Below the pieces are notes generated by a model. That model saw only the letters and a list, made by a program, of their open reading frames with translations. It made no database searches and was not told where the DNA came from. A DNA stretch of 56,411 nucleotides, from NCBI GenBank assembly GCA_015222055.1, contig JADFUR010000047.1, positions 1-56,411 on the forward strand, in the 5' to 3' direction. The translations under genes and the position numbers were made by a program. Positions within the stretch are counted from its first letter, which is position 1; each line of letters starts with the position of its first letter. Positions 1 through 56,411 of the stretch are shown here, piece after piece. The DNA is from Bacteroidota bacterium (GTDB lineage Bacteria > Bacteroidota > Bacteroidia > Bacteroidales > B39-G9).

Positions 1-106
1 ATAATTTTTACTAATTCTTAAATCATTTCCTTTTTTATTACTCTCTTATTAGTGCATTAGTGGCTAATTTCTTTTTTTTTTGGCATTAGCAGCAATTATC
101 AACAAA

Positions 107-1162
107 TTAATACAAATCTACCTTTTCATCTCCATTTGACGTGGCATAAGCTCTAAACATGCTTTTTGTGTTATAACTAACAGCAATATTTCCGTTTTTA
201 TCTACAGCAATAACACCACCATCGCCACCGGCTTTAACAAGCTTATCTTTAATAACATAGTTGGCAGCATCGTTAAGATTTTGGTTTTTATATTTCATTA
301 AAGCAGAAATATCGTAAGCAACAACATATCTAATAAAATATTCACCATGTCCGGTTGCAGAAACAGCACATGTATTATTGTCAGCATAAGTACCGGCACC
401 AATAATTGGCGAGTCTCCTACCCTTCCATATTGTTTATTTGATATGCCGCCTGTTGATGTGCCTGCTGCCAAATCACCAAATTTATCGAGAACAACACAA
501 CCAACAGTGCCGTGTTTGCTCATATTGTTTTTTCTAATTTGCTTTTGCAGATAATCCCATCGTCTTTGTGTAAAGAAATAACTACTATCGACAATTTCTA
601 GATTTTGCTGTTTTGCAAATTTCAATGCTCCTTTGCCCACCAGCATAACATGTTCAGAATTAGTCATTACTTTTCGAGCAGCTGCAATTGGATTTTTTAT
701 ATTGCTAACTTCTGCCACAGCACCTGCATTAAGAGTTTTGCCATCCATTATAGAAGCATCTAACTCGTTTTTGCCATCGTGAGTAAAAACAGCTCCTTTA
801 CCCGCATTAAACAAAGGAGAATCTTCAAGAATTTTTATTACGTTCTCAACAGCATCAAGTGCATGTCCTTCATTTTTTAAAATGTCAACACCTGTTTCAA
901 GAGCTTCAAGTAATTTGGCTTTATACTTAATCTCCATATTTTCTGAAATATCCTTTTTAGAATAATTACCGGCACCTGCATGAATTACTATTACATATTT
1001 ATTACTTTTATTATTATTGATAACAGTCTGTTCTATTTGTTTTTGCGGAGTGAAAAAATCTTTTTTTGCATTTTTAATTACAGGAATAAACAAAAAAGGC
1101 ACAAAAAATATTACAAGAGCATACAAATAGGGTTTTATGTGTTTAAATTTTATTTTTTTCAT
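107..1162 (-). CDS. Isoaspartyl peptidase / plant-type L-asparaginase, N-terminally anchored
   Basis: Ntn-hydrolase of the IaaA/AspG2 family, expected to cleave isoaspartyl dipeptides and/or asparagine after autoproteolysis. Visible: a hydrophobic segment at about residues 12-30, then VIVIHAGAGNYSK at about 57-69 (family N-terminal signature), NAGKGAVFTHDGKNELDASIMDG written here only as its shorter core ELDASIMDG, the autocleavage site HGTVGCV near residue 218 whose Thr becomes the nucleophile, and RVGDSPIIGAGTYAD plus TGHGEY downstream (substrate-binding region). Length (351 aa) fits the family plus an extra N-terminal anchor. The anchor suggests export or membrane attachment rather than a cytosolic enzyme (inference). 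It diverges from the sulfatase-like gene to the right. Start chosen because the anchor and MKKIKF start look normal. Confidence 0.9.
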   Translation of the reverse strand: MKKIKFKHIKPYLYALVIFFVPFLFIPVIKNAKKDFFTPQKQIEQTVINNNKSNKYVIVIHAGAGNYSKKDISENMEIKYKAKLLEALETGVDILKNEGHALDAVENVIKILEDSPLFNAGKGAVFTHDGKNELDASIMDGKTLNAGAVAEVSNIKNPIAAARKVMTNSEHVMLVGKGALKFAKQQNLEIVDSSYFFTQRRWDYLQKQIRKNNMSKHGTVGCVVLDKFGDLAAGTSTGGISNKQYGRVGDSPIIGAGTYADNNTCAVSATGHGEYFIRYVVAYDISALMKYKNQNLNDAANYVIKDKLVKAGGDGGVIAVDKNGNIAVSYNTKSMFRAYATSNGDEKVDLY

Positions 1163-1295
1163 AATTATTGTTAATTTTATTTAATGATAAAGATAGGGGA
1201 AATTAGTTTAAAGTTTAATGTTTAAAGTTTTATTTGAAAATCTTAAATCTATAATCAAAATTCTTATTTTTGTCTTTTATTTAATTTTTATACTT

Positions 1296-3122
1296 ATGAA
1301 AAAACGAATATCACTATTCTTTGAGTATTCACTTTTCTGGATGATCTTTTTTATAATTGGTCGTCTTATCTTTCTAGCTTACAACTATCCATTTACGGGA
1401 AAATTAACTTTTTCGGAATTTTTTCTCGCCAATATTTATGGTTTACGTCTCGATCTTTCGCTTACAGGTTATATTATGGGGATAGTAGGTTTAACATTTG
1501 TTTTTACTAGTTTCTCAAAAGGAAAAATTCTTTACAAAATATTAAGTCCTTTTACCTATATATTTTTATTTATCTTTAGTTTTATTATTATTTCTGATTG
1601 TGAATTGTATAGAAATTGGGGATTTCGAATGGATTCAACTCCATTATTGTATCTACGAACACCGTCTGAAGCAATTGCATCGGTTAATGCATGGATGATT
1701 GTAATGCTTATATTATTTATGCTAATTTTCTTTTTGGCATCGGCTTGGGTTTTTCACAAATTTTTCAAAAATAAAATTATTCAATTACCTGCAAATAATT
1801 ATATATCGGCATTAATTTTTCTGTTTATAAGTTCAAGCATGATATTACCTATTAGAGGTGGCGTTGGGATTGCTCCAATCAATGTGGGAATGGTATATTT
1901 CAGCAAAACAAATTACGCAAATAATGCTGCGGTTAATGTTGTGTGGAATGTTGGTTATTCACTTGCCAATCTTAAATCTACAAATAAATCATTTAATTTT
2001 ATGGATGATAAGAAAGCAGATAAAACTTTTGCCAACTTATACTCTGAAAATGGAGAAACAAAAAAACTCATTAATACTGATAAACCTAATGTAGTAATAA
2101 TTATTTTAGAAAGTTTTACATCAAAAATAATAGGTGTGCTTGGCGGAAGACCTGAGGTAACGCCAAATTTTAATAAATTATCGCATGAAGGTATTTTGTT
2201 TGATAATTTTTATGCCAGCGGAGATAGAAGCGACAAGGGAATTGTTGCCATCTTAAGCGGGTATCCTGCACAACCGACATCATCAATAATAAAATCCCCA
2301 CAAAAGACGCAAAATCTTCCTTATTTATCTCGTATGCTTGCTAAAATAGATTACTCTACTTCCTTTTATTATGGCGGTGATATAAATTTCGCAAACATGA
2401 GGTCTTATTTTGCTAATGGAGGTTTTAATACAGTTACAAAAGATGATTTTAAAAAATCAGATTGCAATTCAAAATGGGGTGTTCACGATCATATTATGTT
2501 TAACAAATTGCTTGATGATATTGATAAAGAAAACCAAAAATTTTTTAAGGTTCTTTTTACTTTAAGCAGCCATGAACCTTTTGACGTTCCTATGAAAACT
2601 ATTATTAATGGTGATGATGAAGATAATAAATTTCTTAATTCTGCTTATTATACTGATAAATGTATTGGAAAATTTTTTGATAAAGCACAAAAAAGGGACT
2701 GGTGGAAAAATACCATCTTTATTTTAGTTGCAGATCATGGGGTTCGTTTGCCGGATAACACACCAATTAATTCAATATTAAAATTTAAAATACCAATGTT
2801 GTTCTTAGGTGGGGCTCTAACAAAACAAGATACAGTAATTCATACCTACGGTTCTCAAATTGATATACCAAAAACTCTTTTAACACAACTGGGAATAAAA
2901 AACGACAAATATCGTTTTAGCAAAAATCTATTATCGAAAACGTCGCCTTCGTTTGCTTTTTTCAGCTATAATAATGGTTTTGGATTTGTATCAGACAGTT
3001 TACAACTTGTTCACGATAATGTAACAAATAAATACACTACTGATATTGGAAGCACTGAGAAAAATAAAGACACTTTAAAGGCTTGTTTGCAAGTACTTAT
3101 AAATGATTTTAATAACAGATGA
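1296..3122 (+). CDS. LTA-synthase-like membrane sulfatase/phosphotransferase
   Basis: Membrane protein of the LtaS/alkaline-phosphatase superfamily: about five N-terminal transmembrane helices followed by an extracytoplasmic sulfatase fold. Visible: NVVIIILESF (first metal-binding strand, Glu ligand), GDRSDKGIVAILSGYP (nucleophile region; Ser/Thr of the RSDKG motif), LSSHEPFDVP and VADHGVRLPDN (metal-binding Asp/His). Family members transfer phosphoglycerol or phosphoethanolamine groups to envelope glycans or lipids; the exact substrate is unknown here. I choose Met27 of the longer open frame (ATG at 1296, MKKRISLFF) as start; the frame extends to 1218, but that stretch coincides with a TTTAAAGTTTAA-type intergenic repeat and is probably non-coding. 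Ends at TGA 3120-3122. Confidence 0.85.
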   Translation: MKKRISLFFEYSLFWMIFFIIGRLIFLAYNYPFTGKLTFSEFFLANIYGLRLDLSLTGYIMGIVGLTFVFTSFSKGKILYKILSPFTYIFLFIFSFIIISDCELYRNWGFRMDSTPLLYLRTPSEAIASVNAWMIVMLILFMLIFFLASAWVFHKFFKNKIIQLPANNYISALIFLFISSSMILPIRGGVGIAPINVGMVYFSKTNYANNAAVNVVWNVGYSLANLKSTNKSFNFMDDKKADKTFANLYSENGETKKLINTDKPNVVIIILESFTSKIIGVLGGRPEVTPNFNKLSHEGILFDNFYASGDRSDKGIVAILSGYPAQPTSSIIKSPQKTQNLPYLSRMLAKIDYSTSFYYGGDINFANMRSYFANGGFNTVTKDDFKKSDCNSKWGVHDHIMFNKLLDDIDKENQKFFKVLFTLSSHEPFDVPMKTIINGDDEDNKFLNSAYYTDKCIGKFFDKAQKRDWWKNTIFILVADHGVRLPDNTPINSILKFKIPMLFLGGALTKQDTVIHTYGSQIDIPKTLLTQLGIKNDKYRFSKNLLSKTSPSFAFFSYNNGFGFVSDSLQLVHDNVTNKYTTDIGSTEKNKDTLKACLQVLINDFNNR

Positions 3123-3406
3123 AATAATTAGGGATTAAAATATTTTTGAAACAAAGTGAATTAAGTTCATTGTTATATTTAACAGGCTTGACTAAACCAC
3201 CTGAAAATGTATTAATTATTGAAGCTATTCTATTAGTTCAAGAATATCAAGAATTGTATTTTTTTATAAAATCATTTTCAACTTGCCATTTTGAGGTCTT
3301 TCTTCCATTGTAATACCCCAATATTTTAAAATTATTTTTCCAATAATGAAAGCGAAATTGTATAAATCTCTTTATTTATATATGCTTTGGTAAAAAATGT
3401 AATGTT
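3123..3406. other. Intergenic stretch, no supported gene
   Basis: AT-rich spacer between two convergent genes. One forward frame is open without an ATG from about 3128 to a TAA at 3311-3313 (about 60 codons, containing ...SLLYLTGLTKPPENVLI...). It could be a gene remnant, but open frames of this length occur by chance, so no gene is called. No obvious terminator hairpin was found. Confidence 0.4.
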
Positions 3407-5347
3407 TTAAACAGATTCTGGTATTGTAAATAAAAATTCACTTCCTTTATTCATTTCACTTTTGACCCAAATTTCCCCACCATGTTTTTCAACAAATTCT
3501 TTGCAAATAATTAAACCTAAGCCAGTTCCTTTTTCTTTTTCTGTTCCTGCGGTAGAAATCGTATTTTTAATTTGAAATAATTCCGTTTGTAATTTTGGCA
3601 ACATACCAACTCCATTATCTTTTACAGAGATTTGCACAAATTTATTGTTGTTTTTGGCATTTAAAATAATTTCTCCACATTTTGGCGTGAACTTTATTGC
3701 ATTAGAAACTAAATTTCTCAAAATAACTGACAGCATATTATTATCAGCATTTACAAAAATTTCTTTATTAATTTTATTTACGATATTAATTTTTTTGTTA
3801 TCCGCAACTAAACTTGATAGCTCAATAGTTTTATTAATTAATAAATATAAATTTTCTCTTTCCGGTGTAAAATTTAATTTCCCATTTTGAGAACGCGACC
3901 AGATAAGTAAATTCTCAAGCAAATTATATGTGATTTTCAAATCTTTATATACTATTCCTAAAAAACTTTTTTGTTTTTTTTGATCAAATTCCTCAAAATT
4001 TTCATAAAGTAATTTAGAAAAGCCCAGCATTGAGTTAAATGGGTTTATTAAATCGTGAGCAATTATTGAAAAAAATTTATTTTTTGTTGTATTACTGTCT
4101 CTCAACTTCGTTTCGCTTTGTTTCAGTTCTTGTTCAGATTTTCTTTTTTGAGTAATATCTCTTGAAATTCCGGTTAAAATAACAGCTTCGCCATTTGTTT
4201 TTCTTTTTGTTACTTTTCCTACGCTTTCAATCCAATGCCAATTACCAGCTTTGTCACAAGCCCTGTATTCTAAAAAACAATCGAATTTTTTTTTGTTTAC
4301 ATTTTTTTTTAAAAATTTTAATACACCGCTTAAATCATCGGGCATGATAAACTTAAGAAAGCTGTCAATTTTTTTTGGAATGTGACTATCCGTATATCCT
4401 AAATATTTAAACAATTCAGGCGAAAAAAACATTTCATTTGTCACAAAATTAGCTTCAAACATAGAAGCGTTATTAGTCTTGAGCGATAATTGAAGCCTCT
4501 GCTGGCTTTTATTTAATTTGAATTCTGCTTCTTTTTTTGCTGTGATCTCACCTACCTGTCCTTCAATTATTATTTCATCATCAATAATTATTTTTCTATT
4601 AACAAAATTTTGCAACCAAATCCATTTTCCTGACTTTGTTTTTACACGATATTCAATACTATTTCCTTCACCGAAGGAAATATCATTAAGGGCTCTTTCT
4701 ATGTTTTTTTTATCGTCGGGATGCAAAGAATTTTTGAATAAAAAAGGAGTGTTTTTTATTTCATCATTAGAATAGCCTGAAATTTCAAAAAGTCTGTCTG
4801 AACAGAATAAATTTCCTCTTTTAGTTGAATATTTATATATAATATAGCGAGAATGGTTTACAAATTTATTTAATTTCTCTTTGCTCTCTTTCAAATTTTT
4901 TTTTGATTTTTCTCTTACGCAAACATCTTCAAACACAGTAATTATTTCGCCTGTAGGTATTTGAAAAACATAATTAAAAAACGAACCAGAAATTATTTTG
5001 CCATTATATTCATTTATATTATGATATGTTGAATTCCCTGTCTTTAAAATTTCACGAAATGTTTCAAGCAGACCAATTTTTTTTATATTTGGATGAGCAT
5101 CAAGAATCTTTTTACCAATAAGGTCCTTGCGTTTTTGTTTAAAAATTTTTTCAGCTGTTTTATTAATGTCTTTAAAAATAAATTCACGACCATTATCAAT
5201 AACTTCATAAATTACTACTCCAAAATTCAGCTTGTTAAATAAACTAAAATATATGGAGTTTTCATTTTTTTGTTTGTCATTTAATTTATTTTCTAAAACT
5301 AAAATTTTTTCTTCTAATTCTTTGTAAGTAGGTTTATCCTTTTTCAT
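3407..5347 (-). CDS. Multi-PAS sensor histidine kinase
   Basis: Cytoplasmic two-component kinase with no transmembrane segment. Order: short coiled coil (residues 5-25), three PAS domains (about 30-130, 150-270 and 285-405, the latter two with PAC-like tails such as GEITAKKEAE and GISRDITQKRKSEQ), HisKA domain with phospho-acceptor His in FFSIIAHDLINPFNSM (about residue 430), and HATPase_c with N box NLVSNAIKF, G1 DNGVGM and G2 GTGLGL near the C-terminus. No receiver domain and no adjacent response regulator, so it is an orphan whose partner lies outside the window. The stacked PAS domains suggest intracellular redox or small-molecule sensing (inference). Confidence 0.92.
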   Translation of the reverse strand: MKKDKPTYKELEEKILVLENKLNDKQKNENSIYFSLFNKLNFGVVIYEVIDNGREFIFKDINKTAEKIFKQKRKDLIGKKILDAHPNIKKIGLLETFREILKTGNSTYHNINEYNGKIISGSFFNYVFQIPTGEIITVFEDVCVREKSKKNLKESKEKLNKFVNHSRYIIYKYSTKRGNLFCSDRLFEISGYSNDEIKNTPFLFKNSLHPDDKKNIERALNDISFGEGNSIEYRVKTKSGKWIWLQNFVNRKIIIDDEIIIEGQVGEITAKKEAEFKLNKSQQRLQLSLKTNNASMFEANFVTNEMFFSPELFKYLGYTDSHIPKKIDSFLKFIMPDDLSGVLKFLKKNVNKKKFDCFLEYRACDKAGNWHWIESVGKVTKRKTNGEAVILTGISRDITQKRKSEQELKQSETKLRDSNTTKNKFFSIIAHDLINPFNSMLGFSKLLYENFEEFDQKKQKSFLGIVYKDLKITYNLLENLLIWSRSQNGKLNFTPERENLYLLINKTIELSSLVADNKKINIVNKINKEIFVNADNNMLSVILRNLVSNAIKFTPKCGEIILNAKNNNKFVQISVKDNGVGMLPKLQTELFQIKNTISTAGTEKEKGTGLGLIICKEFVEKHGGEIWVKSEMNKGSEFLFTIPESV

Positions 5348-5669
5348 TCTGAAATTATTTAAACAATTTATTTTACAGATATTTAATTATCCTTAAAATT
5401 ATTTTACAATGAACTTTATAAAGAATAAAATTTTAAAATAAGCTTATTTAATTGCTTTATTAAATAAATTTATTTTAAACAAATTTTTTAGTGTATTAAA
5501 GTTCGTTTAAATATATTTCTGTAGTTTTTTAGGCAGAAAAGAAATAAATATTAAAAAAATGATATTTATTTACTTGTGTAAATCTATAAATTTTTTACAA
5601 GTAAAAAAAAATTTAAAATTATTTTTTTACTTTTTTTAATAACTATCTTTATTTCTATTCATTACAAAT
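5348..5669. other. AT-rich intergenic spacer
   Basis: About 320 bases of very AT-rich DNA between the histidine kinase start and the end of the FAD oxidoreductase gene. It should contain the kinase promoter. I see no ORF, hairpin terminator or repeat that can be supported. Confidence 0.4.
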
Positions 5670-7148
5670 TTATTTTTTTCTAATAATATCGAAAGCACAG
5701 AGATAACCGTTGAAAATGGCACCGGAAAAACCTCCGCCAATTTTAGTCCACGCAGATGAAAAATAAAGATTTTTAATAGATTTAATGGGTTCAAGTTTTG
5801 CTCTTAGGGGTGTTTGTGAAAAACCATAAACAGCTCCCTCAGGGTTTAGTGTGTAGCGTTTAATAGTTTTTGACGTTCCAACTTCATAATAGTCAATAAT
5901 ACTTTTTATACCGGGAATTAGTAACTCCAGCTTATCAATAAAAATTTGAGCCACTTCTTCTTTTTTAGAAACATATCCTTTTTTATCAAGCCTTTCCCAA
6001 TCTTTAATATAATCAATGCAACAAATCACGCCAACACTTTTCCCTTTGGGTGCTAAGGCAGAATCAATCTGACCATAATCAATAAAAGTAAAACTGCGAT
6101 TCTTGAAATCTCCTTGATTATTATTTTTAATATCAGCAATATTATTAATTGAATCGTCAAAAATAAATGTTGAATAATAATTGTATTCGAGTTCTTTTAA
6201 GGGCTTGTTAAAACCTAAATAAATTGTAAGAAGGGATGCCCCTATTTTACGCTTATCAACAAATGGTTTTAAAATATCTCTTTGCTTTTTAGGTAATAAC
6301 GTATTAGTTGTTAAAGGAATAGATGAATTTGAAATAATATTATTAGCATAAGCTGTTAATATATTGTTAGTATTGTTCTTTTTATAAGAAATACCTATAG
6401 CCTTGTCATCTTCAATTAAAATATTTGTAACAAGATGATTAAAAATTACTTGTCCGCCATTTTCAGTAATAAACCTGCTTAAATAATCAGATAATTTTTG
6501 CGAACCTCCTTTTATAAAATAACCGCCGCCCGAATAATAACTTCCCTGAGCCATAGAATAATAACTCAACGATAATGAGTATGGATCGTCGTGAAAATAA
6601 CCCAGATTTCCTAAAAGAGCAAGCTTTAAATCTTTATTTTTAATTATAGAATCGAGAAATTCACCAAGATTTCTTTCTTCCTTTTCTTCATTTTTCTTAT
6701 TAATTTCTTTTGCATTAAGAATTTGATAAAAGTATGCTTCAATACCTTTTTGATCTTCAGGAAAATGCTTTAATAAAACCGTTTTAGCTTCTTCAGGATC
6801 ATGTGGTATAACAATGTTATAATCTTTATAAACAAATCGGTAAAATTCGGGTACTTTTACAAAATCTACATTATTGAAGACATCTAAATCTCGAAATATT
6901 TTTGATTTTACATCTCTTTTCTGAAATCCGTCCATTTCATGTAAACCTACTTCAAACAAAAAATCTTTGCGTTTAAAAGTAGTTGCACAGCCACCCGGAA
7001 CAGAGTGCTGTTCAACGAGCAATACCTTTTTGCCTTCCTTAGCTAATTTTGCTCCTGCAGTTAAGCCTCCGAGACCTGCACCTATAATAATTACGTCATA
7101 TTGCATTTTGTTAATTTTATTTGAGCTTATCACGTCATTAATTGTCAT
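5670..7148 (-). CDS. CrtI-like (phytoene desaturase / retinol saturase family) FAD oxidoreductase
   Basis: FAD-dependent oxidoreductase of the phytoene dehydrogenase/13,14-retinol reductase type. The N-terminal Rossmann motif DVIIIGAGLGGLTAGAKLA is followed by VEQHSVPGGCATTFKR, and the C-terminal FAD signature NLYFSSAWTKIGGGFSGAI is intact. The family isomerises, saturates or desaturates polyene or isoprenoid chains; the substrate is not readable from sequence. Met1 (7148) and Met15 (7106, directly before QYDVIIIGAG) are both possible starts; Met15 better matches the usual short leader. Last gene of a three-gene operon after the GNAT-like protein (gap about 41 bp) and the acyl-CoA ligase, so a role in modifying a lipid or polyene made from an activated acyl chain is plausible (inference). 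Confidence 0.85.
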   Translation of the reverse strand: MTINDVISSNKINKMQYDVIIIGAGLGGLTAGAKLAKEGKKVLLVEQHSVPGGCATTFKRKDFLFEVGLHEMDGFQKRDVKSKIFRDLDVFNNVDFVKVPEFYRFVYKDYNIVIPHDPEEAKTVLLKHFPEDQKGIEAYFYQILNAKEINKKNEEKEERNLGEFLDSIIKNKDLKLALLGNLGYFHDDPYSLSLSYYSMAQGSYYSGGGYFIKGGSQKLSDYLSRFITENGGQVIFNHLVTNILIEDDKAIGISYKKNNTNNILTAYANNIISNSSIPLTTNTLLPKKQRDILKPFVDKRKIGASLLTIYLGFNKPLKELEYNYYSTFIFDDSINNIADIKNNNQGDFKNRSFTFIDYGQIDSALAPKGKSVGVICCIDYIKDWERLDKKGYVSKKEEVAQIFIDKLELLIPGIKSIIDYYEVGTSKTIKRYTLNPEGAVYGFSQTPLRAKLEPIKSIKNLYFSSAWTKIGGGFSGAIFNGYLCAFDIIRKK

Positions 7149-7189
7149 TAAAACTACCCATTTGCAGAACTTTGAACTTTAAACTTTAA

Positions 7190-8353
7190 TTATTCAGGAA
7201 TAGGATATCGTTTATACTCAGCATTTCTGTCAAACAAATATCTATAAGTAATATAATCTTTAACAGGTACACTTCCTACCGAAATAAAAATCTTTCTCAT
7301 CTTTGGATTAAAATCACCAACCCATGAAAATTCTACTTCCTTATATTGAGGTTTTCTCTCTATTACTTCTGACACTTTCATAATAAAAGCAGATTCAATG
7401 CCAAGGTTTTGAAATTCAGGAATAACACCCATTAATACACCACGAGCACGAGATATAACTTTTTTCTTTTTTAGGTAAAGAAATTTCAATTTATTCCAAA
7501 TATTAAGGTTACCGTTCATGTGTTTTAGTATGCAATTAATATCAGGATACTGCACATAAATTGATATAGGTTTGCCATCTTTATATGCAATCCAAATAAA
7601 CTCTTCTTCAATAATATCTTTAGCTTTCTTAATAGCATTTCTTATATAATCAACTTTTAGAGGTTCAAAATTCTCTTGAAAAGAATCCCAAGCAACATTA
7701 AATACTTCTGCAAAATCATTACTGAAATTCTCTTCATCTCCCCATGTAAAATGCTTGAATTCGTAACCGGGTTTTTTGCTTACCCAATTAGCTATACGAA
7801 GAAATCTCTCAGGCATTTTTTTTGATACATCAAGATGAAATCCTTCTTGCTTAAAGTATGTTTTAAATCCGTAGGTCTCAAATAGTTGCTGATAATATTT
7901 ATGATTGTATGCGACTTCATAAGAAGGATGTGTAAATCCACCAACAAGCAAGCCCCAATAGCTGTCTCTTTCACCAAAATTAATAGGTCCGTCCATTGCC
8001 TCAATTTTTTGACTTATTAACCATTCTTTAGCAGTATCGAAAAGAAGAGATGCTGCTTCTTGCTTATTAACACTCTCAAAAAAACCTATTCCTCCGGTTG
8101 GTTGAGCTTCTATTTCCGATTGTTTATAATCAATAAACGCTGCTATGCGACCAATTAATTTATTGTTTTCATCTTTTAAAACCCAGCGTTCTGCTTTTCC
8201 ATGAGTGTAATAAACATTTTTTTTAGGATTAAAAATATCATCAATCTCACTATCGATTGGGCAAACCCATATTGGGTCATTTTTATAAATAATTTTTGCT
8301 GTATTGACAAACTCTTTTCTTGTCTTTTTATCAACAACTTTAATGATTTTCAT
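7190..8353 (-). CDS. GNAT-like acyltransferase family protein (uncharacterised)
   Basis: 387-aa protein typical of large Bacteroidetes GNAT-fold proteins. Visible: MKIIKVVDKKTRKEF start, WVCPIDSEIDDIF, GRIAAFID strand, GGIGFFE, then a conserved substrate-type region around MDGPINFGERDSYWGLL and a C-terminal GNAT-like RGVLMGVIPEFQNLGIESAF acetyl-CoA-loop segment. The reaction is unknown; the family is usually annotated only as N-acetyltransferase. It sits between the acyl-CoA ligase (gap about 33 bp) and the CrtI-like gene (gap about 41 bp) on the same strand, so it probably transfers or modifies an acyl group from the ligase product (inference). Confidence 0.75.
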   Translation of the reverse strand: MKIIKVVDKKTRKEFVNTAKIIYKNDPIWVCPIDSEIDDIFNPKKNVYYTHGKAERWVLKDENNKLIGRIAAFIDYKQSEIEAQPTGGIGFFESVNKQEAASLLFDTAKEWLISQKIEAMDGPINFGERDSYWGLLVGGFTHPSYEVAYNHKYYQQLFETYGFKTYFKQEGFHLDVSKKMPERFLRIANWVSKKPGYEFKHFTWGDEENFSNDFAEVFNVAWDSFQENFEPLKVDYIRNAIKKAKDIIEEEFIWIAYKDGKPISIYVQYPDINCILKHMNGNLNIWNKLKFLYLKKKKVISRARGVLMGVIPEFQNLGIESAFIMKVSEVIERKPQYKEVEFSWVGDFNPKMRKIFISVGSVPVKDYITYRYLFDRNAEYKRYPIPE

Positions 8354-8386
8354 ATTATCTGTAATGTTATTATTTTATAAAATTTA

Positions 8387-10165
8387 TTATATAGCTTTTT
8401 TTAGATAAATCTGATAAATTAATTCTTGGTATTTCTCTGTAATAAATTTTCTTTTCAACTTAAGAGTTGGAGAAAGTTCTCCTGAAGTAGGAGACCATAT
8501 ATCAGGAATTAACTTAAATCTGTTAATCTTTTCAAAATCTGCAACTGTTTTATTATACTTATTCACTTCTTTATTAAAAACAGCAATTAGTGGATTATTT
8601 TTCAGAAGTTTATCATTATTATTGATATTGATGTTCTTTGCATTACACCATTCTTTAATATATAAATAATCAGGAGCAATTATTGCACTTGCAAATTTTT
8701 CATGTTCACCAATAACCATAATATTTTCAATAAATAACGATTCCTTTAATCTATTTTCAATTTTTTGAGGAACAATAAATTTTCCACTTGAGAGCTTAAA
8801 TATTTCTTTTTTACGATCTGTTACATTTAAAAATTTATTGTCGTCAATTACACCAATATCTCCGGTACAAAACCATCCATCATCGGTAAATGCCTTTTTT
8901 GTAAGCTCCGGATCTTTATAGTAACCCAACATAACATTATGTCCTTTGCAAAGAATTTCTCCATCTTTGGCAATTTTCATTTCAACGCCATCTATTAAAG
9001 GGCCTACAGAGCCAAGCTTTAAATCAGGTTCTTGTTTTCTATTAATTGTTATAATTGGAGATGTTTCTGTCAAGCCGTACATATTGAGTACTTTTATTCC
9101 TGCAGCCCAAAATACACGCTCAATTCTTGCCGGTAATGAAGCTCCTCCACAACCAACAGATTCAATATTTCCTCCAATAGCTTCTCTCCATTTTGAAAAA
9201 ACAAGCTTATCGGCGATTTTTAATTTTAATTTATAAAACCAGCTGCTTTCTGAAGCAACCTTATACTTTAATCCTACTTTGACAGCCCAAAAGAAAATAA
9301 GCTTTTTTGCACCTTTGAGTTTTTTTCCTTTTTTTATTATTGTATCAACTATTTTTTCAAGAATTCGAGGTACTGCATCAAAACCATGAGGTCTTATTTC
9401 TTTCATGTTTGCAGCTATTGTTCCCATATTTTCGGCATAATAAATGCTACAACCGCTATATTGAGTTTGATAGTTTCCCATGCGACCTCCAACATGACAT
9501 AATGGTAATATGCATAAATATTTCTGATTAGATTTCATATCAAAAATTTTAGCAGCAGCTAAAAAATTACCCACCAGATTGCTGTGAGAAAGCATTACTC
9601 CTTTTGGTGTTCCTGTTGTTCCTGAGGTATATATTAAAGATGCAAAATCGTTTGGTTTAATACTTGATTTTATCTTCTCAAGTTCTTCTTTGTAATATAC
9701 TGCACTTTTTTTTCCGAGTGAAATTATTTCAGACCAATTTGCTTCATCTTTATTAGTATCGAAAGTATAAAGACATTCAATAGCATTAATTTTTTCACTT
9801 ATTGGTTTAATCTTTTTTAAAAACTTGTTTTCAACAAAAACAATTTTAGCATCTGAATGTTTTAGAATACTTTCATATTCGGAACCGCTTAAAGAGGTAT
9901 ATAAGGGAACATTCACAACGCCAATCATTGCCATTCCCATATCAATAATATTCCATTCGGGTCTATTGTTTGATATTGTTGCAATTTTATCACCTTTTTT
10001 AAAACCTTTAGCCAATAAACCATAACTAAAATTGTATGCATCGTCAATATACTTCTGGGAACTGACTTTTACCCACTTACCATTTTTTTTTGAAACAAAG
10101 GCATCGGGTTTATCAAATTTATCTTTATATCTTTCGAGAAGGTCAAAGGTTCGAGTAACGTTCAT
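8387..10165 (-). CDS. Long-chain fatty-acid-CoA ligase (AMP-forming)
   Basis: ANL-superfamily adenylating enzyme. The P-loop-like A3 motif LIYTSGTTGTPKGVMLSHSN, the A5 motif NMYGLTETSP, GWFCTGDIGVID and NVTDRKKEIFKLSSGKF (hinge) are all present, and the C-terminal region ends ELSPTLKLKRKFI as in FadD/FAA-type ligases. Length 592 aa is normal. It should activate a fatty acid to acyl-AMP and acyl-CoA in the cytosol. First gene of the operon with the GNAT-like and CrtI-like proteins. About 260 bp of upstream non-coding DNA (10166-10428) probably holds the operon promoter. Confidence 0.92.
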   Translation of the reverse strand: MNVTRTFDLLERYKDKFDKPDAFVSKKNGKWVKVSSQKYIDDAYNFSYGLLAKGFKKGDKIATISNNRPEWNIIDMGMAMIGVVNVPLYTSLSGSEYESILKHSDAKIVFVENKFLKKIKPISEKINAIECLYTFDTNKDEANWSEIISLGKKSAVYYKEELEKIKSSIKPNDFASLIYTSGTTGTPKGVMLSHSNLVGNFLAAAKIFDMKSNQKYLCILPLCHVGGRMGNYQTQYSGCSIYYAENMGTIAANMKEIRPHGFDAVPRILEKIVDTIIKKGKKLKGAKKLIFFWAVKVGLKYKVASESSWFYKLKLKIADKLVFSKWREAIGGNIESVGCGGASLPARIERVFWAAGIKVLNMYGLTETSPIITINRKQEPDLKLGSVGPLIDGVEMKIAKDGEILCKGHNVMLGYYKDPELTKKAFTDDGWFCTGDIGVIDDNKFLNVTDRKKEIFKLSSGKFIVPQKIENRLKESLFIENIMVIGEHEKFASAIIAPDYLYIKEWCNAKNININNNDKLLKNNPLIAVFNKEVNKYNKTVADFEKINRFKLIPDIWSPTSGELSPTLKLKRKFITEKYQELIYQIYLKKAI

Positions 10166-10428
10166 TTTTGCGTTATTTTTAAAAATTAGTATTTACATAA
10201 AAACAAAATTCTTTAATACAAGATATTGCAAACAATCTGTGTTTCAATAATTTATTTAATTATCTAAGTAAATAATTAAAATTTAGGGCAATCAATAATT
10301 TTTAAAAATATCAATAAATAATGTATTATCAAATTATTTGCAACTAATACTAAATAAAAAAAGCCACACATGAGTTTATTAAAAACACTGTATGACTTAC
10401 AAAAAAATTGTGTTATACTCCTTTCAAA

Positions 10429-10767
10429 TTATTTAGATTCTTCTTTTAGCCATTTTTTATACCGTCTTTCATTCTCATACCATAATGCAATACTAAGAAA
10501 AGTACCAGCAATAAATGAGCCAATTACTACTCCCAGAGTTTTGTCAATAATCTGAGCTATTCCATCACCCAAAATCAATCTAAAAACAAATGCTCCAAGA
10601 AACATAACAGTTCCATATAAAAGCCCTGAAGCAAGGCAAAAAACAAACTTATTCTTTTTTCTCCAAAAAGACCACTTTTGAATATTCTTCAGTCTGTATA
10701 AAATCATAATCTTATTATTTTTTAAATAGTTAATACCCATTATTTTTTTCAAAATAATTATAAACAC
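10429..10767 (-). CDS. Small two-helix membrane protein, unknown function
   Basis: 112 aa at most. Two hydrophobic segments (about residues 42-65, FVFCLASGLLYGTVMFLGAF, and 78-98, TLGVVIGSFIAGTFLSIALW) flank a polar loop; the C-terminus is charged (YENERRYKKWLKEESK). No enzymatic motif recognised. Start uncertain: Met1 at 10767, Met10 at 10740 or Met21 at 10707 are all possible. The gene follows the MocA-like gene on the same strand with a gap of about 20 bp, so they are likely co-transcribed, but a functional link is not evident. Confidence 0.6.
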   Translation of the reverse strand: MFIIILKKIMGINYLKNNKIMILYRLKNIQKWSFWRKKNKFVFCLASGLLYGTVMFLGAFVFRLILGDGIAQIIDKTLGVVIGSFIAGTFLSIALWYENERRYKKWLKEESK

Positions 10768-10787
10768 TTGACTGTAAATCTTCTTTA

Positions 10788-11387
10788 CTAAATATTAAAC
10801 AATCTCTTATATTCCTTCTTATTATTAATATTATACAAAATCGTTTCGTCGTTTACAGTAATTTTCTTTTTATTAAACGGCGATAAAACATTTTTTAAAT
10901 TCAAATCGTTTTCTTTCGTGTTAACAATTGAATTTATAATTTTTGTATTAATTAATATTGGATGACCACCTTTGCCTTTATAAAATGGAACACTAAAAGA
11001 TGCGTCGTCTTTTTCGTTGTATAGTAATCCTAATAGATGTTCATTAACAAAAGGATTATCAACATTTTGAATAAAGCAGAACTTACTATTTATCAATTCA
11101 CCCAAAGCTAATTTTACAGAGTAAAATCGTTCCCATTCTATGTGATGATTAACAACTAAAGTAATATCGCTAAAAAAACAATATAAATTTTTGTTATAGC
11201 GGTCTAAAACTTCTTGATTAATAACTACAATAATATTATCACAGCCGAATTCTTTATACTCAGCAATAATTTTTTGAATAAAGGTTTTATTATCATCCCA
11301 TTTCAGTAAAGACTTTGGTTCTCCCATTCTGCCTGAATTTCCTGCAGCCAAAATTACAGCGGAACAATTTTTTTTCTGTAAATTCAT
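10788..11387 (-). CDS. MobA/MocA-like nucleotidyltransferase
   Basis: NTP-transferase of the MobA-like family. The N-terminal signature SAVILAAGNSGRMGEPKSLL (LAAGxSxRMG...K) binds CTP or GTP, and QNVDNPFV matches the metal-binding D(V/I)P-like motif. At 199 aa it is the size of MocA, which forms molybdopterin cytosine dinucleotide for xanthine-dehydrogenase-family enzymes, and of YgfJ. It is divergent from the YgfK-like gene, the same pairing seen in E. coli-type ygfK/ssnA/xdhD/ygfJ clusters, which supports the cofactor role. No molybdenum hydroxylase is found in the window. Confidence 0.8.
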   Translation of the reverse strand: MNLQKKNCSAVILAAGNSGRMGEPKSLLKWDDNKTFIQKIIAEYKEFGCDNIIVVINQEVLDRYNKNLYCFFSDITLVVNHHIEWERFYSVKLALGELINSKFCFIQNVDNPFVNEHLLGLLYNEKDDASFSVPFYKGKGGHPILINTKIINSIVNTKENDLNLKNVLSPFNKKKITVNDETILYNINNKKEYKRLFNI

Positions 11388-11554
11388 TTTTAATATTAAT
11401 GAGTTTAATTTTATTACAATTACAAAAATAAAACTTTATTGTTTCTGCACAAATTACAAAATTTATAATTTTAAACAAAACCCTTTAAAATTTGACTTTA
11501 TGCTGTCAACTCAAAGTTGCCGAGAATATATTTAGAAGATATGTATTATATTTA

Positions 11555-11562
11555 TATATTTG
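11555..11562 (+). promoter_or_regulatory. Bacteroidetes -7 box upstream of ygfK-like gene
   Basis: TATATTTG matches the Bacteroidetes -7 consensus TAnnTTTG and lies 35 bp upstream of the chosen ygfK ATG at 11598. The -33 element is weak. This placement is one reason for preferring the internal ATG over the upstream open frame start at 11517, which would lie before the promoter. Confidence 0.5.
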
Positions 11563-11597
11563 TAGTCTTTTTTTTTTTACTTAAAACACGAATAATC

Positions 11598-14500
11598 ATG
11601 TCGGATAAATTTTTCCCTGCAAACATTAAAACACTTCTACGATTAATTCTAAACGAAGAAAAAACCAGAAATCAAATATTTGGCATTCATAAAGACTTAT
11701 TCTTTATACCTAAAGAATATGATGTTTTTGAAACAAGTCGTTTTAAACAATCACTTGAAACACCTATTGGCGTTGCTGCCGGCCCACATACTCAATTATC
11801 TGAAAATATTATTTCTGCTTGGTTATGCGGAGCACGATATATTGAACTAAAAACTATTCAAACACTGGACGAAATTGATGTTCAAAAACCTTGTATTGAC
11901 ATGCAAGACGAAGGCTATAACTGTGAATGGTCGCAAGAGTTAAAAATTCACCAAGCATTTGACGAATATCTTAATGCATGGATAATAATTCATATTTTAC
12001 GCGATAAGTTTGCATGGAAAACTGAACTTGGAACAATTTTCAATATGAGTGTAGGATATAATCTTGAAGGTATTTTAAATGAAAATGTACAATGGTTTTT
12101 CGAAAAAATGGAAAACTGTAAGATTGAAAAAGAAGAGAAAATAAATCAACTAAAAGAGATTTATCCTAACATAGTTAATGTTGATATTCCCAATTGTATT
12201 TCAGATAATATTACATTATCAACAATGCACGGATGCCCATCCGATGAAATTGAAAAAATAGGCTTATATTTAATTGAAGAGAAGAAACTTAATACAATAA
12301 TAAAATTAAATCCAACTCTTATAGGGGCAAAAGAACTCAGAGATATTTTAAATAATAAATTAAATTTTACTGATGTTATTCCCGATATTGCTTTTGAGCA
12401 CGATTTAAAATACAAGGATGCCATAAATATTATTAAATCGCTCAGGCAAAGTGCAAAAGAGAATAATGTTGATTTTGGTTTAAAACTCACCAATACTCTC
12501 GAAAGTATTAATAACAGAGACGTTTTTGCAAAAGAAACAGCAGACATGATGTATATGAGCGGTCGTGCTTTGCATCCAATTTCTGTTAATTTGGCAAGAA
12601 AACTTCAAAATGAATTTAACGGTGAATTAGAAATATCTTTTTCAGGAGGTGCTAATTGTTTTAATATTAGCGATTTAATTTCTTGCGGATTTAATACAAT
12701 TACTGTATCGTCAGATATATTAAAACCAGGCGGTTATGACCGTTTAAAGCAGTATCTTGATGAATTACAAAAGGATTTTATTGATAATAAAGCTGCAAAA
12801 ATTGAACAGTTTATTTTACGAAAAAGCGAATCTGATAACGATATAGATGTTAAAAAAGCAGCTCTCAATAATCTGAACAGATATGCCGACGAAGTTCTTA
12901 ATAACAATCTTTACAAAAGACAATATCTTAAAGAGCCAAGCATAAAAACCAACAGAGAATTATCTTATTTCGATTGCATAAGTGCACCATGTGTTGGCAC
13001 TTGTCCAAGTAACCAGGCAATTCCCGAATATATGTATTACACATCAAAGGGAGATTTTAATAAAGCTTTTGAGCTTATTCTTAATACAAACCCTCTTCCT
13101 TCAGTTACCGGGATGGTTTGTGACCATTTATGCCAATCAAAATGCACTCGTATAAATTACGATAGCCCATTGTTAATAAAAGATGTAAAACGTTTTGTTT
13201 CTGAAAATCACAAAAACTTTATGCCAAAAATAGCCTCAGCAAATGGAATTAAAGTTGCTATTATTGGAGCCGGTCCGTCAGGATTATCGTGTGCATATTT
13301 CTTAGCATTATCAGGCTTTGAAGTAAATATTTATGAGGGTTACAGCAAATCAGGAGGAATGGTTGCAAATGCAATTCCATCGTTCCGATTAACTGATGAA
13401 GATATTAAAAAAGATGTTGAACGAATTGAAAAACTCGGTGTTAAAATTAATTACAATACTAAAATTGACACGGAAAAATTTTCTCAATTACAAAAAGAAA
13501 ACAATTTTATTTATTTGGCAACAGGTGCTCAGGCATCAAAAAAATTAAGAATAAGCGGTATTGAATCAAAAGGTGTTTTTGAACCGTTACAATTTTTATT
13601 TGATGTTAAAAATAATAAGCCTGTAAACATTGGTAAAAAAATTGCAATTATTGGTGGCGGAAATACTGCTATGGATGCAGCACGAACAGCTCTTCGCATT
13701 GCCGGAGATAATGCTAAGGTAACAATAGTTTACCGAAGAACAATTAATCAAATGCCTGCCGATTATTATGAGATTAATGCTTGTTTGCAAGAAGGAATTA
13801 AAATTCTTGAACTCACTTCACCTGAAGAAATTATTTCACAAAAAGGTAAAATAAAATCATTGAAATGCAGTAAAATGAAACTTTCTGAAAAAGACGAAAG
13901 CGGAAGAGCTCGTCCGATAAAAATTAAAGGCTCTGAATTTGAAATTCCTTTCGATACAATAATACCTTCGGTTGGACAAGACCTTGATATTGATTTTGTT
14001 GATAATGATTTATTGGAAGTGAAAGATTTTACATTTGAAACAAAGCTCAAGAATGTTTTTCTTGGCGGTGATGCTTTAACAGGTGGGACATCAATTATTA
14101 GTGCTGTTGCAGACGGAAAAAAAGTTGCTCAAAATATTATTGAAAAATCTCACAAAGAATATAATATTAAACCTGTTGAAAATAAAAAAGATATAACTTA
14201 CGATGAGCTGTTAGTAAAACGTGCTAAACGAGAATATGGTTCAAAAATTAAAGAAACTGCTTTAAGCGAGAGAAACAATTTCAATCTCATCACTTCTACC
14301 CTTACTAAAAAAGAAGCTATGAAAGAAGCTTCGAGATGTTTGTTTTGCGACGAGATATGCAACGTTTGCGTAACAGTTTGTCCAAATAGAGCCAATTACT
14401 CTTATGAAACAAAACCTGTTGCTTATAAGCTTCAAAAAGCTGTTAGAAAAGGTAATGATATTATTTTTGAAGATGATAAACTTTTCTCTATTAAGCAAAA

Positions 14501-14882
14501 ACATCAAATTTTAAATATTGGTGATTTTTGTAATGAATGCGGTAACTGTACTACTTTTTGCCCTACAAATGGAGCACCATTTAGAGATAAACCTAAATTT
14601 TATTTATCACAACTAAGTTTTAATGATGCTGAATACGGATTTATCCTAAAAGCAAAAAATCATTTGGTTTATAAAGATGAAAAAGGGTTTAAGGAATTAA
14701 TTGCTGATAATAATTCTTTCATATATAAAGAAAATAAGATTAGTGCTAAATTTAACAAAGCTAATTTTTCATTAATTGAGGCAGCTTTAGATAAATCGAT
14801 TAACAAAGCCAGTTTTGATTTTGCGGCACAAATGAGTGTTTTGATAGAAGCAGCTCAGGGATTGTATTCTTTTGAAGACTAA
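11598..14882 (+). CDS. ygfK: YgfK-type (putative selenate reductase) Fe-S flavoprotein
   Basis: 1,094-aa multidomain redox protein. N-terminal dihydroorotate-dehydrogenase-like TIM barrel (IGVAAGPHTQLSENII, YIELKTIQTLD, KPCIDMQDEGYN closely follow E. coli YgfK), a GltD-like 4Fe-4S domain (CVGTCPSNQAIPEY, MVCDHLCQSKC), FAD site AIIGAGPSGLSCAYF, NAD(P) site AIIGGGNTAMDAARTAL, and a C-terminal ferredoxin region (CDEICNVCVTVCPN, CNECGNCTTFCPT). YgfK is required in anaerobic purine/urate catabolism clusters and is historically annotated as selenate reductase; the precise reaction is unsettled. Start at Met28 of the open frame (MSDKFFPANI) fits family length and follows the -7 box. The gene faces the hydrogenase operon across a shared terminator. 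A broken partial copy lies at 20.2-20.9 kb. Confidence 0.9.
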   Translation: MSDKFFPANIKTLLRLILNEEKTRNQIFGIHKDLFFIPKEYDVFETSRFKQSLETPIGVAAGPHTQLSENIISAWLCGARYIELKTIQTLDEIDVQKPCIDMQDEGYNCEWSQELKIHQAFDEYLNAWIIIHILRDKFAWKTELGTIFNMSVGYNLEGILNENVQWFFEKMENCKIEKEEKINQLKEIYPNIVNVDIPNCISDNITLSTMHGCPSDEIEKIGLYLIEEKKLNTIIKLNPTLIGAKELRDILNNKLNFTDVIPDIAFEHDLKYKDAINIIKSLRQSAKENNVDFGLKLTNTLESINNRDVFAKETADMMYMSGRALHPISVNLARKLQNEFNGELEISFSGGANCFNISDLISCGFNTITVSSDILKPGGYDRLKQYLDELQKDFIDNKAAKIEQFILRKSESDNDIDVKKAALNNLNRYADEVLNNNLYKRQYLKEPSIKTNRELSYFDCISAPCVGTCPSNQAIPEYMYYTSKGDFNKAFELILNTNPLPSVTGMVCDHLCQSKCTRINYDSPLLIKDVKRFVSENHKNFMPKIASANGIKVAIIGAGPSGLSCAYFLALSGFEVNIYEGYSKSGGMVANAIPSFRLTDEDIKKDVERIEKLGVKINYNTKIDTEKFSQLQKENNFIYLATGAQASKKLRISGIESKGVFEPLQFLFDVKNNKPVNIGKKIAIIGGGNTAMDAARTALRIAGDNAKVTIVYRRTINQMPADYYEINACLQEGIKILELTSPEEIISQKGKIKSLKCSKMKLSEKDESGRARPIKIKGSEFEIPFDTIIPSVGQDLDIDFVDNDLLEVKDFTFETKLKNVFLGGDALTGGTSIISAVADGKKVAQNIIEKSHKEYNIKPVENKKDITYDELLVKRAKREYGSKIKETALSERNNFNLITSTLTKKEAMKEASRCLFCDEICNVCVTVCPNRANYSYETKPVAYKLQKAVRKGNDIIFEDDKLFSIKQKHQILNIGDFCNECGNCTTFCPTNGAPFRDKPKFYLSQLSFNDAEYGFILKAKNHLVYKDEKGFKELIADNNSFIYKENKISAKFNKANFSLIEAALDKSINKASFDFAAQMSVLIEAAQGLYSFED

Positions 14883-14912
14883 AAATTTATTTTCAGATAT
14901 TAGATTTTCAAT

Positions 14913-14955
14913 AAAAAAACCGGAAATAAATTTTTACTTTATTTCCGGTAATTAT
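14913..14955. terminator. Bidirectional terminator between ygfK and the hydrogenase operon
   Basis: Perfect 11-bp stem: CCGGAAATAAA at 14920-14930 pairs with TTTATTTCCGG at 14938-14948, with a seven-base loop, A-run on the left and T-rich flanks. It lies 30 bp after the ygfK stop and just after the hydrogenase stop on the other strand. Confidence 0.8.
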
Positions 14956-14973
14956 AATTCAAATAAAAAAAAT

Positions 14974-16404
14974 TTATTTTTTATTGTCTTCGAAAAATTT
15001 TTTAAGTTGTTTGTCTGCTACTTTAGGGTTACAAACAGTAACGGGACCAGCAATACAACCACCTTCACAAGCCATAACTTCTATAAAATTACCAGGGCAT
15101 TTTTTAGAATAAATTTTTAATAAATTAGCAGTTTTTTTATTAATGCCATTAATTTTTAAACCTTTTACCATAGAAGGATCTGTAATAGTGGCAGCAATAG
15201 CATTAGATACACCACCAGAAGCAGCAAACCATCTACCTATTTCAGATTCATTACTAATTTTTTCAGGAGCATCAATTTTAGAAACATCAATATTCATAGC
15301 AATAAATAAAGAGCCTAATTCTTCAAAATTCATAACATTATCAACACATTCATCATAAATTCCTTCAAATTGTTTTGCAATGCAAGGGCCAATAAAAACA
15401 GTAGAATATTCAGGGAAGTGCTCTTTTGCATATTTAGCAGAAAAGTGCATTGGACTTCTTGTATTTGATACATTTTTTTGAATTTGAGGAACATGCTTTT
15501 TGACCAATTCAGTATAAGCAGGGCAACAAGAAGTTGTCATAAAATCGTCCCCTTTTTCCATTCTTTCAAGAAACTCTTCTGTTTCATTTTCGGCAACAGT
15601 AACAGCGGCATCAGCTACTTCAATCACTTTGTCGAAACCAATTCTTTTAATGCCTTCAAGAATAGAGGGTAGTGAGGCTTTAAATTGACCAATAATAGAA
15701 GGAGCCACTAAAGCAATAACTTTTTCGTTAGGTGTTTTAATTCTTTTAAGGATTTTAATTATTTGTGATTTAGCCATAATAGCACCAAAAGGACAAGCTA
15801 AAATACATTTTCCACAATGTATACACTTATCGTTATCAATATGTTCTATACCATTTTCATCTTTTGATATAGCTTTAACAGGGCACGATTCTTCACAAGG
15901 TACAGGAACATATACAATAGCATGATAAGGACAAACTTCCATACATTTTCCGCAATTAACACAAAGATCGGTGTTGATTTTTGCTCTACCTCCAATAAAA
16001 CTGATAGCATGTCTGGGACAATTCAAAGTACAAGGTCTGGCAACACATCCTCTACATAAATTTGTAACGATATAATTAGTTTTAATACAAGAGCTACAAG
16101 CTTCGTCAACAACCGTTAAAATATTTTTTCCTGGATTGTGATTTTCAAGAGATTTTTTCGCATATTCAGCTAAAGTCATTAGTTCATCTTCTTCATCACT
16201 AATATTATATCCTAAAAGAGCCATTAGCATATATTTTAAAATAGCTCTATCTTTAGCAATGGAACCTCTTATTGGCACACTATTTCTAGGAGCTATTTGC
16301 AAAGGAATACGATCAATATCTTTAATATCACCTTCAATGAATAGTTTAGCTAATTTTGTAATAAGTTCTCTTCTTAATAAAGTTGCATTATTTGAATATA
16401 TCAT
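14974..16404 (-). CDS. Group B-like monomeric [FeFe] hydrogenase
   Basis: 476-aa iron-only hydrogenase. The N-terminal half carries many Cys for Fe-S clusters (CSSC, CRGCVARPCTLNCP, CVNCGKCMEVCP, CEESCP, CIHCGKCILACP). The H-cluster domain has all three signatures: L1 TTSCCPAY, L2 FIGPCIAK and L3 MACEGGCIAGP, so both the proton-relay Cys and four cluster ligands are present. The motif forms and length match group B ([FeFe] B1/B3) rather than group A enzymes. Likely cytosolic, exchanging electrons between ferredoxin and H2; direction unknown. Last gene of a tight operon after a 2Fe-2S ferredoxin (gap 4 bp). Maturases HydEFG are not in the window. Confidence 0.88.
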   Translation of the reverse strand: MIYSNNATLLRRELITKLAKLFIEGDIKDIDRIPLQIAPRNSVPIRGSIAKDRAILKYMLMALLGYNISDEEDELMTLAEYAKKSLENHNPGKNILTVVDEACSSCIKTNYIVTNLCRGCVARPCTLNCPRHAISFIGGRAKINTDLCVNCGKCMEVCPYHAIVYVPVPCEESCPVKAISKDENGIEHIDNDKCIHCGKCILACPFGAIMAKSQIIKILKRIKTPNEKVIALVAPSIIGQFKASLPSILEGIKRIGFDKVIEVADAAVTVAENETEEFLERMEKGDDFMTTSCCPAYTELVKKHVPQIQKNVSNTRSPMHFSAKYAKEHFPEYSTVFIGPCIAKQFEGIYDECVDNVMNFEELGSLFIAMNIDVSKIDAPEKISNESEIGRWFAASGGVSNAIAATITDPSMVKGLKINGINKKTANLLKIYSKKCPGNFIEVMACEGGCIAGPVTVCNPKVADKQLKKFFEDNKK

Positions 16405-16408
16405 AACA

Positions 16409-16663
16409 TCAATATTTTTTTATAAGATAATCAATAACTTTATTAATGCTCGCTTCAGCCATGACTTCACCATTAATTTCAACAAAAGGAGCTTTACCAT
16501 ATTTCTCTTGATCTAAACAGTAATCCAGACAAGTAGACCCAATAATATCAACTCTTTTTTTGAATTTTTCAGGAAGATGTTCTGCTAAAAGCTGTAGTTC
16601 GGAACCTCCCATAACATAACAAAGAGTACCGATACAAATTTTTATTTCAATTTTTTTCTCCAT
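16409..16663 (-). CDS. Thioredoxin-like [2Fe-2S] ferredoxin
   Basis: 84 aa with the thioredoxin-like ferredoxin pattern CIGTLCYVMGG (Cys-x4-Cys) and STCLDYCLD (Cys-x3-Cys) followed by APFVEINGEVM. These are stand-alone versions of the HydC/NuoE C-terminal domain and carry electrons. It directly precedes the group B hydrogenase and follows the phosphatase by 22 bp, so it is the likely electron partner of one of the hydrogenases (inference). Confidence 0.85.
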   Translation of the reverse strand: MEKKIEIKICIGTLCYVMGGSELQLLAEHLPEKFKKRVDIIGSTCLDYCLDQEKYGKAPFVEINGEVMAEASINKVIDYLIKKY

Positions 16664-16685
16664 TATCAGAATATTTAAATGAATA

Positions 16686-17870
16686 TTATATAAAATGTAA
16701 ATTAATCTCTTTTAAAAATTTCTCTTCTAATATTTTAATGATTTTTTTTACTACGTTACGTCTTATTTCTAGTTCAACAGGAAGATTTGGATCTTGGTGG
16801 GCATTATTTATTTTAGTGCCAACAACAAATTCAATAATGTCGTTGTTAAAAATGTTTTTAATAATTTCAACAGCAGCACCTTCGCCATTAACTTCAGTAG
16901 TGTTAATATTTTGTAAAATTTCAGATACTTTACCAAGTGTTAAAATACCCTCGGTAACAAGTTCAATACCTTCCATTTTAGCAATAGGAGGTAAACCTGA
17001 ATGATCAAGAGTTAGACCTACATGTATTTCTTTATTAAATAAGCGGGAAACAATTTGAGACGTAGTTCCTCCTGAAATAATTACTTTTCCATTATATTTT
17101 TTAATAATAGATCCCAGTTTATTATCGTCGAATTTATTAAAAGGAGGACCTGTACAAATTAATAATTTTCTAGGTTCTCTAAAATAAAGAACAGCACAAG
17201 AAATGTCGTCTCTTGGTTTTAAAATATCGTTATTATTGGCCTGATTTACGATTTTTTTTGCCAAATCGTGTGAGGAAATAAATTTATATTTATTGATTAA
17301 ATCAATGATAAATATTTTAACATTATCAATTCCCCATCCAAAAGCCATATTAGTGTTTCCTATACCAGATTGACTTACACCATCAGTAAAAACAATTATT
17401 CTATCTTCTTTTTGAATTTTAAAGTCAAAAGAATACATTTTTTTGTTTTTTCCAAGGATATTAATTTCTATAGAATTTTCTGGAATAGGAATGAATTTTT
17501 GGTTTCTTAAGAGTAAAAAATCGGGATTGTCGTAGTTTATAATTTTTGTTTCAGAATCATAATCTATATCAATAATAGTAAAAGTTGCATAAGAAATTTG
17601 TCTTTCAGAATCTATAGGTAAAGTGTTAGAGATGATTTCTGCCGTATGTTGGATAGGTGAATTGTTAGAAGTAAAATTTAAAGCCATAGAAGCAGTCATC
17701 GTGGCAAGTACATTCGCTTTAATTCCACTGCCTAAACCATCAGACAAAACAGCAATAATTTTCCCTTCTTCTTTAATCTTTTTAGACAGAAAAACATCAC
17801 CACAAACCACATTTTTATTTTTATTTAATTGATAATGATCAATATCAATAAAATTTTTTCTGGTATTCAT
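16686..17870 (-). CDS. SpoIIE-type PP2C phosphatase linked to HydS (copy 1)
   Basis: 394 aa. N-terminal about 220 residues form a SpoIIE/PP2C fold: VVCGDVFLSKK, AVLSDGLGSGIKANVLA (metal-binding Asp), IIVFTDGVSQSG and PRDDISCAVLYF. The remaining about 170 residues are a separate conserved domain with GKVIISGGTTSQIVSRL and ELVTEGILTLGKV, which I cannot name. Such phosphatases accompany sensory group C [FeFe] hydrogenases in other anaerobes and are thought to pass the signal on by dephosphorylating a regulatory protein; no STAS or anti-sigma partner is visible here. Start lies 5 bp after the HydS stop, indicating translational coupling. Confidence 0.85.
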   Translation of the reverse strand: MNTRKNFIDIDHYQLNKNKNVVCGDVFLSKKIKEEGKIIAVLSDGLGSGIKANVLATMTASMALNFTSNNSPIQHTAEIISNTLPIDSERQISYATFTIIDIDYDSETKIINYDNPDFLLLRNQKFIPIPENSIEINILGKNKKMYSFDFKIQKEDRIIVFTDGVSQSGIGNTNMAFGWGIDNVKIFIIDLINKYKFISSHDLAKKIVNQANNNDILKPRDDISCAVLYFREPRKLLICTGPPFNKFDDNKLGSIIKKYNGKVIISGGTTSQIVSRLFNKEIHVGLTLDHSGLPPIAKMEGIELVTEGILTLGKVSEILQNINTTEVNGEGAAVEIIKNIFNNDIIEFVVGTKINNAHQDPNLPVELEIRRNVVKKIIKILEEKFLKEINLHFI

Positions 17871-17875
17871 ATTAA

Positions 17876-19579
17876 TTAAGGTTTATGAGTTTCTATAATA
17901 GAATTAAGCATAGCTTCTGTGTTAGAAACATTTTCGCCAAGTAAATATGCAATTTTTTGTACTGTTTTCATATTTTCATTAATAACCTTACGCGTACGTT
18001 CAATAACAATATCTTCTCTAACTTGAGGCAATCTCATATCACGTATTATAGCACAAACAATTTTGTGTTTTTGAATATTTACTATAGATAATTGTATATT
18101 TTTCTCTTCAATTTTTACATCTTTATCAATTAATTCTTCACCATATTCTAAAACAGAAGTGAATAATTTATGAAAAGGGAGTAATTTCTTTATATCTGCG
18201 TTTTCAAGTCCGGGATCGTTTTTAAAAATCATTATAATTTCATCGCCTAGTAGTTTGGCAAAGTTCATATTAGCTTCAATAATTTTTAAATTTTCGTTAA
18301 CAATAACAATCCCTGATGGAATTTTGTGAAGAATAACTGTAGCTTTATCATGAGCAACTTTTCTCATATACGAAACGCACATAGTTCGGTCAGCTTTGCC
18401 ATCAAGCATAGCTTTGGCAAAATCTCTACAACTTTCGTAACCACAACCACCACAGTTTAATTCATCAGCACTCGAAAACTTCCCTACCGTTTCTAAACTT
18501 TCGTTTATTTGTTCTTCGGTATATTCATTTTTAGAAATCTTTTTTAGATTATCGTAATTTAATTTAATATCAATATTATAGAATGAATTTTCTGCACTGA
18601 TTTTTTCTGAAGAAGCAATAACATCGTGTCTTTTAATAATAGACGAATTATTATTGTTGCAAGCAGGACCGTTAATACAACCTCCCTCGCAAGCCATTAA
18701 TTCAATAAAAATTTTACCTTTAATTTTTGCTTTATTTAAATTTGTTAAAGCTGCTTCTACATTTTTAACCCCAGAAAATGACATCAATGAAATATCGCTG
18801 GTTTTAGCATCAGGATCCATACAAGTTAGCATTCCTCCATCAATAGGGAATAGGGCACCACTTGTTGATTTTGATGGTATGAATTTATTTTTTATTTCTG
18901 TATTGAAATCAGAAAAATTAATAAATTCATCGTCCATCCATCTTTTTAAATCGTTAAAAGTAATTACAACATCAATATATTTGTTGTATTCGTCAGCCTC
19001 CATTTTTTTTGCTATACAAGGGCCTATAAATATTATTTTAGTATCTTCTCCATACATTTTTTTAAGCAATTTGCCATGAGCTATCATTGGCGACATTATA
19101 GGAGTAAGATTGCTTTTATAATCAGGATAGTATTTACAAATTAATGAAACTATTGAAGGACAGCAACTTGAAAAAAATACACCATCATCTTTATCTTTAA
19201 GATAATTAAGAGCCTCATGCGAAACAATTTCTGCTCCCAGAGCTGTTTCTGAGACATCTGTAACTCCAAGGGATTTTATTGCTGATATTATCTGACTGTC
19301 TGAATAATCTGAGTATTCAGAATTATAAGAAGGGGCTAAAGAAACAATAGTTTTATATTTGTTTTTTATAAAAAATTTTACTTTATCAAGGTCGTCTCTG
19401 ACTTTTTTAGCACCAACAGGGCAAACAACAGTACAGTGTCCACAACTAATACAAAGATCTTGGTCAATAGACGCACTATGAGATTCTATTTTAATTGCTT
19501 TAACAGGACATTCTCTGATGCACTTATAACAGTCTTGGCAATTATTTTTTTCTGTATATACAACCGAATTATTTGCCAT
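17876..19579 (-). CDS. hydS: Sensory [FeFe] hydrogenase with PAS domain (HydS type, copy 1)
   Basis: 567 aa from Met11 of the open frame (MANNSVVYTEKNN). This start aligns with copy 2 and begins one base after the preceding gene's stop. Order: two 4Fe-4S clusters (Cys14-17-20-24 and 43-46-49-53), H-cluster domain with L1 SSCCPS (Cys139, Cys140), L2 IGPCIAKK (Cys188) and L3 MACEGGCINGP (near 315-320), an extra four-Cys cluster CGGCGYESC...C (PF04060-like), a PAS domain (about 430-520) and a C-terminal helical tail. This is the architecture of group C sensory hydrogenases such as Thermotoga HydS, believed to sense H2 or redox state. Coupled to the PP2C phosphatase downstream. Confidence 0.88.
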   Translation of the reverse strand: MANNSVVYTEKNNCQDCYKCIRECPVKAIKIESHSASIDQDLCISCGHCTVVCPVGAKKVRDDLDKVKFFIKNKYKTIVSLAPSYNSEYSDYSDSQIISAIKSLGVTDVSETALGAEIVSHEALNYLKDKDDGVFFSSCCPSIVSLICKYYPDYKSNLTPIMSPMIAHGKLLKKMYGEDTKIIFIGPCIAKKMEADEYNKYIDVVITFNDLKRWMDDEFINFSDFNTEIKNKFIPSKSTSGALFPIDGGMLTCMDPDAKTSDISLMSFSGVKNVEAALTNLNKAKIKGKIFIELMACEGGCINGPACNNNNSSIIKRHDVIASSEKISAENSFYNIDIKLNYDNLKKISKNEYTEEQINESLETVGKFSSADELNCGGCGYESCRDFAKAMLDGKADRTMCVSYMRKVAHDKATVILHKIPSGIVIVNENLKIIEANMNFAKLLGDEIIMIFKNDPGLENADIKKLLPFHKLFTSVLEYGEELIDKDVKIEEKNIQLSIVNIQKHKIVCAIIRDMRLPQVREDIVIERTRKVINENMKTVQKIAYLLGENVSNTEAMLNSIIETHKP

Positions 19580-19580
19580 A

Positions 19581-19832
19581 TTATAAAATATAATTATTAA
19601 GAATTTCAACTATGCTTCTTGCATCAACGTCCTGAAATATTTTTCCATTAATTTTCACAATAGGACCTTTATTACAATTCTCAGTACAAAGTTCACCTTT
19701 AAAATCAACTTTATCTTCAAGATTATGTTCTTTTAAATAAGCTTTTATAATTTCCAAATTTTCTTTATTACCCCTTGAGAAACAAGAGCTACCAAGACAT
19801 ATAACTATACTAGTTTTTTTCTTTTCCATCAT
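19581..19832 (-). CDS. Thioredoxin-like [2Fe-2S] ferredoxin, first gene of HydS operon
   Basis: 83 aa with CLGSSCFSRGN (Cys-x4-Cys) and ELCTENCNKGP (Cys-x3-Cys), then IVKINGKIF; same fold as the 84-aa ferredoxin but clearly a different sequence. It ends one base before the HydS start, so the two are translationally coupled; it probably exchanges electrons with HydS. Two adjacent Met codons (19832 and 19829) can start it. A short, seemingly frameshifted reading frame ends three bases upstream. Confidence 0.85.
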   Translation of the reverse strand: MMEKKKTSIVICLGSSCFSRGNKENLEIIKAYLKEHNLEDKVDFKGELCTENCNKGPIVKINGKIFQDVDARSIVEILNNYIL

Positions 19833-19834
19833 TG

Positions 19835-20064
19835 TTAATTTTCACAAGGTTGTTGCTGACAACTTGTATTATTATTAAGTTTTAAGTTTAATATTTTTTT
19901 TTCGAAATACAAAGGATTTTCTTTAATAATTTCAGGTTTCTGTTCACACCATTTTTTAATTACATCAAATGATATTTTAACTTTTAAATAACTTCTAATT
20001 CTACCGTGCCTTCTATAAAAATCTTGTTAAATCCACATTCATTTGATTTATTTTTTATATTCAT
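19835..20064 (-). pseudogene. Possible frameshifted small gene at the head of the HydS operon
   Basis: A 63-codon frame without a start (stop at 19835-19837) contains ...GRIRSYLKVKISFDVIKKW and ends CQQQPCEN, directly before the ferredoxin ATG as an operon gene would. A second frame supplies a start (MNVDLTRF) joined at a T-run around 20014-20020; removing one T gives a continuous protein of about 68 aa. I do not recognise the protein. It could be a real small gene with a sequencing error, a degraded gene, or chance. Confidence 0.35.
19844..19867 (-). promoter_or_regulatory. Hairpin/dyad just upstream of the HydS operon ferredoxin
   Basis: ACAAGGTTGT (19844-19853) and ACAACTTGT (19859-19867) form an inverted repeat with one bulged base, 12 bp before the ferredoxin start. 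It may be an operator or 5' leader structure; it also overlaps the possible small gene above, so its role is uncertain. Confidence 0.35.
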
Positions 20065-20170
20065 TTCTACTTATAATTCTATTTATAAATTCTAATCTAT
20101 TATTAATTAAAATATTAGTTGTTGCGGGTTAAAAATAAACAATTGTCTGCAAAATATTCTGCATTTTAGC

Positions 20171-20903
20171 TTATTTGCAAAAAGGTAAAATAAAAACATT
20201 GAAATGCAGTTTACATTTGAAACAAAAATTGAGAATGCTTTTCTTGGCGGTGATGCTTTAACAGGAGGGACATCAATTATTAGTGCTGTTGCAGACGGGG
20301 AAAAAGATACTCAAAATATTATTGAAAAATCTCACAAAAAATATAACATTAAACCTGTTGAAAAATAAAAAAAAGCTTCGAGATGCTTGTTTTGTTATGA
20401 GATATGTAACGTTTGCCTATCCATTTCCAAATAGAGCTAATTATTCGTATGAAACAAAAGCTATTAGGAAAGGTGATAATATTATTTTTGAAGATGATAA
20501 GTTTTTCTCTATTAAACAAAAATATCAAATATTAAATATTAGAGATTTCTGTAATGAATGTGGCAACTGTACTCCTTTTTGTCCTACAAGAGGAGTCCCA
20601 TTTAGAGACAAACCTAAATTTTATTTATTGCGACAAAGTTTTGATGATGCTGAATATGGATTTATCTTAAAAGTTAACAATCATTTAATTTATAAAGATG
20701 AGAATGGTTGTAAGGAGTTAATTGCTGATAATAACTATTTTATCTATAAGGAAAATAAGATTAATGCTAAATTTGACAAAGCTAATTTCTCATTAATTGA
20801 AGCAGATTTAGACAAATCGATAATAAATGCAAATTTTGATTTTACGACACAAATGAGTGTATTGATAGAAGCAACTCAAGCATTGTATTCTTTTAACGAT
20901 TAA
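20171..20903 (+). pseudogene. Degraded 3' copy of the ygfK-like gene
   Basis: DNA and protein here match the last third of the intact ygfK at 11.6-14.9 kb. The match begins near 20171 (parent about 13835), skips about 160 bp after the GAAATGCAG at 20201-20209, resumes as TTTACATTTGAAAC, and meets a stop plus a second deletion of about 150 bp near 20366-20375 where the frame changes. A third small deletion removes residues before AIRKGDN. The distal part still reads NRANYSYET, CNECGNCTPFCPT, FRDKPKFYL and ends LYSFND. Without the barrel and FAD domains it cannot be functional. It marks the edge of a duplicated ygfK-phosphatase-HydS block. Confidence 0.9.
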
Positions 20904-20914
20904 TATTTAATTTT

Positions 20915-20951
20915 AAAGATATCTCAAGTCATGACAATTTGAGATATCTTT
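20915..20951. terminator. Bidirectional terminator between broken ygfK copy and phosphatase 2
   Basis: AAAGATATCTCAA (20915-20927) pairs with TTGAGATATCTTT (20939-20951), a 13-bp perfect stem with T-rich flank. It holds the same position as the terminator after the intact ygfK but with unrelated sequence. Confidence 0.75.
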
Positions 20952-20963
20952 TATTAAAATTTT

Positions 20964-22148
20964 TTATATAAACTTCAAATGAACTTCTTTAAAAAATTTA
21001 TTTTCAAGAAGTTTAATAATTTTTTTCACAATATAGCGTCTTACCTCTAACTCAATTGGTAAATTTGGATTAAGGTGAGCTGTATTAATTTTTGTACCAA
21101 CAATAAATTCAATAATATCACTGGTAAACATATTTTTCAAGATTTCCACATCGGGACCTTCACCTGAAATATCGGTTGATTTTTTATTCTTTAATTTCTC
21201 ATATACTTTCCCCAGAGTTAAAATTCCTTCGGTAACCATTCCTATTCCTTCAATTTTTGCAACGGGTGGTAATTCCAGATGCGAAAAAGAATGAACAGAT
21301 TCTATTTTTTTCCCTAATTCACGAGCAATAATTTGAGAGGTTGTACCACCGGCAATAATTTTTTTGCCTTTAAAATCCCTAACTATCTCGGCTAGTTTCT
21401 TATCCTCTTCTTCATAAAAAGGAGGTCCTGTTGAAATTAATAATTTTCTAGGCTCCCTGAAATAAATAACAGCACAAGAAAGATCATCACGTGGCTTCAA
21501 AATATCATTACTACATGCTTGATGTGTAACTTTTTTTGAAAGGTCTTGTGAAGAAATAAATTTATTTTTACTAATATTTTTTAATAAGAAAGATTTTATT
21601 TTTTCAATTCCCCATCCTAAAAGCATATTTGCATTTCCAAAGCCTGATTTAGTTACACCATTAGTAAAAATTACAATTCTGTCTTCTTTTTCAAGTTTAA
21701 ACTTAAAGTATAATAATTCTTGTTTTCTCTTTAAAACGTCAATTTGAACATCAATGTGTGGAATATTAATAATTTTATCGCCTCTAATAAGTAAAAATTC
21801 AGGGCAATCATAACTAATAACCTCTGTTTCAGCATTATTGTCGATATTAATTATAGTAAATGTTGATTGAGCTTTTTTAGATTTTAAATCGAAAGGAAAA
21901 GTATTCATAATAAGCTCTGAAGCTTGCTTAACAGAGGCGTTGTCTACAGTATAATTTAAAGCCATTGATGCAGCCGTTGTTGCCATAATATTAGCTTTAA
22001 TACCTGTTCCTAACCCATCGGCTAATACAGCAAAGGTCTTGTCGTCTTTTTTCATTTTTCGTGAAAAAAAAACATCACCACATACTTCATTTTCAGCTTT
22101 ATTTAATTGATAACATCCAATATCAATATAATTTTTGGAACTTTCCAT
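20964..22148 (-). CDS. SpoIIE-type PP2C phosphatase linked to HydS (copy 2)
   Basis: 394 aa, the same length as copy 1 and similar throughout. PP2C motifs intact: EVCGDVFFSRK, AVLADGLGTGIKANIMA, IVIFTNGVTKSG (Asp of the TDG motif changed to Asn) and PRDDLSCAVIYF. The C-terminal domain keeps KKIIAGGTTSQIIAREL and MVTEGILTLGKV. The Asp-to-Asn change at FTNG may affect one metal-binding site, so activity could differ from copy 1; this is inference. It starts 4 bp after the HydS-2 stop and is coupled to it. Confidence 0.85.
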   Translation of the reverse strand: MESSKNYIDIGCYQLNKAENEVCGDVFFSRKMKKDDKTFAVLADGLGTGIKANIMATTAASMALNYTVDNASVKQASELIMNTFPFDLKSKKAQSTFTIINIDNNAETEVISYDCPEFLLIRGDKIINIPHIDVQIDVLKRKQELLYFKFKLEKEDRIVIFTNGVTKSGFGNANMLLGWGIEKIKSFLLKNISKNKFISSQDLSKKVTHQACSNDILKPRDDLSCAVIYFREPRKLLISTGPPFYEEEDKKLAEIVRDFKGKKIIAGGTTSQIIARELGKKIESVHSFSHLELPPVAKIEGIGMVTEGILTLGKVYEKLKNKKSTDISGEGPDVEILKNMFTSDIIEFIVGTKINTAHLNPNLPIELEVRRYIVKKIIKLLENKFFKEVHLKFI

Positions 22149-22151
22149 TTT

Positions 22152-23855
22152 TTATAAAGATTGATTTGATTCTATAATTGAATTAAGCATGGCTTCTGTA
22201 TGTGAAGCATTTTCTCCGAGTAAATATGCAATATTTTGTACTGTCAGTCTGCTTTCGTCAATAACTTTGCGAGCTCTTTCAACCACAAGTTCTCTTGTAA
22301 CATGTGGTAATTGCATGTCTCTCATTATTGCACAAATAATTTTATTTTTTTGAATATTAACAATTGAAATCTGAATTGTTTTACCTGAAATTTCAAAATT
22401 CTTTTCAATTAATTCTTCTCCCGAATCTAAAACAGACTTAAAAAGAGAGTGACAAGGCAGTAATTTTTTTAGGTCTGCATTTTCAAGTCCCGGTTTATTT
22501 TTAAAAACAATTTCAATATCTTCGCCTAAAATTTTTGCGAAATTTATATTTGCTTCAATAACTCGCAAATCATTATTTATTAAAATAATACCGTAAGGAA
22601 TTTTGTGTAATATAGCCGATGTTTGATTAAAAGCAACTTTTTTCATGTATGGCACGCACATGGTTCTATCTGCTTTACCATCAAGAATAGCCTTTGCGAA
22701 ATTCTTACAATTTGAGTATCCGCAGGCACCGCAGTTATACTCATCAATATTTGAAAATTTACCAATTGATTCAAGAACTTCTGTAATTTGGTCTTCTGAA
22801 TATATTGTATTTTTTACTGGAAGTATATTAAAAGTTTTATCAATATTTATATTTTGAAATGTTTGTTTTCTTCTATTTGGGTCTATTGCTTCAAGTACAC
22901 TCTGTTTTTTTATTATTGAGGATTCTTGATTTTTACTTGCAGGTCCATTTATGCATGAACCATCGCAAGCAGACAATTCAACAAATATTTTCCCTTTTAA
23001 TTCCTGTAAATTTAGTTCTTTAAGAGCTAATCCAACTTTTTCAAATCCCGAAAATGACATTAATGAAATATTATTTTCATCTGCTTTTTTTTGCATGCAA
23101 GATAAAATTCCACCTTCTATCGAAAAAAGATTTCCTATAGTTGATTTTTCGGGGATGAATTCTATTTCATTATTTGGTTCAAAATCAGAAAAATGCACAA
23201 ATTCAACGTCCATCCAATCAGATAAATCTTTATAAGTAATCACGGCATCAACATATTGACTATACTCATCGGCTTCCATCTTTTTTGCAATACAAGGGCC
23301 AATATGAACCACTTTGACATTGTCTCCATACATTTTTTTAAGCATTTTCCCATGACTTAGCATTGGAGACATTAATGGAATTAAATTGTTTTTATATTCT
23401 GAATAATATTTACATATTAAAGATACTATTGATGGACAAGTGCTAGAAAAATAAACACCTTCATCATTATCATTTATATAATTAATTGTCTCATCTGCAA
23501 CTATTTCTGCACCAAGAGCTGTTTCAGAAACATCTGAAATACCCAAAGATTTAATTGCAGCAATTATTTGATTGTCAGAAAATTTTGAAAACTCTGCTTT
23601 ATAAGAAGTATCGAGAGAAACAATTATTTTTTCTTCTAATAACACAAAATCTTTTACTCTATCAAGTTCATTTCTTGCTTTATTTGAACCGGAAGGGCAA
23701 ATTACAGTACAATGTCCACAATTAACACAAAGTAATGGGTCAATTATTGCTTTTTTATTATCAATTTTAATTGCTTTAACAAAGCACTCTTTTATGCATT
23801 TATAGCAATTTTGGCAATTGCTTTTTTCTGTATATACAACTGGATTATTAAGCAT
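22152..23855 (-). CDS. HydS-type sensory hydrogenase, divergent copy 2
   Basis: 567 aa, collinear with HydS-1 from end to end: two N-terminal 4Fe-4S clusters (Cys14-24, 43-53), H-cluster domain, CGACGYSNC cluster, PAS and helical tail. The H-cluster ligands are kept (L1 Cys140, L2 IGPC, L3 ACDGSC both Cys), but the proton-relay Cys139 is Thr (SSTCPS), the SLAPS loop at 80-84 is SLDTS, and GGC of L3 is GSC. That pattern fits a cofactor-binding sensor with weak or no catalysis rather than a dead gene. It lies downstream of nfnAB on the same strand, separated by 217 bp with a hairpin. Confidence 0.87.
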   Translation of the reverse strand: MLNNPVVYTEKSNCQNCYKCIKECFVKAIKIDNKKAIIDPLLCVNCGHCTVICPSGSNKARNELDRVKDFVLLEEKIIVSLDTSYKAEFSKFSDNQIIAAIKSLGISDVSETALGAEIVADETINYINDNDEGVYFSSTCPSIVSLICKYYSEYKNNLIPLMSPMLSHGKMLKKMYGDNVKVVHIGPCIAKKMEADEYSQYVDAVITYKDLSDWMDVEFVHFSDFEPNNEIEFIPEKSTIGNLFSIEGGILSCMQKKADENNISLMSFSGFEKVGLALKELNLQELKGKIFVELSACDGSCINGPASKNQESSIIKKQSVLEAIDPNRRKQTFQNINIDKTFNILPVKNTIYSEDQITEVLESIGKFSNIDEYNCGACGYSNCKNFAKAILDGKADRTMCVPYMKKVAFNQTSAILHKIPYGIILINNDLRVIEANINFAKILGEDIEIVFKNKPGLENADLKKLLPCHSLFKSVLDSGEELIEKNFEISGKTIQISIVNIQKNKIICAIMRDMQLPHVTRELVVERARKVIDESRLTVQNIAYLLGENASHTEAMLNSIIESNQSL

Positions 23856-24028
23856 AATCTAATAATTTTAGAATTATCTAACGAATATATTTTTGTAATT
23901 ATTGATATTTATTTAAATGTATTATTATATTTCGCAAATTATATTTAAACAGTATCAAAATATTAATGATAAACAATCCAGTTAATATAATAAAAATTTC
24001 AGTCTATGATTATTCCTTCATTTTTATT

Positions 24029-24065
24029 AAAGTATAAATGTTTTAAAATAAGACATTTATACTTT
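24029..24065 (-). terminator. Hairpin after nfnB
   Basis: AAAGTATAAATGT (24029-24041) and ACATTTATACTTT (24053-24065) form a perfect 13-bp stem 8 bp after the nfnB stop. The trailing T-run is weak, so termination may be partial and allow some read-through into hydS copy 2. Confidence 0.6.
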
Positions 24066-24072
24066 ATGAATA

Positions 24073-25458
24073 TTAATTGTTTTGTATATACTCATCAATT
24101 GCTTTAGCAGCTTTACGACCAGCACTCATCGCCAGAATAACAGTAGCTGCACCTGTAACAGCGTCACCACCAGCAAAAATACCTTTTCTTGAAGTTCTTC
24201 CGTCTTCACCATCAGTTACAATACATCCTTTGCTATTCTTTTCAAGTCCCTTAGTAGATGAAGTAATTAAAGGATTTGGTGAAGTTCCGATTGAAATAAT
24301 AACAGAATCTACATCAATAATAAATTCAGAATCTTTAATAGGAACAGGTCTTCTTCTTCCAGATTCATCTGGTTCACCTAATTCCATTTTAAGACACTTA
24401 AGACCTTTTACCCAAAATTTATCGTCGCTAATAATTTCAATAGGATTTGAAAGGAGTCTAAAATTCAGACCTTCTTCTTCTGCATGATGAACTTCTTCGG
24501 CACGTGCAGGCAACTCATCTTTAGATCTTCTATAAACAAGAAATGCTTCAGAACCAAGTCTGATTGCAGTTCTAGCAGCATCAATAGCAACATTACCCCC
24601 ACCAATAACAGCAACTTTTTTTCCTACATGTACTGGAGTGTCATATTCTTTTTTGTATGCTTTCATAAGATTAACACGAGTAAGGAACTCATTTGCAGAA
24701 AATACTCCATTTAAATTTTCTCCGGTAATATTCATAAATCGTGGAGAACCTGCACCTGAACCAATAAAAATTGCACTAAAGCCTTCTTTGTCAAACAAAT
24801 CATCAACAGTAATTGTTTTACCAATAATAATATTTGTTTCAATTTTTACACCCAGCTTTTTTAAATTATCAATTTCAGGTTTAACTACTTTTTCTTTAGG
24901 AAGTCTGAATTCGGGAATTCCATAAACAAGAACACCTCCAATTTCATGTAAATCTTCATAAACAGTTACACCGTATCCCATCTTAGCTAAATCGCCAGCA
25001 CAACTCAAACCCGAAGGTCCGCTTCCTATAACAGCAACAGTTTTACCATTAAAAGGACTTTTCTTACTTAAGTCAATATTGTGTTCTCTTGACCAATCGG
25101 CAACAAAACGTTCTAATTTTCCTATTGCAACAGCTTCACCTTTTTTACCCAAAATACATTTTCCTTCACATTGTGATTCTTGCGGACACACTCTTCCACA
25201 GACTCCCGGCAAAGATGAAGATTCGGCAATAACCTGAGCTGCCTTTTCAAATTCACTGTTCTTCACATGTTTAATAAAACGAGGAATATCAATACTTACA
25301 GGACAACCACTTACACACATCGGCTTTTTGCAGTTTAAACATCTTGCTGCTTCCTTTACAGCTTCTTCCTCATTATAGCCAAAACATACTTCTTCGAAGT
25401 TATGTTTTCTTAAGTCTGGGTTTTGTTCTCTTACTGGAATTCTATTTAGTGACAGCAT
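24073..25458 (-). CDS. nfnB: NfnB: NADPH/ferredoxin bifurcating transhydrogenase, large subunit
   Basis: 461 aa from ATG 25458. GltD-like flavoprotein: two 4Fe-4S clusters (CLNCKKPMCVSGCP, VCGRVCPQESQCEGKC), FAD site AVIGSGPSGLSCAGDLA and NADPH site AVIGGGNVAIDAARTAI with RRSKDELPAR. Paired with NfnA it catalyses reversible electron bifurcation between NADPH, NADH and ferredoxin; older names are SudA or GltA. The open frame extends upstream, but the start at 25458 is supported by an AGGAG 8 bp before it and by position 1 bp after the nfnA stop; homologues start LSLNRIPVREQ. Confidence 0.92.
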   Translation of the reverse strand: MLSLNRIPVREQNPDLRKHNFEEVCFGYNEEEAVKEAARCLNCKKPMCVSGCPVSIDIPRFIKHVKNSEFEKAAQVIAESSSLPGVCGRVCPQESQCEGKCILGKKGEAVAIGKLERFVADWSREHNIDLSKKSPFNGKTVAVIGSGPSGLSCAGDLAKMGYGVTVYEDLHEIGGVLVYGIPEFRLPKEKVVKPEIDNLKKLGVKIETNIIIGKTITVDDLFDKEGFSAIFIGSGAGSPRFMNITGENLNGVFSANEFLTRVNLMKAYKKEYDTPVHVGKKVAVIGGGNVAIDAARTAIRLGSEAFLVYRRSKDELPARAEEVHHAEEEGLNFRLLSNPIEIISDDKFWVKGLKCLKMELGEPDESGRRRPVPIKDSEFIIDVDSVIISIGTSPNPLITSSTKGLEKNSKGCIVTDGEDGRTSRKGIFAGGDAVTGAATVILAMSAGRKAAKAIDEYIQNN

Positions 25459-25459
25459 C

Positions 25460-26335
25460 TTATTTTCTCCTATTTTTAAATTCTTGTTCCGAATGAGCAA
25501 ATTGATAAAGTTTTTCTTTTTCCTCATCTTTGTAAATTGATTGACGATTTAAAATTTCATCAAAATCAACTTGATGTCCATCGAATTCAGGGCCATCAAC
25601 ACAAGTAAACTTTGTCTCATTATTTATTGTTGCTCTACAGGCACCACACATTCCCATTCCACAAACCATTAAAGTATTTAAACTTACAATAGTTTTAACA
25701 TCATGTTTTTTTGTTACCAAACAAACAAATTTCATCATCAAAAGAGGACCAATTGTAATAACTAGGTCATAATGTTTCTTTTCTTTTACAATAAGATCTT
25801 CTAATACTTCAGTAACCAATGCTTTTCTACCATAAGAACCATCGTCTGTAACAGTATAAAAATTATCTGCCATTTTTTCAATTTCCGAAAGAAGTATTAA
25901 ATTATCTTTTGATCTAGCACCTAGAATTACATCAGGTTTAATACCATTTTCATACAACCATTTTATTTGAGGGTGAACCGGAGCGGCTCCAATTCCACCC
26001 GCAATAAACATTATTTTTTTCGTTTTTAAATCTTCAAGATCTTCACTTAAAAGTTCAGTTTCATTTCCTAAAGGTCCTGCAAAATCAAGATAAGAATCTC
26101 CTTCATCAAAACCAGCCAGTAATTCAGTTGATGCACCAACAGCTTTAAAAATAATTGTTACGCTACCTTTTTTTGTATCAACGTCACATACGGTAAGCGG
26201 TATTCTTTCCGCTTGCTCATCAGCTTTTACCATTATAAAGTGACCCGGTTTTGCTGATTTTGCTACTTTGGGAGCTTCTATTTCCATATAAAAGGTCTCA
26301 GGAGCAATGTTCTTCTTTGTTAATATTTTATACAT
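25460..26335 (-). CDS. nfnA: NfnA: bifurcating transhydrogenase, small subunit
   Basis: 291-aa FNR/PyrK-like subunit. FAD-binding motif ERIPLTVCD (RxYS/T-like), nucleotide site FIAGGIGAAPVHPQIKWL, and a C-terminal 2Fe-2S cluster with MVCGMGMCGACR and TKFTCVDGPEFDG. It binds FAD and NAD(H) and hands electrons to NfnB. First gene of the nfnAB operon; stop and nfnB start are adjacent. In fermentative anaerobes this complex balances reduced ferredoxin and NADPH, which fits the surrounding hydrogenase and alcohol dehydrogenase genes. Confidence 0.92.
   Translation of the reverse strand: MYKILTKKNIAPETFYMEIEAPKVAKSAKPGHFIMVKADEQAERIPLTVCDVDTKKGSVTIIFKAVGASTELLAGFDEGDSYLDFAGPLGNETELLSEDLEDLKTKKIMFIAGGIGAAPVHPQIKWLYENGIKPDVILGARSKDNLILLSEIEKMADNFYTVTDDGSYGRKALVTEVLEDLIVKEKKHYDLVITIGPLLMMKFVCLVTKKHDVKTIVSLNTLMVCGMGMCGACRATINNETKFTCVDGPEFDGHQVDFDEILNRQSIYKDEEKEKLYQFAHSEQEFKNRRK
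25467..25471 (-). promoter_or_regulatory. Strong AGGAG ribosome binding site for nfnB
   Basis: AGGAG on the minus strand, 8 bases before ATG 25458. Bacteroidetes genes usually lack such Shine-Dalgarno sites, so this both fixes the nfnB start and suggests high expression. Confidence 0.6.
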
Positions 26336-26404
26336 TTTTTATATTGTTTATGATTTTTTTCAAGCCACAAAAATATTAAGAATAATTGACTTAGCACATA
26401 TTTC

Positions 26405-26462
26405 TTAAAAAAAACTCAGAGCGAATTTTAATATTTAAATTAATTTAAAATTTACCCTGAGT
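26405..26462 (-). terminator. Terminator of the alcohol dehydrogenase gene
   Basis: Reading the minus strand: ACTCAGGGTAAATTTTAA is followed by TTAAAATTCGCTCTGAGT and a run of T (26404-26413 region), giving a long stem with a few mismatches. It starts about 20 bp after the gene's stop. Confidence 0.7.
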
Positions 26463-26483
26463 AATTATATATTACTATATTAA

Positions 26484-27650
26484 TTAATAATCTATTTTAT
26501 TACCGTAGTATATTGAAGTAAGTATTTTTTCAAAGTCTGCAGCTTTTGTAACCCTTGGATTAGAACCAGTGCAAGCGTCAGCTTCAGAATTTATTGATAT
26601 TGTTTTAAGATTTGCTTCAAAATCTTCTTTTTTAATACCATAATCTTTCATACTAAGAGGAATACCCATTTGAGTGTTCATTTCTTGAATCATAGCTGTG
26701 TATGCATCAATCAACTCATCTGTTGTATTTCCTTTAAGACCAATAAATCTTGCAATTTCAGCATATCTTTCAGCACAATCTTTTTTATTGAAATCAATAA
26801 CATATGGAAGATAAATAGCATTTGCACAGCCGTGAGGAATGTGAAAAAAAGCACCTGTTTTGTGAGCCATACTGTGAGCTATACCTAATAATGCATTAGA
26901 AAAAGCCATTCCAGCAAGACATTGAGCAATATGCATTTTATCGCGAGCAACTTTATCTCCGTTGAATGAATTTAATAAATGTTCTTTAATCATTAGTATA
27001 GCTTTAATGGCAAGAGGATCAGTAAAATCTGATCTTAATCCAGCTACATAAGCTTCTGTTGCATGAGTTAATGCATCCATACCTGTGTGAGCAGTTAATT
27101 TTGGAGGCATTGTTTGAGCTATGTCTGAATCAAGAATAGCGATGTCTGGGGTAATCTCGAAATCTGCTAATGGATATTTAATTTTTGCTTTGTAATCTGT
27201 AATTACTGAAAATGCAGTTACTTCTGTAGCTGTACCACTTGTAGATGGAATTGCAACAAATTTTGCTTTGTTTCTTAAAACAGGAATATTAAAAGGTTTT
27301 GCAACATCTTCGAATTTAGCTTCAGGATGTTCATAGAAAATCCACATTGCTTTTGCAGCGTCAATTGGAGAACCTCCTCCTATTGAAACAATCCAATCTG
27401 GACCAAATTCTCTCATTTTAGCAGCACCATCCATTACTGTTTCTACTGAGGGATCTGGTTCTACACCTTCGTACAAAGCAACTTCCATACCTGCTTCTTT
27501 AAGATAATTTTCAACTTTTGCTAAAAAGCCATTTCTTTTCATTGAACCACCGCCAACTACTACCATCGCTTTTTTTCCTTTTAGTGTTTTTAATACTTCT
27601 AAAGAATTTTCTCCAAAGTATAAATCTCTTGGTAATGTGAATCGTGACAT
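26484..27650 (-). CDS. Iron-containing alcohol dehydrogenase
   Basis: 388-aa group III (Fe-ADH) dehydrogenase. NAD(P) site VVGGGSMKRNG and SIGGGSPIDAAKA, AIPSTSGTATEVTAFSVI, metal-binding region AHTGMDALTHATEAY and IAHSMAHKTGAFFHIPHG with the His ligands. It interconverts an aldehyde and its alcohol (ethanol or butanol type), a cytosolic reductant sink in fermentation. Preceded by AGGAG 8 bp before the ATG, a sigma-54 -24/-12 element at 27704-27718 and an inverted repeat at 27779-27828; the sigma-54 activator gene lies immediately upstream on the same strand, so it is probably induced by alcohols, aldehydes or acetoin-like compounds through that protein (inference). Confidence 0.92.
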   Translation of the reverse strand: MSRFTLPRDLYFGENSLEVLKTLKGKKAMVVVGGGSMKRNGFLAKVENYLKEAGMEVALYEGVEPDPSVETVMDGAAKMREFGPDWIVSIGGGSPIDAAKAMWIFYEHPEAKFEDVAKPFNIPVLRNKAKFVAIPSTSGTATEVTAFSVITDYKAKIKYPLADFEITPDIAILDSDIAQTMPPKLTAHTGMDALTHATEAYVAGLRSDFTDPLAIKAILMIKEHLLNSFNGDKVARDKMHIAQCLAGMAFSNALLGIAHSMAHKTGAFFHIPHGCANAIYLPYVIDFNKKDCAERYAEIARFIGLKGNTTDELIDAYTAMIQEMNTQMGIPLSMKDYGIKKEDFEANLKTISINSEADACTGSNPRVTKAADFEKILTSIYYGNKIDY

Positions 27651-27658
27651 AAATTTTT

Positions 27659-27663
27659 CTCCT
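27659..27663 (-). promoter_or_regulatory. AGGAG ribosome binding site of the alcohol dehydrogenase
   Basis: AGGAG followed by AAAAATTT and ATG 27650. Spacing of 8 bases is optimal; it matches the site before nfnB. Confidence 0.6.
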
Positions 27664-27703
27664 ATGATTTAATTAATTAATAAACAAATTCGACTAGTGA
27701 ATT

Positions 27704-27718
27704 ACAATACTTGTGCCA
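27704..27718 (-). promoter_or_regulatory. Sigma-54 (-24/-12) promoter of the alcohol dehydrogenase
   Basis: Minus strand reads TGGCAC-AAGTA-TTGT, i.e. -24 GG and -12 TTG(T) with exactly five bases between, matching TGGCAC-N5-TTGC with one change. Predicted start point near 27692 gives a leader of about 40 nt. A weaker look-alike (TTGGCATAAGTAATTG) lies at about 27741-27756 with spacing one base too long. Confidence 0.75.
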
Positions 27719-27778
27719 AAGTTTATAACATTTTATTAATCAATTACTTATGCCAACATTTAGTTTTTTGAATAAAAA

Positions 27779-27828
27779 ACATGTGTCATAAAATCGACCA
27801 CTTTAATGTTCGTTTTTATGACACATGT
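27779..27828. promoter_or_regulatory. Inverted-repeat upstream activating sequence for the sigma-54 activator
   Basis: ACATGTGTCATAAAA (27779-27793) is perfectly repeated in inverse at 27814-27828 (TTTTATGACACATGT), separated by 20 bp. A third half-site TTATGACA lies at about 27835-27842. It sits about 60-125 bp upstream of the -24/-12 element, the normal place for an enhancer-binding site, and not far enough from the regulator's stop to serve any other gene. It lacks a T-run, so a terminator role is less likely. Confidence 0.7.
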
Positions 27829-27846
27829 AATTATTTATGACAGTTT

Positions 27847-29760
27847 TTAAGTGATGTTGTATTTTTTAAATTTTTGGTATAATGTATTTCTACTTATTCC
27901 TAATGATTTTGATGTTTTACTTACATTCTTATTATTTGCAGTAAAATGTTGAATAATTAATTTTTCTTCTATAAAATCTATAGGATGAAGAACTTGAGTG
28001 TCAATTAAGTCAAGAGATTGTAATGAACTTTTTTCGTTACTATTATCTTCAACAAATTCATTAAAAGAAATTTTCCCATCTAAATTAACAATTTTTTCAA
28101 TAAAATTTTCCAGTTCACGAATATTCCCCGGCCAATCATATTTATTAAGTTGATCCAAAAGGTTTTTATCAATAGAAGGAATTTTCTTTGTTAATTTTAA
28201 TGATTTCTGTTTTAAAAAGAACTTTATCAGAAGAGGGATATCTTCTCTTCTATCTTTCAATAAAGGTATTTGCAAAGGAATAACACTAAGTCGGTAATAT
28301 AAATCTCTTCTGAAATTACCTTTATCAATTTCATTTAATAAGTTTTTATTGGTAGCAGCAATAATTCTTACGTCAACTGTAATTAATTTTTCTCCTCCTA
28401 CTCTAACAACACTTCCTTCTTGTATAGCTCTTAAAAGTTTAACCTGCATATCTACGTGCATCTCACCAATTTCATCTAAAAAGAGAGTTCCTTTATTGGC
28501 AAGTTCAAATTTTCCTGGGTGGCCACCTTTCTTTGCACCAGTAAAAGCACCTTGCTCATAACCAAACAATTCGCTTTCAATAAGATTTTCGGGAATAGCA
28601 CCGCAATTAATTGCAACAAAACCGTGTTCGCTCCTACTACTGGCATTATGAATAGATTGAGCAAAAACCTCTTTCCCTGTACCACTATCTCCTTGAATTA
28701 ATATTGTTGAAGGGCTATCGGATACTGCTTTAGAATAGTTAATAATTTCAAGCATTTTATTACTTTTGTATACAATATCATCAAAAGTATAATGAGCCTG
28801 CATACCGGTATATTTATTTACAATATTAAAAATACGTTGCATTTCTCTCACCGATATTACAATACCTATTGTTTTATCGCCTCTCCCTTTTATGGGATAA
28901 ACACTTATGCTGAATTTTTCTTTTTTTAAACTCGTATTAATTAAGACGTCCTCATTTCTGATATTTTTTCCAATTTCTATTTCTCTTTCAATTACTCCCC
29001 AACTTTCAATTAATTTTGAAATATGCTTATCTATTAGTTCTCTCCTTCTTATGTTAACTGTCTGACAAGCAACATCGTTAGCATATTGAATTTTGTTTTC
29101 TAAATCGAGAGCAAAAATTCCAAATTCAACAGAATTCATTATTGCAAAAGTAAACTGATTTGTATCAACTAATTGATTATTAATAAATTGATTTCTCAGT
29201 TTAATTTCAATTGCTTTTACGGTTGATTTTACCAGTCCAAGAGTATGAGGATGTACTTTGTCGCTGGTTGCTGTTAAATTTAAAGTGCCAATTATTTTCC
29301 CATCTGTATTATGAATAGGAGCTGCTGAACATGTCCATTTATGATAAGCAGTAATAAAATGTTCTTTTGCAGTTACTTGTACAGAAACATCTTCTTTTAT
29401 TGCAGTTCCCATTGCATTAGTACCTATACTTTCTTCATCCATATAGGCACCGGCTTTCATATTTACATTTTGGGCTGCCCTTATTATTTGCTTATTTCCT
29501 TGAATTTTTAGTATACACCCTTGTTCGTCTGTCAACAAAATAATAAATCCGGATTCTTTTAATATTTCATATAAGCTATCGATAAATGGGTCAGCGAATT
29601 CAATTAGTCTCTGTTTTTTAATTTTTATTGATGATAGCTCATTTTCAGTAAGTATTTTTTTTGAATATATTCTCTTTTTTTCTACACCATAAATTTCACT
29701 CCTCTGGTGTGAACTATTTATAATATTCTTATGTTCTTTCTCATTTATAGGAATATTCAT
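27847..29760 (-). CDS. AcoR-like sigma-54-dependent transcriptional activator
   Basis: 637 aa. N-terminal GAF-type sensor region (ESIGTNAMGTAI and HKWTCSAAPIHNTDGKIIG are typical of AcoR-type activators), a PAS domain (about 205-310), AAA+ domain with Walker A GDSGTGKE, sigma-54 contact loop GAFTGAKKGG, Walker B TLFLDEIGEM, and a C-terminal Fis-type HTH ending SKTSKSLGISRNTLYQKF. AcoR relatives respond to acetoin, alcohols or aldehydes. It stands directly upstream of the alcohol dehydrogenase, with its likely binding site in the gap, so it is the predicted regulator of that gene. Confidence 0.92.
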   Translation of the reverse strand: MNIPINEKEHKNIINSSHQRSEIYGVEKKRIYSKKILTENELSSIKIKKQRLIEFADPFIDSLYEILKESGFIILLTDEQGCILKIQGNKQIIRAAQNVNMKAGAYMDEESIGTNAMGTAIKEDVSVQVTAKEHFITAYHKWTCSAAPIHNTDGKIIGTLNLTATSDKVHPHTLGLVKSTVKAIEIKLRNQFINNQLVDTNQFTFAIMNSVEFGIFALDLENKIQYANDVACQTVNIRRRELIDKHISKLIESWGVIEREIEIGKNIRNEDVLINTSLKKEKFSISVYPIKGRGDKTIGIVISVREMQRIFNIVNKYTGMQAHYTFDDIVYKSNKMLEIINYSKAVSDSPSTILIQGDSGTGKEVFAQSIHNASSRSEHGFVAINCGAIPENLIESELFGYEQGAFTGAKKGGHPGKFELANKGTLFLDEIGEMHVDMQVKLLRAIQEGSVVRVGGEKLITVDVRIIAATNKNLLNEIDKGNFRRDLYYRLSVIPLQIPLLKDRREDIPLLIKFFLKQKSLKLTKKIPSIDKNLLDQLNKYDWPGNIRELENFIEKIVNLDGKISFNEFVEDNSNEKSSLQSLDLIDTQVLHPIDFIEEKLIIQHFTANNKNVSKTSKSLGISRNTLYQKFKKYNIT

Positions 29761-30127
29761 AATTTCAAATCATTTAAATAATTAAGATTACTTTGTTTTT
29801 ACTTTTTCTCAATACGAAATTAACAACAATTTAGTTTCTAAATATTATAGGCAAATTAATTAAAATCAGAGTGAACTTAAATAATAATTGTTTTTTATAA
29901 GCAATATTAAAATTAAAAATGTTTTTTATTTAGTTAAATACTAGATAAATCAACTTTCTACATAAATAAACTGCTTATTAATAAGCACATTGTATTTTAA
30001 ATAATTTATTATTATTTGTTTAAAAAAAATATTGAAATTGGTTTGATAATTGAATTTTACTTAATAATTTTAAGCTTTATTTAAAATAAAATTATCATAT
30101 AAAATATTTAATTAAAATTTTTACATT
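29761..30127. other. AT-rich divergent promoter region
   Basis: About 365 bp between the divergent activator and DUF2721 genes. No ORF, no clear hairpin and no convincing sigma-54 element were found. It must hold promoters for both directions. Confidence 0.4.
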
Positions 30128-30583
30128 ATGCACGAAACAGTAATTGAAATAATTAAAGGAATGCTTGCTCCAGGAATAATGATTTCAGCTTGTGGTCTTC
30201 TTTTATTAGGAATGAATAATAAATATTCCATGGTTGTAAGTAGAATTAGAGTTTTGAATATGGAATATAGGCAAATTGATAAAAACAACAAAGAGAGAAT
30301 CAACAATATATTGCTACAGCTTCCTATGCTTATTAAACGTATGCGTTATTTAAGAAATGCTGTGTGGTTATACACTATTGCAATTGGAATGTTTATTTTT
30401 TCAATGTTTTCTTTGGGATGGTATCTGCTTGACGGCAAAACTATTCTTCAATCAAACATTTCGGGGATCTTATTTATTATTGCATTAATAGCTGTGTTAT
30501 ATGGTGTTATTTATGCCGCAGTAGAAGTACGTTTATGTTACAAAATACTTAATATTGAAACAAAAAATATTCCTATTGATTAA
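30128..30583 (+). CDS. DUF2721-family membrane protein
   Basis: 151 aa with three hydrophobic segments: about residues 12-30 (MLAPGIMISACGLLLLGMNN), 80-103 and 112-133. The N-terminal LAPGIMISACGLLLLG, NKYSMVVSRIRVLNMEYR and C-terminal EVRLCYKIL match the DUF2721 family, function unknown. It begins a forward group with the threonine-synthase-like gene (gap 45 bp). Confidence 0.75.
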   Translation: MHETVIEIIKGMLAPGIMISACGLLLLGMNNKYSMVVSRIRVLNMEYRQIDKNNKERINNILLQLPMLIKRMRYLRNAVWLYTIAIGMFIFSMFSLGWYLLDGKTILQSNISGILFIIALIAVLYGVIYAAVEVRLCYKILNIETKNIPID

Positions 30584-30628
30584 TATAAATGAATTATTAT
30601 TAAATAGATATATATAGAAGATAAAATT

Positions 30629-31876
30629 ATGAGTAAATTTTATTTTGAATGTATAAACTGTGGCAGGAAGTATGCTTCGAACGAAGTAACTTATCTTTGT
30701 CCTGATTGTGAAAAAAAAAACACAAAAACAGGACCTCCTAAAGGTGTTTTAAAAACCGTTTATGAATATGAAAACATAAAAAAGTCTGCAAAACAAAAAG
30801 ACTTGTTTGATAATCTTGAAAAAGATGATTATTTAGAACTGCTTCCTGTTAATTCAAAAATAAATTTGCCTTTTTTACGAGTTGGCAAAACACCTTTATA
30901 TAAAATTGATGACATAGACGGAGAAAAAATAAATTTTGAACTCTTTTTAAAAGACGATTCTCAAAATCCAACCTTCTCATTTAAAGACCGGGCTTCATAC
31001 ATAGTCTCGGGTTATGCAAAAGAAAACAGAATAAACACAATTGTTGCTGCTTCAACCGGAAATGCGGGTTCTTCACTTGCAGGTATTTGTGCTTCTCAAA
31101 AACAAAAAGCCATAATATTTGTCCCTGCTTCGGCACCCAAAGCAAAGCTAACACAAATTGTTATGTATGGTGCACAAATAATTCCCGTTGCAGGAACATA
31201 CGACGATGCTTTTGATCTCAGTATTGAAGCAACAAAAAAATTTGGCTGGTATAACAGAAATACTGCATATAACCCTTTCACAATTGAAGGAAAAAAAACG
31301 GTTTCATTTGAAATATTCTCACAACTAGGCAAGCATATCCCCGATAAAATTTTTGTTCCCGTTGGCGATGGTGTAATTATATCAGGCGTTTATAAAGGTT
31401 TTGAAGATTTATTAAATTTGGGTATCATAAATAAAATACCAACAATTGTAGCTGTACAATCAGAAGGTAGCAGTAATATAATTAATAATCTTGAAAATGA
31501 TAAGTTCATATCAAAACCAAGTAAAACAATTGCGGATTCTATTGCAGTAAATATACCGCGAAATTATTATATGGCTAAAGATTTTATTAAAAAATATAAA
31601 GGAGAAACTATTTCTGTTTCAGACGAGGATATTATGAAGGCCTCTATCACATTAAGCAAAAATACCGGTATTTTTTCAGAGCCTGCTGCTGCGGCTACTT
31701 TTGCAGGAATCTTAAAATATTCTAAAAATTCAAAAATTCAAAAAAATTCAAAAAATGTTGTTTTATTGACAGGTAGTGGATTGAAAGACTTGAATTCAGT
31801 ACAAAGCCTTATTGATTTTCCTGAACCGATTAACCCAAATTTATCAGATTTAGAAAAAATCTTATCACTTTTGTAA
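30629..31876 (+). CDS. Threonine synthase-like PLP enzyme (fold type II)
   Basis: 415 aa. A zinc-ribbon-like N-terminus (CINCGRKY...CPDC) precedes a fold-type II PLP domain with the Schiff-base Lys in PTFSFKDRASY, the phosphate-binding ASTGNAGSSLAG and a C-terminal VVLLTGSGLKD. This is the archaeal/plant-type ThrC layout. Homoserine-phosphate-pathway neighbours are absent. Its location upstream of ssnA and in the same window as ygfK raises the alternative that it acts on an amino-acid-like intermediate, as the fold-type II lyase YgeX does in ygf-type clusters (inference only). Confidence 0.8.
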   Translation: MSKFYFECINCGRKYASNEVTYLCPDCEKKNTKTGPPKGVLKTVYEYENIKKSAKQKDLFDNLEKDDYLELLPVNSKINLPFLRVGKTPLYKIDDIDGEKINFELFLKDDSQNPTFSFKDRASYIVSGYAKENRINTIVAASTGNAGSSLAGICASQKQKAIIFVPASAPKAKLTQIVMYGAQIIPVAGTYDDAFDLSIEATKKFGWYNRNTAYNPFTIEGKKTVSFEIFSQLGKHIPDKIFVPVGDGVIISGVYKGFEDLLNLGIINKIPTIVAVQSEGSSNIINNLENDKFISKPSKTIADSIAVNIPRNYYMAKDFIKKYKGETISVSDEDIMKASITLSKNTGIFSEPAAAATFAGILKYSKNSKIQKNSKNVVLLTGSGLKDLNSVQSLIDFPEPINPNLSDLEKILSLL

Positions 31877-31931
31877 AGTTTTTAACAAATTATTTATAAG
31901 TTTATAAATAATTTATTCTAAAACAATCAAC

Positions 31932-32321
31932 ATGGACAATCTAATTATTGAAGGATCGAAATCTTTTCCCAAAATAATGTTTATTCCTGAGATTAATAAA
32001 TTTGAAATTTCAGGGCATTCTTATCCTCAAGATCCAATTGCTGAGTACGAACCTGTTTTTAGCTGGATTGATAAAAATTTGGGAGAATTAAGAAACCAGT
32101 TACTAACTTTTTCATTAAAAATTTAGTACTTTAATTCAGCATCAAACAGAATTATATTAATGTTTCTAAAAAAACTTGAGGAATTTTATAATTCCGGTTC
32201 GAAAATTGAAATCAATTGGTATTACGATGATGAAGAAATTTTTAATGAAGGTGAAATTTTCGCCTCTTTAATAAAAATTCCTATGAATTTCATTCCTCTT
32301 CCTAATGAAGAGACTTTTTAA
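31932..32321 (+). pseudogene. SiaC/DUF1987-family gene interrupted by an in-frame amber codon
   Basis: Codons 1-64 read MDNLIIEGSKSFPKIMFIPE..., then TAG at 32124-32126, then the same frame continues YFNSASNRIILMFLKKLEEF and IEINWYYDDEE to TAA at 32319-32321. The joined 129 residues have the full DUF1987/SiaC length and motifs (FSLK-x-YFNSAS and NWYYD), with only one residue, usually Glu, replaced by the stop. SiaC proteins are phosphoproteins controlled by a kinase and a PP2C phosphatase. TAG is used as a normal stop elsewhere in the window, so recoding is unlikely; a nonsense mutation or a base-call error are the options. Confidence 0.75.
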
Positions 32322-32343
32322 CATTTAAAATATTAGACTAAAT

Positions 32344-32432
32344 AGAAAAGCCGCTAAGCGGTTAACTTTAAAAAAAGACTGAAAGCTATAAGTCTGTAAG
32401 TCAATTTGTTATAAATCCGCAAAGTGGCTATA
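32344..32432 (+). repeat. 89-nt dispersed repeat, copy A
   Basis: Begins AGAAAAGCCGCTAAGCGG and ends GTGGCTATA; same length as copies at 33866-33954 and 45061-45149. Contains the palindrome CCGCTAAGCGG and an AGACT/AGTCT hairpin. Lies in the gap before ssnA. Confidence 0.8.
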
Positions 32433-32486
32433 AATTGACAACTTTAGTTTTCGGAGTAGTTTCACATTTAAAATATAAAACTAAAT

Positions 32487-33758
32487 ATGATTTACTTAAA
32501 AAACGCTATATATATAGACAGCGAGACATTAGAATTCAAAAAAACAAACATACAGGTAGAAGAAGGCAAAAAAGGCAAAATAAAATTTCTTGATAAACTC
32601 CCCACAAAAATTAATGAAAACGAGATAATTGACTGTAATAATAAGTTTGTTACAAAATCGTTTGCATGTGGACACCATCATGTTTACTCTTCATTATCAA
32701 GAGGAATGGGTGCTCCTAAAAAAAATCCGGAAAATTTTCTTGATGTATTAACTTACATTTGGTGGACTCTCGATAAATGCCTTGATAAAGAAACGATTGA
32801 AGCAAGTGCTTTAACAACTGCAATGGCATGTGCAAAAAATGGTGTTACTTTTGCTATTGACCACCACGCCTCTCCTTTTGCTATTGAAGGCTCATTAGAA
32901 ACTATTGCAGCAGCTTTTGATAAAGTTGGTGTATCACACTTGCTATGTTACGAAATATCTGACCGTGATGGTTTAGATATTGCCGAAAAAGGTTTAAATG
33001 AAGCAGAGAACTATTTAAAAAATCAACAGGGTTTAGTTGGCTTGCATGCATCATTTACTGTTTGTAACGACACTTTAAAAAAGGCTGTTGACTTATCAAA
33101 TAAATACAATTCAGGTATTCATGTTCATGTGGCAGAAGATAAGTATGATGAAGATCACAGTATAAAAAACTATAATAAACGAATTATTGAACGATTTAAC
33201 GATTATGGCGTTTTGAATTCTTCCAAAACAATACTTGGTCATTGTCTTCATCTTGACGATAATGAGAAAAAAATTGTTAGAAACTCAAAAGCTTATGTTG
33301 TTCAAAATCCCGAAAGCAACTTAAACAATAATGTTGGTTATTTTAATTCGCAAAATCTTGGCGACAATATAATGCTCGGAACCGATGGAATGCACAGCGA
33401 CATGTTACGTAGTGCAAAAGCCGCTTTTTATGTAGGTCAAGGTTTTGATAATATTGATTTTCCGGGTGCTTATTCTCGATTTAGAAAAGTGCATAAATAC
33501 ATTGCTGACAACAATTTTATTGGTGACGATGATAATAACTTAGTGGTTTTAGACTATGATTCTCCTACTGAGATTAACCAAAATAATTTTTTGGGACATT
33601 TCATTTTTGGCATTGAATCAAAACATGTTCAACATGTTATTTCATCAGGTAAATTAATTGTTAAAAACAGAATTATTCAAACCGTTGACGAACAAGAAAT
33701 TTTGTCGATGTCTCAAGAGCTAAGTAAAAAACTTTGGGATAAAATGTCGAAATTATAA
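32487..33758 (+). CDS. ssnA: SsnA-type amidohydrolase
   Basis: 423-aa metal-dependent amidohydrolase. Metal ligands: CGHHHVYSSLSRGM, GIHVHVAEDKYD, GHCLHL and LGTDGMHSDM; IDHHASPFAI and TYIWWTLDK closely follow E. coli SsnA. SsnA is encoded with ygfK and xdhD-type hydroxylases and is implicated in anaerobic purine/urate breakdown as a deaminase or ring-opening hydrolase; the exact substrate is unsettled. It is about 18 kb from the ygfK copy and follows the threonine-synthase-like and broken SiaC genes; the 165-bp gap contains a repeat, so co-transcription is uncertain. Confidence 0.88.
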   Translation: MIYLKNAIYIDSETLEFKKTNIQVEEGKKGKIKFLDKLPTKINENEIIDCNNKFVTKSFACGHHHVYSSLSRGMGAPKKNPENFLDVLTYIWWTLDKCLDKETIEASALTTAMACAKNGVTFAIDHHASPFAIEGSLETIAAAFDKVGVSHLLCYEISDRDGLDIAEKGLNEAENYLKNQQGLVGLHASFTVCNDTLKKAVDLSNKYNSGIHVHVAEDKYDEDHSIKNYNKRIIERFNDYGVLNSSKTILGHCLHLDDNEKKIVRNSKAYVVQNPESNLNNNVGYFNSQNLGDNIMLGTDGMHSDMLRSAKAAFYVGQGFDNIDFPGAYSRFRKVHKYIADNNFIGDDDNNLVVLDYDSPTEINQNNFLGHFIFGIESKHVQHVISSGKLIVKNRIIQTVDEQEILSMSQELSKKLWDKMSKL

Positions 33759-33788
33759 AGTTCATATTTCATAATAATAGAAAACAAT

Positions 33789-33824
33789 AAAAACTGTCGA
33801 TTTTTTAATTCGGCAGTTTTTTTT
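33789..33824 (+). terminator. Terminator of ssnA
   Basis: AAAACTGTCGA (33790-33800) pairs with TCGGCAGTTTT (33810-33820), followed by eight T in total. Located 30 bp after the ssnA stop. Confidence 0.8.
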
Positions 33825-33865
33825 ACCTGCGGTTCGGGATTTATAATCTCGAACTAACAAGCTGT

Positions 33866-33954
33866 AGAAAAGCCGCTAAGCGGTTAAGTTTTCATAAAGA
33901 TCGGAAGCTACAAATCTGTATGTCATTTTTTTACCAATCAGGTAAGCGGCTATA
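33866..33954 (+). repeat. 89-nt dispersed repeat, copy B
   Basis: Begins AGAAAAGCCGCTAAGCGG and ends GCGGCTATA. Followed by CCGGCATGGGTAAAAAACC, a segment that recurs in inverse orientation next to copy C at 43431-43460. Confidence 0.8.
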
Positions 33955-33997
33955 CCGGCATGGGTAAAAAACCTGGCAGAGTGTGGTTAATCATAGC

Positions 33998-34074
33998 TGT
34001 CATTCCGAAGTGAGACACGAACGAGGAATCCCCTTTTCATAGCTGGGGGATTTCTCCCTTCGTTCGAAATGACA
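33998..34074. repeat. MITE-like palindromic element
   Basis: TGTCATTCCGAA at the left end and TTCGAAATGACA at the right end are inverse repeats; inside, GAACGA...AATCCCC pairs with GGGGATT...TTCGTTC. The 77-bp unit resembles the common CATTnnGAACGA-type intergenic repeats of many bacteria. No ORF. Confidence 0.7.
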
Positions 34075-34234
34075 GAGATGCAATAACTAACAATCTATAT
34101 ATTAATACTTTCAGATTGCAAATCCGAAAGTGCAACGGGCTATAAATTGAATAATATATCTGAGAATTTTAATATATTTTTAATCGTTTAAAATAATTCG
34201 CAAAGCAGATTAAATTCATCAAGCTTATAAAAAA

Positions 34235-35779
34235 TTACTTTCCCTGATATAATTTTTCTATACCTTTTTGAAGTGATTCGTCGGGTTTTATATAATTATA
34301 ATCGCCCCAATAATTATCTAAATATTTATCGACAATGTCGAAAAAATTCTTTTTTGATTTTACTATTTCTTTATATTTGAAACGTTCAACATCGGTTGTA
34401 TCAATTTTGTTAACTGCTAACTCAATTAAAGTGTTATATTTATCAAAAAACAGCTCTCCTCTTTTTCTTACATTAAATTCTATGTCGGCACTTACATAAT
34501 TTAAATAATTTTTATTGTTTAACTCTTTGTAGCTCACTTTATAAATTGCTTTTTGTGACTTAACTTTAAATTTTCTTGAATGACTTACAATAAACAAATG
34601 TCCTTGTTTTTTTAAAATCTTTGGCTCTATCCAAAATTCTATTTTTCTAATTGAGAGAGACTTAATATCCAAATAAATTTTACCTGAATATAATAATTCA
34701 TCATCAATATATTTTTTTGGTTTGAATTCAATTACATAAGCTGATTGGTTATCAAAATCAACAATATCAACAATGTTATAATAATAATAATGAAAATAAT
34801 CAGAAGTAAGAAAATTTGGTTTATTCTTAACAATATCAAGCATTAAACTAGATTGGAGTCCTCCTTTAATCTTAACTACCAGAGTGTCCATAAGCAAATA
34901 ATTCATATTTTTTCTACTCTTTATTATTTTCAATCGGTCGAAAAAATCTGAGCTATAAGAAGTTTTATATATATCAACTACTGCTTCGAGAATGGCTACA
35001 TAATTATTGTCTCGCTTTATTGTTTCACGGTAAAATGATGTTAAATATGCAGGCTGGATGCAATAATTATTTGGTATTAAACTAATTGCAGAACTCAGTA
35101 ATGCTTGAGGACTCGAACTTCTGATTATTACTTCCTGAATAGGTATTACATTTGCATCTAGCATTAACAAATTATTATATTTTGTTAATTGATTGATTGG
35201 TATTTGCAAATTTTTGTACCCAATAAATGAGACAATAAGGTTTTTGTTTTTTTTCTGATAAGGGATTTTAAAAATAAATTCGCCGTCAGAATTTGATATT
35301 GTACCAATATTTGTTTCTTCGACCCAAATTGTGGCATAAGACAAAGAGCTGTTAAATTTGGAATCAATGATTTTACCTTTTACAATTATATAATTCAAAT
35401 TTTCGCTATTTTCAAAAATAGAATTATCTTCATTTTTACCACATATAACTATTTGATTTGAAATTACTTTAAAACAAAATGTAGTGTCTGACAACAAAAT
35501 ATGAAGAATCTCATTAACAGACTTATTTTTAACATTTATCTTAATCTTTTTATCTCCGCTAATCAACTCGGAGTTATATGAGAAATTATATCCGGTTTTT
35601 TTACTTATTGTAATTAACGCATCATATAAATTGCCATTTTTTATTTTTAGTGATATGTTCTTATTTAAGATATTTGTTGTGTCGTTTTGTGAAAAAAGAC
35701 AGATAGGCAAAGCAATAATGAGGAACAATACAAGTATCTGTATTGCTGTCGTTTTTTTATATTTATTTATGTTAGTCAT
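34235..35779 (-). CDS. STN plus CarboxypepD_reg-like envelope protein, no TonB barrel
   Basis: 514 aa. Signal peptide (IQILVLFLIIALPICLFSQ), an STN domain (about 40-105: LKIKNGNLYDALITISKKTG), a CarboxypepD_reg-like beta domain (about 130-215: VKGKIIDSKFNSSLSYATIW, IGTISNSDGEF), then about 290 residues shared with the protein at 37590-38897 (YRETIKRDNNYVAI, ending YWGDYNYIKPDESL). STN domains normally sit on TonB receptors and signal to FecR; here no plug or beta-barrel follows. Third gene after sigma factor and FecR, so probably their output or sensor. Confidence 0.8.
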   Translation of the reverse strand: MTNINKYKKTTAIQILVLFLIIALPICLFSQNDTTNILNKNISLKIKNGNLYDALITISKKTGYNFSYNSELISGDKKIKINVKNKSVNEILHILLSDTTFCFKVISNQIVICGKNEDNSIFENSENLNYIIVKGKIIDSKFNSSLSYATIWVEETNIGTISNSDGEFIFKIPYQKKNKNLIVSFIGYKNLQIPINQLTKYNNLLMLDANVIPIQEVIIRSSSPQALLSSAISLIPNNYCIQPAYLTSFYRETIKRDNNYVAILEAVVDIYKTSYSSDFFDRLKIIKSRKNMNYLLMDTLVVKIKGGLQSSLMLDIVKNKPNFLTSDYFHYYYYNIVDIVDFDNQSAYVIEFKPKKYIDDELLYSGKIYLDIKSLSIRKIEFWIEPKILKKQGHLFIVSHSRKFKVKSQKAIYKVSYKELNNKNYLNYVSADIEFNVRKRGELFFDKYNTLIELAVNKIDTTDVERFKYKEIVKSKKNFFDIVDKYLDNYWGDYNYIKPDESLQKGIEKLYQGK

Positions 35780-35884
35780 ATTAATTATTCCGTAAGATAC
35801 AAAATAATTAATTGTCGATAAATTTTAATTAGCAATATTGTATTTCTCTTTTTCTTTAATATACGAACTCGATTAACACAATAG

Positions 35885-36919
35885 TTAGTTTGAGTCTTTA
35901 TTATTTTTAGTTAACACAATTTCTTTGGTGTCTTTAATCATGTAATTCAGATCAAAAGTTGAGCAAATAACTTCGAGAACATTGTCAATTGGTTGGTTGC
36001 TAAATGTTGATGTCATTCTCAAATTTCTAATTACCGATGTCTCACACAATATTTCAACATTATAAGTTTTGTTTATTTCACTTATAACATCTTCTAATTT
36101 ATTGTTTTTAAATATTAAATCATTTGTTTTCCATGAGAGATAATTTATGTTGTTGTTTTGTTTTTTACTAATCTCATTATTAGAAAAAATTCCCAAATTT
36201 CCGGGTTTAAGAATTACATTAGCTTGCTCATTATTTTTTTTATAAAATTTTACTTTCCCAGTTTTAACAAATACTTCAACTTTTTTGTTTGGCAAATTTG
36301 CGTTAACACTAAACGAAGTACCTAAAACTTTTACTCTTGCATTTTTAGCAGATACAATAAACGGTTTTTTAGTGTTTTTTACAATTTCGAAAAACGCTTC
36401 ACCTGTTAATTGTACTTTTCTGTTATTTTTTGAAAATTCTTTAGGGAAATTAATCCTAGAATCTGCATATAAATAAACACTTGAGCCATCAGGTAAAATT
36501 ACTTTTTTGTTTAATTCGTTATTTGCTGCCTCAATCGAATTATATAAAATTGGATTTAAAGGTGAATTGTAAAGTAAATATCCTGAGAAAGAAAAACCAA
36601 TTAGAATAATAAATAGTGCTGCATAACGCATAAATTTCTTTATCGAAAAATTCGGTTTTATTGATAGATCTTCTTCATCAATATCAATTTTGGCGTGTAA
36701 TTTATCCCAAGCATTTTCAGTATTAATATCTTTCATTCTTTGTGACTTATCCATTAATTTCCAACTTGTTTTTATATTATTAAAAATTTTCATATTGTCC
36801 TCATCTTTCAGCCACATCTCAAAAACCTCATTGTCGGTCTCGCTTGTTTCATCAGATAAGTACTTTGCAATGAAATTCCAATTTATATTATTTGAATTAT
36901 TTTTTTTCATCACTTTCAA
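35885..36919 (-). CDS. FecR-family anti-sigma factor
   Basis: 344 aa. Cytosolic N-terminus with ISRYLSDE-like start (NFIAKYLSDETSETD), one transmembrane helix (about 92-112, YAALFIILIGFSFSGYLLYN), periplasmic FecR domain (VILPDGSSVYLYADS, VQLTGEAFFEI, PFIVSAKNARVKVLGTSF) and a C-terminal DUF4974-like STN-related part. It should hold the neighbouring ECF sigma factor and release it on an envelope signal. Follows the sigma gene by 42 bp. Confidence 0.9.
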   Translation of the reverse strand: MKVMKKNNSNNINWNFIAKYLSDETSETDNEVFEMWLKDEDNMKIFNNIKTSWKLMDKSQRMKDINTENAWDKLHAKIDIDEEDLSIKPNFSIKKFMRYAALFIILIGFSFSGYLLYNSPLNPILYNSIEAANNELNKKVILPDGSSVYLYADSRINFPKEFSKNNRKVQLTGEAFFEIVKNTKKPFIVSAKNARVKVLGTSFSVNANLPNKKVEVFVKTGKVKFYKKNNEQANVILKPGNLGIFSNNEISKKQNNNINYLSWKTNDLIFKNNKLEDVISEINKTYNVEILCETSVIRNLRMTSTFSNQPIDNVLEVICSTFDLNYMIKDTKEIVLTKNNKDSN

Positions 36920-36961
36920 TTTTTAATCCCGAAGTATCGGTATTTTGCTTACACTCAACTG

Positions 36962-37507
36962 TCACACTTCGATATATGCTTTAAGATTATTTCTAAAATG
37001 CATTAATGCTTTTCCCATATTTGCTTCAACAGTTTTTATTGAGATAGATAATTTTTTTGCAATTTCTCTGTATTTTAAGCCTTCATATCTGCTCAACTTA
37101 AATATCTGTTTGCATCTTTCAGGTAATGAATTAAGTGTTTTTTCAATTATTTCATTCATTTCTTTGGCATTAATAATTTTGTCTGCCTGCTCACTATTCT
37201 CTTTATAACTATGTTTTACAAAACTTTTATATTTATCATTAAGGGATTTGTGTCTTATTTGCTGCAAGCAATTATTTTTAACCGACTGAAAAAGATATGA
37301 TTTAATTGATTTAATGTTTAACTCCTTACGATTTTTCCATATAATAAAAAAAATATCCTGTACTACTTCTTCTGCATCTTGAGCATTTTTCAAATAATGA
37401 AAGGCGTAATTACACAAAACTTTATAATTTTGCTTAAAAAACAATTCAAATGCTTTTATATCGCCTTTCTTAATTTTTTTAAATATTTGTTTGTCAGATA
37501 TTTTCAT
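36962..37507 (-). CDS. ECF RNA polymerase sigma factor (Bacteroidetes type)
   Basis: 181 aa with sigma-70 region 2 (AFELFFKQNYKVLCNYAFHYL, DAEEVVQDIFFIIWKN) and region 4 (LPERCKQIFKLSRYEGLKYREIA, ISIKTVEANM). First gene of the sigma-FecR-STN group. It probably controls the two CarboxypepD_reg-like proteins beside it (inference from position). Confidence 0.92.
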   Translation of the reverse strand: MKISDKQIFKKIKKGDIKAFELFFKQNYKVLCNYAFHYLKNAQDAEEVVQDIFFIIWKNRKELNIKSIKSYLFQSVKNNCLQQIRHKSLNDKYKSFVKHSYKENSEQADKIINAKEMNEIIEKTLNSLPERCKQIFKLSRYEGLKYREIAKKLSISIKTVEANMGKALMHFRNNLKAYIEV

Positions 37508-37550
37508 TTACTATATTGAAATAATATTATAAATATAGTGCTTTTTTATT

Positions 37551-37579
37551 GAAAACCTCGGGGTTTTTAAACCCCGAGG
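37551..37579 (-). terminator. Terminator between CarboxypepD_reg-like gene and ECF sigma gene
   Basis: CCTCGGGGTTT (37556-37566) and AAACCCCGAGG (37569-37579) form a perfect 11-bp stem, GC-rich for this genome, followed on the minus strand by TTTT. It lies just after the stop of the 435-aa gene and separates it from the sigma factor. Confidence 0.8.
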
Positions 37580-37589
37580 AAAGTTATTC

Positions 37590-38897
37590 TTAATTCTTTT
37601 TAAATTTTCTGTTTAACTTTCTAACTGCCGATTCTATTGATTCATCAGGTTTAATATAATTATACTCTCCCCAATAGCTATCGGGTTTAAAATAACTCAC
37701 TTTTTCAATAAACACTGATCTGGATGGCAATACCTCTTTCTTGTTAAATTTAAGAGCGTCATCTGCTCTGTTGGTGACTGCCAATTCAGACATAGTAGTA
37801 TATTTTGAACGGAATAGTTTCTTTTTCCATTTACACTTGAATACAACTTCTCCCCTTGCATAATTTAAATACCACTTGCCATTATTCTCTTTATAATTAA
37901 CATAATAATTTGCACTCTCAAGAGAAACTTTCATAAATAAAGGTTTTCTTTTTACCATCAAGCTGGTAGCTCTATTGGCATATACAGGATTTAAATTAAA
38001 TTCTATGGCTGAAAAAGCCAGAGTTTCAACATCTAAATATATTTTTCCTGAATATACAGTACTATTATCAACTGGAATTTGATCAAAGGCAATAACATAA
38101 TTATCTTTTTCATTATGTTTTACAATACTTAAAAATCGGTAATTAAAGTTACTCGAAAAATTATGTGAAAATAATATTTCCGGGTTCTTTACTACATCGA
38201 TTGACAGAGTTGAATATGGACCTCCCTGAATTTTGAAATTTATAGTATCCATTCGTTTTACATCTTTGCTTTTTCGACCTCTTAGAAGTTTTATAAAGCT
38301 ACTTGAAAGACGATTATAAGGCGACTTATAAATTTCAACAACACCTTCGGATACTGCAACATAATGCCTGTTTTTCTTAACCGTTTCACGATAAAACCCG
38401 GTTAACAAATCAGGCTTAACACTATAATTATCAGATATTTTTTCAACCGCTTTTTTCAATAATCGTTCGGGATGCAATGGGTATTCAGGTCTAACTTGAA
38501 TTTTTGGTAAATTTGTTGGAGAAACAAGCAATCTAATTAAATTCCGCTTCTGTAATAATTTATCAATTGACATTGACTTGCTTTTATATCCAATATATGA
38601 AAATTCAATTTTTGAGGTTTTCTTTTCTACAGGAATTTTTAAAACGAATTTCCCATCCGAATTAGATACTGTAGCAATATTGGTTCCCATCAAATAGACA
38701 TTTGCAAATACTAAAGGGTTATTTGTTTTATCATCAACAATTTTCCCTTTTATTGCAATGTATGATGAATCTTGTTCTTGTGTTTCATTTTTCTGTTTCA
38801 AAAAAGAATTCGGGCTGGCAGTTGAAATTAAACTGCACGAAATAAATATGCCTATCAGACACAAACTTATTCCGATTTTAATTTTATGTGTTTTCAT
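37590..38897 (-). CDS. CarboxypepD_reg-like envelope protein
   Basis: 435 aa. Signal segment ISLCLIGIFISCSLIS; FISC is a possible lipobox. A CarboxypepD_reg-like domain (about 48-135: IAIKGKIVDDKTNNPLVFAN, IATVSNSDGKFVL) is followed by a long domain homologous to the 514-aa protein (GFYRETVKKNRHYVAVSEGVV, DSYWGEYNYIKPDESI). It lacks the STN domain of that paralogue. Both flank the sigma/FecR pair. Function unknown; likely outer-membrane associated. Confidence 0.75.
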   Translation of the reverse strand: MKTHKIKIGISLCLIGIFISCSLISTASPNSFLKQKNETQEQDSSYIAIKGKIVDDKTNNPLVFANVYLMGTNIATVSNSDGKFVLKIPVEKKTSKIEFSYIGYKSKSMSIDKLLQKRNLIRLLVSPTNLPKIQVRPEYPLHPERLLKKAVEKISDNYSVKPDLLTGFYRETVKKNRHYVAVSEGVVEIYKSPYNRLSSSFIKLLRGRKSKDVKRMDTINFKIQGGPYSTLSIDVVKNPEILFSHNFSSNFNYRFLSIVKHNEKDNYVIAFDQIPVDNSTVYSGKIYLDVETLAFSAIEFNLNPVYANRATSLMVKRKPLFMKVSLESANYYVNYKENNGKWYLNYARGEVVFKCKWKKKLFRSKYTTMSELAVTNRADDALKFNKKEVLPSRSVFIEKVSYFKPDSYWGEYNYIKPDESIESAVRKLNRKFKKN

Positions 38898-39435
38898 GGC
38901 TTTAAGTTTTTAAGTAATAATTAATAATTAATCCTACATTATTAAGGCCTTTTAATAATTGTAATTTTGTGCGTCTACTATAATGATTAACTTAAATCAT
39001 TTTACCCTATGGTAAATTACAACTTTTTTTTAAATAGTAGTTATTGATATTCTTTTTACAATTTTCAAAATTTCAGAACTCCTACCCTAATTATTAATGG
39101 ATCATAAGTATTTGTTTATATACTGTAGTTATCGCAAATAATCAATATTCAACACTCAATAATCAATATTCAAATGTTGCTGACGCACCAATTTTTTTAT
39201 AATAGAAGTCATTTAATTGAATATTGAAATTTTTTATTGATTGTTGAATGTATAAAATGCAATAATGTAATATACGATAGGTGAGGATTTCTGAATTTTA
39301 ACAGGTATAAATAAAGAAAGTTTTTGACAATATAACTAAGAGTATCGTCTCAAGCATAAAATTAATTATTTTCAAATCACCATGAAGGGGAGAAAAAAAT
39401 TATCACCAAAATAATTCTTATCATATTTTATTAAG

Positions 39436-39535
39436 TTTTGTCTCAGTCTTACAGACTGATGAAATACTTTTTGTTGTATTTCTTGGGACGATGTCCCAAG
39501 TTAAGATGTCTTAGTCCTTTGGACTATTTGCATTG
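39436..39535 (+). repeat. Hairpin-triad repeat, copy 1
   Basis: Three hairpins in a row: CAGTC/GACTG (39444-39458), CTTGGGAC/GTCCCAAG (39482-39500) and TAGTCC/GGACTA (39512-39526). Aligns almost base for base with copy 2 at 52450-52551, with paired substitutions in the stems. Confidence 0.75.
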
Positions 39536-39734
39536 TTATTAACAAACATCATTTTTTTACAAAGCCAAAAAAAACGAATCCAAAATTTCAAAACTTTTTC
39601 TTTTATTATTTTCATTGTTGACTGATAAACTTTAAAATGCTTGAATATATTAATATTTCAAAATAGCTTACCCTTAAGTGTTTTTTTTTAATAAATATTT
39701 TATTATAAACAACTAGCCCTAATTTGGGTGTAAT

Positions 39735-39830
39735 AAAGATAACCACGTAGTGGTGATATGTTTATAGCACAAAATTTACAAAATATTTTAAAGTGCCGTA
39801 GGTACGTCCTATTTCATTATTTAGATAGTA
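39735..39830 (+). repeat. Palindromic GTAGTGG/GCCGTAGG-type repeat
   Basis: ACCACGTAGTGGT (39742-39754) is a 13-base palindrome and GTGCCGTAGGTAC (39793-39805) a second. Pairs of this kind are, to my knowledge, a common dispersed repeat in Bacteroidetes intergenic DNA. Confidence 0.5.
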
Positions 39831-39981
39831 TTAAAATTTATCGGACAACAATAATTATTTTATTATAATCCACCCGAATTTTAACGTGCTCCTTTGTTGT
39901 TAATATAAATTTTGTAGGTAATTCCAAGCTTTTAGTTTAAAGTGCCTGAGCTAAAAAAAACAATGTTTGAAGAAACAAATT

Positions 39982-40677
39982 TTAAAAATACCAGCAAATA
40001 ATAAATGAATAAAAATCAGTATCAGAATTAAGACCTTTACCTGCTTCTATATCAATATCTATATGTTTATTAACAGAATAAACCATGCCTAAATTTGCTA
40101 TATTTGAGTAATTTTTTTTAAAATCATAATCGCCAAAAGCTTCAACATAAGCATACATTTTTTTAGTAAAATATTTGTTAAAAAACAAAGTATAAGAAGC
40201 TGAGCTTTGATTGAAATAGGTATAACCCACGCTATAACCAACATTAATAGTTTTTGTTAAACGATGAGAAACAGCAAGTATATTTATCAATCCAAAATTT
40301 TCGATTTCGAAATTATTTTTGGGAACAACAAGGTGATTTAAAAGTGCAACTTTAGTATTTTCATTTCTTACTAATTGAATTTTAGTACCTAATTTTACAT
40401 TTCCAAAATTATCAGTTTTTAAAGTTGAATTATCAGTTTTTATTTTATAAAACTCATATTGTTCAGAAATTCTTACTTCAAGATTTTTATTCAAACCATA
40501 AATAAAAAGAGTAGAAGGCAAGAAAAAATTCTGTTTGCCATCATTATTTTTTTGATAAATAAAAATATTTTCGATTTTAATCTGATCTTTTTTTACATTG
40601 CCAGAAGGTTCTGATTGCTGAGCTTTAACAAAACCAAAAGAAAATAACAATACAAATAAAAATGCAAACTGTTTCAT
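39982..40677 (-). CDS. Putative outer-membrane beta-barrel protein
   Basis: 231 aa with signal peptide MKQFAFLFVLLFSFGFVKAQ. The rest alternates polar and hydrophobic residues in short strands (NLEVRISEQYEFYK, TINVGYSVGYTYF, KMYAYVEAFGDYDF) and ends with aromatic Phe (ICWYF), as expected for a barrel. Resembles the MetA-pathway-of-phenol-degradation/transporter type family, but substrate is unknown. A terminator-like hairpin lies about 30 bp upstream of its start. Confidence 0.65.
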   Translation of the reverse strand: MKQFAFLFVLLFSFGFVKAQQSEPSGNVKKDQIKIENIFIYQKNNDGKQNFFLPSTLFIYGLNKNLEVRISEQYEFYKIKTDNSTLKTDNFGNVKLGTKIQLVRNENTKVALLNHLVVPKNNFEIENFGLINILAVSHRLTKTINVGYSVGYTYFNQSSASYTLFFNKYFTKKMYAYVEAFGDYDFKKNYSNIANLGMVYSVNKHIDIDIEAGKGLNSDTDFYSFIICWYF

Positions 40678-40705
40678 CTATTTTAAATTTTATAATTAAA
40701 AAAAA

Positions 40706-40739
40706 TCGCCATTTTATGATTGCCCATAAAAAATGGCGA
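40706..40739 (-). terminator. Hairpin with T-run upstream of the outer-membrane protein gene
   Basis: TCGCCATTTT (40706-40715) pairs with AAAATGGCGA (40730-40739), followed on the minus strand by eight T. It points at the outer-membrane gene whose ATG is about 29 bp further. Either a second terminator for the upstream GH97 gene or an attenuator in the leader. Confidence 0.5.
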
Positions 40740-41011
40740 ATTTAAAATAATTTTTTAATTAAGATGCTTAAATAATCAATATTTAATTAAATATTTTTCA
40801 ACATAATTTTAGGCTAATTTTTAATTCTCCGGAAATTGAATTTTCACTTTTCCATTTCAATATTATATATTATCAATATTGATTTTTTATCTACTCTGTT
40901 TTATAAAAAATTAAGGTCGTTAAAAATTTTTTTTGCGGATACTTTTCGATTAATATATCCAATGCGAGTTATTGGAAGCAACAAAAGGTGTATGAAACGA
41001 GCTCGAAATGA

Positions 41012-41043
41012 CAAAAAAAAGCTCAAGCTAAAAAGCCTGAGCT
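41012..41043 (-). terminator. Terminator of the GH97 gene
   Basis: On the minus strand AGCTCAGGCT and AGCTTGAGCT form a stem with loop TTTT followed by eight T. It begins about 27 bp after the GH97 stop. Confidence 0.8.
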
Positions 41044-41069
41044 GGTAGAATAATTTTAATTCTTTATAT

Positions 41070-43163
41070 TTACTTCATCACTTTAAGGCTTATTGCCAAG
41101 CCACCACCTTCGGCTAAAGTAAATATTTTTTTCATGTTTTTCTCAACAATTACTTTTTCAATTTCGATGCTTGTAGGATTGTTATTCCAATGTGCTTCTG
41201 CCCCATCTTTATAGATTGTTGCTTCATATTTTTTTCCTTCATCAAGAAAATCAAATTGAATGATAATATCACGCTTATTTTCATCTGTTATGCTTCCCAA
41301 AAACCAATTTTTCGTTACCTTTTCCTGACGGGCAATAGTAACAAAATCGCCTATTTCTCCATCAAGCACTTTTGTTTGTTCCCAATCAACACCAACATCT
41401 CTAATAAATTGAAATGCAGGATTCCCATTATAATTTTTCGGCAAATCACAAGCCATTTGTATAGGACTATAAATTACAACATAAAGAGCCAACTGATGAG
41501 CAAGAGTAGTATTAACTTGATTACTACTACCAACTGGTAATTTCGAATTTAATTTTATATCAAAAACTCCGGGTGTAAAATCAATAGGGCCTGCCAACAT
41601 TCTGGTAAAAGCAACAATTGATAAATGCTCAGGCGGATTTCCTCCATCACTTGACCATGCGTTAAATTCCTGCCCACGCAAGCCTTCTCTTGAAACAATA
41701 TTAGGGTAAGTTCTTCTAATACCAGTTGCTTTAATTGGTTCGTGAGCATCAATAGCAATATGGTATTTAGCTGCTGTCTCAATAACTTTTCGGTAATGAT
41801 TTACCATCCATTGTCCGTGGTGATATTCTCCTTTAGGAATAATTTTCCCCACATAACCTGTTTTTGCCGAATGAACCCCTAAATTTTTCATTAAAGAAAA
41901 AGCTGCATCCATTTGTTTTTCATAAGTTCTTGGTGCTGCAGAAGTCTCGTGATGCATTATTAATTCAACGCCTTTTTCTTTTGCATATCTAACAACTTCG
42001 TTAAGATTATAATCAGAATATGGCGTAACAAAATCGAACACTCCTTCTCTCTCTTCAAAGCCAACCCAATGTTCCCAACCTGTGTTCCATCCTTCAACCA
42101 ATAACCCTGTTATATTGTTTTCTGCTGCAAAGTCAATATATTTTTTAGCATTCGCTGTTGTAGCTCCATGTTTTCCGCTTGCCAAATCCCAACTTGACAT
42201 ACCTAAATGCATTTCCCACCAAATTCCAACATACTTTTTGGGTTTAAACCAGCTAATGTCTCCTAATTTGTTAGGTTCATTAAGATTAACAATTAAATTT
42301 GATTTAATTAAACCTGTGGCATTTTCGCTTATTTGTATTGTTCTCCATGGAGTTAAAAAGGGAAGTTCTCTTTTCACTTTGTAAGCAAAACGGTCGGATC
42401 CAACTAATTCACTAGTCATTAATAAATTTTCTTTATCAATTTTAAGAGTCATCCCGGCATAATCGGTTAAATTAGCTTCGTGAAAACTTAAATACAGCCC
42501 TTCATTGCTACGCATTGTTAACGGCGTGTTAACTGCGTTTTCGGGAATATAGCTTTGTGCAAGATTAGAATGATTTTGCTTCGATAAAGCATTTATTTCA
42601 GAAAAATTACTTGTGTTATATAAATGTTCATAAATATCCCAATCACCAGGAATCCACCAACATAAATGGTCTCCGGTTAATTTAAACTGAGTATTTTCAT
42701 CAATAATAATAAGGCTGTCAACATCTTTTTGCTTAAGAAATTCATATCTGAATGCAATACCATCGTCATAAGTTCTAAAATAAATGTTTAATTTTCGATT
42801 AGGAATTTTATCTTCCTCAAGTTTTACAATCAATTCATTATAATTATTTTTTACAATTCGTTGCTCACCCCATGGCATTTCCCAATCTTCATCTTTATAA
42901 TTATGTTCTGTTTCAATTATTTCAAAACCTTTTTGTAAAGATTCTTGATTTTTAAAATCAAAGCTCATTTTTGAAGAATCAATAATAATTATATCATTAT
43001 GTTTTACCAAATAGGAAGGAGAGCCATTACCAGATAAAATAAATTCTAAAGAAATATTTTTTGATGGGGAAGTTACAATTTCTGTTTTTTTATTGAAATT
43101 GTTACACCCATAAATACATAACACTAATATAGTTAATGATAATAAGTATGATATTTTTTTCAT
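41070..43163 (-). CDS. Glycoside hydrolase family 97 lipoprotein (SusB-like alpha-glucosidase)
   Basis: 697 aa. Lipoprotein signal with lipobox IYGC (Cys20). N-terminal GH97 beta-sandwich, central TIM barrel with KKYVGIWWEMHLGMSSWDL, GLLVEGWNTGWE and the catalytic/calcium region SREGLRGQEFNAW, whose two Glu fit the inverting subgroup, then a C-terminal sheet domain. Expected to release glucose (or galactose) from alpha-linked oligosaccharides at the cell envelope. No SusC/SusD pair nearby, so it is not in a classical polysaccharide-utilisation locus. A -7 box (TATATTTG) on the minus strand at 43177-43184 is a possible promoter. Confidence 0.9.
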   Translation of the reverse strand: MKKISYLLSLTILVLCIYGCNNFNKKTEIVTSPSKNISLEFILSGNGSPSYLVKHNDIIIIDSSKMSFDFKNQESLQKGFEIIETEHNYKDEDWEMPWGEQRIVKNNYNELIVKLEEDKIPNRKLNIYFRTYDDGIAFRYEFLKQKDVDSLIIIDENTQFKLTGDHLCWWIPGDWDIYEHLYNTSNFSEINALSKQNHSNLAQSYIPENAVNTPLTMRSNEGLYLSFHEANLTDYAGMTLKIDKENLLMTSELVGSDRFAYKVKRELPFLTPWRTIQISENATGLIKSNLIVNLNEPNKLGDISWFKPKKYVGIWWEMHLGMSSWDLASGKHGATTANAKKYIDFAAENNITGLLVEGWNTGWEHWVGFEEREGVFDFVTPYSDYNLNEVVRYAKEKGVELIMHHETSAAPRTYEKQMDAAFSLMKNLGVHSAKTGYVGKIIPKGEYHHGQWMVNHYRKVIETAAKYHIAIDAHEPIKATGIRRTYPNIVSREGLRGQEFNAWSSDGGNPPEHLSIVAFTRMLAGPIDFTPGVFDIKLNSKLPVGSSNQVNTTLAHQLALYVVIYSPIQMACDLPKNYNGNPAFQFIRDVGVDWEQTKVLDGEIGDFVTIARQEKVTKNWFLGSITDENKRDIIIQFDFLDEGKKYEATIYKDGAEAHWNNNPTSIEIEKVIVEKNMKKIFTLAEGGGLAISLKVMK

Positions 43164-43459
43164 GATATTTTTTTTTCAAATATAATATTTTTTTACAAAA
43201 AAATTATATTGACAAGTAATAATCCGAGTAAGTAATTTTGATTATTTATAAAAAATAATGATTTTATGAAGAAGAAATTTGGGAAATAATGGATTTTGTA
43301 TAAGCATAGTTTGAACCACTTTTTAGGCTTCTCTTTTTATTTCATACTGGGATTTTTTTGTGCATAAACCTGCCGGGTTTCCAATTATTCATATTACCAA
43401 AGTTTTAAACTTCTGGCTTTTAATCACCCAAACCTGGCAGGTTTTTCACCAATGCCGGT

Positions 43460-43498
43460 ATAGCCGCTTAGCGACTATAAAACGTAAAGCCTTTTCAC
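43460..43498 (-). repeat. 89-nt dispersed repeat, internally deleted copy C
   Basis: TATAGCCGCTTAGCG is the inverse of the 3' end of copies A, B and D; after a short unrelated stretch GTAAAGCCTTTTC resembles the inverse of the 5' end. The adjoining 43431-43459 matches the extension of copy B in inverse orientation. Confidence 0.5.
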
Positions 43499-43631
43499 TA
43501 GTAGCCGTTACACGGCACAATTAATTCAATGTAAAACAATTATTTACAGCATTGTTATTAATTTATTTATCCGTTCCACGGCACAGAAGCAACTCAAAAA
43601 ATTCATGCCACATATTGAGCTATGGAATGGC

Positions 43632-43663
43632 AAAAAAAAAGCACAAACTAAACTGCCTGTGCT
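43632..43663 (-). terminator. Terminator of the CitD-CitE fusion gene
   Basis: Minus strand: AGCACAGGCAG...TTTGTGCT followed by nine T. It starts about 25 bp after the stop. Confidence 0.75.
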
Positions 43664-43688
43664 TAATAATAAAAATAAAGTTTATAAA

Positions 43689-44912
43689 TTACTCTATCTC
43701 ATTCATCCAATTTTCAGACAATTTACCTAAACTAATCGCCAAATTAATAACTTTTTGATTTCTTTTAACAACAGGAGGATCAATCATTTTAGTACCTAAT
43801 GAAACAACTCCAAGGCCTTTTTTCTCCGCTTCGACAAATGCTAAAACAATTTTTTTTGCTTTTTCGATCTGTTCAGGTTCCGGAGAAAAATTATCTTTTA
43901 TAACGTTTATTTGACGAGGATGAATACATCCCATACCTTCAAAACCTAATGATTTTGATGTTTTCACATTTACTTTTAATGCTTCCATATCTCCAACATC
44001 AGAAAAAACAGAATCGATAGGTTGAATTTTTGCAGCGTGGCAGGCATTTACCATTCTTGTTCGTGCATATAAAGATTCGTCACCTTGTCTGGTTCTTCTC
44101 ACGCCCATGTCGGCAGTATAATCTTCGAGACCAATTGCCAATGCAACAACATTTGGCGATGCTGTAGCAATCTCAAAAGCTTTCTCAACCCCCATTGCAC
44201 TTTCAATAATTGGCATATAAAAAATTGGGTGTGATATATTATGTTGCTTTTTAATTTTTTCTATCTCTAAATCTAATTCTTGTAAATACTCAGCACTCTC
44301 ACATTTTGGAACTAATAGGAGATGGACATTGTGAGGAATAACAAATTTTAAATCATCTATTCCGCGTTGTCCCTGATTAATACGAACCATTCTCTCTGCA
44401 CCATAAAAATTCACTTGCAATAAAGCATTACGAACCAATAATCGTGCTTCTTCTTTTTTGGCAGGAGCAACAGAATCTTCTAAGTCAAGAATAATGCCGT
44501 CAGGTTTATGAATTCCGGCATTTAACATCATGCTTGGTGTATTTCCCGGTAAATAAAGACGTGAAAAGCGATATCTGTCTTTTGTTGATGAATAATTATT
44601 TGCTTCAATCATTTCAGCCAAATATTCCTTATCAGTATCAATAACTTGTTTAACGGCTGCTTCAATTCTTGCTTGCAAAATAAAAGGCAATGCTCCTGTG
44701 TCTTCAATTTTTATATTTGCATTTTTTATACCAAAAAATTCAAGTTCTTTTTTGCATAATTCAATAATAGATTTACCGAACAATACTTTTACCTTGCTTA
44801 CTAAATCAATATTTATGCCTCCTGATGAAGTAAGTTCAAGAGTTACAAAGCAATCGGAACGTACTTTTTTTCCTTTGTTCCCTGCTGTTACTACTTTATT
44901 TATATTATTCAT
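43689..44912 (-). CDS. CitD-CitE fusion (citrate lyase acyl carrier plus beta subunit-like)
   Basis: 407 aa. Residues 1-95 resemble the citrate lyase acyl carrier CitD: AGNKGKKVRSDCFVTLE places Ser19 at the prosthetic-group site (AGTLESSD in CitD), followed by FGKSI. Residues 120-400 are a HpcH/HpaI-type CitE lyase: RLYLPGNTPSMM, GIILDLEDSVAP, MVRINQ, MPIIESAMGVEKA, IGLEDYTADMG, GCIHPRQI. Citrate lyase splits citrate to acetate and oxaloacetate; CitF and maturation proteins are not in the window, so citramalyl-CoA or malyl-CoA-type substrates are also possible. Monocistronic by its terminator. Confidence 0.82.
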   Translation of the reverse strand: MNNINKVVTAGNKGKKVRSDCFVTLELTSSGGINIDLVSKVKVLFGKSIIELCKKELEFFGIKNANIKIEDTGALPFILQARIEAAVKQVIDTDKEYLAEMIEANNYSSTKDRYRFSRLYLPGNTPSMMLNAGIHKPDGIILDLEDSVAPAKKEEARLLVRNALLQVNFYGAERMVRINQGQRGIDDLKFVIPHNVHLLLVPKCESAEYLQELDLEIEKIKKQHNISHPIFYMPIIESAMGVEKAFEIATASPNVVALAIGLEDYTADMGVRRTRQGDESLYARTRMVNACHAAKIQPIDSVFSDVGDMEALKVNVKTSKSLGFEGMGCIHPRQINVIKDNFSPEPEQIEKAKKIVLAFVEAEKKGLGVVSLGTKMIDPPVVKRNQKVINLAISLGKLSENWMNEIE

Positions 44913-45357
44913 TTTTTAATATTTTTATTTAATTATTCACCAATTATATTTTATGTCTGTAAAAATATAAAGATAAAAGGGAAAAGACAAAAGAATGGAG
45001 TTGAAAGTTGAAAGTTAAAAGTTGAAAGTTGAAACATGAAGAAACCTTCCAGCCTTGTTTTATAGCGGCTTAGCGAATTTGTAATAAATTGACGTACAGG
45101 TTTATAGCTTTCAGTCTTTTTGTAAAGGTAAACGCTTAGAGACTTTTCTAAAATTCATAGTTCATAAAGTGGAGCGATAGCGAAATCCCGATACTTCGGG
45201 ATTTAAAGTTAAAACTCAACAATCTTATTAAAACCGAAAAAAGTTCTATTATCAACAATTCTTAATTCGTAATTCGTAATTAAATAATAAGAAGTCTTTG
45301 TACTTTCAATTCTTTTGGTTTATTTTAGTAAATAATTTTTTATAAAATTTCAATATA
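44913..45357. other. Intergenic region with simple and 89-nt repeats
   Basis: 445 bp. A (TTGAAAG/TTAAAAG)n tract at about 44998-45034, 89-nt repeat copy D, a hairpin AAATCCCGA/TTCGGGATTT (45185-45206) and ATTCGTAATTCGTAATT-type repeats (45259-45282). Promoter of the TPR gene must lie at its right end. No ORF supported. Confidence 0.6.
45061..45149 (-). repeat. 89-nt dispersed repeat, copy D
   Basis: Inverse orientation; reads AGAAAAGTCTCTAAGCG to AAGCCGCTATA on the minus strand. Exactly 89 nt and alignable without gaps to A and B, including GACTGAAAGCTATAA in the centre. Confidence 0.8.
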
Positions 45358-48021
45358 ATGCTTAAAAAATTCCTAATTCTCTCAACACTAATATTATTTT
45401 TTGTTAACAGCTTCTCGCAAAGTCTTAATATTTACAATGATATTTCTGAAAAACAAAGTGTTATTGAATATTCAAACACTGAATTAACCAATATTAACAA
45501 TAAAATTATTAAACAATTATCACAAAGTATTCCCAGTCCTCTGCAAGATACAAAGCTGAACTTTTCTTATTTATTAAGTTCATCAATAAATCAGAGAGGC
45601 ACTAAAGTTTTATTAAAAGCTGACATTTCTAAAATAAAACTTGCAGGAACATTTCAATACAAAGGTTTTATTATTAGCGATGTTCTTTACCCTAACAAGA
45701 TTAATTTTGAAATAAAATGGATTGATAAGAACAAAGAAGTTCTTAAAAACAAAACTTTTTCTGATGTTGTTTTTAAATCGGGTAAAAAAATTGTTAATCT
45801 ATCATTTCCCGACATAAGTAATAATAAAAATTCACAACTTAAAATCTCAAACATTAATTTAGTTTTTGATGCAAGCAACGAAGAAAAATTTAATCAGAAA
45901 TTTAACACAATTGATTCTTATTATGATTCAGATGTAAGAATAAAAATTGCAAATCAAAACTTAGACAAGGTTAATCTTGATAGTTTAAATTTATTAAACT
46001 CTTATTTAGAATTAATTGATGAGACACACCGAACAATAAAGAATATTAAATCACTCCGTCTTGTTTCAAAATTATCGTTGCAAACAAACGACCCAATTAA
46101 TTTTTTGCCAAAGCTTTCGAAACTAAACGTACGCAATGAGAAACTAAAAAAAGATGTTCAGCACGTTTTAAAAAACATGCACGAAGCTTATTATAAAAAG
46201 GGTATTTATTATTTAAGTGTTAAAAATCTGCTTGAAGCCGAAAAATATTTCAACAAATCGCTTGAAGTGAAAAATAACTTTCCTCCTTCTCTTTATCAAT
46301 TAGCAAAAATTGATTTTGACAATCAAAAATATGAGAAATCACTAGCTACTTTAAGCATGGTGCTTAATACTTTAAATCCAAAAACCGATACGCGTTACGA
46401 CTGTGTTAAGCTAAGCGAAGAAATTATTAAAATTTATATTGCAGATGCAAAAGATTTGATTGAGAACAAAAAATTTAAAAAAGCCTTTAGCATACTAAAC
46501 AAATGCACAAATATCTGCGACAGCATAAAAGGCTTAAATTGTACTCAGCCAATAGATATTGGATTTGCACATGCTTATAACGGAAAGTTTAAAAATATTA
46601 TTGATGAAACAGAAATTGAAATTGACAAAGAAGATTTAAGTCAAGCAGAAAAATTGGTTGATTCGGCTCAAGTGTATCAAAAAAATTACAGAAAATTCAT
46701 TGTCAACGACGAAGCTCTTTTTGTTGTTTATAACAAACTTTATGATGCTTATTTTGTAAAAGGTAAAAATTTAAATAAAAAACAAAATTACGAAGATGCT
46801 TTCGATAATTTAAAAAAAGCAAAAAGGATTTGTACTGACTATTATGCTGTTGAATGCTCAGAAGGTATGGCTGCTCAAATAAAAATATCAGTAAAAGGTA
46901 TTTATAAAAATATGATTTTAAATGCACAACAGGTTTTTGACAGCAATGATGTTGACAGTGCATATCAAATAATTCAGAAAGCAGAAAAGTACCGTGCATT
47001 TTATAATCTTGCTAAAGATGATAATTTTGATATTCTGGTTGCTAAAATAAATCATAAGCAGTATTTGAACTTAATAGCTCAAGGCATAAAATTTTATGAG
47101 AATGAAAAGTCAGAAAATGCATTAAATAACTTTAAACAAGCTCAAAAAATTGAAACAAAATATTCGTATGAACATAACCAATCGCTGGATACATTAATAT
47201 ACAAATCGGCTCGAATGCTCCTGCTTCACAGGATTAGACAAGGAGAAAAGGAAGTTCTTAAAAATGATCTGTTTGAGGCTCGCAAATTTTCGTCAACAGC
47301 TAAAACAATTCAAGAAAATTATAAAGTTGAGAACGATACTATTATTCAACAGCGGTTTGAAGAGCTTAACAATAAAATATTCTCGAAAGACTGTAAAAAC
47401 TCACAGTTAAAATATAATGTTCAGTATAACTCAGCTTTACATTTTATTGAAAAGAAAAATTTTATTGATGCTGATAATGCTTTAAACAAAGCAATTAAAA
47501 TATCTAATGAAAATTCTGTTTGTCACATTATTACAATAAATACACTTAATAAAAAACAAGAAATTGCTCCGGTTATAAAATACCAAAAGACAATGCTTGG
47601 TATTGATAAATTAATTGATGAAAACAGCTACCAGAGTGCAATTAAAAAATATGTTGAAGCCGAAAAATTTTATGCTGAAAACAATATTGTAAAATTTGGT
47701 TTAGAAATAGATACATTATTCAATTTTATTAAAAATAACGAAAGCTTAAATTTTGTAAATTTTGCTGTTAAATATTATACAAACAACAATAATTTTAACA
47801 ATGCTTTAATATTGTTAAAAGATTTATCTGTAAAAGGATACGAACGCAGTTGGGCAAAAAACAACCAAAAATTGCTGGGCACACAACTTTCAATTCGTGA
47901 TTTTAATGCTAAACCTGAAACTAACTATAAAGAAAAAGTTATTAAATATACCAAAAATAATAAATGGTATAACAGCTTTAAAAAAGCTTATTTAAAACAG
48001 TGGAAAAGCTTGAAGAAATAA
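45358..48021 (+). CDS. Large secreted TPR-repeat protein
   Basis: 887 aa with signal peptide (KKFLILSTLILFFVNSFSQ). The first about 190 residues form a beta-rich domain, then helical TPR-like repeats from about residue 270 onward (YYKKGIYYLSVKNLLEAEKY, YDAYFVKGKNLNKKQNYEDA, QYLNLIAQGIKFYENEKSEN, HRIRQGEKEVLKNDLFEARK). No enzymatic motif. Likely a periplasmic or surface scaffold; no further function can be read. Monocistronic, flanked by a repeat region and a bidirectional terminator. Confidence 0.7.
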   Translation: MLKKFLILSTLILFFVNSFSQSLNIYNDISEKQSVIEYSNTELTNINNKIIKQLSQSIPSPLQDTKLNFSYLLSSSINQRGTKVLLKADISKIKLAGTFQYKGFIISDVLYPNKINFEIKWIDKNKEVLKNKTFSDVVFKSGKKIVNLSFPDISNNKNSQLKISNINLVFDASNEEKFNQKFNTIDSYYDSDVRIKIANQNLDKVNLDSLNLLNSYLELIDETHRTIKNIKSLRLVSKLSLQTNDPINFLPKLSKLNVRNEKLKKDVQHVLKNMHEAYYKKGIYYLSVKNLLEAEKYFNKSLEVKNNFPPSLYQLAKIDFDNQKYEKSLATLSMVLNTLNPKTDTRYDCVKLSEEIIKIYIADAKDLIENKKFKKAFSILNKCTNICDSIKGLNCTQPIDIGFAHAYNGKFKNIIDETEIEIDKEDLSQAEKLVDSAQVYQKNYRKFIVNDEALFVVYNKLYDAYFVKGKNLNKKQNYEDAFDNLKKAKRICTDYYAVECSEGMAAQIKISVKGIYKNMILNAQQVFDSNDVDSAYQIIQKAEKYRAFYNLAKDDNFDILVAKINHKQYLNLIAQGIKFYENEKSENALNNFKQAQKIETKYSYEHNQSLDTLIYKSARMLLLHRIRQGEKEVLKNDLFEARKFSSTAKTIQENYKVENDTIIQQRFEELNNKIFSKDCKNSQLKYNVQYNSALHFIEKKNFIDADNALNKAIKISNENSVCHIITINTLNKKQEIAPVIKYQKTMLGIDKLIDENSYQSAIKKYVEAEKFYAENNIVKFGLEIDTLFNFIKNNESLNFVNFAVKYYTNNNNFNNALILLKDLSVKGYERSWAKNNQKLLGTQLSIRDFNAKPETNYKEKVIKYTKNNKWYNSFKKAYLKQWKSLKK

Positions 48022-48026
48022 AGACT

Positions 48027-48062
48027 AAAAAAAAGAGAATGATTTTTCACTCTCTTTTTTTT
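48027..48062. terminator. Bidirectional terminator
   Basis: A-run with AAAAGAGA (48031-48038) pairs with TCTCTTTT (48051-48058) and T-run; placed between convergent TPR and CPBP protease genes. Confidence 0.75.
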
Positions 48063-48093
48063 CTAAATCAATATTGTAAAATATATAAAACCT

Positions 48094-48843
48094 TTAAACT
48101 TTACCAAGAACTGTCATTATAATAAAAGGTGTTGTGCCTACTACATTAGCAAGAAAATGAACAATAATAGGTGTTATCAAACTATTCGTTTTTTCGCGAT
48201 AGAATGCTGCCAAAAGCCCTATTACAGTAGTGTTAAATACGATAAATGCCACAAACCAATGTCCCATACCAACTTTTAATAATGATAAATGCATAGCTCC
48301 GAAAAACAAGCCTGAAATAATTACAGGAAGACTTAGTTTAAGAAATTTAATTGATTTAAGATGTTGCATAAATCCTTGTAGCAAACCACGAACAAAAACC
48401 TCTTCGCAAACAGTCGACCAAATCCAAACAGTAAGTATCATTTGAAGAATTGACTGCTTAGGGAAAGATGTAGTATTTTCCGTAGGGAAAAGATGGCTTA
48501 ATATTCCAGTAAAAATTATATTTCCCAAAATAAAACTTGCAATGCAAATTCCTATAGTAACAAATATAAATTTTGTGTATTTCACGTTTGTAGGAAGTGA
48601 AAAACCATAATTCTCAAATTTACCTTTATTTACAATCAAAATTAAAACTATTGAGAAAAACAACATAAAAAATTTACCAATTACATTTTTTGTGTAAAAA
48701 TTAAGCTCTACGTAATTCCCTATTTGTGTTTTAAAAAAATTGGCTGTAATACTTGTCAAAAATATTATTAGAAGACCTAATAAAATTGTTGTTGCTATTG
48801 TAAGTAATGTGTTACTTTTAATTTTTTGAATAATTTTTTCCAT
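48094..48843 (-). CDS. CPBP-family intramembrane metalloprotease
   Basis: 249 aa with six to eight hydrophobic helices. Family motifs: CEEVFVRGLLQG (EExxxR, motif 1), FGAMHLSL (motif 2, His) and PIIVHFLANVVG (motif 3, His/Asn). CPBP (CAAX/Abi) proteins cleave or process prenylated or membrane-bound peptides, or give bacteriocin immunity; target unknown. Stand-alone gene. Confidence 0.85.
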   Translation of the reverse strand: MEKIIQKIKSNTLLTIATTILLGLLIIFLTSITANFFKTQIGNYVELNFYTKNVIGKFFMLFFSIVLILIVNKGKFENYGFSLPTNVKYTKFIFVTIGICIASFILGNIIFTGILSHLFPTENTTSFPKQSILQMILTVWIWSTVCEEVFVRGLLQGFMQHLKSIKFLKLSLPVIISGLFFGAMHLSLLKVGMGHWFVAFIVFNTTVIGLLAAFYREKTNSLITPIIVHFLANVVGTTPFIIMTVLGKV

Positions 48844-49165
48844 GTTTTTTTACTTTTAATTGATTAATTTTTAATAATTGTATTTACTTCAATAAGTATG
48901 TTTTCGTCATTGTGAACGAAGTGAAGCAATTCCAACCCACTAAATTACAAATATACAGATTGCTTCGTTCCTCGCAATGACGTGAATTTTCGACTTTTCA
49001 GAGAAGAATCATAATTTGTTTATTTTTGACTAAATAGGGACTGTCCATAAAGTCATTGTTTGTTCTATGATGTTCGAGTTTAAGGCTTGCGAAATAATTA
49101 AAATTCAGGAGTTTACTTTTGTAAATGACTAATTTTAAATATGAGCGTAACGCAGAAATCGGACA
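48844..49165. other. Intergenic region with MITE-like palindrome
   Basis: 322 bp between CPBP gene and the TrmB-like gene end. Holds the palindrome at 48905-48982 and an isolated GGGACTGTCCATAAAGT (about 49026-49042) resembling insertion-sequence ends but without a partner or transposase. Confidence 0.5.
48905..48982. repeat. MITE-like CGTCATTG palindromic element
   Basis: CGTCATTGTGAACGAAG...GAAGCAAT on the left is mirrored by ATTGCTTCGTTCC...GCAATGACG on the right around a 28-bp centre. Same class as 33998-34074 but a different subfamily. Confidence 0.7.
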
Positions 49166-50014
49166 TTATAGACGAACATTAAATAATTTATCAAACCCGG
49201 GAACCTTACTGTTAAAAAAGAACCTTTGGTTTTCGAGCAATTTTTTAACCTCTTTCTCAAAATTTGGCTTATCAACTTTCGACATAATTTTCATCATGGT
49301 TTGCTCTCGCATAAAACCGGCATACAGCATACACGACATATATGTATTATTACTCCATGTTGCTTGATTTATCTGACTTAAATCATTATTCATTAATGAA
49401 ATCAAGTGCTCTTCTCCATCAATTATAAGATTTAATTGCTGACTTTTCCAGTAATCAATTACTTTACCTCCAAAATTAGCATAAGATACATTTGCCCCCT
49501 TTATTTCTATTGGCTCATAAACCTCAATAAAGACTTCAACGCCACGACTAATTGCTTCGTTAATTGAATCCAGAACCAGCTCCAATGTTTTGGGAAAAGC
49601 ATCTATTACAGCTACCACCTTGCATTTCTTCATCATTGTATTGAAACGCTCAAAGACCAAAGGCACAGATTCTATTGTATAGCTTCTTTCATCGAAACTT
49701 TCTTTATCAATATTATTGAGTAATTTTTTAGTAGAATTGGTCTTATCAATAATATTTTTTTCATATTGACTAAAAAATTCATCGGGCGAAATAGCCTTGC
49801 AGTGCTTCTTGTTATTGTCTTCGAACATTACGGCACCCTTTTTCGATAAAGAATCTATTGCTTTATAAACATTTGCAGTAGGTTTGTTTAACTGCCTGCC
49901 AATTTTATATGCAGTCATTGGTAAATTAGAAAGCAAATGAAAATAAATTTCAGCCTCAAGATTATTAAAACCTAATTGCATTAAATTCTCAATGCTTTTA
50001 TTCTTTATTTCCAT
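49166..50014 (-). CDS. TrmB-family transcriptional regulator
   Basis: 282 aa. N-terminal winged HTH (LGFNNLEAEIYFHLL, TAYKIGRQLNKPTANVYKAI) matches TrmB-type regulators; the C-terminal about 170 residues form a ligand-binding/phospholipase-D-like domain (VVAVIDAFPKTLELVLDSIN, RGVEVFIEVYEP). TrmB proteins usually sense sugars, but no sugar-uptake gene adjoins it. A -7 box overlapped by a dyad precedes the start, suggesting autoregulation. Confidence 0.75.
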   Translation of the reverse strand: MEIKNKSIENLMQLGFNNLEAEIYFHLLSNLPMTAYKIGRQLNKPTANVYKAIDSLSKKGAVMFEDNNKKHCKAISPDEFFSQYEKNIIDKTNSTKKLLNNIDKESFDERSYTIESVPLVFERFNTMMKKCKVVAVIDAFPKTLELVLDSINEAISRGVEVFIEVYEPIEIKGANVSYANFGGKVIDYWKSQQLNLIIDGEEHLISLMNNDLSQINQATWSNNTYMSCMLYAGFMREQTMMKIMSKVDKPNFEKEVKKLLENQRFFFNSKVPGFDKLFNVRL

Positions 50015-50041
50015 AGATTGATAATTGAATTATTAAAATTA

Positions 50042-50063
50042 TTTTGCAAATATAATATTTTGC
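50042..50063 (-). promoter_or_regulatory. -7 box with overlapping dyad upstream of TrmB-like gene
   Basis: Minus strand TATATTTG (complement of 50046/47-50054) fits TAnnTTTG, 33 bp before the ATG. The dyad GCAAA-N8-TTTGC overlaps it, as expected for an autoregulatory operator. Confidence 0.4.
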
Positions 50064-50252
50064 TACTAATAATAAAATGTTTTTGTTATTAGTTAATATA
50101 TATTTAAAAACTTTGTGGCTAATTAATCTGATTAAACATTTATTGTTAATAACTAATTTAGAACTAAGCTATTAATTAATTTGATTAGTTGGGTGTAATT
50201 AATTATTTGTGTTTTTGATTTAAAAAAATGCATCAATAAAACTTTTAAAAAA

Positions 50253-50717
50253 ATGATAGACATTGATTTAACAAAAAGAGAAAAACAGTCGAAACTCTTT
50301 AAAATATTTTTCATATCTGGAGGAATATTTTTTATTGTTACCGGACTATATAAAATATTAATAACGAAAAACCTTGTATTTGACTATACATTATTAATAA
50401 ATTCTCTTTATGTTTTACTTGGTATAATGTGGTTACTGAACGGGTTTAATATTCTTAATACTTGGATGAAAAGAGCTATTAAGATAGATGATGTGTCTTT
50501 AAACTTCAAGCCATCTTCAATACGTAAAGAAAATTTAGTTTTATGGAAAGAAATAGGGAGTATCGAAATAAAAGTCAACAAATTAATAATTAGCTCTAAA
50601 GAAAAAAATCTTATCTCCATTGAATTAGGTTGGATACCTTATAATGATTTGATAGAAATAAAAAATGAAATTGAAAAAATTGCTAAAGAGAAAAATATAG
50701 ATTGTAAAAGAGATTAA
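50253..50717 (+). CDS. Small membrane protein with PH-like tail, unknown
   Basis: 154 aa. Two transmembrane helices (about 20-40, FKIFFISGGIFFIVTGLYKI, and 48-68, LINSLYVLLGIMWLLNG) followed by a beta-rich tail (AIKIDDVSLNFKPSSIRKE, LVLWKEIGSIEIKVNKLII) like bacterial PH-domain proteins. First gene of a forward accessory group. Function unknown. Confidence 0.6.
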   Translation: MIDIDLTKREKQSKLFKIFFISGGIFFIVTGLYKILITKNLVFDYTLLINSLYVLLGIMWLLNGFNILNTWMKRAIKIDDVSLNFKPSSIRKENLVLWKEIGSIEIKVNKLIISSKEKNLISIELGWIPYNDLIEIKNEIEKIAKEKNIDCKRD

Positions 50718-50742
50718 GAAGCATTATAATAAGTGAACAAAT

Positions 50743-51357
50743 ATGATATACATACCAACAGAAAATGAATTAAATAAACAGAAATCACTAATAGGTGAAT
50801 TTGTAATTAGATTTGAACAGATTTGTGCTTTAATTAGATTAATGATTTTGGAAGTCTGTTATCCAAATTACACAAAACTTCAAAATAATAACACTGAGAC
50901 TTTACTTGAAGGTTTAACATCAGATCCTTTAAGAAAAAAATTAGAAGCATTAATTTATGACAACTTTCCAAATGATGATGAAATGTTGTTATTAAATAAA
51001 AAAATATCTGATAAGTTTAATAAAATAATTCCAATAAGAAATTCAATTGCTCATGGCTCTATGTTGATGGGGTGGAAAAATTTTAAAGGGGAATTAAGTG
51101 CTGATACATTTTTACTTAAACATAGTAAAACTACGAAAAAAGGAATTGATAGAAATTCTAAGATTATTAATATTAAATCCATAGAGAAGCTTATTAAACA
51201 GATAAATTGGATAGATATTTATTATTCTACATTATATATTTTAATAGATAGAAATAAAACAAAAAAAGATAAAGAACAATATTTAAATCGATTGAAAAAA
51301 GATATTGATAAAATTGGTAAAATCGAACTTGACTTTGACTATAAAATTAATAAATAG
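50743..51357 (+). CDS. HEPN-like protein, unknown
   Basis: 204 aa, mostly helical. Contains IIPIRNSIAHGSM: the R-x4-H pattern (RNSIAH) of HEPN ribonuclease/toxin or sensor domains, with preceding helices (FEQICALIRLMILEV). This is suggestive only. It follows the membrane protein by 25 bp and precedes the HNH-like gene by 69 bp. Stop codon is TAG. Confidence 0.5.
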   Translation: MIYIPTENELNKQKSLIGEFVIRFEQICALIRLMILEVCYPNYTKLQNNNTETLLEGLTSDPLRKKLEALIYDNFPNDDEMLLLNKKISDKFNKIIPIRNSIAHGSMLMGWKNFKGELSADTFLLKHSKTTKKGIDRNSKIINIKSIEKLIKQINWIDIYYSTLYILIDRNKTKKDKEQYLNRLKKDIDKIGKIELDFDYKINK

Positions 51358-51426
51358 TTAGTGACCTGTTAATATACTAAAAATTTAAGCAGGTAAAATT
51401 TATGTTTAAAACAGAAATTTAATTAA

Positions 51427-52068
51427 ATGATAAAACAAATTTCACAAGAATCGAAAAAATGTTGGTGGTGTGGTTCGGATGCTAATTCTGGTGAACACAG
51501 ACATAAAAAATCTGATTTAAAGCGAATATTTGGAAAAAAATTTGAAGGGAAACCTGTAATCATTAAAAATAATAAAATTATAGAAATTCAGGGTCCTAAC
51601 TCAAAACTTTTAAAGTTTAAAAAAGTTCTTTGTAAAAAATGTAATAATGAAGTTAGTCAACCTTTTGATAAAGCTTACGATAGGTTTATATCTTACATTG
51701 AAACAAACAGAGATTTGATAATTAAATCTGAAAAAATTGATTTCACTAAAATATTTGAGACAAATGCACTTGAATGTAAAAAAAATGTATTTAGGTATTA
51801 TATTAAGCACATTGCTTGTAGACTTGCAACAAATAATTATTCTATTGAACCTGAAATTATTGACTATTTAAATGGTAAATGCAACCTAAAATATATTTAT
51901 ATCAAATTTGAAATTAGATATGATATTATTTCTTTTATGAAAAAAATAAAAAAAGAAATACCTGATTTTGGTAATCTTTATCTTGGTCCATTTCGTTATG
52001 TAAAACCAAACAAAGAAACTGATATGGTAAACCTTGTACACAGTTACATAAATTATCAGTGGTTTTAG
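51427..52068 (+). CDS. HNH-like zinc-finger nuclease candidate
   Basis: 213 aa. CWWCG (Cys12, Cys15), GEHRHKKSDLKRIFG and LCKKCNNE give a treble-clef zinc site with an EH(R/I)-type HNH signature, as in HNH-like endonuclease proteins found near defence or mobile loci. The rest (helical, ending LVHSYINYQWF) is unrecognised. TAG stop is followed directly by an in-frame ATG of the next ORF. Confidence 0.55.
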   Translation: MIKQISQESKKCWWCGSDANSGEHRHKKSDLKRIFGKKFEGKPVIIKNNKIIEIQGPNSKLLKFKKVLCKKCNNEVSQPFDKAYDRFISYIETNRDLIIKSEKIDFTKIFETNALECKKNVFRYYIKHIACRLATNNYSIEPEIIDYLNGKCNLKYIYIKFEIRYDIISFMKKIKKEIPDFGNLYLGPFRYVKPNKETDMVNLVHSYINYQWF

Positions 52069-52296
52069 ATGCGTTACTTTTATTCTGATAAAATAATTGA
52101 AGATAATTATGAAGGGTATAATAATTATAATAAATCTTTCATTACACCTGTCAAGTGTTTATATACAATACATCCGGATAAATTCAAATTACTTACTAAT
52201 CAAGAATTGAAAAATGAGATAGAATTATCTGCACATCAATACACTGATAAAGATTTAATTAGAGATAACTTGGAAACCAATCCATTTAAAAAATAA
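52069..52296 (+). CDS. Small ORF directly after HNH-like gene
   Basis: 75 aa (MRYFYSDKIIEDNYEGYNNY...). Begins at the base after the TAG stop of the HNH-like gene and in the same frame. It may be a separate coupled gene, or the C-terminal part of one longer protein split by a nonsense mutation. No motif recognised. Confidence 0.5.
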   Translation: MRYFYSDKIIEDNYEGYNNYNKSFITPVKCLYTIHPDKFKLLTNQELKNEIELSAHQYTDKDLIRDNLETNPFKK

Positions 52297-52449
52297 GCAC
52301 ACTAATTTTTTAAATCATTAATCTCTATTAAACCCTGCTGTTAATAATTTAAAATCTTGAACAAACAAATTGCCTATTAACACGTTCAAATCACAAATCC
52401 AAAATTTCAGAATAAAAAAATACTTGATTAATTCTATTTACAAAAATTA

Positions 52450-52551
52450 TTTTGTCTCAGCCCTTCAGGCTGATTTCTATTGTCTGCCTTATCTCTTGGG
52501 GCGTTGCCCCAAGCTTTTTTGTGAAAACCTTTCAGGCTTATCTTGCATTTA
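52450..52551 (+). repeat. Hairpin-triad repeat, copy 2
   Basis: CAGCC/GGCTG (52458-52472), CTTGGGGC/GCCCCAAG (52495-52513) and AAACC/GGCTT (52526-52540). Aligns with copy 1 at 39436-39535. Confidence 0.75.
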
Positions 52552-52622
52552 TTAAATAAAATTCTTGTGTTTCTTATTAAAAAAGTCTGAAAGGCTTAAA
52601 TATTAACAACTTGGGGCATCGT

Positions 52623-52782
52623 CTTGCTTGTCGTAGTCTCTGCCCACGCCCCCATCTAGCACCAACATATTGTCTGTGTTTTTTTCACTACTTAAAACGG
52701 ATTAAAAAAATTAGAATTTTAATTAATATCTTTTTTGCTTTTTTTTGCTAACTTTGAGTTTATCTATTGAAGTGTTTTGTGC
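52623..52782 (+). repeat. Leader/promoter repeat R1
   Basis: Starts CTTGCTTGTCGTAGTCTC, includes CCACGCCCCCATCTA and a run to TTTTTTGCTAACTTTGAG. TAACTTTG (52749-52756) matches the Bacteroidetes -7 box. Shorter than R2 and R3: it lacks the left 160 bp and the ATAAGACAC hairpin near the 3' end. Confidence 0.8.
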
Positions 52783-53110
52783 AAAAAAATTAATTTTTTC
52801 ATTTAAATAGATGGAAAAGCTACAATGTCAGATCAGTGGATTAGCTTGTTTGGAAGATTTTTAGTAGTCTGGTTCTTATAATTTGCCAAAACGAGTCACG
52901 ATAGATCCCTGTTTTCTCTGGATTTCGCTTTTCCTAATTTCAATTTTTAGTTCTATCATTGTGAATTATGTTAATGAAATAAATTTTTAATATAAATGAA
53001 CAAATAGATTACTCTAAAGGCAATCCTAAGTTTTTTGATTTGTACCTTTGTCCCTTTTGTAGATGAATTACTACAATGAGCAAAATATTAAAATATAATT
53101 TAAAAAAAGA

Positions 53111-53800
53111 ATGAATAAAGAGATTAAAAAGAAAAAGAAAGTGGTGAAAATAAATACTTATGAATCACTTAAAGCACTGTATTATTCTGGTAAGGTGAAG
53201 CCGACATTAAATAAAATTGTTGCTGAATTAGAAAATGATTCTGAAAACTTAGAACTCGTTCTTTTAGCTTGTCAGTGTTTGGAAAGAACTAAGAATGTTG
53301 ATGAGTTGTCTATCTACGCTGATATTTCTATTAAATTGGCTCCTAAAATTGCAGAAGGATATTATTACAAGGGAGTGGCTCTTCAGCAAATAAAAGGAAA
53401 AGAGCAGGAAGCTCTAAAAAACTTAAACGAAGCATTAACTTTAGACCCAGACAACACTATTTACCTTAAAAGTAAAGCCCGTACTCATTTTTTGCTTTAC
53501 ACAGATTATCATTTGCCTATAAAATTCGCTGAAAAACATAGGGCTAAAGCTGAAGAGAATCTATTAAAAGTTATTAAACTGATAGAGGAAAAAGAAAATC
53601 CGGATTATATAGATTTTCTTACTATTGGTGATGTGTTTATTCTGGTTAGTAAAACCATACGTGCCAAGAAGTATTACTTTAAAGCGATAAATGCCTATAA
53701 TAATTCTGATGAATCAAAACAGAATAAAAATATATATAAAGACATTATTAAGGGTCAAAATGCTTGTAAGAAGTTGATGAATAAAGTCACTGATGAATAA
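53111..53800 (+). CDS. TPR-repeat protein (cassette 1)
   Basis: 229 aa, no signal peptide. Lys-rich N-terminus (MNKEIKKKKKVVKIN) then TPR units: AEGYYYKGVALQQIKGKEQE, ALKNLNEALTLDPDNTIYLK and TIRAKKYYFKAINAYNNS. Cytosolic adaptor-type protein, specific role unknown. It is the first gene of the cassette-like array: behind leader R1 and followed 30 bp later by an attC-like hairpin. Confidence 0.75.
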   Translation: MNKEIKKKKKVVKINTYESLKALYYSGKVKPTLNKIVAELENDSENLELVLLACQCLERTKNVDELSIYADISIKLAPKIAEGYYYKGVALQQIKGKEQEALKNLNEALTLDPDNTIYLKSKARTHFLLYTDYHLPIKFAEKHRAKAEENLLKVIKLIEEKENPDYIDFLTIGDVFILVSKTIRAKKYYFKAINAYNNSDESKQNKNIYKDIIKGQNACKKLMNKVTDE

Positions 53801-53835
53801 TTTCATCATGATCTTCAAAAAAAGATAAATAGCCA

Positions 53836-53887
53836 GCACACAACAAGTCAACATAGGGCATTAAAACGCCCCATATTGACACACGTT
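53836..53887 (+). other. attC-like hairpin 1 (end of cassette 1)
   Basis: CACACAACAAG, then GTCAACATAGGGC (53847-53859), loop of 8, GCCCCATATTGAC (53868-53880), ACACGTT. Stem has two G-T type imperfections; flanking ACAAC and CGTT resemble the outer boxes of integron attC sites, though TTCTGA after the G departs from TTRRRY. Confidence 0.45.
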
Positions 53888-54180
53888 CTGAACAATAAAA
53901 CTAAACAAACAGCAATAATTAATAATCCATTAATTTGATCAATTAGTGGATTATTAATTATTTGTATTTTAGAAAAAATATTTCCCCCTACTTGCCATAG
54001 CCTCTAACCACGCCCCCATCTATCACCAAAATATTGTCTGTGTTTTTTCAAATACTTAAAACGAATTAAAAAAATTAGAATTTTAATTAATATCTTTTTT
54101 GTTTTTTTTTGCTAACTTTGAGTTTAACTATTAAATATATATTGGAAATAAGACACACTGTGTCTTATTGAAATGTTGTA
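53862..54180 (+). repeat. Leader/promoter repeat R2
   Basis: From AAAACGCCCC through CGTTCTGAACAATAAA to the AAATGTTGT end. Holds a long palindrome (53918-53958, centre TTGATCAA), the CCACGCCCCCATCTA core, -7 box TAACTTTG (54113-54120) and a terminal hairpin ATAAGACAC/GTGTCTTAT (54149-54169). About 320 bp, matching R3 nearly throughout. Drives the antitoxin-toxin pair. Confidence 0.85.
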
Positions 54181-54269
54181 AAGCATTGAAGACACGAAAA
54201 GTATTTAATAAAGTTTGTAAATATTGGAATAATATAAATAAAATTGTAATTTTGATAAAAAGGTTAATA

Positions 54270-54491
54270 ATGAATATTCCAGCTAAAAAATTAGAATTAG
54301 TAAGATTGATTTTGGATACGAATAATCCGAGTGTTTTGAAATCAATAAAGGAACTTTTTACAAAAAGAAAGGGTTCTGATTTTTGGGACACTTTATCCCA
54401 AGAACAAAAAAAGGATATACAGGAAGGACTGGAAGAGGTTGAAAGAGGTGAAATCGTCGATTATAATGAATTTATGAAAGAATATCAATAA
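54270..54491 (+). CDS. Antitoxin of a RelE/ParE-type module (cassette 2)
   Basis: 73 aa from Met at 54270 (MNIPAKKLELVRLILDT); the open frame extends upstream to 54168, but that part lies in the leader. Sequence (RLILDTNNPSVLKSIKELF, WDTLSQEQKKDIQEGLEEVE, DYNEFMKEYQ) resembles short addiction-module antitoxins that pair with RelE toxins. Its TAA stop overlaps the toxin's ATG by one base (TAATG), giving translational coupling. Confidence 0.75.
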   Translation: MNIPAKKLELVRLILDTNNPSVLKSIKELFTKRKGSDFWDTLSQEQKKDIQEGLEEVERGEIVDYNEFMKEYQ

Positions 54492-54793
54492 TGAGAAGGA
54501 TTGTTTTATCAAGAAGATCATCTAATAAATTGAGTAAATTGCTTGAATATCTTGAAAACGAATGGTCTTTGAAAGCAAGAAATGATTTTTTGAAAAGACT
54601 TAACAAATCCCTTTCACAAATACAAAATTTTCCAGAAAGTAGTTCTGAAACTGATTATGTCAAAGGTTTGCGAATGCTTGTGATTACAAAACAGACTTCA
54701 ATATTTTACAGATTTAACTCAAAGACAATAACCGTAGTTACACTTTTTGACAATAGAATGAACCCTACTGGAATTCTAAAAAAAACAAAATAA
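54491..54793 (+). CDS. RelE/ParE-family toxin (cassette 2)
   Basis: 100 aa. RIVLSRRSSNKLSKLLEYLE, WSLKARNDFLKRLNKSLSQI, FPESSS, GLRMLVITKQTSIFYRFN and TVVTLFDNRMNP follow the RelE/ParE toxin family (helical hairpin then four-strand sheet, C-terminal LFDNRxNP). Likely a ribosome-dependent mRNA cleaver or gyrase-directed toxin neutralised by the preceding antitoxin. Confidence 0.88.
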   Translation: MRRIVLSRRSSNKLSKLLEYLENEWSLKARNDFLKRLNKSLSQIQNFPESSSETDYVKGLRMLVITKQTSIFYRFNSKTITVVTLFDNRMNPTGILKKTK

Positions 54794-54797
54794 CGCT

Positions 54798-54925
54798 TTA
54801 CAACACGCAATATAAAAAATTGGGTGAAAAGTGTTAAATATGAATGGAATAGCAATAAACTTTCAGTATAGTAAATTGAAAGTTTGGTATTTCAAAACGC
54901 CCATCATTTCATATAGACATCCGTT
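54798..54925 (+). other. attC-like hairpin 2 (end of cassette 2)
   Basis: TTACAACACGC, then ATATAAAAAATTGGGTG (54810-54826) partly pairing with CGCCCATCATTTCATAT (54898-54914), an inner hairpin AAACTTTCA/TGAAAGTTT, and CCGTT at 54921-54925. Layout parallels hairpin 1 with a different stem sequence and longer loop. Confidence 0.4.
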
Positions 54926-55217
54926 CTGAACAATAAACCAAAACAAACAGTAAAAATAAAAAAAATATTAATTTGGTCAATTAGTGGATTATTAATTATT
55001 ATTTTTTAGAAAATCTATTTCCCCTTGCTTGTCGTAGTCTCTAACCACGCCCCCATCTATCACCAACATATTGTCTGTGTTTTTTTTAGTACTTAAAACG
55101 AATTAAAAAAATTAGAATCTCAATTAATATCTTTTTTGTTTTTTTTTGCTAACTTTGAGTTTAACTATTAAATATATAGTGGGGATAAGACACACTAGTG
55201 TCTTATTGAAGTGTTGT
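54893..55217 (+). repeat. Leader/promoter repeat R3
   Basis: From CAAAACGCCC through CGTTCTGAACAATAAA to GAAGTGTTGTGTG. -7 box TAACTTTG at 55150-55157 and hairpin ATAAGACAC-ACTA-GTGTCTTAT near 55186-55207. The left arm of the R2 palindrome is missing. Ends 34 bp before the next gene. Confidence 0.85.
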
Positions 55218-55250
55218 GTGTAATGCAATGAATCACTTTAAAATATACGA

Positions 55251-56321
55251 ATGCTATTTGAAAAAATTGACTTTGAAAACAAAAGTCACATAGAGAAATT
55301 TATTATTACAAAAAAATTTGATTGCAATACTTGGGAGGATTACTATAATTCATATAATTATGCATTAAAATGTATTTTAGAAGAAGGATTTAGTAAAAAT
55401 TATGATCTAAATTGCAAAGCAAAGTGCATTCTATTTCTAATTCGTCACAGTATTGAACTTTGTCTTAAACTAAATTTGTATAATAAAAAATTACCTATAC
55501 CTAATTCTCATATTTTTAAAGATTTAATTTCTGCATATCCTGAAGATTACAAATTTCAGGTAAGTCTAATAAAAATTCTTCACCTAATTGATTTAGATAA
55601 AGATGGTTCTTGCTATAGATATGTTGCTAACAAGGATACTAATGCAAATTATTTCACGCATGAGGATGTAACTAAAGTTTATGAGATTTTACAATTACAT
55701 TGGAGTTTAAACAATACTACAGAATTCGAAATTGGAACTATATTTCCTGAAATGGAATTTAGCAAAATCAAAAAGTGGGACTTAACGTTTCATCTAGGAG
55801 AAGCTAATTTACTTGGACCGTTAAGAACACAATACGATCAGTGTATTGAAGTGTTAGTTGTTGGAATTATTGAAGATAGGTTCGATGTAAATGAGATTTT
55901 TGTACCATTAATGTTTTTGATTAGACATTCTTTAGAATTAGCTTTAAAATCTAATATTATTGAAGTCCAAAATTTTTCAACTCTAATTAAAGGTAAGGAC
56001 TATTCTAATGAACATTCTTTAGCAAGGCTATTTAATTGCTATCATGATTACCTTACTAAGGTAGATTTCAGTAAGCTTTCTCAAGAATTGAACAAAGAAA
56101 TTGAAATATACTTGATTGAGTATGCAAAATTAAATGAGGTGATTCATCAGTTAGATAAGAATTCTCAACACTTTAGGTTTCCTACTAACGTGAAGGGAGA
56201 TTTTCATAACATTCAACTTTCGAAGATTAGTTTTATAGATGTATTGAAACTATACTATTATACAGATCCATTTTTAACATTCTCAAATAATGTTTTAGAA
56301 GAAAATGGAATATTAGTTTAA
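55251..56321 (+). CDS. Unknown protein with internally repeated helical motif (cassette 3)
   Basis: 356 aa, no signal peptide. Two copies of one motif, FLIRHSIELCLKLNL (about residue 66) and FLIRHSLELALKSNI (about 224), show an internal duplication of a helical domain; RHxxE-type helices occur in HEPN-like proteins, so this may be a tandem HEPN relative (tentative). Sits behind leader R3 and is followed by GCACATACACACAATC, which resembles the left boxes of the other attC-like sites. Confidence 0.6.
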   Translation: MLFEKIDFENKSHIEKFIITKKFDCNTWEDYYNSYNYALKCILEEGFSKNYDLNCKAKCILFLIRHSIELCLKLNLYNKKLPIPNSHIFKDLISAYPEDYKFQVSLIKILHLIDLDKDGSCYRYVANKDTNANYFTHEDVTKVYEILQLHWSLNNTTEFEIGTIFPEMEFSKIKKWDLTFHLGEANLLGPLRTQYDQCIEVLVVGIIEDRFDVNEIFVPLMFLIRHSLELALKSNIIEVQNFSTLIKGKDYSNEHSLARLFNCYHDYLTKVDFSKLSQELNKEIEIYLIEYAKLNEVIHQLDKNSQHFRFPTNVKGDFHNIQLSKISFIDVLKLYYYTDPFLTFSNNVLEENGILV

Positions 56322-56323
56322 GC

Positions 56324-56411
56324 ACATACACACAATCGAGATACTGTGTTAAATTCCAAATAAATTATCAATTATTTTTTATACTTTTGTGGCACAGAAA
56401 GAAGGCTCGAA
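56324..56411. other. Start of a third attC-like end and next promoter, cut by the window
   Basis: GCACATACACACAATC right after the stop resembles the left ends of hairpins 1 and 2. TACTTTTG near 56380-56387 fits the Bacteroidetes -7 box, suggesting another gene just beyond the window. Leader repeat R is not seen in the visible part. Confidence 0.35.

Follow-up and report, generated by a model that had tools for sequence, protein, structure and literature searches.

The end of the window (positions 52623-56411 of the 56,411-nucleotide stretch of Bacteroidota DNA that was analysed) raises the question of why three different genes or gene pairs each stand behind a nearly identical leader, which the first-pass annotation took for a promoter carried by every cassette of a mobile system or of a degenerate sedentary integron. 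The repetition was confirmed by a 198-nt repeat family with copies at 52598, 53962 and 54999 (relative to the copy at 53962, identity is 76% for the first and 91% for the third), by blastn, which pairs the leaders at 89-93% identity across 145-309 nt, and by the box TAACTTTG, present in all three (52749-52756, 54113-54120 and 55150-55157). It is not due to chance, since the core of the leader recurs dozens of times in the same genome. The leader has no credible match to an RNA family such as a riboswitch or sRNA in Rfam (the window stretch gave six matches at E ≤10, all at chance level), and at gathering thresholds nine loci yielded two tRNAs only.

All three leaders lie on the plus strand and are read here as copies of an integron head. 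Leader 1 (52627-52774; 90% identical to leader 2 across 145 nt) is a solo copy ending at the recombination point G52774|TT, whose palindrome has been lost according to the alignment of leaders. Leader 2 (53886-54175), delimited by the repeat family, blastn and the core model, contains an AT-rich inverted repeat (53907-53969), the box, a palindrome (54147-54169) and G54175|TT. Leader 3 (54924-55213) has its palindrome at 55184-55207 and ends at G55213|TT; the segment 55109-55215 (plus strand), covering the integrase-derived, promoter and attI parts, is 77% identical over 113 columns to C26 of the same genome, the reference there being the last codons of an integrase and the region downstream. 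The integrase-derived part of the window leaders is short, and a search with the integrase codons alone gave no match of its own. The left ends of leaders 2 and 3 are G|TTCTGAACAATAAA, exactly at the end of the preceding attC-like site; the earlier statement that the leader begins where a hairpin ends thus holds for these two but not for leader 1, ahead of which no attC is visible by eye.

Each leader is followed by a cassette on the same strand, with the products that had been named before. Cassette 1 (52775-53885) encodes a TPR-like protein (ORF 53111-53800; sub-threshold in Pfam, best E 0.0016). Cassette 2 (54176-54923) contains a small ORF (54270-54491) upstream of a ParE-type toxin (54491-54793; ParE_toxin, 32.9 bits against a Pfam cut-off of 23), and cassette 3 (55214-56335) an ORF for an HEPN-like protein (55251-56321; 19.1 bits, below the Pfam cut-off of 22). 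The final box of each of the three is complementary to the beginning of that cassette: TTTTGTGC at the start of cassette 1 pairs by eye with GCACACAAC at its end except for one mismatch, GTTGTAAAGC of cassette 2 is the exact reverse complement of GCTTTACAAC, and the end box TACACACAA of cassette 3 (56327-56335) is complementary to the start at 9 of 10 positions. Hairpins had been described after the first two genes. That of cassette 1, an attC-like site at 53836-53887 (plus strand; R'' 53836-53844; G53885|TT), folds as the bottom strand with z -4.9 (none of 200 shuffles as good), AAC pairing with GTT around an asymmetric stem. The site of cassette 2 (54795-54925, plus strand; R'' 54795-54804; G54923|TT) is long and belongs to an attC family repeated in its own genome, but its bottom-strand fold is not significant (z -0.7, with -4.0 on the top strand), nor is that of its G001 relative folded as the bottom strand (z -0.1). 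The similar left box described at the end of the third cassette is present but interrupted by a repeat element, only the start of which is seen (56334-56411, no strand assigned), since the contig stops inside it at 56411; C24 and C105 both open with the same 78-80 nt, joined in each case to another cassette end. The proposal that cassettes with attC-like ends are inserted at a single point stands, the point being the 3' end of the leader at its G|TT junction.

The origin of the leader is indicated by C26, where an intact integrase ORF runs directly into the 3' half of the leader, with promoter box, palindrome and G|TT, and the leader is therefore read as an integrase-less copy of an integron head. 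The attI of this integrase lies directly after its stop codon, and the same core follows a same-genus integrase that is 88% identical (G001:C10); an attI with a G|TT insertion point adjoining the integrase gene, as in canonical integrons, is thus found at both. The IntI-like recombinase for which a search had been suggested is accordingly on C26; the window proteins scanned between 50 and 56 kb, a stretch with two attC-like sites before the contig end, include no recognised integrase. The C26 enzyme is a tyrosine recombinase, XerC/IntI-like, that lacks the insertion specific to IntI. TIGR02249 matches it at 197.6 bits, against a cut-off of 265, in two pieces around a gap at model positions 179-239, and in a profile comparison with IntI4 positions 279-300 occupy the place of IntI4 179-243. 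The additional domain of canonical IntI is absent from it, and for this reason the system is called integron-type rather than a canonical integron. At least 551 relatives of the integrase are encoded in the reference genomes scanned, and the 80 best mostly bear Bacteroidota names. Among the downstream regions viewed (31 of the best 80 of these at least 551), a palindrome ending no more than 8 nt from a GTT[AG] close to the integrase stop was found by an imperfect search at 18 loci, against 6 of 620 shuffles; a stricter search found a palindrome near the stop at 16 of the 31, and the remaining 13 had none there even by the imperfect search. Near the integrase at 28 reference loci (8-13 kb each), a search for a second head returned only matches of at most 29 nt, apart from self-matching palindromes.

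How widely the core is repeated was counted with a model, R1, that already contains 9 base pairs. At E ≤1 it has 118 matches in this genome (G000), 6 and 8 in two same-genus genomes, none in four of five less related genomes and two weak ones in the fifth. Leaving out presumed reverse-strand echoes of the palindrome reduced the 118 to 96 rows, and removal of 10 under 33 bits and one that runs off its contig (C114:4-) left 85 usable attI-like sites, spread over 41 contigs; 74 are strong, and 7 are training sequences of the model. The G stands at a constant distance from the model end in 79 of the 85, and a purine follows GTT or ATT in 75, conservation dropping directly behind; the TT itself is there by construction, because anchoring took the nearest GTT or ATT. 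The palindrome score is at least 8 at 60 of 85 sites versus 25 of 425 shuffles, the sites having been found by a model that already held base pairs, and a -33-like box is present at only 13. Among the 77 sites with at least 300 nt downstream, R'' and R' are exactly complementary over 10 nt in 12 cassettes (mean 0.1, maximum 1 in 20 permutations), while no more than 24 reach 9 or more complementary positions out of 10 (mean 6.5, maximum 11 after permutation); the complementary R''/R' and G|TT of canonical attC sites therefore appear as an excess over permuted pairs, not in every cassette. As a rule, the gene cassette behind each leader is a different one. A Pfam scan covered 30 of the 67 leader-proximal ORFs (among the other 37, two are window ORFs for which a separate scan used slightly different ends); 13 of the 30 had no match at 0.001, and several leader-proximal cassette genes are restriction-, toxin- or defence-like. 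Of the possibilities held against a cassette system in the first-pass annotation, simple tandem duplication is ruled out by a core that precedes many different genes on 41 contigs. By its motifs, the sequence at the attC ends of G002:C7 and C118 resembled a group II intron; none was detected there at Rfam gathering thresholds.

The end of the window is quite probably a piece of a Bacteroidota integron-type system, in which the leaders are solo head copies with cassettes at their attI and the integrase is supplied in trans. The leader would consist of the decayed 3' tip of an integrase gene (about 10 codons at most in the window leaders), a predicted promoter box of the Bacteroidota type, and an attI made of a palindrome, some 5 nt and G|TT. 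One gene cassette, ending in its own attC-like site, would be inserted per attI at G|TT, presumably to be driven by the promoter. The C26 integrase, an intact ORF of this family, would serve all sites in trans by recombining attI-like with attC-like sites. The likeness of the leader to the integrase-proximal attI, the G|TT junctions, the R''/R' excess, the presence of one cassette start at several sites and the dozens of copies are facts of the sequence itself. The leader is not a promoter carried by every cassette: its right end is attI, as directly after the C26 integrase, and the cassette starts behind it. Of the original proposal, an integron-type mobile system is retained with the leader outside the cassette; degeneration is seen in the integrase 3' remnants of some leaders but not in the multiplication of truncated heads or in the intact C26 ORF.

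Cassettes found in several contexts bear on how they came there. Exactly after the G, three leaders (C81, C110 and C4) with 66-78% identity continue into one and the same 79-nt cassette start (79/79), and the cassette behind the C26 attI is also found on C59 behind an attC, without a leader (81 nt identical), another sign that the leader is no part of the cassette. These shared starts match what integron recombination would leave, although, as they extend to the ends of contigs, they may instead reflect variants within the population or branches of the assembly, and not copies within a single cell. Comparison with relatives at two loci gave no clean empty site: behind the same gene G001 lacks the C3 leader, in a region that has diverged, and the flanks of G001:C97 are split between contigs in G000. 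Alternatively, the cassettes might have been copied and shuffled by homologous recombination or gene conversion among dispersed leaders, with the integrase uninvolved today. Leaders of 100-400 nt are long and similar enough for some exchange, but this is improbable, as the C26/C59 cassette changes from attI to attC context exactly at G|TT without flanking homology, and an identical cassette start stands behind leaders only 66% identical. An origin of the leader as a scattered promoter or MITE-like repeat with no link to a recombinase is very hard to credit. Its copy number is high, but such an origin is already contradicted by the position of the core right behind the integrase stop codon in both G000 and G001 (many relatives show the like with other palindromes) and by the G|TT boundary with complementary cassette ends.

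A more serious rival, still unlikely, is that each leader is the leftover of a separately acquired or duplicated full head whose integrase decayed in place, no integrase-less movement ever having occurred. Graded C-terminal remnants of integrase do precede eight solo sites (best stretches 25-53 residues), an apparently internally deleted integrase precedes the core at G002:C116 (by eye; not detected by tblastn at 1e-5), and Winogradskyella ursingii has a second head that is apparently frameshifted. Against it, shared integrase-less leader matches of at least 160 nt link 27 sites in one group and 8 in another, the C26 head being a member of the latter. Among the three C113 leaders, mutual matches extend over 267-414 nt, whereas their matches to the C26 head cover no more than 206-221 nt; what they have in common therefore goes past the point of truncation. 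At the left, only some copies end sharply at G|TT and most fade, but some of the sharp ends stand behind different attC sites and once behind none visible. In 8 of 9 rows a TTGARCGAAACC start is preceded by the same attC family, some rows having no counted leader after it, so that attC and TTGARCGAAACC start could be one conserved unit. In G070, from another family of the same order, four solo copies are 92-97% identical to the G070 head and then differ from G|TT or shortly after, two of the four alignments stopping exactly at TT. From the truncated leaders that several sites have in common, it would seem that heads without an integrase multiplied as units and were probably mobilised in trans. 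Their spread would be explained most simply by cassette-like excision and reinsertion, since a head downstream of an attC is flanked by attC and attI in direct orientation. The fuller reading of a distributed integron has, in our estimate, an even chance: the integrase-stripped head (promoter and attI) would be a mobile cassette-like module, multiplied to dozens of places by one integrase in trans and giving many cassettes their own promoter and landing pad, in a Bacteroidota-wide system with an integrase lacking the IntI insertion and an attI on a lineage-specific palindrome, missed by IntI-profile surveys.

Among known systems, the sedentary chromosomal integrons of the Vibrio, Xanthomonas and Treponema type share the integrase, the adjacent attI, the attC cassettes starting at G|TT and the repeated attC family, and in Treponema the integrase is likewise read toward attI (PMC3607928). 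Unlike them, the present system has an integrase without the IntI insertion and extra attI copies without integrase; instead of a single attI and Pc at the array head there are the 85 anchored sites. Extra attI sequence inside cassette arrays recalls the deltaattI-type cassettes of class 1 and 2 integrons, which according to PMC12901181 carry downstream of the ORF, in place of attC, only part of an attI, 14-18 nt long in seven types and 244 nt long in one. The same paper reports one natural attI1-ORF-attI1 case and excision of attI1-aadB-attI1 at 97-100%, and calls rare (PMC12901181) a repeated-attI arrangement that is common here. By contrast, the promoter and attI lie upstream here and cassettes retain attC, window cassettes 1 and 2 keeping attC-like ends. 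Treponema integrons have ORF-less promoter cassettes, a kind of gene cassette that terminates in attC. They too supply a promoter within arrays from a module without an ORF (PMC6557892), whereas the module here is derived from an integrase head and terminates on the right in the attI core that also follows the integrase, no separate attC being seen by eye. Arrays away from an integrase also occur as CALIN, clusters of attC without integrase (PMC9024848). Unlike CALIN, the cassettes here have their own attI and promoter box. A textbook integron has one head only, and no description of multiple dispersed attI heads was found among the papers listed by searches of an open-access library.

Expression in textbook integrons reaches the cassettes close to the single promoter; most of the rest rely on internal promoters or stay silent. 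If the proposed reading is correct, dozens of copies of promoter and attI would allow many cassettes to be expressed and offer many entry points to one integrase, and attI-bearing heads would be able to move. The IntI-specific insertion has been described as essential for integron function (PMC8138268), and integrase relatives without it could show whether the domain is really needed. The IntegronFinder 2.0 report names a single complete integron in Bacteroidetes proper (PMC9024848); Bacteroidota are among the integron carriers in other papers. With at least 551 integrase relatives in reference genomes, a large reservoir of mobile genes may have been overlooked.

Three leaders near the end of the window, at about 52.63–52.77, 53.89–54.18 and 54.92–55.21 kb, belong to one repeat family and are also recovered by blastn, the two flanking copies showing 76% and 91% identity to the central one. 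The window is the entire contig C11 of a draft genome (G000) of 118 contigs and 3.75 Mb. As the first-pass annotation had described, a gene or gene pair is read from the ORFs behind each leader: a TPR-like protein behind leader 1, a small ORF with a ParE-type toxin behind leader 2, and a HEPN-like protein behind leader 3. Among these cassette proteins only ParE passes the Pfam cut-off, the TPR-like and HEPN-like proteins lying below it. Every cassette begins with TT after G, and this start is complementary to the box at the cassette's end (TTTTGTGC/GCACACAAC with one mismatch, by eye, in cassette 1; TTGTAAAGC/GCTTTACAAC in cassette 2; TTGTGTGTA/TACACACAA in cassette 3). The hairpins noted 3' of cassettes 1 and 2 are both attC-like; the first folds on the bottom strand with z −4.9 (0/200 shuffles as good), and the second is long and has a fold significant for the top strand only. 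The claim that a leader starts where a hairpin ends holds for leaders 2 and 3, whose left end, G|TTCTGAACAATAAA, is the exact end of the preceding attC. A repeat found at the ends of two further contigs breaks the attC of cassette 3. This element (56334–56411 of the window and the starts of C24 and C105) has entered three different cassettes in their R'' box, at ...AA|TCGAGATACTG, where the assembly breaks; it may be an insertion sequence or an intron that targets attC. Cassette ends with AATC[AG]AGTAG are seen at three extracted loci, L050 (2480–2600), L051 (about 5000–5160, minus strand) and L044 (about 300–340, minus strand), and in two of the three the adjoining sequence resembles, on the opposite strand, the 3' end of a group II intron; Rfam at gathering thresholds gave no group II intron at these ends.

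The best match of the integron-integrase profile in G000 is an intact ORF of 379 aa on C26. Leader 3 aligns with the last codons of this integrase, its stop, the promoter box, the palindrome and GTGTT (77% over 113 columns), and in a same-genus genome an 88%-identical integrase is followed by the same core. Because the same core directly follows the integrases of C26 and of the same-genus genome, the 3' part of the leader is, on sequence grounds, attI, and not a promoter carried by the cassette as had been proposed. The array is confirmed as an observation, and its interpretation, a cassette system with a promoter-leader in every cassette or a degenerate sedentary integron, is supported in part. 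Both integrases lie near the same gene (86.7% over 1841 bp), read as pyruvate phosphate dikinase; the roughly 270 bp between the C26 integrase and its divergent neighbour (L045, about 5370–5650) align nowhere in G001 or G002, two same-genus genomes. Downstream regions were viewed at 31 related loci. In 18 of them the 150 nt next to the match contain a palindrome with 8 or more net pairs whose end lies at most 8 nt from GTT[AG], versus 6 of 620 shuffles, and the palindromes near the integrase differ between lineages. The C26 integrase keeps the family-invariant residues, including R235, K260, H324, R327, H350 and Y359, which we take to be the catalytic set. It misses the integron-integrase cut-off but passes that of the XerA-type family NF040815, to which NCBI gives the name 'site-specific tyrosine recombinase/integron integrase', and the IntI-specific insertion is absent from it (profile positions 279–300 where IntI4 has 179–243). 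G000 has just one further match to it with E up to 1e-30, on C41 (35% identical).

The core was modelled from 13 sequences with 9 base pairs. At E up to 1 this model matches G000 118 times and two genomes of the same genus 6 and 8 times (a reverse-strand echo accounts for at least one of the latter); it has two weak matches in comparison genome G005, and none at this threshold in G003, G004, G007 and G057. The counts that follow use 85 of the 118, including 7 members of the training set; 74 score at least 40 bits, and the 85 are spread over 41 contigs, 20 of which hold a single site. Sites were anchored at the GTT or ATT nearest to the expected place, so that TT is present by construction; the offset from the model end is the same in 79. 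GTT stands at 81 sites and ATT at 4, a purine comes next at 75, and conservation falls 3' of it except for a conserved A at +10. TAnnTTTG lies at most 140 nt upstream at 60 sites (63–66 nt before the G in 40 of them), and a −33-like box was found at 13 only. The palindrome is a variant of AATAAGACACACTAGTGTGTCTTATT at most sites and AAACGGAATAGTCCGTTT or near it at four (C14:3042, C14:11286, C34:7424 and C40:15932); complementarity has therefore been kept while the sequence changed.

Behind 67 of the 85 sites an ORF of 70 aa or more starts within 700 nt (median offset 78 nt). Pfam matches at 0.001 were obtained for 17 of 30 scanned site-proximal ORFs, among others to RhuM, HNH/ABC-3C, EcoO109I endonuclease, DUF1016 nuclease, Mrr/NACHT-associated, BRO-N, zeta toxin, SIR2, ABC ATPases and MarC; some of these genes may be chromosomal and not cassettes. 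Start and end are complementary over an exact 10-mer in 12 of 77 cassettes, against a mean of 0.1 and a maximum of 1 in 20 permutations, and over at least 9/10 in 24, against 6.5 and a maximum of 11; most cassettes therefore fail the strict test singly, yet there is a clear excess. With a G001 copy as probe, one attC family gives 15 rows in G000 and several in G004. An identical cassette start (79/79 nt) joins exactly after G to three leaders, on C81, C110 and C4, whose mutual identity is only 66–78%, and the cassette at the C26 attI is also found, identical over 81 nt, behind an attC on C59. All these runs stop at contig ends, as assemblers leave branch points, and the shared starts show alternative junctions, either in one cell or among cells of a population.

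Integrase C-terminal remnants, with best stretches of 25–53 residues, persist at 8 solo sites (core copies without an integrase), and a few more have a short DNA trace of it. Of the integrase, the window leaders retain about ten codons inside the 113-column alignment, and a search of them with the integrase codons alone gave no match. Single linkage of integrase-less leaders common over at least 160 nt yields groups of 27 and 8 sites, and a further 7 solo sites cluster with the C26 head. Three of these 7, on C113, match each other over 267–414 nt but the C26 head over only 206–221 nt; they therefore have sequence in common beyond the truncation point, which suggests that multiplication came after truncation. 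Where kept, left ends of leaders lie at G|TT, in the window behind two different attC sites; leaders starting TTGARCGAAACC or near it have theirs behind an attC family and behind one attC outside it, and one C95 leader has no attC visible in front. The majority of the remaining left ends fade out. A head 3' of an attC has this attC on one side and an attI on the other, in direct orientation, and an integrase acting in trans could cut it out and reinsert it as it would a cassette. We infer this to be the most economical mechanism for the spread of heads, duplication by other means also being possible.

In the left part of several leaders, for example C101:21591 (minus strand) and C15:42280 (plus strand), a T run comes after a palindrome such as TCGTAGTCTCCGACTACGA; the pair resembles a terminator and may shield the promoter from transcription arriving from upstream. 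An intergenic repeat found in many places in G001 and G002, where its copies are mostly 80–87% identical, adjoins the C3 leader (L146:3473–3625) outside the attI core. On contig C116 of G002 (L052, about 6000–6130), an integrase remnant with an internal deletion (by eye) lies 3' of a tRNA-like sequence and ends in an attI-like core; tblastn at 1e-5 did not detect this remnant.

Solo heads occur beyond the genus. G070, of another family in the same order, has four solo copies elsewhere that are 92–97% identical to its own head, plus five partial matches that are weak; TT is the exact end in two of the four alignments, the other two continue 14 and 34 nt through similar cassette starts, and the last integrase codons are kept in one. 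Winogradskyella ursingii has a second head with an apparently frameshifted integrase 3' part and a different cassette.

The C26 system resembles the canonical integron in attI position, G|TT and attC, but departs from it in two tested features: the IntI insertion is absent and attI is not single. Published sources name one complete integron in Bacteroidetes itself (IntegronFinder 2.0; PMC9024848), count Bacteroidetes or Bacteroidota among integron carriers in other papers, include an integrase survey whose selection was made on the additional domain, and call that insertion essential to integron function (PMC8138268). They also give one attI per integron and, in Treponema, intI read towards attI (both PMC3607928), and they describe ORF-less promoter cassettes from Treponema integrons (PMC6557892), deltaattI cassettes in which part of an attI replaces the attC, and near-complete excision in attI1-aadB-attI1 (both PMC12901181). 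Among the open-access papers listed, none by title and abstract has multiple dispersed attI heads or such a Bacteroidota system. As its sequence reads, G000 carries dozens of integron heads that lack an integrase, a variant of integrons that goes beyond what was first proposed for the array.
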